Assembly: GCA_949130485.1 (NCBI GenBank)
Contig: OX422185.1
Location: forward strand, 9,424,118 to 9,488,117
DNA length: 64,000 bases
From: Agelas oroides
Taxonomy: Eukaryota; Porifera; Demospongiae; Agelasida; Agelasidae
Direction: 5' to 3'
Shown here piece after piece: positions 1 through 64,000 of this stretch. Positions within the stretch are counted from its first letter, which is position 1; each line of letters opens with the position of its first letter. A model generated the notes under the pieces. That model saw only the letters and a program-made list of their open reading frames with translations. It had not been told where the DNA came from and ran no database searches. A program made the position numbers and the translations under genes.

Positions 1-227
1 AGCGATAGCTTGAGAAAACAGCAGACTGAGAAACAAATTGTATCAATAAGTAACTCGGGGTACAAAAGATGCAATTTCAAAAAACCACACTGAACCTTGG
101 GGATAAATTTACTGGTCTAGTAAACGCTAGACCAGTAGAGAGTAAGTTACTTTGTTAATAATACCACTCTCACATTGTGTGGACTGTTGCACATGCATCC
201 GTTACACATTGAGGTCGTTTATAGTGC
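1..227. other. No feature seen
   Basis: Nothing recognisable apart from a short palindromic phrase (ctggtctagta / ctagaccagta, about 113-138). Flank of the minisatellite that follows. Confidence 0.4.
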
Positions 228-431
228 AGTACTGGAACTCTTGAAGGACAACTGGTGAGGTAGTGTAGGACTGGAACTTTTACAGGACAACTGATGAGGT
301 AGTATAATTCTAAAACTCTTGCAGGAGGACATGTGAGGTAGCATGGGAGATGGTGACTCATGCAGGACAAATGGTTAGGTAGTGTGGGAAGTGCAAACTC
401 GTGGAGGACAACTAGTGAGTTAGTGTATATA
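228..431. repeat. Degenerate 40-bp minisatellite, five units
   Basis: Five imperfect units start near 231, 271, 311, 350 and 391. Each contains a version of aactcttgcaggacaact followed by ggtgaggtagtgt. Drift between units is high, so the array is old. Open frames across it on either strand are by-products of the repetition. Confidence 0.75.
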
Positions 432-1567
432 AGATTTGGAACTCTGAGCACAGGTGCACGGGGGTTGCATGGCTGATCTGGAACGTGCCTGAGACTAGGT
501 AGTAGAGCAAGAGTACTACTCACCAACTCTCAAAAGACTTAAGCTCTTCCTCAGCAGCTCCTCACCTAGTCTCACAACTCTTGCAGAAGTGCGCATGCTT
601 CACGTGAATGGTTCAAAGTTTTTTGTTTGTTTTTTCAAAAATTTTAATATTGGGGGCTTCTCTTTTTTTTTTTTTCCTTTTTTTTGCCAGAGCCTATTGC
701 CGGAGCCTGGTAAACACTCAACCACAATGCAACCAATGGTGATTGTTAGGGAATGGGTGAGATGGTGAATGAGATAGTGGGATGAATGGGTTGATTTTTC
801 AGAATAGTGAGATGAGATGATGGGGTGAAGTTTTTCAGTACGAGATGTGAGAAATGCTGTCAATACATTCACAGCTGTTGTCAATTAATCTGAGTTCACT
901 CAAGTCATCAGTTGCTTGTGATGACTCTAAACAAAAACACAGACAAATCGGCAACTTCAGGAAGCAAGTGAGCACATCCATAGTTTTTAGGTCATAAGTT
1001 GTCTTCAGATCAAGGCAACAGTAAGAGACTCCAGAACACATCAGCAAGTGACAACTAGCAACCGTTTTGTACCTCTGGAACAATGACTGCCAGTGTATGC
1101 AGCCAGCAGGAGTTCAGATTGGAAGACAGTCAGTTGCGAGAAACAGCAAGAGAATCTAGAACACATCAACCATCAACCGTCCGCACCTTTGGAGCATGAT
1201 CGGTAGCACATGTGATGACTGCTGCAGCCAGTGAGAAATCAGATCTGAATATCTTCAGTTGCAAGATGTCTGTCTAGCACGACAGCAACATGATGGGGAT
1301 GATGGTGATTTTGTTTTTCAATATGATTACAAAGACAAGGGTAACTATTTATGACATAGTGCCCTATGAATAGCATTACAGTGAAAATGAAACTGCTAGT
1401 AAAGTGGTTGGGACCAGGAATGGCTCAAGGTGTAGCATTTCTTTTTTTGCCCCATCTTTTCTCTTTTTCACAGAATGCACAATACAATTCAGGAGAGGGC
1501 ATAATATGCATGCATATAGTTGGCGGCAAAATGAGTTGAGAGAGAAAGAGAGACTGATACAAGTTGA

Positions 1568-1570
<3 letters not shown>
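432..1570. other. Non-genic stretch, no feature seen
   Basis: I see no gene-like reading frame, splice structure or clear repeat. There is a T-run near 661-690. Short open frames here show no family resemblance. Confidence 0.4.

Positions 1571-1632
<62 letters not shown>
1571..1632. repeat. (GA)n microsatellite
   Basis: An uninterrupted run of about 31 GA dinucleotides. It creates spurious Arg-Glu and Ser-Leu open frames on the two strands. Confidence 0.97.
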
Positions 1633-1634
<2 letters not shown>

Positions 1635-1706
1635 CTGTCCTCTTCCTTGCACATGGTCTCATGTACTTGTACTCGTCCCATGCTGCCTATTTAGGTACAA
1701 AACACC

Positions 1707-3430
1707 AAACCAGTGGAACCAGTAGAACTAGAGGAACCAGAGAAACCAGAGGAACCAGAGGAATCTGTTGAATCAGTGGAACCAGGGGAACCAGAGGAAC
1801 CAGAGAAACCAAAGGAATCAGTGGAATCGGTGGAACCAGGGGAACCAAAGGAACCAAAGGAACCAGAGGAACAAGAGGAACCAGTGGAACTAGAGGAATG
1901 AGAGGAACCAGTGGAACCAGTGGAACTAGAGGAACCAGTGGAACCAGAGGAACCAGTGGAACCAGTGGAACCAGAGGAACCAGAGGAACCAAGGAACCGG
2001 AGGAACCAAGGAACCGGAGGAACCAGAGAAACCAGAGGAACCAGTGGAACCAGAGGAACCAGTGGAACCAGAGGAACCAGTGGAAACTAGTGGAACCAGT
2101 GGAACCAGTGGAACCGGAGGAACCGGAGAAACCAGAGGAACCAGTGGAACCGGAGGAACTAATGGAACCAGAGGAACCAGTGGAACCAGAGGAACCAGGG
2201 GAACTAGAGGAACCAGTGGAACCAGTGGAACCAGAGGAACCAGTGGGACTAGAGGAACCAGTGGAACCAGTGGAACCAGGGAACCAGGGGAACCGGAGGA
2301 ACCAGGGGAACTAGTGGAACCAGAGGAACCAGAGGAACCGGAGGAACCGGAGAAACCAGAGGAACCAAGGAACCAGAGGAACCAGTGGAACCAGAGGAAC
2401 CAGTGGAACCAGAGGAACCAGTGGAAACTAGTGGAACCAGTGGAACCAGTGGAACCGGAGGAACCGGAGAAACCAGAGGAACCAGTGGAACCGGAGGAAC
2501 TAATGGAACCAGAGGAACCAGTGGAACCAGAGGAACCAGGGGAACTAGAGGAACCAGTGGAACCAGTGGAACCAGAGGAACCAGTGGGACTAGAGGAACC
2601 AGTGGAACCAGTGGAACCAGGGAACCAGGGGAACCGGAGGAACCAGGGGAACTAGTGGAACCAGAGGAACCAGAGGAACCGGAGGAACCGGAGAAACCAG
2701 AGGAACCAAGGAACCAGAGGAACCAGTGGAACCAGTGGAACCAGAGGAACCAGTGGAACAAGTGGAAACTAGTGGAACCAGAGGAACCAGAGGAACCAGT
2801 GGAACCAGAGGAACCAGTGGAACCAGAGGAACCGGAGAAACCAGTGGAACCAGAGGAACCAGTGGAACCAGAGGAACCAGTGGAACCAGAGGAACCAGTG
2901 GAACCAGGGGAACCGGAGGAACCAGTGGAAACTAGTGGAACCAGTGGAACCAGAGGAACCAGTGGAACCAGAGGAACCAGTGGAACCAGTGGAAACTAGT
3001 GGAACCAGAGGAACCGGAGGAACCAAGGAACCGGAAGAACCAGAGGAACCAGTGGAACCGGAGGAACCGGAGAAACTAGTGGAACCAGAGGAACCAGTGG
3101 AACCAGTGGAAACTAGTGGAACCAGAGGAACCAGAGGAACAAGTGGAACCGGAGGAACCAGAGAAACCAAGGAACCAGAGGAACCAGAGGAAACTAGTGG
3201 AACCAGAGAAACCAGTGGAACCGGAGGAACCAAAGGAACAAGTGGAACCGGAGGAACCATGGGAACCAAGGAACCAGAGGAACCAGAGAAACCAGTGGAA
3301 CCAGTGGAACCAGAGGAACCAGTGGAACCAGAGGAACCAGTGGAACCAGAGGAACCGGTGGAAACCAGAGAAACCAGAGAAACCAAGGAACCAGTGGAAA
3401 CTAGTGGAACTAGAGGAACCAGTGGAACCA
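1707..3430. repeat. GGAACC minisatellite, about 1.7 kb
   Basis: The array is built from 9-bp units of the form GGAACCAGT, GGAACCAGA, GGAACCGGA or GGAAACTAGT. Because the unit length is a multiple of three and the units lack stops in most frames, several frames stay open on both strands (Glu-Pro and Thr-Ser-Gly on plus, Val-Pro-Leu on minus). No splice sites, initiation context or unique coding flanks support translation, so I read it as non-coding satellite. The plus strand is strongly purine-rich in GGAA blocks. Confidence 0.93.
2044..2725. repeat. 341-bp higher-order tandem duplication inside the minisatellite
   Basis: The irregular variants (GGAAACTAG, GGAACTAATGG, CCAGTGGGACTAG) recur in the same order with an offset of 341 bp: positions 2044-2384 and 2385-2725. 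Since 341 is not a multiple of three, the same unit is read in two different frames. The near identity points to a recent unequal exchange or replication slippage of a large block. Confidence 0.85.
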
Positions 3431-5070
3431 TTACAATACTAGTTACTCATGATTAAGTAATGCATTATGTAAACATTACGTCATTTCAGGACTTGCTATA
3501 TGTGCCATCTGCCGCTTCTTCGGGTCCAATTAACATGTCTGGATCCAGTTCCATCTTCGATCCGCGCGCGCAATGCGCAAGGAATAAACATTACAAATTG
3601 TGATGTCACCACATGGAGTTGGGTGAACTTAGTGAACCCCGTCACGCAATGTTCGAACGGAACTGAAATCTACAGTAATGTACCAGGCTCTCCCCCTCAT
3701 TAGCGGGGAGAGGCTGGGAACGAGGCTATCCTTCGCTTATCTGATCTGGTCCAGTCAAGCCAAGTTTTGGGGACAGTGCATACAGGTGAGCTTAGCACAC
3801 TCCATGTTGCTAATTAAACCAGTAACGTGAAGTTTCAAGAGAGAAGGGAAACGTACCTAGGGTTTAACCGAGCGAGTATAACATGTCGGATGCATGTAGC
3901 TACATGTGTGATGGCTGAACGTCGAAACGTACCAGGATTCTCGCTCGGCTTTTAGCGGGCGGTTCTGCACTATTGGATTGATTGCAATACCATTTGCATG
4001 TGGTAAATAGTAAAAGCACAGTTGGGTTACTTCCTGTGTACATGGCCTGGATTTTGTTCAAGAGCACAGGAAAGTCCCAGGGGTGTAAGAGGGTCCATGG
4101 AGTACTCGTCCAAGGGGGTCCAAGTCTGTGAAGCATCTTTTCCGGGGACGCAACTCCATGGAGTGTTGGTCCCAGGGCGCAAGTCCATACACTGTCCCAA
4201 GGTCTACTTCGATTGGACTGAGCCATCTGTACCAAAACCAATGACTGTCTGTCCCAGTGGTTAAATAGAATGACGACATCAATAGGGAGTGTATCCCCAT
4301 TTAGAAGGAATAGCCCAATCCTGCCTACAGCAGTTACTGACCTGGCTTCCCACGTCAACAGTGGTATGTAAACATGGAGTTTCATACCTGCTATTGCATT
4401 GCACACCATTTGGAAGTACGTAAATTTCTAGCAAGAACGCTGAAAACCTACTGACATTTCATTTGAATCAGGCATCAAGGTACATAAAAGTGGCTCCTTA
4501 TGAAATTTTGTTACTGTTAATTCTTTGTGCTGCTACACAGAATCTGATGCTGGATGGAAAACGCACAGTCAGAAAGCAAATCAGGAGGTATGTTCATCTA
4601 AATCTCTTACAGACTTATACTGTTGGCTTTCGGTAGTATCTACTGTACAACCAGGGGCAATTATGCAGATGCCCAGTAGTACCAAATGATGGTGGTAATG
4701 TAGAGGTGTCAGAAGCATTTTAAGGCCATTGCAGTGTGTGTGTAAGTACCAACGGGGTCTGGCAGCATGCTCCCCAGGAAAATTTTCAGTAAGATGCAAT
4801 GAGGTTACTTCTGAGGCCACTTTTGGGCCATAAGCACTGCTATAGTCTTTTGTTCAGTCTCATGAAAATATTACCACTTGATGCCAGGATGCAAAAACTG
4901 GTTCAGTCACAACTCACAGCACAACAATGATTGAAACTATCCAAAATCACACTTGGTAAAAACTGAAACCTCATGGTTATTGAGGCTCTTACAGCACTAT
5001 TTGACTCCTGTGGTATTACTCATAGTATGTGCTGTTGATTTACTAAACATTAATCTTCTAATTACATTTT
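3431..5070. other. Non-genic stretch with a small hairpin
   Basis: No gene is supported. An imperfect hairpin (ccaggctctcccc at 3683 and its complement ending near 3716) is followed by a tgggaacgag tail that recurs elsewhere in the window. Around 4080-4170 the phrase tccatggagt is repeated about 58 bp apart. The 169-residue minus frame over this area looks like a by-product of such repetition. Confidence 0.4.
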
Positions 5071-5275
5071 TAACCCTCGGCGTGCATGCGCAGCGAGGGT
5101 TACTGTATTTGGTCTGTGTGTCTGTCTGTCTGTTACTCAACATCTCACTTTATACGTGATTATTCGTGCCACAAACGATACTACCCTTCTCAGCAGCGGA
5201 TGAAGGTCGAAAATTTTAAGCGATTTTCTCTGAAAATGCTTCGTTGTGAAGCTAGAGTGTTTCCTGTTTAATCAT
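5071..5275 (+). repeat. Dispersed repeat with CCCTCGGCG...CGAGGGTTAC end
   Basis: It starts with a short inverted repeat around a gcatgcgc core, continues into a gtctgtctgtctgtta tract and ends in sequence related to gaaaatgcttcgtt. A second copy lies inverted at about 39297-39500 and shares the same three landmarks. Confidence 0.7.
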
Positions 5276-5692
5276 ACACTGCTGACAATGGCTATTTCTG
5301 TGCAAGGCCTTGATGCAAACTAGTGTGAAAACGATGCAGGGATGAGGCTTTGTATATTTACCTTCACTATATCATCCCTACCTTGTTTGCATACTTTTTG
5401 GCATGCCATCCCTACATCTTTTTACATTTTTAATGTTTTTTAAGTCTTGTAGTATATACTAGTAAGATGCTGAATCATCCTGGGGTGAGCTAGCCTCATC
5501 CCCAGGCCCATTCGAAAAATCGGAGAAGAGGGCCTGGTATCCACTGTTTGCGCATGCGCTTAATTTCCCGACATTCCGGGAATTCCGGATAATACCGTGT
5601 TACCTCCGCGTGCCGTGACGTCAGGTACATGTATTTTGCCGTATATTTAATCGTACACTGCTGACAATGGCTATTTCTGTGCAAGGCCTTGA
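5269..5692. repeat. Direct repeat of about 48 bp, two copies 379 bp apart
   Basis: The stretch containing acactgctgacaatggct followed by atttctgtgcaaggcctt occurs at about 5273-5317 and again at 5652-5692. The sequence between includes a MITE copy (5335-5424), consistent with an insertion or partial segment duplication. Confidence 0.75.
5335..5424. mobile_element. MITE copy, GATGTAGGGATGG family
   Basis: The right end ggcatgccatccctacatct is shared with copies at 9703-9808 and 10298-10404. The left end (tgcagggatgaggc) is degenerate. Confidence 0.7.
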
Positions 5693-6068
5693 TTCTACCG
5701 TGTTGTGTGCCTTCCTGCGACTTCGAGGCGAAGCGACAGCGCTAAAACACGACAAGAAAGCATCTATGAAGCATTTATGCTTGTATCTTATGGGTTTTGG
5801 CAAGTTATAATTCGTGTTACACTTACATTTGTAGTTTGAAGATGGTACTGCGTCGACAGCGCAGTTCAAGCGATAAGCGCTGGGGTCAGAAGGCCTGGGC
5901 AAAGAGCTAGGAGAGCAGCGCTCGCCTCTTTGGCGTTATACTATAAAAGCCCATATGCCATATATGAACGTCATAGTTCATAACCACATGATGTTGGCCG
6001 TCATTTGACACATCCTTGCACAATTTCACGTGAGCTGTACGCACTAGCTGAAGTACATGTCAGTGTGG
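5693..6068. other. Non-genic stretch
   Basis: No gene or clear repeat seen. Confidence 0.35.
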
Positions 6069-6310
6069 ACATTCAATCATCGTGAAATATTTGAATGCGC
6101 TGATTTAAAATTTCCGGTAAATGGTCGGTCCACCAAGCATACACACGCACATCCGCAATGCAGTCACGCTAGTGTGGGGCTCACTCAGGCTCGCCCCAAT
6201 TATATGAACCATGGTAAGGAGGTGTATATGGCGAATCATACTACCCTCGACCTCAGTCATCGGTCTCAGGTATAGTATATTCGCCATATACACCTCCTTA
6301 CCATGGTTTA
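6069..6310. mobile_element. Dispersed element with inner inverted repeat
   Basis: The left part (6070-6200) is related to 35640-35785 and ends in the recurrent ctcactcaggctcgcccc motif. It is followed by a 31-bp inverted repeat: gaaccatggtaaggaggtgt at 6206 and its complement ending at 6308. One arm of the same inverted repeat recurs at about 24451-24482. Confidence 0.7.
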
Positions 6311-6910
6311 TATCATGGGGTACGGTAGTACGCCATATGTAGGGATGACCCCGAAAAAAAATGGCAGCCACATTAAAAGTGCACAGATGACACACTCGAA
6401 ATGTCTGCGTTAGATTAGTCAACGGCCTCCATGAGCCACATCAGGCATTATCGAGTACTTCCATGGGCAACGGGACCGTTAAATTTGCTGGAGAGCATCA
6501 CTGAAGTACCAGACCTGTCAGCCAGGCTAGCACGATAACCGCTGTAGCTATTACAACGATTCAAACTCGAAAAAACGACATAAATCACTGGGTATTGCAC
6601 TCACTACTTATCATTATCGTAGAACTCAAACTATTCCTCAGTGATTCTCAAGCACTCCGATGTTAATGCTTAGTGCAAATACGCCATTTTGCTAGAATAA
6701 GATTATTCATAGCAAGCGCGCCCCCCGGAAGCTCAACTGAGCACGTGTTTAGATCCAGCTTACCGTGAAAGATGGGCAACAGCCAAAGTCAGGTATATAG
6801 TATAATGCAAAACATAGAGAGGGGATGTGCATGTTTCCAGGAGAAGGTATGTATTGCTAGAGCTGCTGAGTTTCTACTTCCATTCAATTTTTATTTTCAA
6901 CTTTCACATT
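6311..6910. other. Non-genic stretch with one weak possible first exon
   Basis: At 6772 an ATG opens a frame beginning MGNSQSQ, an N-myristoylation-like start, which reaches a possible donor (gagaag then gtatgt, about 6846). No downstream exon could be joined, so I do not call a gene. Confidence 0.25.
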
Positions 6911-6974
6911 TCAAATTTGCTTGTTATAGTCATTTACAACAAAAATGCATATAGTACACATACAATGTTTAGTT

Positions 6975-7295
6975 GAAGATAGCATTTTGGCTGGTGTCTT
7001 CTTAACATCCTCCGCAGCAATTAGCAGCCTATTGGTAGCTTGGTCCTTGAATTGCTCTATTGCAGCTAGTACTTGAAGTTGGGCACATCCACATTGCGTC
7101 CACCTGACGTCATTCACGTGATAGGTGTTCCCAGGCCTTCCCCGTTTTTCGTGCTCTTCCGCTGCCGTGTATTATACTGAACGCGAACCGAAGAACGAAA
7201 ACGGGGAGGCCTGGGAACAAGGCTATGAAAAGCTCTCTGCAGACTTCGTCCCCACAGAGCTCACATACATGTAATATTGAGTCGTAAGACACCAT
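6975..7295 (-). pseudogene. Broken copy of a small unidentified gene (left arm)
   Basis: The minus frame starts MVSYDSIL at 7295 and runs through GDEVCRELF. It is then cut by a small palindromic insert (7137-7217), after which homology to the plus-strand copy at 13111 resumes with LAAIEQFKDQATNR and EDVKKTPAKM. The middle part present in the other copy (an Ala/Ser/Pro-rich stretch) is missing. About 140 bp upstream of the ATG also match the other copy, so a promoter-proximal segment was duplicated too. I do not recognise the family. Confidence 0.6.
7137..7217. mobile_element. 81-bp palindromic insert
   Basis: Terminal inverted repeats gttcccaggcctycccgttt at both ends flank a core of about 35 bp. 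It interrupts the small gene relic on the minus strand. Similar ends (gtctcgttccca / tgggaacgagac) form a hairpin at 9177-9230 and appear near 3711 and 13903. Confidence 0.75.
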
Positions 7296-7489
7296 TACAC
7301 AACAGTTTTACAGTGAGTATCTATTGGTTTGATACCACAGCGTTAGGATCCATGGAATTTATAAGCATCTCGTGCTTTGCACTTGAGGCTTTACTTTGGC
7401 TTCTAAACACCATAAATAAATTTACAATTTCACTTGGAAGCATTTGAATTTATAATGATTGTTTGTTCTTTGTAAACACCACAGTTCTA

Positions 7490-7745
7490 TGCTTTCATAC
7501 TTTACAGACCATGCATCTTCCCCTTGTCTTCCTTTCCCACCTCTCTTCTCTCTTACTATTTCTAAAAAAAAAAAAACAGGAACAAGTCACAAAAAAGTTT
7601 TCCGAATGAAAACAAGCGCATGTAGGGATGGAACCCTCAAAAACCAGCCAAACAAGATGGGAACGACACAACACATTCACACCATCCCTACATCTTGTGC
7701 CATTCTACCAACTATGCACAACACAAAACTCTCTACTCACTCACT
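7490..7745 (+). repeat. Repeat unit carrying a GATGTAGGGATGG core, plus copy
   Basis: The order is cagaccatgcat, a pyrimidine-rich tract, ggaacaagtcacaaaaaagt, then the 78-bp core between catgtagggatggaaccctc and catccctacatcttgtgcc. The whole order is found in reverse at 12258-12500, and the right part again at 11850-12000. Confidence 0.8.
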
Positions 7746-7879
7746 AAATGAACACCGTACTTAGCGCTGCTCACTCCACAGCCTTCCACATAAAGGACAA
7801 TCCATATCTGCCACATTCAGCAGTGTAAGAGACTGCAGGATAATTACACTGAGTCTACTTCGTTCTATTTAGCTAGTTT

Positions 7880-8648
7880 CAGTGCTGTTTGTATCCCTTA
7901 CACAAAACTCACTTCAACAAATTTCATTCAACATGTGGACTAACAATGATCTCGTGATACAGAACTTGTTTTCAATAAGGTGTTTTACCGTGCCCACCCA
8001 CTCATTGAGTGTGCACGGGTCTGCTCCCTCCTTAGAAGCCCACTATCTCTACTTGTGTACTCCCTCCATGCACAGTTTCAGACACAGATCCCAGTTGATA
8101 TTATTTTGCTCTCTAAAATTAGGGCTTTTTCTAATGAAATGTCTAAGTTTCCTATTGGTTATGATGCTGAGGTCACCAGTGACCACATGGCCTAAGGGCT
8201 GGTAAAGAAAGGCAGATGAACTGCACTTGCAGTTTGTGCAGTCGTCGCTGGATAGGTTAATGCTCTCTGTAACTTTGTTAAAGTTGAAGACTGACGGTCC
8301 TATAGTCTTGGTATATTTGTAAGAAACTGTTGGGGTTCATTTGTTCAAAAAACACTGGGATTTAACCTGCCTGGAACGGAGTATCCCACTCAAGTTGATC
8401 ATTTCGATGCCTTTGTTATGGAATTTTACTTTCAAAAAATGCTTATGGTTATTCTCTTTGGTATGCTGTTTTGGAGGCTGAGGCTGAGAGGTACCTAGTC
8501 TAAATTTGATCAAATCCTTCAACATTAGAAGGAGATGAGTAGGAAAGGCATGGAGGTGGAGTTGTTCCTCAACGAGTGTCCTGGTATCCCTAAGAGAGGT
8601 ATTTCTAAGCCCCAAAATTGCCCTAATGTATTTATGCAGAAAATACAT
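7880..8648 (-). pseudogene. Penelope-like element fragment (region upstream of RT)
   Basis: Reading on the minus strand, three adjoining frames give blocks typical of the region before the reverse transcriptase of Penelope-like elements: VSYKYTKTIG, a C-x2-C-x-C-type stretch (CTNCKC), GHVVTGDLSI, LRHFIRKSPNFRE and NEWVGTVKHLIENKF. Stops near 8336 and near 8057 break it. The RT core and the endonuclease do not follow in sequence, so it is a dead fragment. It cannot be colinear with the endonuclease fragment at 10405-10826, which lies on the wrong side for one minus-strand element. Confidence 0.75.
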
Positions 8649-8720
8649 GGATTTGAATTACCAAGTTTGTTTTTAAGCCAATCACGAGGGTTAGTGTTTT
8701 TTTTTGTATTCTTGTGCTTG

Positions 8721-9385
8721 TCAGAGAGTCGGTAGACTCTCTATGTAGGGATGGCGCCGACGCGCAATATATGCAATACTTAAGCAAAAGCCGTATAACT
8801 TCACCATAAACACCCTAAAAGCTTATTTAAGCGCCCAGGCTTCCTCTTTGAGTGCCTTTGTGATCAGCAAGACTCATACTAGTGGCCAAAAGCCACGCAG
8901 AAGACAGCTAAACGCAGAAGTGTGCGGTAGCAAAAGTGCCATTTTTCGTCTTCTTTCTTTCTTTGTTCAGACCTCTTTGTAATTACGATAACTCTTAAAC
9001 GGCTCAAGTACTCACCTTGATTTTAGCACGAAACGAATGCTCATCACAGCGTGCAGCTTCCCAACTACTCAGCGTCTTCATAGCTTCAAATTTACAAAAA
9101 GCTGTTCACAGCACAGCCCGACTGCTGTCCGTTGCGTAGGACGCCATTTTCTAATCTTGTACGCATGCACACATGCAGTCTCGTTCCCAAACCAAAGACC
9201 ACGGTCATTTCTCTGGGAACGAGACTAGTGCTCACGCAAAATCGCGTGCGTATATACCTGCACGGCTGGCACGGTCTATTCCCGTGGTTGTGGGAAAGGC
9301 TTATTGACACCATGTAGGTAAGGAGCTGTATTGAGTTGCTTACTTATAGCTACACTATGAAATAGAGAGTCTACCGACTCTCTGA
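8721..9385. mobile_element. TIR element, about 665 bp
   Basis: The ends are tcagagagtcggtagactct and its reverse complement, about 23 bp matching. The TIR is itself partly palindromic. No transposase is visible inside. A 13-bp stem hairpin (9177-9230) lies within. Confidence 0.8.
9177..9230. repeat. Hairpin, 13-bp stem
   Basis: agtctcgttccca and tgggaacgagact are separated by about 28 bases. Related to the ends of the palindromic insert at 7137. Confidence 0.7.
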
Positions 9386-9702
9386 TACAGCTTTAGGTAA
9401 CGCCTGGATGGTCAGTTTTTATGCTCTGTCAGTACAGTTTTTTGTGCTGGTCAGTTGTCATGTGATCGTAAATCAGGAAATCGGCTTCACAAAGGGCTCA
9501 AACTCTGGTACAGAGAGTTATTAACCCTCCATCAGATTCCAGCTGGCATGTTACATGCTTGGAACCACTGCTAAGCTGTCAAATTTATGATGTTTCAAGT
9601 TCTAGGGTTGTAGTTACACTTGAACGAAATCTTCTTAGTATTAGGTCTAACTGTAACTGAGATTAACATCAAAAAAGTACAGAAACAAGAAATAAAAAAT
9701 GT
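9386..9702. other. Non-genic stretch
   Basis: No feature seen. Confidence 0.35.
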
Positions 9703-9808
9703 AAAAAGATGTAGGGATGGCATGCCAAAAAGTATACAAACAAGGTAGGGATGATAGCATAAAAGCAAAGGTTAACATAAAGGCAATGCCCCATCCCTAC
9801 ATCTTTTT
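9703..9808. mobile_element. MITE, GATGTAGGGATGG family
   Basis: About 106 bp with TIR aaaaagatgtagggatgg at both ends. It is nearly the exact reverse complement of the copy at 10298-10404. Confidence 0.85.
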
Positions 9809-10297
9809 CACACTGCAGTTAGACAGCATGCTTGAAACCTAAACCTGCACCATCTGTGGAGTTAATAATGCTGTAAATGAGCACCAACTACTTGAGTTTT
9901 TAAATACTACAGCACTTACTATATGACCAGTCCTGCAGCTCACTTCTGCTCAGTGTCTAGGTTGTATAAGCGGTCCGTATACAATATTAAATGCCAACAA
10001 GGGTTCCACTGTTACTACAAATAGCATGTCAGCATCAAAAGCTACCTGGTCGCTAAATGCATAGCTTCCGACAAGGTACACATACACCACATACCCCATG
10101 CTGCTTAGACTACACTGCAATCTGGACCCCAGACCCTTCTTGCCCTTTCGAAGGGTTTGGAGTCCAGAACCCAGGCCATGTGGGAGGAGGAAAGTGGCCT
10201 GAGAACAAGGTTACAGCGCTATGCCCTTCAAGAACTGCCAGTAAGGTTGTTGTACGTTTTATAGAGACCTCCAATACACTGTCATAACTGCAGTGTG
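9809..10297. other. Non-genic centre of the inverted arrangement
   Basis: Around 10130-10215 there are imperfect inverted phrases (tggaccccagac / gtccagaacccaggcc). No gene seen. Confidence 0.35.
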
Positions 10298-10404
10298 AAA
10301 AAGATGTAGGGATGGGGCATTGCCTTTATGTTGACCTTTGCTTTTATGCTATCATCCCTACCTTGTTTGTATACTTTTTGGCATGCCATCCCTACATCTT
10401 TTTA
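10298..10404. mobile_element. MITE, GATGTAGGGATGG family
   Basis: Same element as at 9703 in opposite orientation. Its edge abuts the 3' end of the Penelope-like endonuclease frame, so it probably inserted there. Confidence 0.85.
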
Positions 10405-10826
10405 TTTCTTTAAAAAATTGAGGCTTCAGGCTTTTAATGTTTGCTCTATGGTTGTTCATTCTTTTCCTCAAGGCTTGACTTGTCTCTCCTACATATTGTA
10501 TGCCGCAACGTTGACAGGTAACTAAATAGACAACATTCGAGGTGCTGCAAGACCAGTCTCCTGAGCCTATAACTTTGTGCGTTTTTCCGGTGACACTACT
10601 TCTAAACATCGTGTAAGCCTTAGCATGTAAGGCAATTCTTGGAGTTACATTTGCTAATGCTGTTTGGTCTTCGATGCTGCTGGGATCTGGAATCATTCGT
10701 GGCGTTGGTACATGACAAACCTGTGTCTTCTTGCTGAGTCTTCGAGGTGCTAGCATCAACAACAAGAGGCACACCTCTAACCTCCTGCATAGTCTTCGAG
10801 GTGCTAGCAATAACTACACTCGGCAC
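10405..10826 (-). pseudogene. Penelope-like GIY-YIG endonuclease fragment
   Basis: The minus frame contains VVYLVTCQRCGIQYVGE followed by LRKRMNNHR. This is the GIY-YIG nuclease pattern found at the C-terminus of Penelope-like retroelements, with the Tyr pair (VYL, YVG) and the Arg helix present. Upstream residues are partly encoded by a tandem 54-bp repeat (about 10739-10846). No reverse transcriptase is attached, and the 3' end runs into a MITE. A hammerhead fold on the same strand lies about 280 bp upstream, where the element's leader or terminal repeat would be expected. Confidence 0.85.
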
Positions 10827-10846
10827 ACCTCTGACCTCATGTAGGG
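10739..10846. repeat. Tandem duplication, 54-bp period
   Basis: Two copies start tcttcgaggtgctagc at about 10739 and 10793, and each ends in the phrase cacacctctracctc. The minus-strand frame reads the repeat as LAPRRL twice. Confidence 0.8.
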
Positions 10847-11102
10847 GACCTTATTGACCCGGGCGACATCCCAGCCAGTATGAATTTTCTTTTTGGACAC
10901 TCATCATGGTTTTGTGTTCGAGCTAGAGGGATAAGTGGCTCAAGCCGCTCGAGAAACCGAGCCAACGTTACCTAGTAGAACACGTGAAGCCGGGGTGCCC
11001 ACAGGGGCACCACCAGACACAGACACGTAAACTAGGCATATGCAGGAACAATCAACGAACCACATCTCCCTTAAAAATAGGCCTATATAGATGTCATGCA
11101 AA

Positions 11103-11165
11103 GTCACCCACTGGGCAGGACGCGTTTCGGCCAATACCAGGCCTCGTCAGCTGCACTGGGGTGAC
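11103..11165 (-). ncRNA. Type I hammerhead ribozyme (predicted)
   Basis: Read on the minus strand, the segment has all parts in order: stem I 5' strand gtcaccc, an internal loop, gcag, the core CTGACGA, stem II GGCC with loop TGGTATT and GGCC, then GAA, ACGCGT and the cleavage triplet GTC, then ctgc, an internal loop and gggtgac. Stem I therefore forms 4 + 7 pairs around an internal loop. Stem III is only the self-complementary ACGCGT, as in the minimal type I hammerheads known from Penelope-like elements and retrozymes, which can act as dimers. Predicted cleavage falls between 11119 and 11118. The core base after CTGA is C, a position that tolerates any base. Confidence 0.85.
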
Positions 11166-11849
11166 CAGGAGTGGGGACTGCTATCTCATACACAGAATGC
11201 CCCTAGTGGGGTTTGGAAATAAGGCTATAGATCTCCTTCAAGCCTAAGTGGAGCCTGGAAATGGAATGAGCTAGGCCGCAAGCCTAAGTTGGGGCATATA
11301 GTCATGTACCCATCATTATGTTGTTTGCTGTTTCCATAGGAGAAAACTGCAAGCAGCACATTAAAAGCTGCATAAAAGCCAGGATAAGTGGCTTAGCGTC
11401 AGGCTTAAGCTAGTTTGTCTGTGAAGCAATTTGACACACAAAAGAGAACGTAATCATGGGAACTGGGGGTGGAGAGGCTTTTGTGGTAGGGAGGAGGTAA
11501 ACTTAGTCTATCGAAGAAGATGCTAAACATTCTTCCTGTTTGACTGTAAGCAAGTTTACAATGGTGTCTCAGATGGAGATTGAGGACACAGTTCAGATAT
11601 AGAAACTGGAAACAGCATAACACATTTGACAGTAGTCTCGTGACCAAACCTTCACACATGTGTGAAGAGGGTCTGGTGTTCTGAGTGACATTTCTTGTCA
11701 CATGGGACAGGGTCACTCTCAAATTCAAGAGCTCCAATCAGACTTTGCGGAAGGCATAATCTATTGCTTGGGGTAAGCAAGATATTGTCGTGCTTTGAAT
11801 TGCAGAGAAAATGTGTCTAGCACCTTTTTACCGCTACGTAGCCCATTAC
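11166..11849. other. Non-genic stretch
   Basis: No gene or clear repeat. The 110-residue minus frame at 11405-11737 has no recognisable features. Confidence 0.35.
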
Positions 11850-12000
11850 ACAAAGTCACAAAAAAGTTTTCTGAACAAAAACAAGCACATGTAGGGATGG
11901 AACCCTCAAAAACCAGGCAAACAAGATGGGAACGACACCACAACACTTTCACACCATCCCTACATCTTGTGCCATTTTGCCTTGTGTTGGTTTGTGTGCA
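11850..12000 (+). repeat. Third copy of the 7490-type repeat
   Basis: It shares acaaaaaagttttctgaac, catgtagggatggaaccctc and the closing catccctacatcttgtgcc with 7600-7700. It lies head to head with the copy at 12258-12500. Confidence 0.8.
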
Positions 12001-12257
12001 TAGGAGGGTGGTGGAAGGCACTGGCTTGGGTAGTGCTCATGGGTATGTAGTGCATGTTGATGTGCATGGAGAGTAAGGTGTGTTGTGGGTTGCTGCAACG
12101 CAATTGCATTGAGCATGGTAGATACGGTCAGTCTTGTATGCTGAACGTGGCAGATATCTTGTATGCAGGAAGGCTGGTGAGTGAGCAGTAGTGAGTGGCT
12201 TGTTCGCTTATTTAGTGGGTTCGAATAGGCTAATGTACATGTTGAGAGTTTTGTGGT

Positions 12258-12500
12258 GTGCATACTTGGCAAAATGGCACAAGATGTAGGGATGTTGTGA
12301 AAGTGTTGTCGTGTCATTCCCATCTTGTTTGCCTGGTTTTTGAGGGTTCCATCACTACATGCACTTGTTTTCGTTCAGAAGACTTTTTTGTGACTTGTTC
12401 CTGTTGTTTTCTTTTTAAGAGAGAAGAGAGGTGGGAGGGGAGGCTGAGGCGAAAATGCATGGTCTGTAAAGTAAAAAGTATAGAACTTTGTTGTTCAAAG
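12258..12500 (-). repeat. Repeat unit of the 7490 type, minus copy
   Basis: Reverse-complement match to 7490-7745 through the dodecamer-like core, the aacaagtcacaaaaaagt phrase, the pyrimidine tract and the tttacagaccatgcat phrase. It forms part of the right arm of the large inverted duplication. Confidence 0.8.
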
Positions 12501-12566
12501 GAACCACGAAAGAGTTGTCGTAAACATCCGAAAATCAAACTTTTTTATTTAGGTTAGACACCAAAC

Positions 12567-12931
12567 TAGGGCTGCCATGACATGTAATTTTATGTCATAT
12601 GATATGACGATATGTCGTGACATGAGGTTCATTTCTGAAATTGTAATCTATCACTGCATGAAAAAAGTCTTAAGTGACTCAGTAACTTAGTATGCTAGTG
12701 TTTGGTAAGTTACGAGTACATGTGACCTTCGACAAGTGGAAATATAGGTCTGTTGGCTCAAATTTCCTACATTCTGTGTCAGCTTCTTGTGTGTTTAGGT
12801 AAATCCCAGCTACGTAATTATGCAAATGCACACTGTTTAAGAATATTGATATAGACTTGGCTTATGTCATATCATGTCAAGACTACTTTATGTCATGACA
12901 TAACGACATATGACATATCGTGGCAGCCCTA
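12567..12931. mobile_element. hAT-type MITE with 8-bp target-site duplication
   Basis: The termini are TAGGGCTGCCAtga and its complement, and the subterminal parts are rich in tgtcatatgayatgacgata-like phrases in both orientations. The flanking octamer caccaaac is present at 12559-12566 and again at 12932-12939. An 8-bp duplication and a short TIR of this form are hallmarks of the hAT superfamily. It has no coding capacity. It inserted into the right arm of the inverted duplication, since the left arm lacks it. Confidence 0.9.
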
Positions 12932-13110
12932 CACCAAACCATAGGAATTTATGGGATTTAGAAGCCCAAGAAATACCTTACATAATACCTAAGTGTGAAG
13001 CGTGCATTTTATGATGCTTTATGCAGGCATTATAAATCCCGTAGATCCCTACACTGCGGTGTCAAACCAATTTAGACCATAGCTATACTTACCGTCAAAC
13101 TGTTACTGCA

Positions 13111-13440
13111 ATGGTGTCTTACAACTTGGTATTACGTGACCTCGGTGGGGATGAAGTCTACAGAGAGTTTTTCTGTGAACCCAATAGTAGTCCACATGAA
13201 TTGGGAGCAGCTGAGCCACCGCCTGTTTCAGCAGCTGCCTCCTCTAGTGCAGGAGTTTTGAATGAAGCCAATGTTAACTCACTGCTACTAGCTGCACTAG
13301 AGCAGTTCGAGGACCAAGCTACCAATCGGGCTACTCTTTGCATTGGGAGACTTAGGCACAACACAAAAGGAGGATACTAAAAAGACACTAGCCCAAATGT
13401 CAACTTTGGAGAAAAATCAGGAGAAAATTCGGAAATGAAA
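13111..13440 (+). pseudogene. Small unidentified gene or relic (right arm)
   Basis: The frame starts MVSYNLVLRDLGGDEVYREF, continues through an Ala/Ser/Pro stretch (SAAASSSAG) to LLLAALEQFEDQATNR, then loses frame. EDTKKTLAQMSTLEKNQEK follows in another frame and closes with a stop near 13436. The inverted copy at 6975-7295 keeps NRLLIAAEDVKKTPAKM in one frame, so a frameshift or a small insertion lies near 13330-13375 here. It may equally be a gene with a short intron. I do not recognise the family. Confidence 0.5.
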
Positions 13441-14183
13441 AGCCTGGATTTGAGGCTAGTCATACAGACGACAAAGGTTATGCCACATGTGCCAACTGAA
13501 ATCAGCGTCTTCGCTGATGCACCTAACTGACTGGCAAGTGCTAAAGCTCTATGATGGCAGGCCCATGTGTAGCACTATATCTACCTCTGTGCTAGCTATC
13601 ATTACATGGATATCATGATATACACTGGGTATTAGTATTTAAACTGTACATGAAGCTTATACTGAGCATAGACTCTACTATCTATGTACTGAGCAGGACA
13701 CATCTCACGCACAGTAGTACATTCATGCACACTTATCAATCCTGAAACAGGGACACAATCCAGCACAATGGTTAGCAACAAGGCAAAGTAGGTTGAGAAC
13801 TCCACAAGGCACAACTCCCTGAACTCGATACAATACTCATTCAGCAACATGGAGAGTCATGTGACAGAAATACTGCCGACCAATATCAAAGTGAAGTATC
13901 TTATTCCCAGACTTCGTTGGGAATGAGACTGAAGTGTCAGTGTGTGTGTGTGCTCACTGAGTTTAAACAGTCTGTCAGTTGATATTTCCCTGTTCATCAG
14001 TATTGGTGCAGCTTGCATGTGTTCTTGCAAATCTGTAGGATTCATCCTGTCTAGCCAACGTACATTATCCCATGGTCTGAACAGAGGATCCAGTACACAA
14101 CACCTTTTCCATTGGTCAGAGGGAACCAGATCTTTCAAGTTTACCAGGATCTGTAGTTTGGTCGGGTATGAAGTATGGGTATG
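13441..14183. other. Non-genic stretch upstream of the large gene
   Basis: No coding exon supported. There is a short inverted phrase near 13903 (tattcccagacttcgttgggaat). It may include the promoter of the following gene, but I see no clear TATA or initiator. Confidence 0.35.
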
Positions 14184-14221
14184 GTCCTGACCCCTCTCCA
14201 TAGTTGGAGAGGGGTCAGGAC
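14184..14221. repeat. Perfect 17-bp hairpin
   Basis: gtcctgacccctctcca, then tagt, then tggagaggggtcaggac: a perfect 17-bp stem with a 4-base loop, about 205 bp upstream of the predicted start codon of the CARD/Ig/ankyrin gene. It could be a tiny foldback remnant or a structured RNA. Confidence 0.9.
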
Positions 14222-14426
14222 TCTTCTGATGGACTGATAGGTTGCAGGTGTATGGGATATAACAACAGTGGCCCTTGGTCGATCAGCGTTGAGCAATAGC
14301 TATTGTCTATTGAGGTGCTTATGATTCACAACTCTAGCTAGGTAGCCATTTGTCTTCAGACAACACGTTTCTCGTCAACCTGTGCAGCAACAACACAAAG
14401 ACTCACAATCCTAGAAAATAGCCACC

Positions 14427-14649
14427 ATGAAACATCTTCAGAAGATTATAACTCATAAGCTCTTTCAGACTAGAGTTATGGCTGTGCAACACTGGACTAT
14501 GATAATTTTTGTTCTAACTGCAGATAAAGCTCCAGAAATTGTTGGTAACCCTGAGTCTTGTATTGATGTGACCCCTGGGGAAGCTGCATCATTTTCTGTC
14601 CAAGCTATTGGAGATGACCCACTTGAATATGTTTGGGAGCATCAGTCAG
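14427..14649 (+). CDS. Exon 1: N-terminus and first half of an Ig domain
   Basis: The leader of 32 residues includes a short hydrophobic run ([10 protein letters not shown]), followed by an Ig A-to-C strand region ([10 protein letters not shown]..., ending EYVWEH) with the core Trp. The bases before 14524 also look like a polypyrimidine tract and acceptor (ttgttctaactgcag), so the true exon may start at 14524 and join an unseen upstream exon in phase 1. A phase-1 donor (cag, gtacat) follows 14649. A second strong donor (gtaagc, after 14693) ends in phase 0. Confidence 0.65.
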
Positions 14650-17600
14650 GTACATCTGAAGGCATACAAAGGTTGCACATACGTATAGTTGGGGTAAGCC
14701 TGAACAAGACTGTGGTCTATAGAAAATTTTGTCTGTCTATCTGTCTATCTCTGTCTGTCTGTCTGTTTTCTATGCCATTTGGAGTGGTAGGATGTGTGGT
14801 GCATGATATAACTTTCATTACCACGTCCAACATAATCGGGGTGAGCGTGAGTGAGCCCCACACTAGTGAGTTAAATTGCAATTTTTTATTTTATTATTAT
14901 CTGTCGTACGTCATTCCGTATGTTTTTGATGCTATAATTTAACATGATAGCCGGAGGCTACATACGGACCGTATGTAAGATTTGTACTTTCTTTCCTGAT
15001 GGAGAGAATTTTCCGGTCGACTCCTAACCAAGTTCTGACAGAACATGCTGAGTGGCTGCCAGGTGTGCGACTGAGGCATTCAGTACCACCTGTGCAGTAC
15101 ATATGGAGGATTGTGAGGGTTGGTGAGGGTTGGTTGTCCGGCTGTCATGGCTCAGTGGCAGAGCACTGGCGGCTCAAGCCAGACGTGTCCTGGGTTCGAC
15201 TCCCGGCAACTGCCGCCGACCTTTTCACTTTTCTCTATTTTTCACCTCATAACATCTAAATTCCAGTTAGAGCATAAAATTCTTCAACAATACAGCCTAT
15301 AGTTCCATAATTTGCACCAATTGAATAGCTAGTGCATATGTAGCATGCATAATGACTTTCCCAGTATAAGCTGCCTAAAGGAAAAGGACAGTGAATGAAA
15401 AAATAAGCTAACTAGGCTGTGTGCTCATAAACAGCAGATCCTAGTTTCCTAGCTTGTGTGGGCATGCAATTCTGGTAAGGACTGTGCCTTTGCTATTTGT
15501 ATGGGATCAGCATTGCACTTCACTCAGGATCGCCCCACTATGATTCGTCATCTGTCTAGTTACTGAACTGGGGTGACAGTAGTGGAGTTATCTAATTCAA
15601 ACGCTTTCCTCAACTTGTTGATCTACACATTAGTTACTGGTGAGCAACCTGTGGACTATGGATGTTTTTCCTCTGGAAGGAAAGCCAAAGGAAAAGCTGC
15701 ATCAGTCACATTGCAAAAGTGCTACAGTATTCTGACAAACCAGATAACACCAGAAGATATAGCGCCAGAGTTGTTTGCCAAAGAGATCATTAATGGAAAT
15801 GATGTTGAAAAGGCGAAAAACTTTCTCTATCTCAAGCAAGTACGTGCCCAAAACTTACTACTGACGCTGATGAGGAAAGTAGAGGCAAGGCCTGAGTGGT
15901 TTGACACCATCTGCAACATCCTTGAGAAGGAGTCAGTCACTGTTGTGGAGAATCTGAGAAGTACGCATGTTAAGTTGTGACTCTGCATGCAATCCATACT
16001 ACCTCAATAGCTATTCAACGAAACGTAAGATTAGTGCTAATTTTTTTACATGCAGCTCAGTTTGAAACAGCCATAAAGGTAAGCATTTTCTACATGCATA
16101 TAAGTTAATTGATTTTCTTTCAAATTTGCTTTTCTGCTTATCTTTATTCATAGAAGATTGATGGCTGGCAGGCCATGTCCACTGATGATGGTAGGTTTGC
16201 TGGGGTGGACACAGCAACACTGACAGTTTCCCGAGTCCAGCAGTCAGATGAAGGGAATTACAGGTGTACCGTCTCAAACAGATTGGGGAAGGTGACTTCA
16301 AAACTGGCTCGTTTAACAATCAGTAAGTTTATACTTAGAACTATCATGCATAGTTCCTACTTGAGGCAGTTTAGAGACAGCAGTGGTAAATTCCTATGCA
16401 TGCTAAATACGCAGCTATCAAATTTGCACACTCAAAGCCCAAAACTGTCAGAATAATTTTTGCTATCCTTAGTAGCCTAAGTTATCTACTGCTAGTCCTC
16501 ATTCATTAGGTGCTCATGCTGTGGGGTGAGCGTGAGCAAGCCATAGACTGTGGCATTGAACTGTTGTATAGCTAAGGCTTTACCAGTGCAATATCAGATC
16601 CCAGCACACAGGCAGTGGCATGTAACTAAACAAGGTTTGTCATGATTGCAGAGGATAGCTTGTCATGGCGGGTACCATACAATGGAGCCATTTGTTCTAC
16701 CTAAGTAGCTACTCTGGCCAGCTGTATGCTAAGTCTGAACACAGCCTGGCTTATCATGCTTAATCCTTACTTGAGGCATCTTAGAGAAACAGCAGATGGG
16801 GGTTGCCATGCACCAGCCATGAAGCAGGATCTCGGCCACCTTCTGCGTTCAGCATGTCTACACAACTGTTAGCCCTTGTATACATGCAGTAGATACTCAT
16901 GCTCCAGCTGCCTATCGCCGAATATCGCTGCCAACAGAACTGCTATCTCTTGTACAGTAGGTGCACACACTCCAGCTGCCCTTCCTGGCTGTCTTTCATA
17001 AGTGTCATCTTTCAATCACCTTGGAGTTACCTGGCTGCCAGAGAAATCAAGTTGTGCGAAAATCTTACTTATGGCCCACATGCAGCCCGCGACTATCGCG
17101 TTAAATTACAGTATCAAAAGCACACGAAACAACGTACACCAGATATATATATATATGAAAAATCGCAATTCAACTGACTAGTGTAAGGGCTCGCTCACGC
17201 TCACCCCAATAATTTGCATGGGTGCTGCAAGTTAAATCCACCCATAAATTCAAAAATTGTAGTATATTAGATCATGGATGGTAACAGATTTTAATTGCAA
17301 AGCGGTCTTCAACTTTCAGTCTTCAAATTTCTTGTAGTCAAGAGGTTCTTCATGTGTAATAGCGGCTACTAATTTAGTACATTGCTCTTTGACTTGGAAA
17401 TTGCCTTCTATCATGATAGGGTACACTGCTTATTGTAAATTGAGGTTGAATGGGATTGCAGGTCTGCGTCAAGCCTGAGGCTCTATCGTAGTTGTTAAAG
17501 CAGACTTGCTTCTGCTCCACTGCTGTGAGCGCAGTGGCTTGGTGGTACGGTCCAGGATTTGATTCCTAGCTGAATCCCTGTGGATTTTTGTTACGGAACA

Positions 17601-20600
17601 GATGCTGAATCTGTGACACTGATCCATGCTGTTAAGACATCACTTAGTTGAATTTCGGCTCATGGTTGGGTGCACTGTTTTAGTTGTAATGGAGATCCAC
17701 GTTGCAAGCCTGGGGTGGATTGACCGCATTGTAGTATTGCAAAAGAGTACACGTGGGCGGAGCACTTTATAAGTTTGCCTAAAAGGGAGATGGGCGCTCT
17801 TTCAAGTGTTCCCCATTTAACCACCCATGTGTGCTCACAGCGGTTCAATGCCCTTGAGGCCTTGAATCTATCACCCTGGTGGTGTTGACAGCAACGTACA
17901 ACGGCCTTCGAAGTCAAGTCTTGATAGCACACAACGCTCTGAACAGCAACATGTGAGCGTGGTGTAGCTAGCAAGTGCAGCCACAACATCTATGCAAAGC
18001 CACCCTTTGGTAAAGTATGACACGAAGTTTTTTTACCTCAGATATGCTAGTGCTTGAGGCTGTGCTTTTCAAAACTCCATGAGTGTGTTCCATTAGCCAT
18101 ACAAAGCTTACTCCAGGGTGGGCGCTCACAATTTAGAATAAACTTTTACCCTATATAGGGAACTGGGCCAAAAGTAGGGGGTGGGCACTCTTTTGTGAGA
18201 CTATGGTACAAGCATATTTCCTGAGTGGATGCTCTCATACAGCAGGCAACAAAGCATCAATATATAATTGCACCTGAGACTAGGGAGATACCGGTAGATA
18301 GTGAGGGTATCCACTCAGGTAATACGTAGAGCCAATGCACTTGTAGAGCCAATTCACCCACTTTCTAGTTGGTGCAAGCCTGAGCAAGCCCCACACTAAT
18401 GAATTCTGTATCTGTGTATGTGTGTGTATGTGTATATGTTATATATACTATAGTGCGTGGGTGGATCAAAGGCACCGCATGGTGTCATATACCGTATAGC
18501 GGGAAATTTTCGTATGGTGCAAAATTTCGCATATTTCGCATAAAACTCCAAGATGCGAAAATTTAAACTACGAAAATTTTGATTCTAGCACGAGGAGATC
18601 GAAAGTAAAAGAGATGGCATTGTATCAATATTTGCAACCTCTGGACGCCCTTCCAGACCCCTAACCCCCTGCATAGATAGAGAGAGCAAACAGATGATAT
18701 CTTCTTCGGAACGTGGCCAATGATGGCCTCCCCTCTGACCACCGCTACAGCGAAAGGGTCGGCTCTGTTGCCATCTTCACGCTGCTGGCATGGCAATTCC
18801 TCACCGACAACAGTAGCCCAGATATCCTTGTAGACTTGGTAGCCTCTCACCATTGCCTCAACCGAAAATGACGCCATAGTTGCTGCAAAATGACATGTCA
18901 TGTGAGGGGGTGTGGCAACATGCTAGCGCTTGTGTGCGAAAATTAAAATACGAAAATTTCTTCTAAAGGCCAGTCAGTCATTTATGCGATGTAAACAGCA
19001 AATATTATGTCATCACTTTTATATCATTATTAGTGTAATGTCATGTTTACAACTAAAATTGATAAACCATAACGGTGATGGTGTACACAAAAAATTGCAT
19101 GTCAGCCTCTTCCAAATCAATTCATGGTTTCTCATCCCTAAGCAGAAAATTAGATGTGGGTTGGCCAAGAATTGAGTTACATCTCTCCTTGTGAACGATG
19201 GGATATCCACCATTGGGTTTATCGAGGTCCTTCTTTGAAATCAAGAACTGCACTGTTTCCAAGTTTTGTGCAAGGTCATAATAGCTAACTGCTTCAAAAG
19301 AGAATTCAGCAATAACCCTCGGTCTTTCTGCTAGTAACGAAGCACGGCTCTCAGGTCTCAACTGTACTGCATTGGGTAGTTTGTTGTGTAGGTTGAGTTC
19401 ACTCTCGCTGAGTCCATCTTCTCTGAGAGTTGCTAAAACGTCGTGCTGGCTAGAAACGTCTATATTTGCATCATCATTGTCCCTGGCAAATTGTGTAGTG
19501 GAGACAACAAAACTGTGGCAAATGCTTCCCATTCTTGCTCACCTGGGTACAGTTCACTGAAATCACAACCATTGATTGAATTCTTTGTTGTTAAAGATCA
19601 CCTGCGGGATGGCGTCCCTTTCTTGACGTTGATCAAGCTCTCACAACTGACAAAGGTCTAAGTATGCAGAGGGCGTGGCATGACGCATGCACATTGACAG
19701 AGGATGTTCCGTCCTATTTAGTACAAAATTAATGATGATGTAATGATGACGCATGCGGCTTTCACCCGGCACCTTACGCGACCTTTTTGAATTTTGAATG
19801 GCGAGGCTGGTGTCGTTGTGCGTTGCTGCTGCTTTTTGACTGGAAAAGAATGAGTTTGAGTATGCTTAAGCCACTAAAGCATCCCCAAAACTTATCTGTG
19901 GTCAAGACAGATTCGGGACCCATGACAAACACCCTTTCACTCGCGTCGACTTGAAACCAAGAGTCTACTGAGCTAGCTTCCTACCTAGCCGCTCTCGGAA
20001 GCTGGCGATTGTGAAACAATGATTCGAGCTGGCAGTAGAACGCCCAGCCTCCCTGTTCCGCTGGCTGTGGCGGCAACGACTCGTCGAATACAAACTGGTC
20101 CTAGCGCTATCCCTGGATCAACTGCCTGGCGAGTCAGAAATTATCGTCGGCATCCGTCGGGGTAGTGGCTATCTGCCGGGAAACAGTAACGTCTGTCCAG
20201 CCGTGCGTGGTTCCACACACCAAGTAAGTGCTGTGTCGCTGCACGATAAACCTGGTAAATTTGTGTGACGCTTTAGCTTTCACTGTGCTAGTACTTACTG
20301 AGTACAGTGCAGGGGCTCTATAGTGCTGGAAGTGGCTCTCCTATAGTGAGGTCTGGGGAGAATTGCCCCTTCCATTGCAAAAACCATGCAAAATTTTCCG
20401 TTTCTCTGTGCTCAACCGCTTATTGCCAAATATATGTTCTGCGCAATCTGAGAATTTGCGCAATCTCGAGATTGTGTTGGGCATTCTCAGAATCCCGAGA
20501 TTGCGTAACACATGTGCGCAATCTGGAGATTGCGTAACACGTGTGTGCAATCTCCAGATTGCGTAACACGTGTGCGCATACGCAATCTACGAACTTTGCC

Positions 20601-23600
20601 TGTACGCCCGACATCGAGTGTGATCTGTGTAGCTCGCAAGATGGAAGACATCCTCGATAAGCGGTGTCTGCCTCCATAGGAGGCATATTGCGTTCTGGAA
20701 GAGTGAGTAATGCTGTGTATTGATGAGCAACGGAAGAGGAGAAGGTCGCATTCGAAGTTTGCCTGTCGATCGTAGTTGGCCACAGTCAGCTTACATGCCA
20801 CACGCTACTGGTTCAATCGAGTGTATACCATCTAATTGTGTCAGCAACAGTTGAAACGTACCTTCGCTGAAATTGTCAGCCGTGTATTATTGGTCATTTA
20901 CGAGTACACAGCGGGTACCCGCGTTTCCACCGTTGTAGCTTATTCAGACTTTACTTGCTGGTCTCCTGACTACGTCCTGAGTAAGGCAGGTTTGTTTTCA
21001 ACCAAGCTAAGCTAAGCCAAACTCTGCTATATTACAAGATATGACGCAATGAATCAACACAACACAAAGTCGCCATTTTAGCTTCTCTCGTAACCGCGAG
21101 ATGGTTTCTGCACATGAGCGTCGGGATAAAAGATTGTGCGCTGTAGCTGCGCAATCTCGAGATCACACAACTATAGTGCGCAATCGGGATTCTGAGAATG
21201 CGCAACGCAATCTCGAGATTACACAAATTCTCAGCTTGCGCGGAACATATGCACCCCTGACTCAGCAATATACTCCCTGTGGTCGCATTAGCAGGGGTCT
21301 ATATGCCATATATGACACCATGCGGCGCCTTTGATCTGCCCACGCACTATAGTATATGTATATATATGTATATATTTGTTGTGTGTATTCCGTATGTTAG
21401 TTTAGACTAATTTAACACAACTGAGCACTGCGTATGGACAATACGTAACATTTTCACCCTGCTCCAGCATGAACAGTGTGGGTGAAGACAGCTACGAGAG
21501 ACACTGGAGTGTGAGCATCTATTATACGAGGGCTGGAAGTTATGCAGACAAACCTGGCTACCTAGAGAACTCTGAAGGCGACAAATTTTTTGATCGTCGA
21601 AGTTGAATAGCTCGTGGTGTATTGCCTCTACAATTATCTTTGTTAGCTATAGAAATGCATGATCTGGTAATTTACTCAGACTGGTGAGGTCTTAGCTAGA
21701 AAAAAATAGCTGCTCTGCATTGTTTGCTCAGGCTCGTCCCCACCACCTTAATAGAATGCAAATAGCACAAACAAATTTAATTCTGAGAATTTATGGGTGG
21801 ATCTAACTTTGAAGCAAGACATTACTACTAAGGGTTGAATCCAGTATTACCAGAAATGAAGCCACTCTGTTATCAGATCCAGTATATTTTGCAAATGCAG
21901 AAATTTGTGGTAAGTAATTTCACAATGAATTATTATGGAATGTCTCATCTAAGTAGTTGTGCAATCACTTTTAGCCAAACTTGGTATTCAAATACTGCAT
22001 GGTGAGCACTATTTGTGTAACAAACCCTGATACTCTGGACAGAAAATAATGTGTAGAGCAGTGGTTAAGTTTTACAATTTTTCATGGCATTTCACTCACA
22101 CAGTATGAGAGCCACATTCTCCGTTCTTTCTGTGGATAAGGTTCAACAGTCACTGGAGGGGGCTAGTTTTAGTCATAAACTGTAAAGCTTAACGGATGGA
22201 GAGTTGAAAGCGTTATTGCAAGCTCAAATTTTGCCACTTATTTCACAGTACAAACTCTCTCCAGCATTCATTAGTCGAGAATACGTCACATTACCCCCTC
22301 GACTAAACACTGGAGAAGCTTATCATAAGGTGAGTTGCTAAACTAATTACCGGATTCATGAGACATCACGGAAAAAATGTATCCATGGCCTTCTGGGTGG
22401 GCATGGCCAATGGCGTACAGTGATCGACAACATAGAAACTTTTCAGGCCTTTATGCCCTTTGTCACTTGCAGTATGGCTAGTCGCCCTTCGAAGAGCTGC
22501 TGATGCAGCTGCTGCAGTCAATTGCCTAACTCTAGAAGCAGAGACAGCTGTGGCCTTGCGGTACAATGGTGGGCGGAAACCGGAAATGATTATTGCATTT
22601 GTGCTGATTACCTACCCACCACCTTAAGTACTGTATCTAAAATATATAGAAATCCTCCCATTAACCCGCTGTTGTAGGGCTCGCTCAGGCTTGTCCCAGC
22701 TAATAACAGTGCACTCTTATACGAACAATTTTTAAAGATTCTAGTTCTTTATAACGGCCTTGTAGTGCATTTGTGATAGACTAGTGATATTATCACATGT
22801 ACAGCGGTATTGTTGCACAATATACCGTATTTCTGCCACTCTCGAATAGTGGCCGCCCTCGAATAGTAGCCGCACAATCCCAAGCTCTTCAACGAAATAA
22901 ACGCTGCCCTCGAATAGTAGCCGCAGCTAGTAAACGCGGCACGCGCACATGTGTGTGAATGATTTCTGACGATGGTCATCACACTAGCGCTAGGACTTAC
23001 CAGTCGTTCCCACAGCTGACAGCAGTACTTGAGAGGCTGTGCGTACTACTGACAGCGTCTAGCAACCACATCACCATCTCATTCGTACGTACCTTATCCA
23101 GCCGTAGCTGATGTTCCAGGCTTTCCAAAAAATTAAACGCCGCCCTCGAATAGTAGCCACACAAAACAAGCAGTGAAATAAATAGTAGCCAAGGCGTCTG
23201 ATCGAAGAAATACGGTAGTCATGCTTTCTGCAGTTTTGCATAAATATGTTGTTCTCATTATACCATGAGAGATATAGGCATCTTGGTAAGTGAACGTGGT
23301 GGTCAAAGTACGTAGAAATCAAAACAACCTAGTAATGACAATTGTATATTGCCAACAAGCAAGGATATAGAAGCACATTTGTATATCTTGGAGGACTGCT
23401 TTCTTGCAACTTCAGCGTGGTCTTCAAGCCTATATTTCTTCACTTTCCTGAATTCACACTAGTAACTATAATCATGAGTAGCAAAACGGTAAATATTATG
23501 TTCAAAGTTTAAAATCTTAGTATGCATGAATTTCTATATGGGGAGATAACAGTGTCATATTTCCAACAAAGTTGGTATAGCTGTTCCCATTGGTATTGTG

Positions 23601-26600
23601 TGTGTTAGGACATGTACTCAGATCATTTATTGACATGTAAAACATACCCACAGCTGAACCTCCAAAAATCACTTTGAGTCCTGAGAGTGCAACTGATGTC
23701 ATTCCCCGTATGCACCCTGTCAGTTTTGATGTTGAAGCAACTGGAAGAAAGCCCATTGATTACCAGTGGGAGAGGAGACCAGCAGATGCAGAGGACAGCT
23801 GGGAGCCACTCCATGCCTCAGATGAAAGCTTTGAAGGAGTTGAGAGTAGCACCCTGACCATTTCTACTGTTCAGGAGCACCACAAAGGAGAGTATCGATG
23901 TGTGCTTAGAAGTCCTACCGGAAGCACCACATCGAAATCTGCAACTCTTTCTCTTGTGAATCCTGGTGAGATATTGGACATCAATTTGGGATTAAAATTC
24001 ATCGTCCTCTAATTTTTGTATTCTCCATAGATTATGTTATATCACAGTTCCTGGAGAAAGTTTGTGCTGCTGAAGAACTACGTTCAGAGGATAAGATTGA
24101 GACCTTCATACAAACGTTTGGAGCCAAAAGCGAGGTTGGCTTGCACTGAGTAATAGTTATCACACATATAAACATAAATATAAGCCCTCAACCCAGTCGT
24201 ATAGCAATCACATTCTTCTCCCAGTTGGCATTGCTTCACTGAGTGTTCTGTTTGCTATATCTACCATTGATCCTGTTGATTGATTGGGGTGAGTCTGAGC
24301 AAGCCCCACACTAGCAAGTTGAACAATGGATTCTCTCTCTCTCTCTCTCTCTCTGGTCAGAGGAAGTTTACAATAGATATACCCCGAGCCGAAGGCGAGG
24401 GTATATCTAACTGCAAAGTTCTGATGACCGAGGTCGAGGGTAGTATCATTCGCCATATACACCTCCTTACTATGGTTCATATAATATATACTATAGTCCG
24501 TGGGCGGATTATGTAAGCGGTTTCCAGTCCCAGTATTGCATTTTTGAATTTTGAATCGACGTGGCTACTGTCCTTGTGTGTTGCTGCTGCTTTTTGACTG
24601 GAAAAGGAGGTTTTTGAGTATGCTTAGGCCACTAAAGCACCCCCAAAACATCTCTGCACTCAAGGCAAAGTTGGATCCATGATGAAGCGCCTTCCATAGA
24701 CTTGAACCAAGATGCTGCTGACACTCGGCCATGATGCCGATGGGCAGCTAGCTTGCTACCTAGACGCTCTCACAAGCTGGCGATCATGAAACAATTATTT
24801 GAGCTGACAGTAGAACACCCAGCCTCCCTGTTCCGCTGGCAGTGGCAGCAACAACTCGTCGAATACAAACTGGTTCTAGCGCTATCCCTGGATCAACCAC
24901 TTGGCGAGTGAAATTGTTGTCAGCATCAGGGTTCTCGCTAGGCCTTTTCCAAAGGGCACTATGCCCTTTGGGGCCTCTAATGTGCCCTTTGGGGCCTCTA
25001 ATGTGCCCTTTGGCTCCACCCCAAGACCAACATACCGTAGACTCTGGTTAATAAGCGCATGCACTTATAAGTGTAAGTGGTAAGCAAATATACGCCTAAT
25101 AGAGGATATGCGCTAAATAAGGAATGAAACCCACGCCCTACAGGCGGGCATGAGTGCGCAGTAGATTGTTAGGCGCGTTCACCTGGCAAGTATCAACGTA
25201 AAATCAGAAGGCTCCATCCTCCTCGAAGAGATCGTGATTCGCAGCCATTGTGTATTCAAGGAAATATGCAAGGCTCTACGCGTCATACAGGAGAAATTTT
25301 ACTTGACCTAGTAGTCCAGTCGTAAGCCGTGAAGGATGTGGCTTGTGACTTCGTGTTAGCCAGAAGCGGAAAAAACCAGTGTAGCTCTTCTTTCTTTGAC
25401 TTCAGGATGACCATCGAGTGTGCTGCATGTTCTTCATGCCATGGTTTTTACTCGATCTCTCGCCGCCAGCGTATACTCTATTTAATGCACATGCGCTTAA
25501 TAAATGATGCCCTGTACCAGGAAGGAAGCATGTTCCTAATAGCAATGTGCGCCTAATAACCAGAGTTTACGGTATTTTTAACAGCCACTTAAACCACTTG
25601 AACTTAAAAACTGGCTGGACTCTGAATATAGAACTTAGTGAACATTGAACTTAAGGTGGCGGTAGAAGTCACTCGGCGGAGGTTAACGAAAACATAAACC
25701 TGGTTTACAGTCAGGACCAGTGTTACTCCTAGTTTCAGGGTTAGGGTTTGGTTTAGGGCAATCTTGCTTCGCCTAATTTTAAAAAAGGGTTTTAGTAGCT
25801 TATTAATATATTCATGACCCAAAATTGCGGCTCGATGGACGCATCTACATGCTCACTGTAGGTAGCGTCCTAACCACCAATGTATCTCAAATCAGTCTGT
25901 GCCAGCTTTTGTTCAGAGCTACTCTCAAAGTCAGGCTAGACTCATGTTTGTCACTACTCTTGGAATGGACAACTTTGACTGCACCAAAATGAATGCACAT
26001 TTCAAAAATTCACAGCTTGTCTACGGGAGGGGCTCATTCACAAGTGGAAGCAAGCATTACTAGCCCCACCTCTCCCCCTTATGTTGCTAAACAACTCACG
26101 GCTCTGTTCCACACACAACCACTCTTCAGCTTTCTTGTCTACTTCAGCGTAGTACCAACGATATATTGCACATTCTAGTTAAAGCCCAGCCCGGCACTCA
26201 AAGCTCCGGGCCATGCTCACCTACTAGGCTTGGCATATGATCGCAAGACCTGGGCCTACCCAATGAGTACAGTCTTGGCCACTGTGGCCTTTCTGCTGCT
26301 TCTAGACACAAGCTTGCTTTCACAAGCAGGCATCACGCACTACTCACAGCTACTGACACTACAGCACTCTACTAAACTCGTTTTTTTTTTCCTTTTTTTA
26401 AGTCGATCTAAGCTTATCTTCAAAGTTCCGACCACCACATGAGGGGTTCCGCCAGCCCACATCTTAACTAACTTAATTATAAACTGATTATTGGATGGCA
26501 ATGCCGACAGGAAACGGGGAAAATCCCCAATTTTACGGACAGTGAACGGATGAAGACTCCCAAAACTGACTGTGCGCTAAAAGATTAACAAGACAAAGAA

Positions 26601-29600
26601 GTCTATCAGCTTGGATTCCATGTTTGTCGACCTTGAAAGTACAGGGTTCTCTGCCACCCTAAGATGCCGCACATAACTGAACCTATGAATATTTCACATG
26701 CTACATTTGTCAAGTCAACCCAATCCAGTGCTACCACAGAACAGACATGACACCACTAATCATATTCTTGAGGACCAATGAACAGAATGTTGCCTAGGGG
26801 TGCCACACAGAGCTAACTAAATTCAACTATTAGAAAATTTATGAATATTCTAGCTTTGATGTTGGAGTGTTAATGAGGTCTTTTATTTCACATAGAATAC
26901 CTCAGGTTTTCTATCTCAAATAGAAACCTCGAGTCAAATATAATTAAATCAAAGAGTACATATCCAATCAGGAGTGCAGTTGGACACGGTCTACAAACAT
27001 GTACATACAACAATCAGGAGTACAAGCGCACTGCCAGTTGGATGCATCCACAAACAAGCAAGATGCAGCAGTACTTGTTATAGTTAATGTTGATATTAAA
27101 GTTTGATGCTCCTCCAAAGTTCATCTGCGGCAACGGAAGGACAGGTGATGCTGGGACACCTCCATTCACTGCTGGAGGTAGTGTACAGACAATGGCACTC
27201 TCACCCTCTAACTTTGTTTTCTTTGTGCTTTGCACTCCATTCAAAATGTCTGAGGTTACTTCTTTCAGCTGCTCACTGACACGCTTGTATGATCTTACAC
27301 CACTGGTAGTGCTGTACCCAGTGAGGGAGCATTATCAGCTGTTCGTCCACACCAGCTTCAAATAAACGCGTAGCAGCTGTTCGGCGAAGTGAATGGTTGC
27401 TGTAGTGCCCTTCTATCCCAGCAGCTGTCATAAGACGTTTCACGGTACTTGCGAGTGTGTTGTGACCAATGGCAGTCTTTGAATACCACACATCAGCTGT
27501 GAAATGAACTAGTGGTTTGAGATAAAAAGCTCCATCAGGTCGGTCCAGGGGGCATTTAGAGTTGTAAAGCTTATATAAGCGTATAAGACACCTCCTAGGA
27601 TCGTCTTTGTTTTCTTTCTGGATTACCTCCTTAGGGGCTTTCTTGCGCTGTTTCAGGCCTCCCTGGTTTGTTTAGGAAACATTTTCCCTATAAACCAGGT
27701 GTGCTGAACCATTAGGTAATTCAACCAGTTGGATCTGCGATGGACGATGGCGAAGGCTACGGTGTTCTGATCCACTCCTTAATGCGAAATACAACGCCTA
27801 TATAGAAGACAAGTGTGTCTAACAATTGCTGCGGTGACGAATCACCAAGTAGCCCTTTTCCCCACAATGTATCTTCCATGTCTTCGGATATCACCTCTGC
27901 CTGACGGGGCTGATGCATGCCACTAGATTTTAGCGCTTTCATTTGAGCATCGAGTGTACTAGTGAATGCAGCAAATACAGGATCTTCAAATGGTTTTACA
28001 TCTGCACGATCGCCTTCCTTTAGTGCCCGAAACAGCAAACAGCACAAGGAGTAGAGCGTATCGGGTGGATACGGTTCTTTGTCCCGTCTACGTGCTTCTG
28101 TGACAAACTTACATAGCCAGAAAGCCATGTCTGTTTTGTCCATTTCAACAAAATTGTCTTGAAGTAGGTGTAACGTCTCTTCTTCTTCGACAAGATTCCT
28201 TCGTCGGTACAGGGCCCAATCCCTCCACACTCGAAGTGCCCAGTTGGTTTGGTTTTGAATCTTTTGGGGAACCCCACTTTTCCGAAGCGCGCTTATTTCC
28301 GACGAATCCGTTGGAGGCGCCCAACGACTGGATACTTCAGTCGACTTTTCGTAGTCCTGAGATGCCACCAGCAAAAAACCGTCAACATTTTCCTCGTCAA
28401 TGCTATTCTGCAACACGGCTTCATATTGTTGAGATGCTGCGAGCAGGTTCTCGGTGTCGTAACAGGAATCCCACGGGAAAGGCTCCCAAGATTCTCCCAG
28501 TCCGAGAAGAAACTCACGCGAAGGAATCCAGTTTTCTGGAACGGATTTTAATCCATCCAGGAGCGATGGAGAAACTGCCATAATTTGTCAAACCAAACCT
28601 ATGCCATAAGCAACTAGCAGACTACTAAAACGGCTGGCTCAGTTTTGCAATAAAAGCATACGCTGCCTCAAATCTGATTGGCTTGCTGCAAAGCAGCAAT
28701 TATTGGCAGACAATTTGATTGGTCCGTTACAGTGCAGCATGGTTACCTTAACAACGGGTTATGCAATGTTGCACCATTTTCTAAGCCGGTTAGAAACCGC
28801 ACCCTCGGTTCCTACACTTAGTATGCATGAGGGGAGAGATTGCCCGACTTCTAGCCGGAATTACACATACCTTTAATGAGATTCATTGATCTCAATTGGG
28901 ACATTAACAACATTCACAAGTATCCAAGAGGGTTAATGAGATTCATAGCCCTGTTCTGTTCGGGTTTGAGTCCATGAAAGGGTTAGGGCATACTCAAATA
29001 TTCATCATCATTTACCCATTCCTTTCAACCCCAAGTGTTCATGCTCTGAGCAATAAATTACAAATATTCTATGAGAATTTACAGGTGTTCAATGGGATTT
29101 AGAACACCTGCTGTTGACCAATCATATTGAAGCATTTACTGCAACCATGATCTAATTATTGCCAGTACCTTCAATTGTCTTTCAGATGGTGAGAAGGTGC
29201 CTGATGACCATAATCAACATGGACACTGAACATCAAGAAGTTGTGAGGGTCTTTCTGCAGTCTGCTGCACCCAACTTTGAGCAAAATGTAAGCAGTTTTT
29301 TCCTCTCCTCATTACCCAAGAATAGCTGCACAATTTTACCAAGAGCTCCTGTGCATGCAGTGATTGATTCTAAATAACATGTAGACCTATATTATTTGTT
29401 TGCTGTTCAGGTATAGAGTTGCACAATATGATATCAAAACATAAGTTCTGTCAGTATATAACACTATAAGTATGCATGCATCATCTCTTGCTTTTGTTCT
29501 ATTTGAGTAAATCACCTATATACTGTACCAATTGCTTATGTTCTATTTGAGTAAATCACCTATATACTGTACCAATATACAAGCCATTATGGCAGCTTTC

Positions 29601-32600
29601 TCACGTGTGGTTTTACATCATCTTTTAATTTTCTTATGGCACAATACAATACTGTGTGGAACATAGGGCATTGTAGCTGAGCAAGCATGTGCATGGATAT
29701 TCCCACTTGCACTACTGTAGGAGTACCTTCATTCAGTCAATTCAACACCGAGCCACAGACATTCTTCCACGAAGCTATTACTGCTGAAGCATTATGGCCT
29801 ACAAGCTAATAAGCTTAGCACTCAAAACATTAGTCTAGCAGGGGATCCTTCACCACCCTCTGCTGTCACCTACATGTAGTCAGATTGGAGAAAGCTTATA
29901 CCACCCCCAAATGTGATACCGTATAAGAGGTTTCTTTCAGGGGAGAAAACTTTCACAAGTTGCTAGAAAATAGAATTTCATGAAAAAGAAATTTCACAAA
30001 TTGTGTCAACCCAGTTCACCACACCCACTGAACATGATTTGAACTATGAGTGACTAGTATAACCTATGTCAGCTATGTCACCTCTGAGGCTACCATATAC
30101 GTCTACAGGAAGGTTTGGTAGACTGCTATTGACACATTCTGCCTTGCTAGTGAGAGGGAGTCAACGCACACCATCTCTAGTCTCCTGCTAAGTGCAACTA
30201 CACGATCCCTACATTGTCATGGTTTCTGGAGACCACTCTTGCAGCAGGTAAAACCACTGACAAGGGACATGTGGCTTTGTTAACATGAAATCCAGCACTC
30301 TGTAGGTACGTACGTAACTTAAGGTGGCGGGTAAGCTATCCACGCAAGCGCAATAATTGTTTCCCGTTTACGCCCACCATTGTACAGCTGGTTTGTCTTC
30401 TTGAACGAAGCAAATCACTGTAGCAGCTGCTTCAGTAGCTTATCGAAGAGCTACGTAGCCGTACAGGCGTACTACAAGCGACAAAAGCATGAAGGAAGGG
30501 CTGAGAAGTTTCTACGTCGTCGATCGCCATACACCAATGGCCACACCCACCAAGAAGGCCATGGATAAATTTTTTCGTGACGCTTCGTGAATCAGGTAAA
30601 CGACTTTAGCAACTCTCCTTACTATAAACAGCTTCTCCAGTGGTTAGTCGAGGGGGTAACGTAAAGTATTCGTGACTAACAAACGCCGGGGCGAGATCGT
30701 GCCGCGAAACGCCACAAAAAGTGACTTTCCAATAACAGTTTCAACTCGCCATCCGTTAAGCTTTACAGCTTATGACCAAAACTCTACGTAGCCCCCTCTA
30801 GAGACTGTTGAACTTTCTCCTCGCCAAGAATGGAGTATGTGGCTCTCGTACCGTGCGAGTGAAACGTGATGAAAAATTGTAAAACTCAACCACTGCTCTC
30901 CGCGCTATTCTTTGTATCATTGTATCAAGATTTGTTACACAGATAGTACTTGCCATACAGTACTTGAATATCAAGTTTGGCTGTAAGTGATTGCATAACT
31001 AGTAAGATGAGACATTTTATATATGGCAGATAATTTATTGTGAAATTATTTACCCGCCACCTTAAACTTGCAGGCAAAATGCGAAATTTGCAAAAGTTAT
31101 CTCCCGCGAAAGAAAGCTGCAAGGCTGTAATATGCAAGCACAAGTTACTCACGCTTTTTGAGTTTTCGAAAAATGGAGACTTTGTCTCTCACAGTAGTAG
31201 CCATCAAACACCAAGGTTTATTGTGCACATGCTTTGTACAAATTTTCATTCGGATATTGTATCCAGATTGCTCCGCATAAATTGAATTTTGCATTTCCAG
31301 TAAGTGGTCATTCCAATTAAACAAAGAAACAAGCATGCATCATACATACACACCACATGCGCAATGCAAGGGTCTACTAGTACAGGGCTCACCCTAATTA
31401 GGTATGACCTTATCTGAAATAGGTTACCCTTGACTCAACTATGCTCATATATACATTATGCATACCTCTGCATTTCTCTATATGTATAGGGAATGACACC
31501 TTCACAGTGTGCATGCATGAAGGGACATTCAAAGATTGTCTGGCTGTTGTTAGAAAATGGTGACTCAAAAGCAGTACGGACAGAGGTAAATTTTCTTGTA
31601 CTACATACCGTATAGCAGGAAATTTTTGCGAGGCAGAAATTTTCGCGATCAAGCACCAGCTCGCGAGAAGAAAATTTCTTCCTCCAACAATTTTATGCTG
31701 AAAACGAGTTGAGGAAGCCGAGCACGTTGTCGTCGAGCCGCGGATCCAGTAACTAAACTCAACAGAGAATTGACCCATTTTGTCGTAGAAACATCGAGCA
31801 AACTGCGGGAATTTTTTGCGACCTACGATCAACTTGCCAGCTGTCACTGCAACTGTGAATGGATCCTCGGATTTAGCTCGCACGCTTTGGCATGGCAGTT
31901 CTTCACTGACCCACACGCTGAGTTCCCCGGCAGGGTCGCCATTTCTGTGTGCGAAATTGTAGGGTGTGTGGTCAGAGATCGCAACCTTGTCACGAAATTA
32001 AAAATCACTAAATTTTTTGCCTGGCGTATTTGTTAGTGATTCGCGAAAATTTATACTCGCGAAAATGTCCCGCTATACGGTATGGTACCTTATTGTAATG
32101 GTTTAGTATTAATGCATTTTTAATAAGTGAGATTAATGCAAGGATCACAATATTTAAGTATACAAATATTTTTTTCAAAAGCCTTGTTTTGTGAGTAGTT
32201 TCATTAAAGGCATGACTAGATAACGATAGCTAGCTGTCCCATATGTAGGCCATTTGTTTCAAAATTGCAATACAAAAATGCCCTCTGTGCATCTCCACAA
32301 TCAACTCAATCATAGGAGTCAATCGATCGTGGTAAAACTCCACAAAATCATCTTGGTCAAAAAAACAACTACATGTAGATCATAGTGAAAATCTATTCAA
32401 TCTGTGCCACGTTCAACTTGATAGCTTACAAAATTGACTCGGTCCAAAAAAAACACGACTTGATGTAATAATATCGGCGACCCAAAATTAACTTGATCTG
32501 TGCCACATTCAACGTGATAGTTTACAAAATTGACTTGGTCCAAAAAGCCAACTCGATGTAATCGATCGTGGTGAAAATTGACTTAATCTGCGCCACATTC

Positions 32601-35600
32601 AACTCGACCGTCTATACAATTGATTTTATGTACTTACCATATTGTCACGGACAAGCGCCATCCCCGCACAAGCGCCCACCCCCAAATTTTGATAGTTTTA
32701 TAGTTTTTTGTGGTCGTCCGTGTAATGGCCCACGATGCAAAATTCTTGCATAGTGAGCCAAAAGTAGGTCCGCTGAGCTCACGTACATCATTCTGATGCG
32801 CTTCAGGCACCACAACATCTGGCAGCAAAGTTTAGCACACACCCGTCCGTAGCCTCGTTCGCAGCATTCCTCACTTGCAGCACGAAGTGGATACTGCAAG
32901 CAACAAACATTGCAGAGGCTTGTCAACGAGGCTACGCATTGGTCCATTTTCTAGTACGATACAGCTTTCTCTGCCATTGGGCTGACCTCAACAAAGCACG
33001 GGCAAAGCGTGGGCGAAGTGACAATGCAGGTTGATTTGGTACCCCCCAGCAGCTAACTTCTCATCCGGGGTGGGCGCTTGCACGAGGATAGTTGAACCAT
33101 TCAAGCACCTCCTCTGTGCAACTGCCATTCACAATCCACTGATTCAACCACATTCAAGTCAATCCTTCAGCAATCGACTCAATTTACTCACGATTGTCTA
33201 CACGATGAGCAATTTACTCACACCAGCCAACCAACCGCATCACTTAACCACACCCACTGGGCATGTGGAGTAAAGTTTAGCTTTGAACATCTTGTCTCAG
33301 CTGAAAATAAGATATCATGCAGTATATATAGAAGATTTGAGGTTTTCAGGTGGTTGTAGGTTAGTGGTAGAGCATTGGCGGCTTGTAGCTTAGTGGTAGA
33401 GCATTGGCGGCTTGTAGCTTAGTGGTAGAGCATTGGCGGCTTGTAGCTTAGTGGTAGAGCATTGGAGGCTTGTAGCTTAGTGGTAGAGCATTGGAGGCTT
33501 GTAGGTTAGTGGTAGAGCATTGGCGGCTCAAGACAGGAACCCTGGGTCCAATTTCCAATGACAGCCAGCTTTTTACCCTCCTCTATTTTGCCTCATAAAT
33601 TCAAACAGGTCCTTTTCTTTCAGCTGAGGCAAGATATTCAAAGCAACTATAGCTAAACCTTTCTGTGCATGCGCAGTGAGTGTACTCAAGTGTGATTTGT
33701 GACTGCTATATAGCATAACAGTGAATAGTTGTGTCAAAATAGTGACAGTGAAAGTGAATCGAAATAAATTTAAGGATCCTTGTGAGATGCTACCCATCTG
33801 CTACCCAATGGACACTGCAAGAACTGCTCTTGCAAAATGCTCAAACTGTCCACTGTTTCATTATGGCCATTGCTTGAATACTGAACCTCAGCCACAGCCA
33901 CAGCTATCCCTTCCACTACAAACGTTTGACCTAAAATGCCCTCATCTCTGCATACTTCCAAACATGTGCTGTCATCAAAGAGCCTATTGGAGGACAGCAT
34001 TGATCCAGCTAGGTCTGACACTACAAAACCATGACACTGATGGTACTATAGACACTTTCTCCTCAGCTGCTATAGCCACAATACAACAGATCATTGAAGT
34101 TGGCAGTAGTACATGCAATCTCTCAGTTCCACTGTCAGTGATGGCATTTAGTCAATACAAATGGTCCATGTACTAGCTGAGTGACTGTTGTTTGTACATG
34201 TTTTTTTACATGGTTGTAGCCTCATATATACTAGCTGCAGCTACTACTTGAGGGCAGCACTTAATTCGCTTATCGCTTCTTGTGTATCACACTAGAATTG
34301 TAAGCTAGCCATGCTACCAGTACTCAGAGGATTTGTTATGAAATTGTTCAGATGATCTTCCTGGACATTAATGCACGCACTCTATAATGTTAACCTGTTA
34401 CTTACGCGGCACAAACAACGCAAGATTGCTGCTCATATTATTATTTCTCTTGTATAGTGGGTAGCAGGTTATATATTGGTTATCCTAGAGCGTATAACTA
34501 TTATACCTAGTAATATCTCATCATAGATTGCTGATAGTTGTAGAGGTTTTTGGGGGGGGGGGTGGGTTCTGTAGATCTGTACATCATACGTAGCATCACA
34601 TTATTGCAGTCATGCTTTAACAGTGATCCTCTTATTCTACAAGGATGGAAAGACGCTATTGCACTTGGCATGTGAGCGAGGTCACAGCGAAGTTATTGTA
34701 CCACTACTTTTCAACAAAGTTGATATCAACAGTCAAGACAAGGTGAATGAATGTGTTGTATAGCTCAGCTTGATGTGTGTATGATGGTCTTGTGCTCACC
34801 AACTGTGAAGTAAAGCTACACAAAATGTGTAAGTTCTGTGTAAACTGATGGAGATATGGCTAGCTGTTGTACTAATTAATGTGCAGGTAAACCTGGCTTC
34901 TCTCAGTGTCTGCTTTTGAATCCCCCCAGAGACAAAGGACACCACTTCATGCTGCATGTGAGGTTTTCAAGGACTTGCCCTCACAGAAGTTGGTTAGTTA
35001 CACATTAATGCTAACCTATCTCTTCGTTGGACTCTAATGCATGCTCACAGCTACTAAAACACAGCTATGGTTTATTGAGTGATTGTGATAATGTGTTGAG
35101 GATGCAGTCATTCCTTAAACTACTATGGGGATGTTTGAGCATCATGGGGTGAGCCTGAGTATGCAGCACACTGCTGGTTTAATAGAGTAAGTCAGCAATC
35201 ATCGGACGACAGGTATAATCAGACACTCAAACATGGAGAGAAAACTGCGTAAATGCTTGGCGATACCACAAGACTGTAGCGGAGATACGCGGTACATGGT
35301 CTACCAAAAATGACGCCCGAACATTGTTTCCTGTTAACGCTAGAAGCAATAAAATGACTGTCCGAATAAAATCAATCCTCGGATAAATGTATCTATTTTC
35401 GGACACTGTTGTCTGTGCATTCACTGAAGCTGCTTTTGGAGAGATTTTAGCATCGATATGATACCCCAAGACCCCTCCATTTCGCAATCAGTTTTTATCG
35501 CGGTAGGTGCTTTAAGCACTTGGGGGCACGACTAAATATGGACCAGGGTCATCCGATCAATAATCGGATCGTGATATTTGTTGTTTCTTTCTGTGTTGTC

Positions 35601-38600
35601 TCCAAACAAGTTGAAGTCTCCACAATATCATGTTCAACCTTCGTCAAATATTTGAATGTGCTCATTTGAACATTTAAGGTAAGTGGTCGTCCAAGAAAAC
35701 AAGCAAGCAAGCAAGCAAACATACATATGCACGGTGAAATGCAGTCCCGCTAGAGTGAAGCTCACTCAGGCTCACACCAATCAACCAACTATTCTGTACA
35801 CCACCCTCTTAAAATGAATTTATGAGCTTCTACTATCTGTCTTCAGGGATTGGATATGATTGAGAACCTCCTTAATAATGGAGCACGTGTGGATGTGACA
35901 GATGAGGTTGGTTAGCTGTATCCATCACACTAACACTTTATGTATGCTTATTTATTGCTGAATGTCATTTCCATGGTAGGCATGGCAAACTTCGCTGCAC
36001 CTTGCCTGTTTGAGGGGCAGCACTCATCTCATCAAGGAGCTTCTGAAGAAGGACAGTTGTCTCTTAGCTATCAATTCAAAAGACAAGGTAGTTTGTCAAT
36101 TTCATGAGCATATGTTTCTCTCATCTGATCATGATGATTGTATGTATATCTGCTTCACTTTAACTTTTCACACATTATATATGGCTAAAACAATTGCAAC
36201 CCACTGTAAAACATGGAATATACTCATTCCCCGGACTCACCAGAAGTAGAGGTATGCTTTGGACAAAATGACTTCTTCACAGTCTCTCCAAGTGCAGGAA
36301 TACTGCGCAGTCTCAAGTATCTATACTAGCTACTATTTTGAAGCAACCAACCTTCACTTTTGGATTTTCCCTGCAGCTTGTGAGTTACTGCTTTCTGCAC
36401 AAGGAGACTGTCACATTTAGATCATAGCCTGATCTTGACCTTAGCTCGACACCCAAGGATACAATAATGTCCTTGGATGACAAGTCACCCTAAGTATAGC
36501 GGGAAATTTTCGTGATTTTCGCAATCAAACACCAGATCGCGAAAATTTCTTCCTCCAAAACTTTCTTGCTGACGACAAGTTGAGGAAGCCTAGCATATAT
36601 TGTCATCGAGCTGCAGATCCAGTAACTCAATGGAAAATTGACTCATTTTGTCGTCAAGCAAACTGCGCAAATTTTTCGCGACCTACAATCAACTCGCCTG
36701 TTGTCACCGCAACTGCGAACGGATCCTCGGAGTTAGCTCACTCCATTTGGCATGGCAGCTCTTCGCCAACAGCGACCTATGTGCTTTGATAAGCATGGTA
36801 GCCTCTTACTACCGTTTTCATGTTGCTGAGTTCCCTGGCTGGGTCACCATTTCCATGCGTGAAATTGTAGGAGGTGTGGTCAGAGATCATGACCTTGTCA
36901 TGAAATTAAAAATTGCGAAATTTGTTTCCTGGCGTGATTGTCAGTGATTCGCGAAAATTTATGCTCGCTAAAATTTCCCGCTATACGGTCAATACATACC
37001 ATAGCTTGTTGGAAGTTGGTGACCTAAATTGTCACAACCCAGCCATATTTTGCTACCAAAAACTACAGCTAGTTCGTGAACCACAAGACATGATGCAAGG
37101 ATAGATTATGACCTGCTGTTTAGCAAATATAAACACAAAGATTGAGCTAGTGTATAGCCTCATTACCCAGCTCTCTCACTTGCGAACATCATGTGTGTAA
37201 ACTCATAAAATCAGGGAATTTACAAGTTTTCATACTGGAGAACCTGGGGACAACGTTATAGCTAGCTAGTGTACATATAGTCGTGTTGTAGTACTACAGT
37301 TAATGTTTCTGTGCTCAAAGAGTCCGTCATTTCATCATCAGATCAAAGCATACTTCCAGTGATCCCGCAGAATGAGTCCTTACCTCAGTCCATTCCAAGT
37401 TTTACAGTAGGTGAAAAATTATGTAGATGTAGCCACAGAACAGCAAGGCATAGACAAATGTAAATAGCATTCTAAGGCAATAGAACTACGTATGAGCTTA
37501 CTGTTACTGTATGGTATGTGCCTACAAAACACTTAAGTCTATCTTTCTAATTAGTTGTTCAAGTACAGGTATATAATGGTATCTACTACAGAAGTGGGTT
37601 CTCAAATGCATATGGTGACTTATTCTAACCTACAGGGTGAAAACACTCCTTTCCACCTTGTCTGTCATGGTGGATTCTCGGAAGTTGTGGAGATGCTGCT
37701 GCTCAAGGGAGCTAGTTGCACCTCTCAAAATGAGGTAAGCTTTATATACACTGCTCCCTAAGTTAATGCTTTAATGAATGAAGCACATATAGTGCAAAAC
37801 CCTCGGCGTTTGATGTGTGTTTTGGGTCACTGAGTGAAAAACTTTAGTACTAAAACTGGCAATAACCCTGTCATTATGCTCTTATGTAATGTTATTATGC
37901 TGACATGGCAAGCATAGCTATGCAAGTATGACGTTCCAAGGTGTATACTGTAAAATCGGGATAAAACACACAAAATAAGCACCCCATGAATATAGGCACC
38001 CGTTTTGATTACAACAACCACATCGTGTTTATAAGCACCCATACAAAAATAGGCACCCCACATGAAAAGGCACCTGTTACTATGCAAACAGAAGTGAATT
38101 TGCTGATTCAGCTTTTTCGAACGTAGCTGCAACTTTTTGCCAGTGTGATTGTAAGCAAGCTATTGACATGGGATAAACCGAAATTTTAGGTTAGGCTTCT
38201 TGGTAAAACAAATCCGGGAATTAGCAAAAACCTGCCACAGATTCGTTGGTTCCAAGTGCTTTACGTTGGTGGGCGGGGGTTGGCAATGATTGATTGCTGA
38301 CTGTATCTCTGTTTGTACAAAAGCTATAAACATTGGACAAAAATTAGCAGAAAAAGAACATAGGCCTATGTAAAATATACACAGCTAATCCGTTCCCACA
38401 CAACTGCATGCTACCATAAAATTACGTGGTTATCCCATGAAAATAAGCACCCCTCGAAAATAAGCACTCATTCTGGCTGCTAATTTCGAAAATAGGCACC
38501 TGTGCTTAATATCCGATTTTACGGTAGCACGGTGTGAGGATTATATATACTGTATAGCTGGAAAATTTATGCTGGAATAAAAGTAATGGATAGTGTGAGA

Positions 38601-41600
38601 AAATTAATGTGACAATGTTGCACGCGGAAATTATATACACGTCACCGTTTATTAACGCGGAAATTAAAATTATCTGTGTGAGGTCAAAGTTGCTTAGCAA
38701 GCCCTAGGCCTTGCCAGCGGCCTGATTTGCATAAGTAGCATGTAACAAGGCTGGACTAGTTCATCTAAATTGCTGATCACCGCTAGGTAAGCAATTTGTA
38801 CCTGTTTGAAGCCATTATCTGTAGGTGTATATCGTAGCTTACCAGCAATTTGAAACGGTGCCGATTTTCTCATTTGTTACGTACAGCTCCGACGGACTAA
38901 GCCCTTTTCCAAGTTATTTGAAGCTAGTACTCCAGCCTTATGTGAAATCTGGAAGCCACTTGCTCCCTATGTTGAAGAAAAAGCTTCGCTTTGACGGCCC
39001 TTGTCAAAATTCACGAACGATCATGATCTAGCACCGCCCCTTCCGGCTTCCCTGCTGGGTGATCTAAGTGGAAAGGTGTGGTCTACACATAGTGCCAGGT
39101 CAGCAGATACACACCGATGAAAGCCAAGAAGCTTTCGAGGGTAGTGGGTATTTTAGTAAGATCAGTGACAAGTCAGTCGTGTTATAGGAGCTGTCGCTAT
39201 CCCTACACACTAGTCTGTCTCTCTTGTCCATCGAGAGCTCGTCATCATCATCAAGAAGCCAAGAACGCAGTGGTGGTCAGAAAATCACGCCAGAACTTTT
39301 GAACGAAGCGTTTTCAGCGAAAGCCACACGACTAAAATCTTGAAAACGCCATAAACAACCCTATGACACCTCACTTGAGACGTATAAACGAGGTATGTAG
39401 CTGCTAGCGTGGTAACAGACAGACAGACAGACACACACACACACACACACACACACAAAACGACTACTGTAACCCTACGGCGCATGCGCGCCGAGGGTTA
39501 ATGATGGTATGCTACTTCAGATGATTTCTTGTTGCAGGATGGAAATACTCCCTTCCACCTTGCTTGTGCAGGAGGTTACTTGGAGGTTGTTCAAAAACTG
39601 TTGCTTGACAAGCGTGGGATTCGTTGCATCAACATAGCAAACAAGGTGTGTTTATTGTGGTTCATTAATTGTTCATATTGAGGACATTAAATATCGTGAA
39701 CTTGGGATATTAAGCAATGGTGACTATTTCGAAATTAGCAGCCAGAATGGGTGGTTATAATAATTGTGGGGTGCTAATGTAATATTATGGTAGTGCACAA
39801 TCCAGCTCCTAATAATAAGCCAGGGTTTCATACAGGATTTAGAGTTGGGGGGGGGGATGGTAACAGGATGATAGTAGTGTGTGAAACGCATGCGTGCCTA
39901 CTAGGGGGGTCTGGGGGCATGCCCCCCCCCCAGGAAAATTTTGAATTTACATCCTCTCAGATTGCTTCTGACGCAACCTGGGACAAAATTTCCAAACAAC
40001 ATTTTGATGACACATACTTATGTTCAGTAACATGTAAATAGCTAATATAATAAACATACTCAATTTCAAGATTTCTGGGGGGGTGGGGAGGAATTTCTGG
40101 GGGGGTGGGGGGGGGGGGGGGGGGGGAGGAATTCCAGGGCCCTGTCCCCTCTGTATGAAACCCTGTAAGCATATCCATTGCATATGTAGAGTACAGTGAA
40201 GCTAACTTGACCTGCTATTGCATGTACTGTACACTGTATGTCTAAGTATTCTGCCGACCTACCACAGGCTCTAATTGGTGATAATTGAAGCCATGTAGAG
40301 GCGAAATGATAAACAAAGGCAGCCAACTTCTATATACGTCTATAGTGCAGGCCCCATTTAGTGTTGACATCAGTGACTTGAACACATCAACTCAATACCA
40401 TACACGTGTGATGTATTTGCTCTTTTTAGTGGGGCTGCCATATGGTTGGAAATTTTCGCAGGTACAAATCCAGGCTTCACAAATTTTGGCGGTTTTTATT
40501 TTCACGGTCAGTGAATCAGGAACCTGCACGTTAGCTGTCTGGACAGCTAAAGCTGAGCGAATGTCTAGAATTGTCTGCAGAGAGAGATGGCAATCTCAGC
40601 TCTTTGTTCCTTATTGGGGAGAAAAGATATACTGGTGCAGCCAGACCAGGTATAAAGTTGCCTCATACCCAGGCCGTTCATGGAGGTGATTGCTTCCGCT
40701 CTCAGCCGTGTGGGTTCATTTGTCTGTGCTTACATAGCACTTCGATTTCCTGATTGGCTTGAGCAATAGCCAGCAAAGGCGAACTCGCTGACAGGCTTCT
40801 GTTGGAGTTACTGCTGATTGCAGTTCCATTTGAACAATGTTTACTGTATTCCGCATAGTCACACTTGCCCTGGAAAAAACTGAGCAGCTGCTCTTTTGGT
40901 GGGAATTTCAAACCGTATCGTCATGTCTGCTGAACCAGGTCGAAAAGCTGCCTACTCTGTAGATCTTCGCTGGAGAGTGATATGGCAAAGAGCTGTCATT
41001 TTGAGGATATCGGCAAATCTAAGTATATCAACTGGCACTGTCCACAATGTTTTGAAGCAATTTGAGGAGACAGAAGGCGTGGCAGCACAATTAAGGACAG
41101 AAGGAAAGGCCTGACATAAACGAACTTACTAGCACTGAAGAAGTGTTTGTTGAAGGATTGGTGCTAGAAAATACAGCATTACAACTGCAAGAAGTAAAAA
41201 TATGGATATGCCATAAGAGGTAAAACACCACAATTGAACCAATTGCTTGCAGAGGTCAAGGTATCTCAGCAATAACAGCCCTAACAAAAGATGGAATTCT
41301 TGCAACTGAGCACGATACCAGCATTACAGACTCAGATACATCTATGACTTCTTTCATGGTAGTGTTATCCCAAACATGCACCCTTATGACGGTGTAGCAC
41401 CCAAATCCATACTCATCATGGATAATTGCTCAATGCATCATGTCCTGGACCTTCTACCGAGCTGCGGTATTTTGGTTGTATTTTTGTCACCCTATAGCCC
41501 TGATTTCACTCCCATTTTAGTTTTCTAAAACAATACTTAAAGAAGCATGATGAAGTTTTGCAAGCCATGACTAACCTCTTCCCTCTTATTCAATCTGCAT

Positions 41601-44600
41601 TTGACAGTATCACCCCAATACTAGCATCATCATGGATCACAGACCGTTGAATTTATATTGATAGTAACTTTGATTTGATTCAACTGTGGGAATATCAGTG
41701 CTTTTGTATATAGACAATAGTTTCAGTCAGCAGTGTGGATTCACCACAGAGTCAGCAGTGTATACTAAGGACACTACAGGGTCTTAATATCCCCCAAGAA
41801 TGGCCTTCTGAAGTTCGTTAAATTCCTCTTGAGACACCTTTGTCCAAGATGTCAATACATCTCCCTAACTGATCAAAGATCTCATGCCCAAACGCTTTCC
41901 AGGAGACGCTCCAGGTATAGTACCGCTCAAGTCACCTCTTTTCGATGATGAGGAAGCCTTGGCATATGCAGATTGACTCAGAATCCTCCCTTTTTTGTGC
42001 CCACTAAAAAAAGGATAGTATGGAAGGGCATCAATGTACTCATTGTAAGGTTGGCAAGTATATCAGTGAGAAAACATTAGGTGTAGCAGCACTACTTTGG
42101 TTATCCAAGTGGAGCGACAACCCCCATCACGTGTGGCCTGTGCATAGACAACAGCAAAATTTCTGTTTGCGAATGCAAACCTGAATAGTTTTGGGCCAGC
42201 AGGAAAGTGACAGGTAAGTTGTCTTCAAGCAATAAGCAACATTAGAAATAGCACTATGTCATACATAACCAATCCAGTAGGAAGTCACTTATCCGAACAC
42301 GTTGGGACCAGAGGATGTTCAGATAACTGCAATGTTTGGATAATTGAAGTATGACAGAGGGCGCCAGTATAATGCTAGCCCACGGGACACAAACTGTACG
42401 CGCAAGTGAACGGCTGACTTGCTGCTGTCACCGATGTGCCCTGGCTGCCAAGTCTGAAATTGAACTTGTGGACACTGTATATGTAGCAAACGCTAGAATG
42501 CGCACAACCGTAAGCCGTCGCTCATTTTCCTGCGCATACAGTACCCAGTGGCTCACTTTCAGAGTTACTTTTACATTTGTTGCGAAGCCTGCCTTGCCTG
42601 TGGAAGATATTCTGTGTTTTCACCTGCACCGTAACGGGTGGAGTGAGCCCTGAAATGCTTGATATCAGCCATTTGAATAGCTAAAGCTAACACAGTGTTT
42701 ACACAACCTGCAGCCAGTGGCTTCACCACTTACTCTGACTTGTATTCTAGCTTGGATACCACCTGAGTATCTGTATTTTGTAGTCCCATGCCCAGATCCT
42801 AGTCTCAAAAATTTTTTGCAGTTTTATTAATTTTCACAAATGCCTCTTGACTCGCGAAAATGCTAAAAAAATAGATCCCTCATGAAAGTTACCAACCATA
42901 TGGTAATAAACTTCACAAGGTACTGACGGGTTGGAGGTTGACCAGCTGGTGTCTACAACAGAAAGCAAACAGAGTGCATGCTAGCTAGTCTCCTTGAACT
43001 TTGTGTTGTTTCCTGTGTGTGGGAAGGAGAAAAAATAACCTGATACACACTGTATACACTGTTCCTGCATTCATCAATTTCCTTGGTAATCTGCACTATA
43101 TTAAAATTACAGCCAATTTCCTTTTACCTGCTAAAAGACCAAACTGTGTTCCCTATGAGGCACATGAGGCACATGGGGCACATGAGGACATGGGATTAGG
43201 AAAAAATCAACTGATTAATGCCTGTTAGTGTTAGTTTCAGATGGAGTATATTTTCAGGAATTACAAAATTTCCAGAAATCGAAGCAAGGCCCAGTATTCA
43301 CAAACACTGTGTACTAAGTTCTTTTCTTCACCCACACACAAACCTGAAATTTGACTAACTACAAAGTCAAAGGATTGACTACCATTATGAAAGTCAATTT
43401 CATGGTCTCAGTATGACTTTCCATTTGTAGACTATGAAGAGAAACATGTGTATTATAGCTGAATGCATCACACCCAGTACAACAACAAACTCACAGTTGT
43501 CCCTGGAGTAACCGCTACAGCAATGTAGTCGTCGGTCACCGACAATGGCGCCAGCACCACATTAGACCGACTTGCTGGCATTGGTGGGTGATTATGCAGT
43601 GGGTAGCCACCATAATACTGACCGTGTTGTCCATACAGAGCACTAGTCAGAAGAAGAGTCAAATATTTTACCACCCAACCACTCTTTCTGATTGATCCTG
43701 GCTTCACTGCACGCACGTGACAGAGAAATTGCACAATCATTGTTTGTGGTTTGTAGTATCACGGAACACGATTTTGTGAACCCAGCCCAATCCACTTTCT
43801 AAAGAACACCCACATGGGCAATGCACTTAACATATTAGGGGGCGGGCAATCCTCCAACTGATTCGCATTTATCCACAAAGGACACCCATGCACATTTGTT
43901 TATGGTGAGCACCGACAAATCCACCATCGTGCCCAATTCAGCCACGATGACAGTAAGTATATTGGGCAAACAACAGTTTGCAACAGTGCCACCATCCTTT
44001 GCAGCTCAATTTCGAGCAGCACTCAACACTCCGAAGCGTAGCATACCACCAGGATTTGATGTACTAGCACCAAATTAGCTATACATTCGTGTAGAAGCAG
44101 TTCGACACCCGAAGGAGATTTGCTAAGAAATAAACACTCAACTTCGAGGGAGAAATACCATCATGTACATGTATGGTCAACTTGAGCACACTTTTTGTGG
44201 TTAATGTTGGGCTATGCAGATCTGAGGTTAGAAACTTACTTGAGTAAACGTTGACCCTATACAGGAAATTGAGCCAAAAGCTGGGGTTGTGCATTTTTTT
44301 CCCAAGACTACAATTGAAGTATGAGGCAATATTGCACATGGTATTACACCAGACTGCAACATCAACAAGACTGAACTCACCCAGCAAAGGATGAAACCTA
44401 ATCCCACGCCAGACGCACACACATATAACAGAATCTCTTGGTTAGTGTGATAGACGCAAGTCAGGTATATACACAGTCCTGCAGGACAGATGATAAAATA
44501 TAGTATCTAGATAATCTATAAATTGTATGTAGTACATATCCATGAATTGAATGGATATTGTGACTGGAGTTTGAAGGTTCAATATGCAGCCATTTCAGGC

Positions 44601-47600
44601 CAAAAGCACTTTCTTTGCAGGAAGGAGACACCCCACTACACCTTGCCTGTGACAAAGGTTTCTCAGAAGTTGTCAAGAAAATTCTGAGGAAGAGTGATTC
44701 TTCTTCTATTATTGCAAAGAATCAAGTATGTCGCTTCACAGAGCACCATGTAACTACAGTTTACACTGGGAGGTGCATACTAGCTGCCAGAGGGCCTGGA
44801 AGCAGTTTTGATCCTCAATTTGCAAAAGATAACGTAGATGGTTGCTTGGTTGCTACCATATGCATCAGCATAAGAATAATGCTGTTATTGTGTTTGTCAT
44901 GTAATTCAAGTTTAAGTCAGCCTAGTGCAAGCATATAATGGGTATAAATCAAGTGTGTATTGTGTCTTCAGTGGCAGTGTGACAGCATGCAACTTATACC
45001 ACATTCAAAAAAGACTTGATACACCAGCTGGCTACATTCACACTTGATATGAGTAACTAGTGAATACAAACAGTTTAAAAGCCATGGTTCAACTAGGCAA
45101 CTAGGCAATGAAAGTAAGCTTCCTGACTTAATATACAAGTATCCTGATTTTTAGGAGGGGAACACACCACTTCATCTAGCTGCACGTGGTGGCTTTCAGG
45201 ATCTGGCACACTTTCTGGTTCAAAAAGGAGGAGACCTAAATCTATCCAACAAGGTAACTTCTTAAGTTAATAAATCATTTTCTGCTAGCTTACCGATAAT
45301 CTATTTGTAGACTACACAGAAATGGAAAATATTATACATTGATTGGGTGACTGTACATACCTTCTTCACCAGGCTTTGATTAAGCATGTGGTTTATTGGG
45401 GTGCCTGTCCCCAGACCCTCCTACCTTGCATATGGGTCATTCCATGTCAAATCAACACAAAAAATGCCTGACCCTCACAGATTTGGACGAAACTTGGTTC
45501 TTACATAGTGTCTGTTGAGACAGTCACTCATAGTTAGTTTCAGCATTATATGTTTTATGGCTTCAGAGTTAGAGCCAGCCAAACAGTTGATTTTTTGCCA
45601 AATTTCAGCTTACCCCTTGTTACTCAATCAACTGTAACTTTGATCAACTTTATGACCTACATTTTGCACCACTTATAGCTCATAAAAGTCCCTTTCATTT
45701 GGTATAATTATCAAGTATATCCCATAAAGTTTGGGTCAAAGGTCATCACTAGTGTATTTTGACCTTTGCTCTGTCAAAAATGGATGTTTTGATTCAAATC
45801 AATTTTTTACCAAATGTTCTTTGGGTCCTTAATTCTCTTTAAGGTTACAGGATACCAGTCGCACACATACTTACCGTATATTCTACATTTACCTACACAA
45901 GTTACAATTTTCACTTGAAACAGCCGTGATTAGATGTGTATTTTTTTCCAGCCAAATATAGAGTTCAGCAGTTTACGAAGCAGTTTAACGTCCAAAGTGG
46001 GAAAACGCAGGGCATGACGGAGAGCTTTTTTGGATAGCGTCAGCTGTCATAAGTGTACAGAAGTTAATAATTGTGTGGTACATGGAGTTTACTGCACTCC
46101 AGACTATTTATCAAACAGAGAGAGGTACTTTCCCTAAAAAGCCTCTGTCATGCACTCGAAAATGTTATGCATGCTACTCCCTCCCGTTTGTTTGTGGAAG
46201 CGAAATTTGGCTGAAACTAACTATGGGTGAATGTCTCAAGAGACCCTATGTAAGAACCAAGTTTCATCCAAATCCGTGATGGTCAGGTATCTATCTCCTA
46301 CCAAAATGTTACTAGTACTTGCTCTCTTCCCACTTCAAGTATGGTTTTTCTATTCTAGGAGGGAAGCACTCCAGCCATGCTTGCACATGCAAAGCAGCAT
46401 CCTGAACTGGCAGCTGAGTTAACACCAAGGCACAAAAAGTACCTGCAAGCAATACTACATACATTTCATATACCAGGTAACTGAAATCATCAGAGTGAGC
46501 TGGATTATTGCATTCACTTTATCTAGTATTCGTATTTCTGTTACACTGTCATCAAGATGATCCATTGCTACTTGGTAGCCTAGCACATTTTCTTCCCTCA
46601 TTACTGAGACATGAAGGATCTAGGAGCTCATCACTCAGTTAATGGGGACAGGGACAATAGTTACCAAGTTTGTTAGATCTGTCTTTCACATTTACTACAA
46701 AGCAGCAAAGCTGAAGCCCCTGGAAACTACTTGAGTATGGGCTCACAAGCATTCACATGGAAAGTATGGTTGCGTGGTATGATCCTACCTTAATGTCTTG
46801 TGCTTGGGGGTGACGCAAACCACTATACTGGGTTTTCAGAAGCTTGTGAAGTGGTAATAGTGAAAGATAAGCCAAATTTGCTGACGAACCAACCTTCCAG
46901 GTTGAAGCCATCTTGCAGGGTCAATTGTTAGAGTCTCCTAACTTTTAAGGATACTGAGTTTGCTAACTTGCATGCCCATAAACATAACCATCTTCCTCTG
47001 AAGTAGGCCTGGCGAAGGGACATGTTATCAATGACAAACCATGCCTACTAGGACTGGCATGAACTGGACATTTGGGATATCTGACTGCTAAAACTGAGTT
47101 TGGTTCACCAACATTGAAACAAATTGAAGGAGCATAAGAATGGCTTTGTCTGATAACTGTTGCGCATGTGACAAAATCTTCACTCATGTATGAGTTTGTC
47201 ATCAATGTCTATCACATGGTGAATTTAAATCAGTCAGGTGTAAACTTTGATTTTTTTTTTTGTTTGGACAGAATCAGCAGATGATGAGAATTCCCCACAG
47301 CGGCCTCGAATGAGAGTGAAAACACTTACAAGAGGTTGTTCATATTTCCCATTCAGCATACATACAACTTTGGTTTGTTGTGCAGTGTTACTCATTCATT
47401 CACAGAAGTAGCTAACAAGAAGCCCTATGTGTTTAAGAGATAGTTTCTGAAAGATATAACTTGTGTTTACCTTTTTCATGTACAGATACCAGGGAACAAG
47501 TCTACACCTCTAGGGGGTATTTAACCGAAGAGAGACCACGTGGTTTCAGTATGAGTCACAGGACAACAGGCAGAAGTCCTTCAAGTGGTAAGTAAATTGT

Positions 47601-50600
47601 ACTTGTCTGAGACTATGTATCAGTATACCTTATGGCCAGACGAATTGGTACCTGTTTGCCTATTCCTGTTTTGCCTACATTAAGCCAAAAAGTGGCATTT
47701 TGCCTACACTTTGAAAAAATGATAGTTGGGCATCAAAGCTATGTCAAAGTGACATTCTGTAATGCGATTGGCTTTGTCTGTCTTCGTATAAAGAGCTGTA
47801 GTTGAGTGTACCAACTGGTACAGGTCAATAGTGTTTTGGTACAGTTAAAGAATGTGGAATTATAGGTTGATGGTGTTCCTTACACAGAGCCCTGAAAGCC
47901 ACTAACAGAGATCAGGAGATAAAAGAACTTAAAGAACGTTTTGATAAAAATTGTAATTTTGTTAGAGGAATATGTACGAGGAAAAAATATTGTTGTATTA
48001 TTAGTGCATTTATATTACTTAGAAACGGCTTTTTAAATGAGTAGGCGAAACACTACTTTGGCCTAAAGTAGGCAAAATAGGAGTAGGCAAAATAGGAGTA
48101 GGCGAACAAGGAATATCCCAGCCAGAATTGTTGGTAAGATTTTTAATTTGGTGAGATTTGCAGATTTTTGAACGTAACACCAAAGTAAATTCACGGACTG
48201 TTATACCAATGGTTTAGTATTGTAGGCAAGGTGTGATGCACTTTCCACGAGCTAGCTGACATGGCTTGTACCAGGCAATCCCCTTTTTGTTGCAGGGAAG
48301 AGTTTGAAGTGTAAATAAATAAGTTGGGATGTATGCGCAATAATAGCCTTGATGAACCTTGAACCTCGTACCAGACCAAGATATACAGCCAGGTTGGTAC
48401 ACAGTAGGTTGAAGGACTGAAATTTTTAAAGCAACGACCAACAGAATTGTCGAGGATCAAAGTTATGTTGGGCTATGATTATTATGAACTTTAGCTAAGG
48501 TGTTGTACTTATATCAGCCAAATTTTGCCATGGAGTGAGTACAGAGTGAGTATCCACACGTCCACCATTGTATCTTATTAGGAGTTCACTATCACCTCGT
48601 CTGACTATTCAGTAAAGAAGATTTATTTTCAACCAAACTATGCCTAGCTACCAGTGTCTGAACTCAGGATATAATGCAGTGAGTCAGCATGACACAAATC
48701 ACCAATATTGACAGATAATCGATTTCTGCACGTGCTGATCGAGATAAAGAATCAATTTTCTTAATTTCTGATTGTTCTGGCTGTTTGGGCCGTTTCAATG
48801 TCCTGGATTTTCCATACACCCACCGTACCTCGTCTTTCTCAGGTCAACAGCCTCTGAGTGCACTGGTCACTAATAGTGGTGGAAGTGCCACGCACAATAC
48901 AAAGTCTGTGATAGTAGAGCCAAATTGCCACTTCCACATTTACACAACAGTTCTTTCCCATGAGTTGGTATGCAATATGTTTTGCAAACATAAGTCTGCA
49001 TACACAGCTATCAACTCCAAAAATCTATGCTGATATTGGCATGCAGAGTTGCCTCTGCGGTAGTTAGGTGGGTGGTGTATTACTTGTGGACACCCCAAAC
49101 TGCCAAATTAAAATTCAGTTTTCAGCAATCCACCAAATTATTTATTGCCAGTAATTAGTGTTGTGACCAGCTTCAGAGCTCCTGTGTGTGTTTTGAAGCA
49201 AACTGCATCACACAACGCATAACCTAACTCTAATATACCGGACTACCAATGGTATATGTCTTTAAAAATGATGTACTTCGGAAACCATTTCCGTTATACT
49301 GTGCCACAACACAGCTCTGCATAAACAAACCTTTGGAAGACCAATGTGAAGCTCTGTTAATTTTATTCTCAGAAAAGTGCATGCAAACAAAGGAAGTCTT
49401 TTTCATTCAGAATGAGCCTTCCAATTCTCTGAAGAAACCTTCCACACACGTCACAGATGCTGCTTGTTAGGTGCATGTACTTATAGGAGCTGGCAGCAAG
49501 AAACTATGCACTGAACAAGGAGTAGGTGCTTAACAAAAAGTAAGTGCTTAAGTGGTCCAATAATTGCGGAGGAAGAGCGTGTTGCTAATTATTTTGTGTA
49601 GTTGAAAAACAGCTAAAGACTTCTGGCAAAAAGCAGTGGAGAGCCTTATGATTTGCTTAGCATTGTTGCAGTTTTACAATAATTATGTCACCAAAGTATA
49701 AGCTGTGAGACAAACATGAACATTTCTTACCGACCTTCAGTTAGTTCTGATAATTGTAGCTTAGCTGTTTTATGACCATTTAAATCTGCAGTGAGGTTAG
49801 AGCTTTCTTTAGCTTCATGTATCTCATCTTTGTAGCCTTTCCGCTTTTCAAGATTGGTCTTGAAATACATTGGCGAATCCACTGTGCGATAGAGAACACA
49901 TTCCACTAAATTCAATTTCAGGTCATGCACTTGACACGTGATGGGTAAGACCCTCTGCAAATCATGCGCTTAACAATCAGTGCCTATGGTACAAAAAAAA
50001 AACATTCCAAATGACAGCATGCCTACCCCGTAATTGTATGGTATGCAGCCTTTATCTGCCTGTGCTGAACTTTGATCTGTATGTCGATTTCTTGCAGTGG
50101 TAAACATGAATGGGGAAGCCTCTCTTCGTGAGAACTTCACTTGGTCTGGATACAGCAGTGATGGTATGTCTGCAGCAAGTAGGTGTTACCCCAGCCAGGG
50201 TTTTAGGTTGTTGGTTCAACCTGGAGCACACAAGTAAAGAAAGTAGCTAACTGAATAGTAGTGACATACCGTATAGCTGGAAATTTTTTACTGGTGCAAA
50301 ATTTCGCAGAAATGCCTCCAGACCCTCCACAAGAAATTTCATTCTTGCGGAACGCAAGCCGTTCAAGCCACATCCCTACCAGAAGATTGCCACACCTCAC
50401 ATGCAAGCCTGGCACCTCCCAAGTCAGTCAAATCAACGTCAATGACGACAAAGCGAACAGCCAAGTTGCTACAACAGGGGATGGAAGGGAATTCACAAGC
50501 TGTAAATAGCTGTAAACAACGACGAAGCGGCATCTCATCCACACAATAATTTCTACTTCATTCACACTTCGATCGACACGACTCACACTAATATGTATGC

Positions 50601-53600
50601 ACGTGCATCACAGTGTCATCAAAATTTCCAGCCTGGTTCATTTTTTCACAGTTTATATTTTCGCAGTTGCCGATCAATCCGTGAAAATCATGAAAATTTG
50701 CACCCAGAGAAAATTTCCCACTATACAGTATGTAACCATGACCAATACTTCAGGTATTGACACTAGGGCTTCACTCTGAGAGTTGGAAACCTTGATTGGC
50801 ATGCTGTTGTGCCTAACAAAATTTTTGCTGGTGGCCATTGGCCTAGGCCTTCTTCACCCCAAGTTCGTTACCTGCAGTATGTAGAAATAGAGATGAAGGC
50901 CTGGGGGATCTGTGTTACGTGTTATCATGCCTTTGATGCATACACAAGCTATGAAGGAGATTGATCTTGTGTTCTATACCAGGGAAAAGCACTTGCAGAG
51001 ACCCATGCTGGCTAGAAGACATACGGCTACAAAATGTTGCTAAGGGACACATGCAAAATATTTAGCATTGACAAAATTTAACTATTGAAGTTCATTTTGG
51101 AGTTGAAATGCTTGATTCACAACCATCCTACAGCTGTTATGCTTCAAGTAGGAATGAGTTTTTTTGTCGTGATCCTATATGTCAACTGTTCCATGGATCA
51201 CATAACATTTCTCTTGCCTTCTTTACCACACTGTATTGAAGTGATCAAAAACTAGAAACAAAGAAGGTCTAGAAATGAGGCTAACGTATTTTTGCAAATA
51301 AAATGCATGATCCAATGTAGCGCAAGAAATTGAATTCTGGGAATTTATGGGTGGATCCAACTTAGCGCAAGCTGCCACTGATCAATTTTTGGTTGGTCCA
51401 ATTTAGCGCAATACCAGGGATAAAGCCTCTCAGTTGTGCCAGTCAATTTATTTTGTGGCAACAATGGGCAGTCAAGAACACTGATTTCCAGGAAAAAGAG
51501 CTATGCCATAAGTGTTCTACTTTGGTGCTTGTATACCATATAGCGGGAAATTTTCGCTGGTCCAAATTTTCGCGAAAATCCCGTTTCCCCTCCAGAAGAA
51601 ATTTTCGCGGTTTTAATTTTCGCGTTTAGCGCGAGCTATTGCCACGCCCCTTTATCGTCGCCGGTCTAACGGAGGACGAAAGATGTCCCGTGGGAGAGGG
51701 TGGGACGTCGTCTACCGGTTTGAAATAGCGCTACAGTGCCATCGTCAGATCGAGCAAGCTAGCGCATAAAACACACGTATGAAAATTTCCACGAGTTCAA
51801 AAGTTCACGTGTTCAAATTTTCCCGGTTCATATTTCGCGGTTCTTATTTTCGCGTTTTGGTCGTGGGTCGCGAAAATCGCGAAAATTTCCCGCTATACGG
51901 TATAAGACTTTTTGTTGTTGTAGCTGCTACTGTCTACTAGGCTCCCACACATTATGCTTCATTGCTATCCTATTATGCTATTCCTTTATTCCTGATAATT
52001 TTACCAATTATGCTCAGTTATCTTCCCCATTAGATATTGTAGTATGCTAATTGCCGATACATTCTTGGCTCTTTCATTATAGCAAATAGGTCAGCTGCTA
52101 TGATAACCTTTGGCTGCACAAATGGATGGCAATTGAGAATCATTGTGAAATCTACATAAGTACTTGCTCCCACAATATGTAGCGTTTCCATAGTACAGTG
52201 GTGTTACCTAGGTAAACAGTTGCCTAGGCGAAAGTGTGCATAGCTGGCATGACTACATAGCTACTGATTGCAGATGCATTCTTGGTTCCTTTACAAGCAT
52301 ACAATAGCAAATAATACTTCATTCATTCATATCAGAAGCCTTTTGGTCATTAAATTGGGGTGGGGGGGGTTCCCTACTTCTGCTGCAAACATTGAAATTG
52401 GCAATTTTCCACTTTGTGTAATCTCAATTCATTATCAGCCCTAACTGACATGTTTTTCTCCTGTTAACAGGAAGAGGAACAGGAAGTCGCAAGTCTGTAC
52501 ATGATCAACCAACCATCAAAGCACTTGCTGCGATAGCTGCTTTTGAGAAGTGTTTTGACACTCTAGCAAAGGAAGTTGATCCTGGAAGAGTGGCCCCTGC
52601 TCTATTTGCCAGAAGTGTTATCAACAGTGAGTCTCTCAGAGAAGCCAGAGCAATAAACCTCCTAGTCACTCTTCTAGAGAAGATCAGAAGAGAGCCCAAG
52701 GTGTTCCATGTCATATGCAAGGTTTTGGAGGAGAATGCTGTTTCAGCTGTGAAAGTTCTTAGAGGTACGAACACATAGCTTCAGTAAAAATCACAACTAC
52801 GTGTCTTGTACAGATAACATGTAAGTTTGGGAAGGAAAGGTGAGAGTTAATACTTTTCCTATATTTTAACACTTGCAGCTGAGTTTGAGAGACAAGTCCT
52901 GGTAAGATTACTATCATCACCTTACTGTACTGCATTGAATTGTTATTGATGGTGTCTATAGAGGCTGGAGCTGGAGAAAGCTTGTCATGAGGAGGAAGTT
53001 GAAGCTGTGGGAACTGCCCTAATGAAATGTGGTCCAGACAGTGAAGTAAGTAAAAACAAGTATTCTTGAACACTGGTGTACTTTACAATTTCCTACGGAT
53101 TATAGCTGATCAAAAAATGGATGGTGGGAAGGACTGGGAATGAGCCTACAGTTGCTGGATATTGAGGGAGAGTTACATCAGTAGTGATTGCATCTCTTCC
53201 TGTGTTTGATTAAATTGTCATTTCGTGCTGTTCTACACGCTGATGGATGCATGTTCTTCATCAGATTGCTCGCACTGCACTAATGACAGTAACAAATATG
53301 GAGGCTGAGAGTGTCAACGTTGCTACAGTGTTCCTGAAATGTGGCACACCAGTGGAATTTGAAGTAGATGTAAGTTCACTAAAATTACTCTTCAGCTAGG
53401 CTTTTAGATGCTATTAAACCCCTCAATTATAGCAGCTATATTTGAAAATACTGCATAATGTTTTCACAGGGCAATTTTCACATGCTATGGCATCTGTAAA
53501 AAGCATATTTCTTAGTTTTAATGCTGACCAAGAAATACCTTGTAAGCAAGCATATCAAAGTAGTTACTGTTATTGGTATATATCTAGTAGCAGTGTTTTG

Positions 53601-56600
53601 AATAATAACTACTGATGTTCTTTACAAGGGCTGGACACCCCTGCAACGTGCATGTGTAAATGGCCATTGGAAAATCGCACAGTTACTCCTGGAGAATGGT
53701 GCAAACTTGGAAGTCCAATCTGAGGTACACAGCTATGACTGTAGTACAAAGTAACAGCCCTGCATCCATAATCATGATCATGCTTGTTTTGCACTGGCTG
53801 TATTCTAGTATACATCTATTTCTGTTCATTTGTGCATGATCAACTGTATTGATTATCATGTGACAAGAAACATACCGCAATTATGGTACTATTATTGCAT
53901 AGGATCAGAAATCTCTTCTGCACCTGGCCTGTGAGAATGGCTGCGGTGGTGTTGTTCACCTCTTACTGGGAATTTATCGAGGAGACATCAGTTTGGATCA
54001 AACTGACAAGGTGTGTATTTGGTCAAAATGGTTGGCATTGACTGTCCCAAAATGCCACAGCTGAACATAGTACATGTATGTAGTTGAAATCCAAATTTTC
54101 AGGAAAAATTAGAATACACATTATTTTTCTCTGAGTGTACAAATGAAGGGCATAGAAGCCAAGCCTGCTTGATGAAATAGGCAAAAAGAATGGTTTATGT
54201 GATCATTCTTGTTAATTAGAATGTATAAAATAGTTTCCTTACCATTTGAACGAATTGGAACAGTTTGAGTGGCGATTGAGATGGACTACCTTATGAGTGA
54301 CAAGATCTCAGAAGACTCAGACATTCACTCAAGCATAGCGCTGTTCCTGCCTAATTTTTTGATTAGAAATTCAAACCCTGAGTTAGAGTGAATATTAAAT
54401 ATTGCATTCCCAACATTCCAGATTTATAGTGACTGTTGTGGACAGAATGCATCAAAGATATGAAATTGTTCACCATCAGTCAAGCATGTTACCATGATGA
54501 CATCATACAGACTACACCCTCATACTGTGTTTTGCTGACTTCACAGACTAAGCAACCAGTTGTTGTTGGACTAAGTCTGCTGAACCACATTAATACAGCT
54601 ATTACTACAGTCATTACTACAGTACTAGATAACACACCCCCACTTATATTTAGTGGAGCAAGAGCAGAAGGGTTTATGGTCTGAAGACATTGTGTACTCC
54701 AAGGAAGTTTACTTGGGCGGAATCAAAGTCAATAGTTTACTGGGCTTCCTCATTTACAGCTGGGTGTTCCACAAAAGTATAAATACACATAGCACAACTC
54801 CCAGATTCCTCATAACTATTTGGCTTCAGAAGAGAGAACTGGATTGGGCACCCTAGTACTCAGAAATAGATGTAAAATTCCGTGTAGTTTCTGGCCGCTT
54901 CCATATTATTCTGATTACACATCATGGGAGGAGCCTGGGAACAAGTAGATTTACTATGCACATGAAAGGCCATGCTTCTCCCCACACTTCCTCCATGGTG
55001 TTATCCCCCTGTAGGTTGGTGGAGGGTTCTGGTATGAAAGTGGCATTGTGTGATTTTCTTGGTTTGTTTGTTTTTTGCAGTCTGGACGAACTCCTCTTCA
55101 CACTGCTTCTGCAGCTGCAGCGAAGCTTCTTGCCAGGGTAAGTAGCATCAGATCTTTCATGATGTAAGGCTAAGCTTATGATAGTGTACACACCACTAAA
55201 ACAGCTAGTGTGCAACAATAATTGCAGGGAACTGCCAGTCCTGGCTGAAAAACCCTAAAGTCTAATTTTTCAGGTGGTGAGAAAATCTACCACATTCCCA
55301 GGCTGCTGGAGAAAAGTTTCTCTGTAACTAACTCGAAATCAAAACATTTTTCTTGAACTCTTCAACTGAATGCTTCAGTCATTACGAACAAACCCCACTA
55401 CTTATAGTCATGCACCACTAAGGATACATGTCATTGGAGGTCAAAGATCAGTGAAGATTGCTCCTTCCCGTTTCCTCATCACACACTCTAGCAACTAGTT
55501 CTCTTTCTCGTTTGAAGCACTCCTCTGTGGGTGTCATCTGAATGTGCAGGGCTTCCTTCGCCTTTATCTCCTGTTCCCTGTCATGGTCCAACACCAATGT
55601 CTACTCCCAGTGGATGGGGTGATAATTGTTCCGTGCATGTTCCACTGAGGCTGACCTCTCTTTTTCATCTCCAGTTTCTGTTTGGCCTCCCCAGTGTAGA
55701 CCTGGCCACAGTTGCATGGGACACAATATGCCACAATAGATTGTTTACCTAGCGGTGTTGTATCTTTGACTCTGGTCAACAATCAATGGAGAGTTCACAC
55801 AGATTTGAAGACTTCCAAACTTGCCTGATGTCCTCACTTGTCCCAACCATGCAGGGGATCACCGTCAGTGGCCTTTTCTCTTCCTCCTGCTCCTTATTGT
55901 GGCTACTGGTGTCAGCTTCCTGTGTAGGCAGAGCAGAAGCACTATGAATGAAGTTGGCGAGAACTAGATGGTCTGCTTCCTTCTGAAGGTTGTCCTGCAT
56001 GCTAACAATCCCTCTGGCCCTATCATGGAGACACCTCACCACACCTCTCTTCACACGGGTACGGGTTCGTGTGCATCGGCTTCATGAAGGTGGAGATGTC
56101 TAGACTACCATCCTCTGAGTAGAGTATCGAGGAAAGGGAGTGTCTGTCTTCTTCCTGTTCCACAGTGAACTTGATGGTTAGCCTGACCCAGTCCAAATGC
56201 TGGAGAAATTCTTCAGTCTCTCCTGCTGGGGGGATGTGAGTGGTGTTAGTGTACTTGTAGATTGGTATGATGGTGATCCTATGCAAGAAACAATGAGTGT
56301 GAGTGGGACTTCAGGTTTGTGGATCTCAGGCAAGCTGTATATCCTAGTCAGTTGGCTTCCTGTAGATCTCAGGCTATTGTAGACTGCACTAGTAATCTCC
56401 CCATTTTCTTTAATCCCTTATGTTTACAACTCAGCCCATTCTCCTGGGTTGCTGTTGGGTAGGGGCCCCTTCAGTTTCCCATAGGTAGCAGTCCCCAGCA
56501 TCTCATCCATCTTGCCGTTGTAGTTACATCTCCTCATCACCACGGTCACGTTCCCCTTCTCTACTGGTAAAATAATCACCTTGTCCTCCAATCCCCTCAA

Positions 56601-59600
56601 CACCTTCAGTACTATTCTCTGGTTCTTTGTCAAGTTGCTCCTCGGTACCTTCACATGTCTCAGGATTCTGCACACCCTTCACACCCGTCATCATCAGCAT
56701 CCTTCAGTGACCATATCCTGGCTCCACCTGCTGCAGCCTTGGTATCTGTCTGTAACAACAGGATTGGAACCTACCACCCTCACATCCAGAGACTGATACC
56801 TTATCCACTAGGCCACGACGTATTGTTTGCTTTGATCTCTACAAAAGCTGGCTACCTGTTGATGTACAGTTAGTTACTTCACTTACAGATCCTCATTTGC
56901 ACCTGGAATTAAATCCTACCGTGCATCTTCTGTTTTCGAAGGTGTCTGCCTATGCATGTATCTGTATGTTCTTAATGAGTTCTGTGTGTGAGCAACATTA
57001 GTGCAACCAAAACTGTTTTGGGGTTGCAGGAAGGTCTACAAGAAGAGCTGGATACTGCTATTTTTTGGGACATGCAAACTGACAGATTCTATGTATAATA
57101 AAGTGCAATCTAAATAGATCCTTCAAAAGATGCCCCACTCAAAAAGTAGCCACAGGATTGGAATAGCTGAAAGAAAGAAATACCGCCCACAAGCAGTTGC
57201 TGTGCCTAGTACACAAGGCAGTGCAATCACATGTATTGCTGCTGACATTTTTATCAGGGCTCTTCATATTCTATCACTGGTTGCCACTGCTGACAGCAGG
57301 ATTGAGAGGATGCATGTACTACAGCCTACTAGTCATTGCATTGTGACTAGCTGCTGAGAAGTAGAGTGTCTTCCCATTTCCATCATACGTCTGTAGTCCC
57401 AAGACACAAGCTGTATTTTGGCTAGTTAGAACTGTACATGCTGGTAGCTAGTCAGCTCGATATTTACTCCTACATGCCACTCTTGGATAGCTGCATGTAA
57501 ACAGTTGAACAGCAAAAGAAATGGTAGCCTCAGGAAATGTATGCCTTTGATTCTGACCACTCATTACCTATTAGGATATGAGGACAGTTGAAAAATCTAA
57601 CGAGAAAGAAGTCCTTGGACTGATAGAGAATCTTCTAAACTCTGAAGCAAAGATCGACTCAAAAGACAAGGTACAATAACATTATGTAATCTACATTCAA
57701 TATACGTAGCCGTCAGCATGTTTGCATTTCATATCAACCACCTCTTTAAATGACATTGCAGTTATGTGGTTATACCGATAGCTGGCTTCCAGCACATACA
57801 GGAAATTGTCTCAAGTAGTTCTCTGGTACTAGAGGTATTGTGTCTACACTAAACGCATCCTTGGTATACAGCTTTCATTGAATATTTTACAAAGAACTTG
57901 CTTTTTTCCAGTACCATGGATGTATTCATTTTCTTAGTATTGTAGGTCATAAGTATATCTGCAATTGTCAGCTCTGCCTTGGCACTTGATCCTGCATTTC
58001 ATAGAAATGTCCCAGTTACAAACCAACAGCAAAGCCAGTGCTGAAATGCATGCAAACCCAAATTTTAGTGCTCATTGAACAAACGTAATTCTGTTTCACT
58101 CTTTTGTAATTTGTAAGTATTAGTTATGTATTCACTCCTTGGACAATATCTCAGATAGAGCCCTTGTAATGTAACAAACCTTGAGGTCACAGGCCGAGAC
58201 AATTGTTGAAATACAAAGGCTGATAAGTGTCCAAGGGGCTAGTACAATAACTGATTGTGGTATGTTCATAAAGAATCTTTTCTGAACAACCAAATAACTG
58301 GTTGTTTTTGGTGTCTTGTTCTTGCACTACAGCTGCAATTTACGACTATTCTAAGTCAGACACTTAGCTCATTTACACTTTTTGCAGATGTACTCTAGCA
58401 ACACTAAACTACGCACTGTGTCTCAGATGCAGTGCATCTGGCATAAGCTTTAGCTCAGTATGGTAAATATGGTACAAAGTGGTACTTCGATCCAAATAGG
58501 ATGGTAACACTGCCCTTCATCTCGCGTGTGAGAGTGGAAACTTGAAAGTGGTGCATATACTACTGGCCAAAGATGCAGAATGCAAAACAATCAACTCTAA
58601 AAACATGGTAAGCTAAAATGACATTTATAACATGTAAACATGTAACTGACTTGTCTGTACTTCTGCATTTATACTTATGTTGTCAACATGATTAACATAG
58701 ATGTTACTGTCAGCATAATGTATGTCTTGCCAAAGCTGGAAATCTTCATTTGAAGTGCAAGGGCTATATATGACAGTGTATATTACAGTCTGAGCTAAAT
58801 CTCTGCCCTCTGTGGCCCCAAACTTGAGTGAATCAAAGTCAACACTTTCCCACTTACTGTAGGCTTTTTGAACCAACCACATGCATGCTGTAACAGTTCT
58901 TGTTGTATGCTTATAGTATCCATTGTTTCAATATCTGAGGATAGGGATCATCATTTCTCTTTGGCCAATGTGTAGGTAGGCAACAGAAAAACTGATGGTT
59001 AACAGTCTTCGGCCATCACTCTCGTTTCTACATCTAATTGTTCATGTCGCCCCTTTACTGCCCTTGCTGTTAGCTAGCTTTAACTACGTTAAACCTTATT
59101 ACAGCGATTTCAAATCTGCTGTGCAAGAAACTCAATATCTATCTGAGATACATAAAAAGTAGACTATAATAGTTTGTGCGCAGAGCTACTTTTTGGCCAA
59201 TTCCATCTTGGACTCTACTAGGTTAAGTGTCAAAAATTGGCCAAAATTGTTCAAGTGACTTTTGAAGCTTCACTGTGAAAACAATGGATTTCATTTGATC
59301 TAACATTCCTGGACCACTTAAGTTTATACGTAGCTGTCAAGAGACTACTCTAGCCGTTATTTTATGTTGCAAAACATTTCCCCATAGAAGAAGTTTGGAG
59401 TGACTTTTCACAAGGAAATTTAGCAAGCACCAGCGCAATTGATTATTTACCATTGGTAGATTGTTAAATTGTGTTGAAGAGTATGTTCATATATAACCCC
59501 CCATATAAAATAAAAAATTCCATAGTTTGGCATATAACTTTCTGTTTCCCTTGTACATTTTTGGAGAACAGAGGCCATAGAAAATATTGTAACTGTAGTT

Positions 59601-62195
59601 TACAAACAAGGTCACTTGTTTCTTGGATTTCAGCATACTTGGTTTAGGTTTATACGATCTGTATTTTTTTTCTTTTACCCTAATATAGGCATACAATATG
59701 TTGCACACAGATGCCATCAAAACATAGCTCATTTTTAGCTTCAACTTTTTTTCCCTACTTGTAGCTTCAGAACACTCCACTTCATCTTGCTGCTGGTGCT
59801 GGCTTCTTGGATATTGTAGAAGCACTACTGAAGCAGGGAGGAGACCCAACTATTGTTAACCAGGTAAGAGTACACCAATCAGCACTTGCACCATGTTGTA
59901 GAACCACTTACACAAAGTGATTTACACCAAGCATTGTCCCAGTATTGGAAGCAATCAACAATCATGGCATACAGTACATCATATGTAGATTTGACCCAGT
60001 TGGGGTGGGTGTTGGAACAAATCTTATATGGGCAGTTCACCAGACTCTTTCTCCCGGCGAGAGTCTGGCTACGCGAGACTATGGACTACTAGGTCTAGTA
60101 AAATTTCTCCCGTACAATGCGTAGAACCCCGCATATTCGCTGAATACACAATGGCTGCAAGTCACGATCTCTTTGAGGAGGATGGAGCCTTCTGATTTTA
60201 CGTCGATACTTGCCAGGTGAACGCATGTAATGATCTACTGCGCACTCAGAGTCATGCCCACCTGTAGGGTGTGGCTTTCATTGCATCCCTTATTTAGCGC
60301 ATATCCTCTATTAGGTGCATATTTGCTTACCACTTACACTTATAAGCACATGCGCTTATTAACCAGAGTATATGGTGTAGTTTGTTCATATCAAGCAGCC
60401 ACTCATCTATTTGTAACACAGAACAATTTTCCATCATCAGAACGTTATCCCTTTTCTGGCTAAATGTCTGCAGTCCACATAATCTTGTCTACTTCAGACT
60501 ATGACATTGTATACCCTTAGATCCAAGGATTTGAATTACAAACGCTTGAATCTAAGGGCGAACATAGATAACATGGATAATGTTCTGATGATGGAAATTA
60601 TTCTGTGTCAAAAATAGATGAGTGGCAGCTTGATACGTAGAAGGCACCTTTAATCACTATAGACTGGAGCAAACAGTTTCTTCTGGACAGGCAGCCAATC
60701 CAGCACTAAGTCAACTGCTTGATACCAGCTGCTGCTTAGTTCATGTCCAGCTACAAGAAGAATTAAGTAACAGCAATCAACATCTCTAGAACTACATGTA
60801 ATTACAGCTGACAAAAAGTTACTTTAAGTAAATGTTATTGGGGCAAGCCTGAGTGAGTTAAACAGTTGAATTTTTATATATATATCTGGCATATGTGTTC
60901 CGTATATCTTTTAGATTGTAATTTAACACATCCACACGCCATGTACAGACAATAAGTAACATTTTCACTCTGCAAGCTATTGACTTCCTGATGTGGCCAG
61001 CACAAGCAGTGTGATTGAAGATGGCTACGAGAGACGCTTGGGAGGGGTAGCCAGAGCGTGAGCGTAAACTGTACACGAGGGCTGGAAATTGTGTAGACAA
61101 ACCTGGCTATGTACAGAACTCAGAAGTAGCAGAGATTGTTTGATTGTCCAAGTTGAACAGCAATACCTCTGCCATTTGAAATATGCCAAACAAGCCAGGT
61201 AGTATATTCAGAGTCAGCAGAGGTTAGTAGGAGGCCAACCTTAATAATATCTTGTGTACAGTCCCTAGCAGGACAGATGCTCCATCATGTAGTATCTCTT
61301 TATGTAAGGGAGCCTATGCATGGGTTGTTCACAGACAGTAGAGATCCCTGCAAGCTACAGACATGCATTGTCTGTACGCTGCTCTGCGTTGCTCGCTCAG
61401 GTTCACCCCACAATGTTCTATATTGTGATAATGCAACAGTTGTAGCTAAAAAAACTTCGATCATGACAAGACTACAGTAAATGCACGAAGTATGGTAGGA
61501 AGCATCTAACCCTGAGGCACTTTCTTTGTTCAGTCAAGTACAGCACTCCCTATTCACTTCATCACAGCTTAAGTGTTGTCCTCACCCTCCAAAGTCTTGA
61601 CAAATCAATCTTGTGTTGTTGCAGTTGATTCCTTAAGTGAAATACAATACAGAGAATCAGCTGAGTAGCAAACTTTACATGTTTTACCCTCATTTGTGCC
61701 TTGTAGAGGGCTCCATTTCTGGCACTGTAGGCAGTTTTCAGTCTGAACAGGCATTCACTGGTTGAGAGCCCTGACTATTGAAAGTTCGCTAATGAATGGT
61801 TGAAAGCACCATTTGCTCAATTTTTCACCACTAGCTCCCAGCAGAAGTTGAAATACAGTACACTGAAGGTAGCAGTAGGCTAAAAATGACTTGTAAAGAA
61901 TAAAGTAATTGATCGGTTTTAAGCATCAGATTTTAACATCAGCCTGACAGTCTCACTTGCTATGTCACAGACTAGCAAAAACCTGGAGAAAGAACAAAGC
62001 AACAGTGTTGGGTAGAGATTCATACCCCATAAATGCATTTACTAAGCTGGAATAAAACTAGTGCTATAATATTATACTGCGTGTTGATTTCTCTAGGCTG
62101 GGCAGAAACCTGTGGATGTTGCTAGAACTAATGGACACTGCAGTGTGGTGGAATGCTTTCCGAAGAAGTGGAGGTTTTCTAAATTTTTTTTGTAA
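14427..62195 (+). CDS. CARD / Ig / ankyrin-repeat protein, about 30 exons
   Basis: Exons by splice sites and frame: 14427-14649, 15634-15960, 16056-16078, 16154-16322, 23654-23965, 24031-24134, 29186-29287, 34644-34742, 34930-34992, 35847-35906, 35980-36087, 37636-37734, 39538-39645, 44621-44725, 45155-45253, 46359-46476, 47272-47334, 47486-47587, 50098-50163, 52471-52764, 52879-52901, 52962-53045, 53265-53369, 53629-53724, 53903-54010, 55081-55137, 57575-57670, 58500-58607, 59765-59863, 62097-62195. They sum to 3519 nt, or 1172 codons plus a stop, with all phases compatible. The start has the context gccaccATG. Architecture: N-terminus, split Ig, CARD, Ig, ankyrin array, linker, second CARD, second ankyrin array. 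CARDs are death-fold adaptor domains and ankyrin arrays bind proteins, so an intracellular signalling or sensing role is likely (inference). Death-fold plus two Ig recalls MALT1, but no protease domain is seen. It could instead be two adjacent paralogues. Confidence 0.75.
15130..15262 (+). mobile_element. tRNA-derived SINE
   Basis: A near-complete tRNA cloverleaf is present: A box tggctcagtggc at 15148, B box ggttcgactcc at 15193, paired D arm (gctc/gagc), anticodon stem (ctggc/gccag) and T stem (ctggg/cccgg). The acceptor stem does not pair well and position 33 is not T, so it is a SINE head rather than a working tRNA gene. The tail (ttttcacttttctctattt, cctcataa) is shared with the element at 33350-33600. 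It sits in the first intron. Confidence 0.8.
15634..15960 (+). CDS. Exon 2: first CARD domain
   Basis: A 327-nt exon, phase 1 at both ends, so it can be added or skipped without frame loss if paired with a phase-1 partner. After a basic linker (GRKAKGKA) come six-helix death-fold features: [30 protein letters not shown]-type LLLTLMRKV, then [15 protein letters not shown] and VVENLR. The WF-x3-C-x2-LE pattern near the last helices is typical of CARDs. The acceptor is cacattag before ttactgg. Confidence 0.85.
16056..16078 (+). CDS. Exon 3: 23-nt microexon
   Basis: It encodes QFETAIK after a split Thr codon, with acceptor tttttacatgcag and donor gtaagc. It is equivalent in size, position and phase (1 to 0) to the microexon at 52879-52901 that follows the second CARD. 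Confidence 0.8.
16154..16322 (+). CDS. Exon 4: second half of the first Ig domain
   Basis: Phase 0 to 1. It holds the Ig E-F-G strands: [10 protein letters not shown], the [11 protein letters not shown] motif with the F-strand Cys, then LARLTIS. It completes the half domain of exon 1, but the CARD exon and the microexon lie between them in the genome. Confidence 0.85.
17515..17600 (+). mobile_element. Degenerate tRNA-like SINE head
   Basis: The A-box-like cagtggcttggtggtac and B-box-like ggatttgattcc are about the right distance apart. Too degraded to assign. Confidence 0.45.
18490..18965. mobile_element. CCGTATAGCGGG-family element carrying a HIRAN fragment (right end lost)
   Basis: The left end taccgtatagcgggaaattt is complete. 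The right side has only the inner part (gcgaaaattaaaatacgaaa) and lacks the outer cccgctatacggta. It carries the HIRAN-like frame at 18563-18901 on the minus strand. Confidence 0.75.
18563..18901 (-). pseudogene. HIRAN-like domain fragment inside a transposable element
   Basis: The minus frame has [20 protein letters not shown], then [26 protein letters not shown] and [12 protein letters not shown]. The pattern GE-x-L-x-C, then a D-P-F-A-V-A-V strand and IGHVP, is that of HIRAN domains, a DNA-end-binding fold. It is open over the domain but has no full host gene context and runs into the MITE end, so it is probably a captured exon. Related fragments with stops occur in copies at 31606 and 36491. 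Confidence 0.65.
19122..19532 (-). CDS. Unidentified 136-residue frame in the 2.9-kb element
   Basis: Hydrophilic frame with good amino-acid variety (for example [15 protein letters not shown] and [18 protein letters not shown]). It lies on the same strand as the HIRAN fragment. It might be a remnant of an element-encoded protein. No family recognised and no initiation context examined further. Confidence 0.35.
   Translation of the reverse strand: MGSICHSFVVSTTQFARDNDDANIDVSSQHDVLATLREDGLSESELNLHNKLPNAVQLRPESRASLLAERPRVIAEFSFEAVSYYDLAQNLETVQFLISKKDLDKPNGGYPIVHKERCNSILGQPTSNFLLRDEKP
20432..21251. mobile_element. Foldback element with long complex inverted repeats
   Basis: Both ends start tatgttcygcgcaakctgag and run for roughly 110-160 bp as tandem gcaatctcgagattgcg-like units, themselves palindromic. 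The two arms (20432-20595 and about 21115-21251) are reverse complements. The middle has no transposase. Confidence 0.8.
21370..21610 (+). repeat. Dispersed repeat, copy 1
   Basis: The order ttccgtat, taatttaacaca, acgtaacattttcac, gctacgagagac, acgagggctggaa, agacaaacctggcta is repeated at 60890-61160 in the same orientation. Confidence 0.8.
21908..22627 (-). mobile_element. TTAAGGTGGCGGGTAA-family element, copy 1
   Basis: Reverse-complement relative of 30319-31067. The end near 22627 reads ttacctacccaccaccttaa. The minus frame keeps [15 protein letters not shown] and [10 protein letters not shown], matching [15 protein letters not shown] and [10 protein letters not shown] in the other copy. 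The far end is truncated. Confidence 0.75.
22823..23217. mobile_element. TIR element, TACCGTATTTC family
   Basis: The ends are taccgtatttct and agaaatacggta. The element contains repeated ccctcgaatagtagccgc phrases near both ends. About 395 bp, non-coding. Confidence 0.85.
23654..23965 (+). CDS. Exon 5: second Ig domain (complete)
   Basis: A 312-nt exon, phase 1 to 1, the usual arrangement for a shuffled Ig. It runs from [10 protein letters not shown] through the core Trp in IDYQWERRP, then [18 protein letters not shown] with the F-strand Cys, to SATLSLVNP. The B-strand Cys is replaced ([10 protein letters not shown]), as in exon 1 (ASFSVQAIG), so the canonical disulfide is missing in both Ig domains, which fits an intracellular Ig fold. 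Confidence 0.9.
24031..24134 (+). CDS. Exon 6: helical linker
   Basis: Phase 1 to 0. It encodes [19 protein letters not shown] and then [10 protein letters not shown]. It is related to the exon at 52962-53045 ([14 protein letters not shown]) in module 2. The donor gag, gttggc is weak. Confidence 0.75.
24488..24930 (+). mobile_element. Relative of the 2.9-kb TIR element, right end missing
   Basis: Left TIR tatactatagtccgtgggcg. Then gaattttgaat, gtgttgctgctgctttttga, ggccactaaagca and tcgtcgaatacaaactggt follow, all also present in order at 19785-20110. Confidence 0.75.
24963..25015. repeat. 21-bp tandem repeat
   Basis: The unit ccctttggggcctctaatgt is repeated about 2.5 times. Confidence 0.9.
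25033..25574. mobile_element. TIR element, TACCGTAGACTCTGGTTA family
   Basis: 18-bp TIRs (taccgtagactctggtta, taaccagagtttacggta) including the TA target. Subterminal ataagcgcatgc phrases. A truncated inverted copy is at 60084-60378. No transposase. Confidence 0.88.
27040..28581 (-). pseudogene. Crypton / KIAA1958-like tyrosine recombinase pseudogene
   Basis: The minus strand starts [10 protein letters not shown] at 28581 and stays open for 274 codons: a variable N-terminus, then [30 protein letters not shown] and [16 protein letters not shown], the SAM-like core-binding region of this family. Near 27780 a frameshift moves the frame to SGSEHRSLR, holding the first catalytic Arg. A TAA at 27672-27674 interrupts a stretch that otherwise reads on to [30 protein letters not shown] gives the His-x-x-Arg box (27273-27491). 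A further frameshift precedes [12 protein letters not shown] with the nucleophile Tyr. The family's TGHRS box is altered to TGYST. It lies antisense in an intron of the large gene. Confidence 0.88.
29186..29287 (+). CDS. Exon 7: degenerate ankyrin-type unit
   Basis: 102 nt, phase 0. Encodes [20 protein letters not shown] then [11 protein letters not shown]. It matches the exon at 53265-53369 ([19 protein letters not shown]). The helix pair of an ankyrin unit is present but the TPLH box is missing, so it is a capping unit. Confidence 0.8.
29489..29576. repeat. 44-bp tandem duplication
   Basis: Two copies containing ttctatttgagtaaatcacc, then tatatactgtaccaat, with one base difference near the start. 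Confidence 0.95.
29577..30318. other. Intronic stretch
   Basis: A taccgtataag phrase near 29926 followed by ctttcacaag may be a worn end of the CCGTATAGCGGG family. Nothing else. Confidence 0.35.
30319..31067 (+). mobile_element. TTAAGGTGGCGGGTAA-family element, copy 2
   Basis: The ends are ttaaggtggcgggtaa and ttacccgccaccttaa. Inside is an open stretch [29 protein letters not shown] then stop, also conserved in the copy at 21908-22627. A further isolated end occurs at about 25647. Confidence 0.85.
31606..32082. mobile_element. CCGTATAGCGGG-family element carrying a HIRAN fragment
   Basis: The ends are taccgtatagcaggaaattt and cccgctatacggta, TA included. On the minus strand a frame reads [18 protein letters not shown], then [15 protein letters not shown], the same HIRAN-like region as at 18563. 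The conserved GHVP is replaced by GRKK. Confidence 0.85.
32300..32630. repeat. Minisatellite, about 90-96 bp period
   Basis: About three degraded units. Landmarks are ggtccaaaaa (32355, 32441, 32537), ctgtgccacattcaac and tacaaaattgactyggtcc. The repeats alternate with cgatcgtggt. Confidence 0.7.
32636..33350. other. Intronic stretch with ACAAGCGCC ends
   Basis: taccatattgtcacggacaa gcgcc at 32636 and gggtgggcgcttgcacg near 33068 look like worn inverted ends of another small element. Not certain enough to call. Confidence 0.3.
33355..33600 (+). mobile_element. tRNA-derived SINE with six tandem A-box units
   Basis: The 29-bp unit ttagtggtagagcattgg (then c/aggcttgtagc) occurs six times, at 33361, 33390, 33419, 33448, 33477 and 33506. 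A B-box-like gggtccaatttcc and the tail tttttaccctcctctatttt, cctcataaa of the SINE seen at 15130 follow. Only the internal promoter's A-box segment is amplified. Confidence 0.85.
33601..34643. other. Intronic stretch
   Basis: A 151-codon plus frame at 33721-34176 has no recognisable family and no splice support. A G-run is at 34552-34564. Otherwise empty. Confidence 0.35.
34644..34742 (+). CDS. Exon 8: ankyrin repeat
   Basis: 99 nt, exactly one 33-residue repeat, phase 0. [20 protein letters not shown] with the LHLAC-x-x-GH core. Confidence 0.9.
34930..34992 (+). CDS. Exon 9: first half of an ankyrin repeat
   Basis: 63 nt, phase 0. [13 protein letters not shown]. Its second half is in exon 10; the same split occurs in module 2 (55081-55137 and 57575-57670). 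Confidence 0.85.
35847..35906 (+). CDS. Exon 10: second half of an ankyrin repeat
   Basis: 60 nt, phase 0. [18 protein letters not shown], matching [18 protein letters not shown] of the module 2 exon at 57575. Confidence 0.85.
35980..36087 (+). CDS. Exon 11: ankyrin repeat, 36 residues
   Basis: 108 nt, phase 0. [19 protein letters not shown] then AINSKDK. Acceptor ccatggtag lacks a strong pyrimidine tract. Confidence 0.85.
36491..36989. mobile_element. CCGTATAGCGGG-family element carrying a HIRAN fragment
   Basis: The left end (aagtatagcgggaaattttc) and right end (aaatttcccgctatacggt) are slightly worn. The minus strand carries [36 protein letters not shown], with stops after YQST and after CQME. 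This is the third HIRAN-bearing copy. Confidence 0.85.
37636..37734 (+). CDS. Exon 12: ankyrin repeat
   Basis: 99 nt, phase 0. [19 protein letters not shown]. No direct counterpart in module 2. Confidence 0.9.
37948..38524. mobile_element. TIR element, TACTGTAAAATCGG family
   Basis: The ends are tactgtaaaatcgggat and atccgattttacggta with TA on each side. Many aaataagcacccc / aaaataggcacc phrases lie in the subterminal parts. Confidence 0.85.
38525..39296. other. Intronic stretch
   Basis: No gene or clear element seen. Confidence 0.35.
39297..39500 (-). repeat. Dispersed repeat, inverted copy of 5071-5275
   Basis: It ends in gcgcatgcgcgccgagggtt, holds a (CA) run at about 39430-39457 next to cagacagacagac, and the gaacgaagcgttttcagcga phrase at the other end. 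Confidence 0.7.
39538..39645 (+). CDS. Exon 13: ankyrin repeat, 36 residues
   Basis: 108 nt, phase 0. [20 protein letters not shown]. Confidence 0.9.
39821..40165. mobile_element. MITE with 15-bp TIR and G-rich core
   Basis: Perfect TIRs cagggtttcatacag and ctgtatgaaaccctg, flanked by taagc on both sides, a possible 5-bp target duplication. The interior has C- and G-runs, with about 50 bp almost only G near 40078-40127. Proline-rich minus frames here are artefacts of the runs. Confidence 0.85.
40438..42903 (+). mobile_element. Tc1/mariner-type transposon, degenerate
   Basis: TIRs ccatatggttggaaattttc (left) and its worn complement (gaaagttaccaaccatatgg, right) with TA on the right. The plus strand encodes a transposase relic: helix-turn-helix region [14 protein letters not shown] and [15 protein letters not shown] (40920-41090). 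After frameshifts and a deletion come [14 protein letters not shown], then [13 protein letters not shown] with the second catalytic Asp and [11 protein letters not shown] with the third (about 41400-41525), then [11 protein letters not shown]. The segment with the first Asp and the acidic residue after TPI are missing. The TIR's aattttcgc part resembles the CCGTATAGCGGG MITEs. Confidence 0.85.
42904..44620. other. Intronic stretch
   Basis: Near 43155-43190 a 9-bp unit aggcacatg is repeated about four times. The phrase gaccctatacaggaaattga, gccaaaagctgggg (44255) also occurs at about 18150, so a dispersed repeat is present in both places. The rest holds nothing supported. Confidence 0.4.
44621..44725 (+). 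CDS. Exon 14: ankyrin repeat, 35 residues
   Basis: 105 nt, phase 0. [19 protein letters not shown]. Confidence 0.9.
45155..45253 (+). CDS. Exon 15: ankyrin repeat
   Basis: 99 nt, phase 0. [20 protein letters not shown]. Closest to the module 2 exon at 59765 ([20 protein letters not shown]). Confidence 0.92.
45465..46290. mobile_element. Foldback element with 81-bp inverted repeats
   Basis: Arms 45465-45545 and 46210-46290 are reverse complements with about 85-90 percent identity by eye, both containing gaaacttggttcttacatag. The interior is AT-rich without a transposase. It lies in the intron after exon 15. Confidence 0.85.
46359..46476 (+). CDS. Exon 16: final ankyrin-type unit of module 1
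   Basis: 118 nt, phase 0 to 1. [20 protein letters not shown] then a helix [14 protein letters not shown]. If its donor is not used, a TGA follows three codons later, which would end a shorter protein. Confidence 0.8.
46477..47271. other. Intron without features
   Basis: No element or gene seen and no AATAAA noticed, which argues weakly against a gene end here. Confidence 0.35.
47272..47334 (+). CDS. Exon 17: linker
   Basis: 63 nt, phase 1 to 1. [19 protein letters not shown]. Long T tract before the acceptor. Confidence 0.65.
47486..47587 (+). CDS. Exon 18: Ser/Arg-rich linker
   Basis: 102 nt, phase 1 to 1. [14 protein letters not shown] and [12 protein letters not shown]; donor gtaagt. 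Low-complexity linker between the two CARD/ankyrin modules. Confidence 0.65.
47656..48112. mobile_element. Inverted-repeat element, TAGGCAAAATAGG family
   Basis: Left arm 47656-47709 (tgcctattcctgttttgcct) and right arm 48040-48112 (gtaggcaaaataggagtagg, tandem doubled). About 455 bp, in an intron. Confidence 0.75.
48113..50097. other. Intronic stretch with one possible extra exon
   Basis: At 48841 a good acceptor (cgtctttctcag) opens a Ser/Gly-rich frame [18 protein letters not shown] in the phase that exon 18 would need. No matching phase-1 donor was found, so it is not included. Otherwise no feature. Confidence 0.35.
50098..50163 (+). CDS. Exon 19: linker
   Basis: 66 nt, phase 1 to 1. 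[20 protein letters not shown]. An internal ATG could start a separate downstream protein. Confidence 0.6.
50267..50730. mobile_element. CCGTATAGCGGG-family element without HIRAN
   Basis: The ends are taccgtatagctggaaattt and aaatttcccactatacagta. The interior differs from the HIRAN-bearing copies. Confidence 0.85.
50731..51533. other. Intronic stretch
   Basis: The phrase ttctgggaatttatgggtgg, atccaactt (51337) also occurs at about 21780, marking another dispersed repeat. Otherwise empty. Confidence 0.4.
51534..51902. mobile_element. CCGTATAGCGGG-family MITE, complete ends
   Basis: taccatatagcgggaaattt and aaatttcccgctatacggta, with long subterminal repeats of attttcgcg. About 369 bp, non-coding, TA flanks. 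Confidence 0.9.
51903..52470. other. Intronic stretch
   Basis: No feature seen apart from a short G-run near 52363. Confidence 0.35.
52471..52764 (+). CDS. Exon 20: second CARD domain
   Basis: 294 nt, phase 1 to 1, the same as exon 2. After [13 protein letters not shown] come [20 protein letters not shown], then [20 protein letters not shown] and [17 protein letters not shown]. It aligns with the first CARD over its whole length, including APxLFA, the LLxTLxxKxxxxPxxF turn and the closing VxxLR. Confidence 0.87.
52879..52901 (+). CDS. Exon 21: 23-nt microexon
   Basis: EFERQVL after a split Ala codon. Same length and phases as the microexon at 16056-16078. Confidence 0.82.
52962..53045 (+). 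CDS. Exon 22: helical linker
   Basis: 84 nt, phase 0. [20 protein letters not shown] then CGPDSE. Equivalent to exon 6. Confidence 0.82.
53265..53369 (+). CDS. Exon 23: degenerate ankyrin-type unit
   Basis: 105 nt, phase 0. [19 protein letters not shown] then [10 protein letters not shown]. Equivalent to exon 7. Confidence 0.85.
53629..53724 (+). CDS. Exon 24: ankyrin repeat
   Basis: 96 nt, phase 0. [20 protein letters not shown] then ENGANLE. Confidence 0.92.
53903..54010 (+). CDS. Exon 25: ankyrin repeat, 36 residues
   Basis: 108 nt, phase 0. [20 protein letters not shown]. Confidence 0.9.
54011..55080. other. Intronic stretch
   Basis: No gene or element seen; a ggagcctgggaac phrase (54929) belongs to the small hairpin family noted at 7137. 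Confidence 0.35.
55081..55137 (+). CDS. Exon 26: first half of an ankyrin repeat
   Basis: 57 nt, phase 0. [19 protein letters not shown]. Strong acceptor after a T-rich tract. Equivalent to exon 9. Confidence 0.85.
55564..56690 (-). pseudogene. Penelope-like retroelement relic, antisense in an intron
   Basis: From high to low coordinates the minus strand gives, in the right order: [18 protein letters not shown] and [15 protein letters not shown] (RT N-terminal region, 56424-56675), [20 protein letters not shown] (RT palm start, about 56320), [20 protein letters not shown] (later RT, about 56190), [14 protein letters not shown] (thumb/linker, about 56040) and [19 protein letters not shown] (GIY-YIG nuclease start, about 55700). 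Several frameshifts and the loss of the YxDD region make it dead. Its LPV-EKG box stands where active members have ADKG. Confidence 0.85.
56742..56820 (-). mobile_element. tRNA-derived SINE head or tRNA relic
   Basis: On the minus strand, A box tggcctagtggataagg and B box ggttccaatcc with normal spacing. The acceptor arms do not pair, so it is not a working tRNA. It lies just upstream of the Penelope-like relic on the same strand. Confidence 0.65.
56821..57574. other. Intronic stretch
   Basis: No feature seen. Confidence 0.35.
57575..57670 (+). CDS. Exon 27: second half of an ankyrin repeat
   Basis: 96 nt, phase 0. [20 protein letters not shown]. Equivalent to exon 10 but with a longer N-terminal part. 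Confidence 0.85.
57671..58499. other. Intronic stretch
   Basis: No feature seen. Confidence 0.35.
58500..58607 (+). CDS. Exon 28: ankyrin repeat, 36 residues
   Basis: 108 nt, phase 0. [20 protein letters not shown] then TINSKNM. Equivalent to exon 11 (AINSKDK end). Confidence 0.92.
58608..59764. other. Intronic stretch
   Basis: No element or gene supported. Confidence 0.35.
59765..59863 (+). CDS. Exon 29: ankyrin repeat
   Basis: 99 nt, phase 0. [20 protein letters not shown] then [11 protein letters not shown]. Two AGs lie close together at the acceptor; the first gives a full 33-residue unit. Confidence 0.92.
60084..60378 (-). mobile_element. Truncated copy of the TACCGTAGACTCTGG element
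   Basis: Matches 25033-25330 in reverse: ggagaaattttac, gaggaggatggagccttctg, cctctattaggcgcat-like and cttataagcacatgcgctta phrases. The outer TIR (ttaaccagagtatatggt) is worn. Confidence 0.8.
60890..61160 (+). repeat. Dispersed repeat, copy 2
   Basis: Same orientation and order as 21370-21610. It is preceded by ggggcaagcctgagtgagtt (60838), as related elements are. Confidence 0.8.
61161..62096. other. Last intron, distal part
   Basis: No further feature apart from a gctcgctcaggttcacccca motif at 61391. Confidence 0.35.
62097..62195 (+). CDS. Exon 30: last ankyrin-type unit and stop
   Basis: Phase 0 entry after ttgatttctctag. [20 protein letters not shown], a short basic tail, then TAA at 62193-62195. 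Equivalent to exon 16. Confidence 0.85.
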   Translation, partial: AGQKPVDVARTNGHCSVVECFPKKWRFSKFFL

Positions 62196-62402
62196 ATTTT
62201 AGCTGTTGCATGTAACTTTTCTAACAGAGTATAAACCTATTTTCATTCATTTTGCGGAGTTCTATTCATTCTTTGTACTAATGCATTCTATTTTCTTGTT
62301 CAAGTGGTTATGACTGTACCCCAGGTGGTAAGGAAACAGCAACTAAAGCCCACTTGTGTACCATTTAATGTTAGGAAGAACAAGGAGTTTTTATCAGAAT
62401 TG

Positions 62403-62408
62403 AATAAA
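62403..62408 (+). promoter_or_regulatory. Polyadenylation signal AATAAA
   Basis: Canonical hexamer about 207 bp after the stop codon of the last exon; plausible 3' end of the gene. Confidence 0.6.
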
Positions 62409-64000
62409 CGTGCTTCAAGCTCAGAGTTGTAGTTAAGGAATGTATGCAGGTATTTTAGCGCTTCAAAAGCCTATCGAGAGACCGAAGACCAGGCTATATC
62501 GATAATGCTCTTTTGGTCATAACAGCTCTAGCCATTTGAAATCCACACTACCCAAGGCCTTCACATAAGCTCTTTTTCGTCTAAGTGTCTGCTTACTGAG
62601 CACCCACGAGCTCACCATTTTCAGCAACCAGCCTGTCTCTTAGCGCAAGTATCTAGGTTGAGTCGATGGCATTTTCCAATACCACTTGAAATGCAGGGCA
62701 ACTGTGAAAGCTAGTCTCGTGCCCAGACCCTCCCCCACACGTGCGAGAAAGAGGGGCAGGGTAGCTCCCCAATCTGAGAGCTTGAATCAGATTCTAGAAC
62801 GCATAATTATATGTGCATGACGTAAGCGATCGTATTTTGAATAATTATTTGTAAGTTTCATTGGCTGGAGTAATCAAGAAATTTGCAATCAAGTAGACAA
62901 GTATAGTAGGATGAACACAGACTTTGAGTGTAACAAATACATATATTTAGAATGCTTATAAAAAGTTGCACCACCATTCATGCTTGGACGTTCTGACTGG
63001 AGATCAACAGGCTCACACAGAGCTGTGTTTCCAGGCATGTTTGCAGAAAATCTAGCCCCCTGGTGGACAAAATAGAGGCTCTTAGCAGAGCAAAGCTCAA
63101 GTGGCAACATATCTCTGCTTAATGGCTGTCTTCTCACTCAACATTGCAGCAAGTCTCTTACAGAAGATTGTGGTGGCTTTCCCATACCCCAGTTGATAGG
63201 GCTGGTGGTGTAAGAAGTGAATGATTTACTTCTTTGATTCTCTGGTCATATGGAACTCTCTTCTCTTACTCATGCAAGATATAGACACACTACATACACA
63301 CAAGGAAAACGCAAGCTACTATGACTCAGACAGAAAGGAAGGGTACCTCTGCACACTTTGAACAGTAGCAGATGGCATCCCAGTAGGGTGAACAACTGTT
63401 GCATGCTCCCTGCTGGATCTCTAACACAGCATTGCTGTCTGTTTATTAATCACTCCTTCCCATCTCAATCAACAATTCTCCACTTGTGGACCACATTGTA
63501 TAGTCTGTAAATTAATTAATTGCAAGACTTACTATAAGTTGCAAGTTCTCATGATTATTATGCTAGTAAATCTGCATTGTTGCTATACTCAGAGCACTGT
63601 AGAAGGGACACAGTACTCCATCACTGGCATCTGATACTACTGTTAGTATAGACACAAGTACAATGTTTTGCGCATTCACTTCATCTCACCAGCATTGAAG
63701 CAAGAAGTACAGTTTGATGTTACCTTGCTCTATGTTCAAGTTTGCTGATACACAGTAAGTTATAGCTCTATCCAGGTGTGTAGCACCAATTGAGGAGAGA
63801 AAAAGGTAAGCAAGCCACAAGGGCTGCATTCATTTTAAATATCAGGTACAATGGTGTATTCAACATTGGGAAATATCACTTGTGAGCATTGGTGAGCTGG
63901 CTGTTGAGCTGCATGTTGGGGTAAGTGGGGTCTATAATATGCTCAGCTCAGTTTTATCAGTTTTACATAATTACCTATACGCTTTAGATGAAATTAGCAA
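62409..64000. other. Non-genic stretch
   Basis: A minus frame at 62889-63137 has ordinary amino-acid composition but no recognised family and no splice partner. Nothing else supported. Confidence 0.35.

Follow-up and report, generated by a model that had tools for sequence, protein, structure and literature searches.

Hammerhead ribozymes (HHRs) are built on an invariant core of CUGANGA ... GAA, the A15.1-U16.1 pair and H17, and cleavage occurs 3' of H17. Among Penelope-like elements (PLEs), those of Naiad type are marked by a short CxC linker, a CCHH endonuclease motif and an insertion in the fingers domain of the reverse transcriptase (RT). These elements, in which the endonuclease is N-terminal, are reported to lack canonical HHR motifs in a 2021 survey by Craig and co-workers. 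We take this absence as a description of the Naiad group, which does not bar a family from belonging to it.

The HHRs known from PLEs (Cervera and de la Pena 2014; Lunse et al. 2017) lie in the pseudo-LTRs; they are minimal forms that lack helix III or the tertiary contacts and may work as dimers, and no role is known for them (PMC7761336). According to PMC6155905, every PLE sequence to be had in 2017 contained an HHR motif, as a rule a minimal one. An axolotl HHR with a one-pair stem III and a palindromic tetraloop works better as a dimer (PMC7229834). In PAc, the Poseidon PLE of Anolis carolinensis, the HHR is protein-assisted and unprocessed RNA is the dominant substrate; reverse transcription starts 111-118 nt into the ORF and the cut lies 26 nt into it, so that the two are ~85-92 nt apart (PMC11167929). 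A search of the open literature, with most subscription journals outside it, returned no paper that joins Naiads with hammerheads, and the accessible part of PMC12910113 held nothing bearing on HHRs.

The stretch analysed here, which we call the window, is 64,000 nucleotides of DNA from the sponge Agelas oroides. On its minus strand it carries a putative HHR that, by sequence comparison, lies in the remnant of a PLE with permuted domain order.

The hammerhead motif

A sequence-only reading had claimed all core parts and three helices of an HHR on the minus strand. Direct reading found every one of them, the strict scan described below agrees, and we regard a well-formed type I HHR motif as confirmed at the level of sequence (Table 1). 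The invariant core is complete and helix I is open. Outer helix I has 7 bp (GTCACCC/GGGTGAC) and a 2x3 internal loop separates it from inner helix I, GTGCAG/CTGCCC, which has six positions with one mismatch in the window copy (T11155 x C11114); this position is C-G in the intact relatives compared and U-G in L006. Helix II has 4 bp, GGCC/GGCC. The palindromic ACGCGT claimed as a minimal stem III was likewise read in place. In a single molecule stem III amounts to one A-U pair closed by a CGCG tetraloop, and the 6-bp ACGCGT helix III is possible only between two HHR copies.

Table 1. Features of the hammerhead motif and of the PLE remnant in the window
Feature	Position	Strand	Evidence
Type I HHR motif, helix I to helix I'	11103..11165	-	Sequence, strict scan, 191 exact cores in genome
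Core box CTGACGA	11144..11150	-	Sequence, strict scan; CTGATGA in relatives
Helix II hairpin GGCC-TGGTATT-GGCC	11129..11143	-	Sequence, folding, alignment
GAA (11128-11126) and stem III A-CGCG-T (palindrome ACGCGT, 11125-11120)	11120..11128	-	Sequence, folding
Predicted cut site, 3' of C 11119 (11119/11118)	11118..11119	-	Motif rule
Helix I 3' strand: inner 11118-11113, loop 11112-11110 (AGT), outer 11109-11103	11103..11118	-	Sequence, folding
Helix I 5' strand: outer GTCACCC, CA, inner GTGCAG	11165-11159 (outer), 11156-11151 (inner)	-	Sequence
Tail of 5'-truncated first PLE unit (pseudo-LTR piece with HHR)	11043..11200	-	Sequence comparison
PLE remnant piece 1: pseudo-LTR, leader, ORF start, GIY-YIG	10408..11200	-	93% identical to L024 1682-2482
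GIY-YIG endonuclease part	10412..10612	-	tblastn to L021 ORF
Pfam PF01541 stretch	~10534-10430	-	26.4 bits, E 8.9e-06
PLE remnant piece 2: endonuclease-RT intermediate region with CxC motif (CTNCKC)	7966..8714	-	92% identical to L024 2758-3525
Foldback insertion interrupting the endonuclease part	9702..10404	.	Inverted repeats 9702-9826 and 10404-10279, 126 bp, 98.4%

The repeat family and the window copy

The exact 32-nt HHR core occurs 191 times (88 + 103) in the 259-Mb genome and the reversed pattern not at all; positions were listed for the first 100 of the 191. By sequence comparison the window motif is assigned to the pseudo-LTR of a PLE with many near-identical copies, several of which have an open 1012-aa frame, the long copies compared being mostly 99% identical. 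A protein search with the GIY-YIG piece of the window matched at least 150 places (best 150 of 274 candidates scored), and a search with the RT part of locus L021 at least 79 (best 77 of 312 candidates scored) at 76-100% identity. Among the RT matches scored, only one family that appears to be of the permuted type was seen.

We considered whether the ORF of the intact copies is frameshifted, an idea that came from tblastn rows in which query 1-68 and 65-134 fell in different frames. It was rejected, as L021 has one open 1012-aa frame and the real frame changes are those of the window copy. There, the tblastn pieces place them near 10620 and near 8650; the RT and everything 3' of L024 3525 were not found in the window copy, nor were the ~275 nt of L024 that lie between the two remnant pieces. 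The frame changes, the foldback insertion and the missing parts mean that this copy is dead, as the sequence-only reading had supposed. Sequence comparison also bears out the earlier placing of the HHR in a PLE terminal repeat, on the same strand as and 5' of GIY-YIG. The endonuclease fragment then described is present, within a larger remnant of two pieces. The window copy thus reads as a dead relic that has kept its ribozyme core and lost one pair of helix I. Just 5' of the remnant on its strand, at 12396-11853, lies another foldback element, whose 129-bp terminal inverted repeats are 93.8% alike.

Several other features were seen in the window. A tRNA-Leu-like gene at 15140-15217 (ARAGORN; Rfam tRNA 32.3 bits, cutoff 29) is perhaps a tRNA-derived repeat, and a 29-bp unit, TTGTAGCTTAGTGGTAGAGCATTGGCGGC, repeated six times in tandem at 33354-33528, resembles by eye the D-arm region of a tRNA. 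A long array of ~192 copies of a 9-bp unit, AACCAGAGG, with strong AT skew occupies 1708-3430, and a long near-perfect palindrome with weak microRNA matches on both strands lies at 7126-7219. Elsewhere in the assembly, contig C141 looks mitochondrial (a COX1 piece, TGA read as Trp, a split gene), and C107:16176-16808 gives a COX1-like match without in-frame TGA, perhaps from a bacterial or other associated contig.

Domain order of the element

In the 1012-aa ORF of L021, GIY-YIG (aa 148-237) scores 24.7 bits, above its cutoff of 22.6, and RVT_1 (aa 652-862) scores 24.4 bits with E 2.6e-05, short of its curated cutoff of 29.6, so that RT and GIY-YIG are joined in one ORF as in other PLEs. GIY-YIG is N-terminal, a linker with a CxC motif (CTTCKCSSS) follows and the RT is C-terminal, which is a permuted order. 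It is because the endonuclease is N-terminal that the HHR sits directly 5' of GIY-YIG. In the six other PLE ORFs scanned (L041, L042, L043, L044, L046 and L050) the RT comes first and GIY-YIG is C-terminal, GIY-YIG in L044 and RVT_1 in L050 being below cutoff. The window piece had been read as part of a Penelope-like endonuclease; its Penelope-like nature stands, and a classical type does not, given the N-terminal GIY-YIG of L021.

The endonuclease of L021 has the residues TCQRCG...NNH...KHF, assigned by eye to the CCHH motif. Its RT motifs A to B' span 75 aa, compared with 51-54 aa in those other PLE ORFs (four of eight) in which both motifs were found, three of these four (L044, L045 and L048) looking like one family. 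On domain order, CxC and CCHH we would class the family as a Naiad-type PLE, the comparison being with the description of Naiads given above.

Hammerhead-like motifs at other PLE loci

A relaxed HHR scan covered 12 other loci, L041-L052, and found HHR-like motifs at L046 (5040-5070), L049 (4783-4816 and 2411-2382) and L050 (4716-4747). The L046 motif is 460 bp, and the L050 motif 261 bp, 3' of an RT/GIY-YIG ORF, and at L049, where GIY-YIG is shown by protein match, the motif is 3' of the GIY-YIG ORF. All belong to the minimal type and have one additional A in front of helix II. The relaxed scan gave no HHR-like motif in L041, L042, L044, L045, L047, L048, L051 (which carries a Gypsy-like ORF) or L052. 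Stricter scans of the other PLE loci recovered none or one of these motifs; since they miss motifs that the relaxed scan picks up, a missing scan match in a locus is weak evidence. L043, a classical PLE locus with an inverted-repeat arrangement, has a TTGAAGA variant (versus CTGAAGA) at 5093-5125 and 6591-6559.

Scans, covariance models and folding

A loose core pattern matches the window at chance level, with 5 overlapping matches at 2 sites versus 4.91 expected. The strict rule (core, helix I of at least 4 bp, helix II of at least 3 bp and a paired stem III) gave one place in the window and 2 matches in 100 random first-order windows; it sets no minimum loop for stem III, hence ACGCGT scored as 3 pairs. 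In the loci analysed it gave one match outside the family, on the minus strand of L003 at 1392-1359 (the same place as L038 2003-1970), beside a short family tail and within an inverted repeat, which is either chance or the HHR of another element. A chance motif in the window was rejected on the strict rule and the repeat family, though the loose pattern is at chance; the 191 exact cores of the family are stronger evidence than the scan statistics.

Rfam release 15 gave no hammerhead call in the window at gathering or at E<=5, and none at E<=10 over 10000-12500; the nominal match over the motif was JPX_2, with 18.5 bits against a cutoff of 48. The sequence-only reading had proposed a covariance-model search in which a score below threshold would count against the motif. 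Such a score was obtained, and we do not take it as a refutation: hammerhead calls were also absent from L002, L021 and L024, which carry the same HHR, and from L046, L049 and L050. Because Rfam misses the HHR-like motifs at these last three PLE loci too, its silence on the window HHR means little. The Rfam test looks insensitive to HHRs of such forms, by controls that are themselves predicted. A model built from the family, R1, was run on 19 sources and gave three strong matches, all from that family, and one at E 0.55 in L006; it recovered no HHR-like motif at any other PLE locus. Relatives were also sought in a collection of viral contigs (6 pattern matches, 0 confirmed) and one of genome contigs (16 pattern matches, 0 confirmed), and a search of solved structures returned none.

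The unconstrained fold of the window HHR is an inactive form in which GACG of the core pairs with CGTC, and it is ordinary compared with shuffles (z -1.16; 24 of 200 shuffles as good). The active fold of the dimer reaches -67.1 kcal/mol in L021, versus 2 x -29.7 for active monomers, and -54.3 in the window copy, versus 2 x -23.3. The energy minima of the dimers are inactive too, at -58.4 versus -54.3 kcal/mol for the active form in the window copy and -67.6 versus -67.1 in L021. Covariation within the family is almost nil, the copies in the 12-row alignment being too alike (mean identity 95%); between families, the HHR helices differ in sequence while pairing stays. A single divergent copy, L006b, has kept the core, has broken helices and has ATGCAT in stem III. 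We considered ATGCAT as a compensatory change and rejected it, as CpG decay accounts for it equally well.

Units, dimers and ends of copies

There is one HHR per 3558-bp unit. In L021, L024 and L026 two pseudo-LTRs lie 3558 bp apart with an HHR in each, and in a fourth dimer, whose cores lie at C1:22297034 and 22300587, each pseudo-LTR has an HHR and the period is 3553 bp. These four elements have pseudo-LTRs from partial head-to-tail units, as PLEs do. Bases 1-1837 of L024 equal 3559-5395 at 100%, while between its two units L021 shows 2 differences in 1349 aligned positions and L026 shows 2 in 1137. In L021 the cut site would follow the ORF stop of the upstream unit by 371 nt and precede the first in-frame Met by 208 nt.

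Variants match between the two units in all four dimeric copies. At shared variable sites the units of L021, L024 and L026 agree wherever both are covered, though the elements differ from one another: 1470G/1546A is found in L021 and L026, and 1530A/1700G in L024. The fourth dimer has its own deletion and 1773C in both units, with 1 difference in 415 bp; one change in L021 (column 49) is confined to a single unit. By these variants we assign both units of a dimer to one source, which fits repeated copying of one circular RNA and equally a uniform tandem source.

A shared 3' end, ...TTGATTGTTCATG, lies ~73 nt past the cut in 22 elements (L002-L008, L021-L030, L033-L036 and the element of L055), after which the flanks diverge; indels in L005, L006 and L008 shift it by a few to ~13 nt and microhomology blurs it by a few nt. 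It is not visible in the window copy (lost), L031 (retrieved sequence ends) or L032 (decayed), and L037-L040 are the same elements as L002, L003, L005 and L007. Since the copies extend this far beyond the cut, the HHR was uncut in the RNA that templated them. None of 16 elements has its 5' end at the cut, the nearest being L022 at 18 nt past it, with element ends taken as BLAST alignment ends. The 16 are L022, L023, L025-L032, L034, L037-L040 and L054; outside the tally are L021, L024, L033, L035 and L036, which run off the retrieved sequence, and L004, L006 and L008. Among these 16 elements the DNA shows no trace of ribozyme-made 5' ends.

Discussion

We consider it about 75% probable that the motif is the HHR of a permuted PLE (N-terminal GIY-YIG, CxC linker, C-terminal RT; Naiad type) with a role in cleaving tandem transcripts. 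Its likely role would be dimer- or protein-assisted cleavage. Transcripts of dimers would carry two HHRs. Within a single molecule stem III offers just one base pair under the palindromic CGCG, so that a monomer would cleave weakly; cleavage would be favoured when two HHRs pair through ACGCGT as a double hammerhead or, alternatively, the PLE protein may assist it as reported for the anole element. Cutting would then shorten read-through transcripts to unit length. The template of reverse transcription is continuous across the HHR, as the copies extend beyond the cut to their common 3' end.

A circular route is distinctly unlikely as a whole. Here paired HHRs would excise a unit-length RNA, a host ligase would close it, and RT starting ~73 nt past the healed cut would round the circle, sometimes more than once. 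If true, it would account for the uncut HHR span, the shared 3' ends, the scattered 5' ends and the matching dimer units at an exact period; it would also explain how PLE pseudo-LTRs arise and link autonomous PLEs with circular RNAs of the retrozyme kind.

The evidence that copies are templated by uncut RNA also suits a passive relic, a motif that folds without cleaving and is carried in the pseudo-LTR since the region serves as promoter or RT start. The 22 elements that run through the HHR, the absence of 5' ends at the cut in all 16 elements and the competing inactive fold point this way, as does the report that HHR mutants of the anole PLE left insertion in vitro unaffected (PMC11167929). 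Core, helices and palindromic stem III are nevertheless intact in near-identical copies, and even the older window copy keeps the core, although an individual copy evolves neutrally once inserted; we hold a passive relic to be unlikely, if a serious alternative. A chance resemblance to a hammerhead within a repeat would explain the silence of Rfam, the near absence of covariation within the family, and the strict matches in random windows and at the one unrelated-looking place in L003/L038. It is hardly credible when the core, the cut triplet and all helices stand at the expected place in a PLE pseudo-LTR, and when L046, L049 and L050 carry HHR-like motifs, unlike this one in sequence, 3' of their GIY-YIG ORFs.

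The motif might instead come from an animal retrozyme, a non-autonomous circular-RNA element of 150-450 bp that came to lie beside GIY-YIG by chance. In the first seven copies retrieved the match to the window spans no more than ~140-166 bp, 67 of the first 100 cores listed (of 191) have no RT match within 1 kb 5' on the same strand (the RT list being a lower bound), and stem III has a form like that of an amphibian retrozyme HHR (PMC7229834). The same HHR is, however, present in PLE copies with the open 1012-aa frame, and the short copies L037-L040 are 5'-truncated PLE tails with 140-404 bp in common with the PLE 3' part; an independent 160-bp ribozyme repeat was rejected on the same ground for the short copies compared. 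At the first 100 of the 191 places we found no non-coding 150-450 bp tandem repeats with a type I HHR, and the sole same-strand neighbours less than 10 kb apart were at 3553 and 3558 bp. A retrozyme origin is accordingly very unlikely.

The HHR of a permuted PLE thus remains our preferred reading. The sequence-only reading was right on motif and context, and the analysis supports as new the permuted element and the non-minimal form of the HHR. A permuted element with a canonical-looking, non-minimal HHR is a new combination if Naiads indeed lack canonical HHRs, and the association of ribozyme and PLE would then be wider than the 2021 survey reportedly states, or have arisen more than once. The finding would be ordinary if Naiads also carry HHRs, as the statement on all PLEs in PMC6155905 may suggest. 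Near-identical copies, open 1012-aa frames and clear dimers make the role of the HHR, whether trimming, circle-making or nothing, directly testable.

Comparison with known systems

The family resembles described PLE HHRs in having a type I HHR repeated in the pseudo-LTRs, a weak stem III and an expected dimer action, and minimal HHR-like motifs occur at other PLE loci of the same genome. It differs in the permuted element and in a longer helix I, to which an internal loop and an outer helix of 7 bp are added; the extra A before helix II in the motifs of L046, L049 and L050 is absent from the window-family HHR. With HHR_Amex1 of the axolotl/newt satellite (retrozyme) it shares a one-pair stem III capped by a palindromic tetraloop, but that HHR sits in a 330-bp repeat and the present one in an RT-coding element (PMC7229834).

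As in PAc, the HHR is near the ORF start; reverse transcription of PAc starts slightly 3' of the cut, and the copies here end ~73 nt past it. The endonuclease of PAc is C-terminal, however, and its HHR overlaps the ORF start, whereas here it precedes the first in-frame Met. The PAc picture of uncut-RNA templates with ends slightly 3' of the HHR is seen here in DNA too.

In domain architecture the family is like Naiad PLEs, with GIY-YIG before RT, a CxC linker, CCHH residues and perhaps the longer A to B' spacing in the RT, together with pseudo-LTRs and partial tandems. The difference is that the family described here has a canonical-looking type I HHR, while Naiads reportedly have no canonical one.
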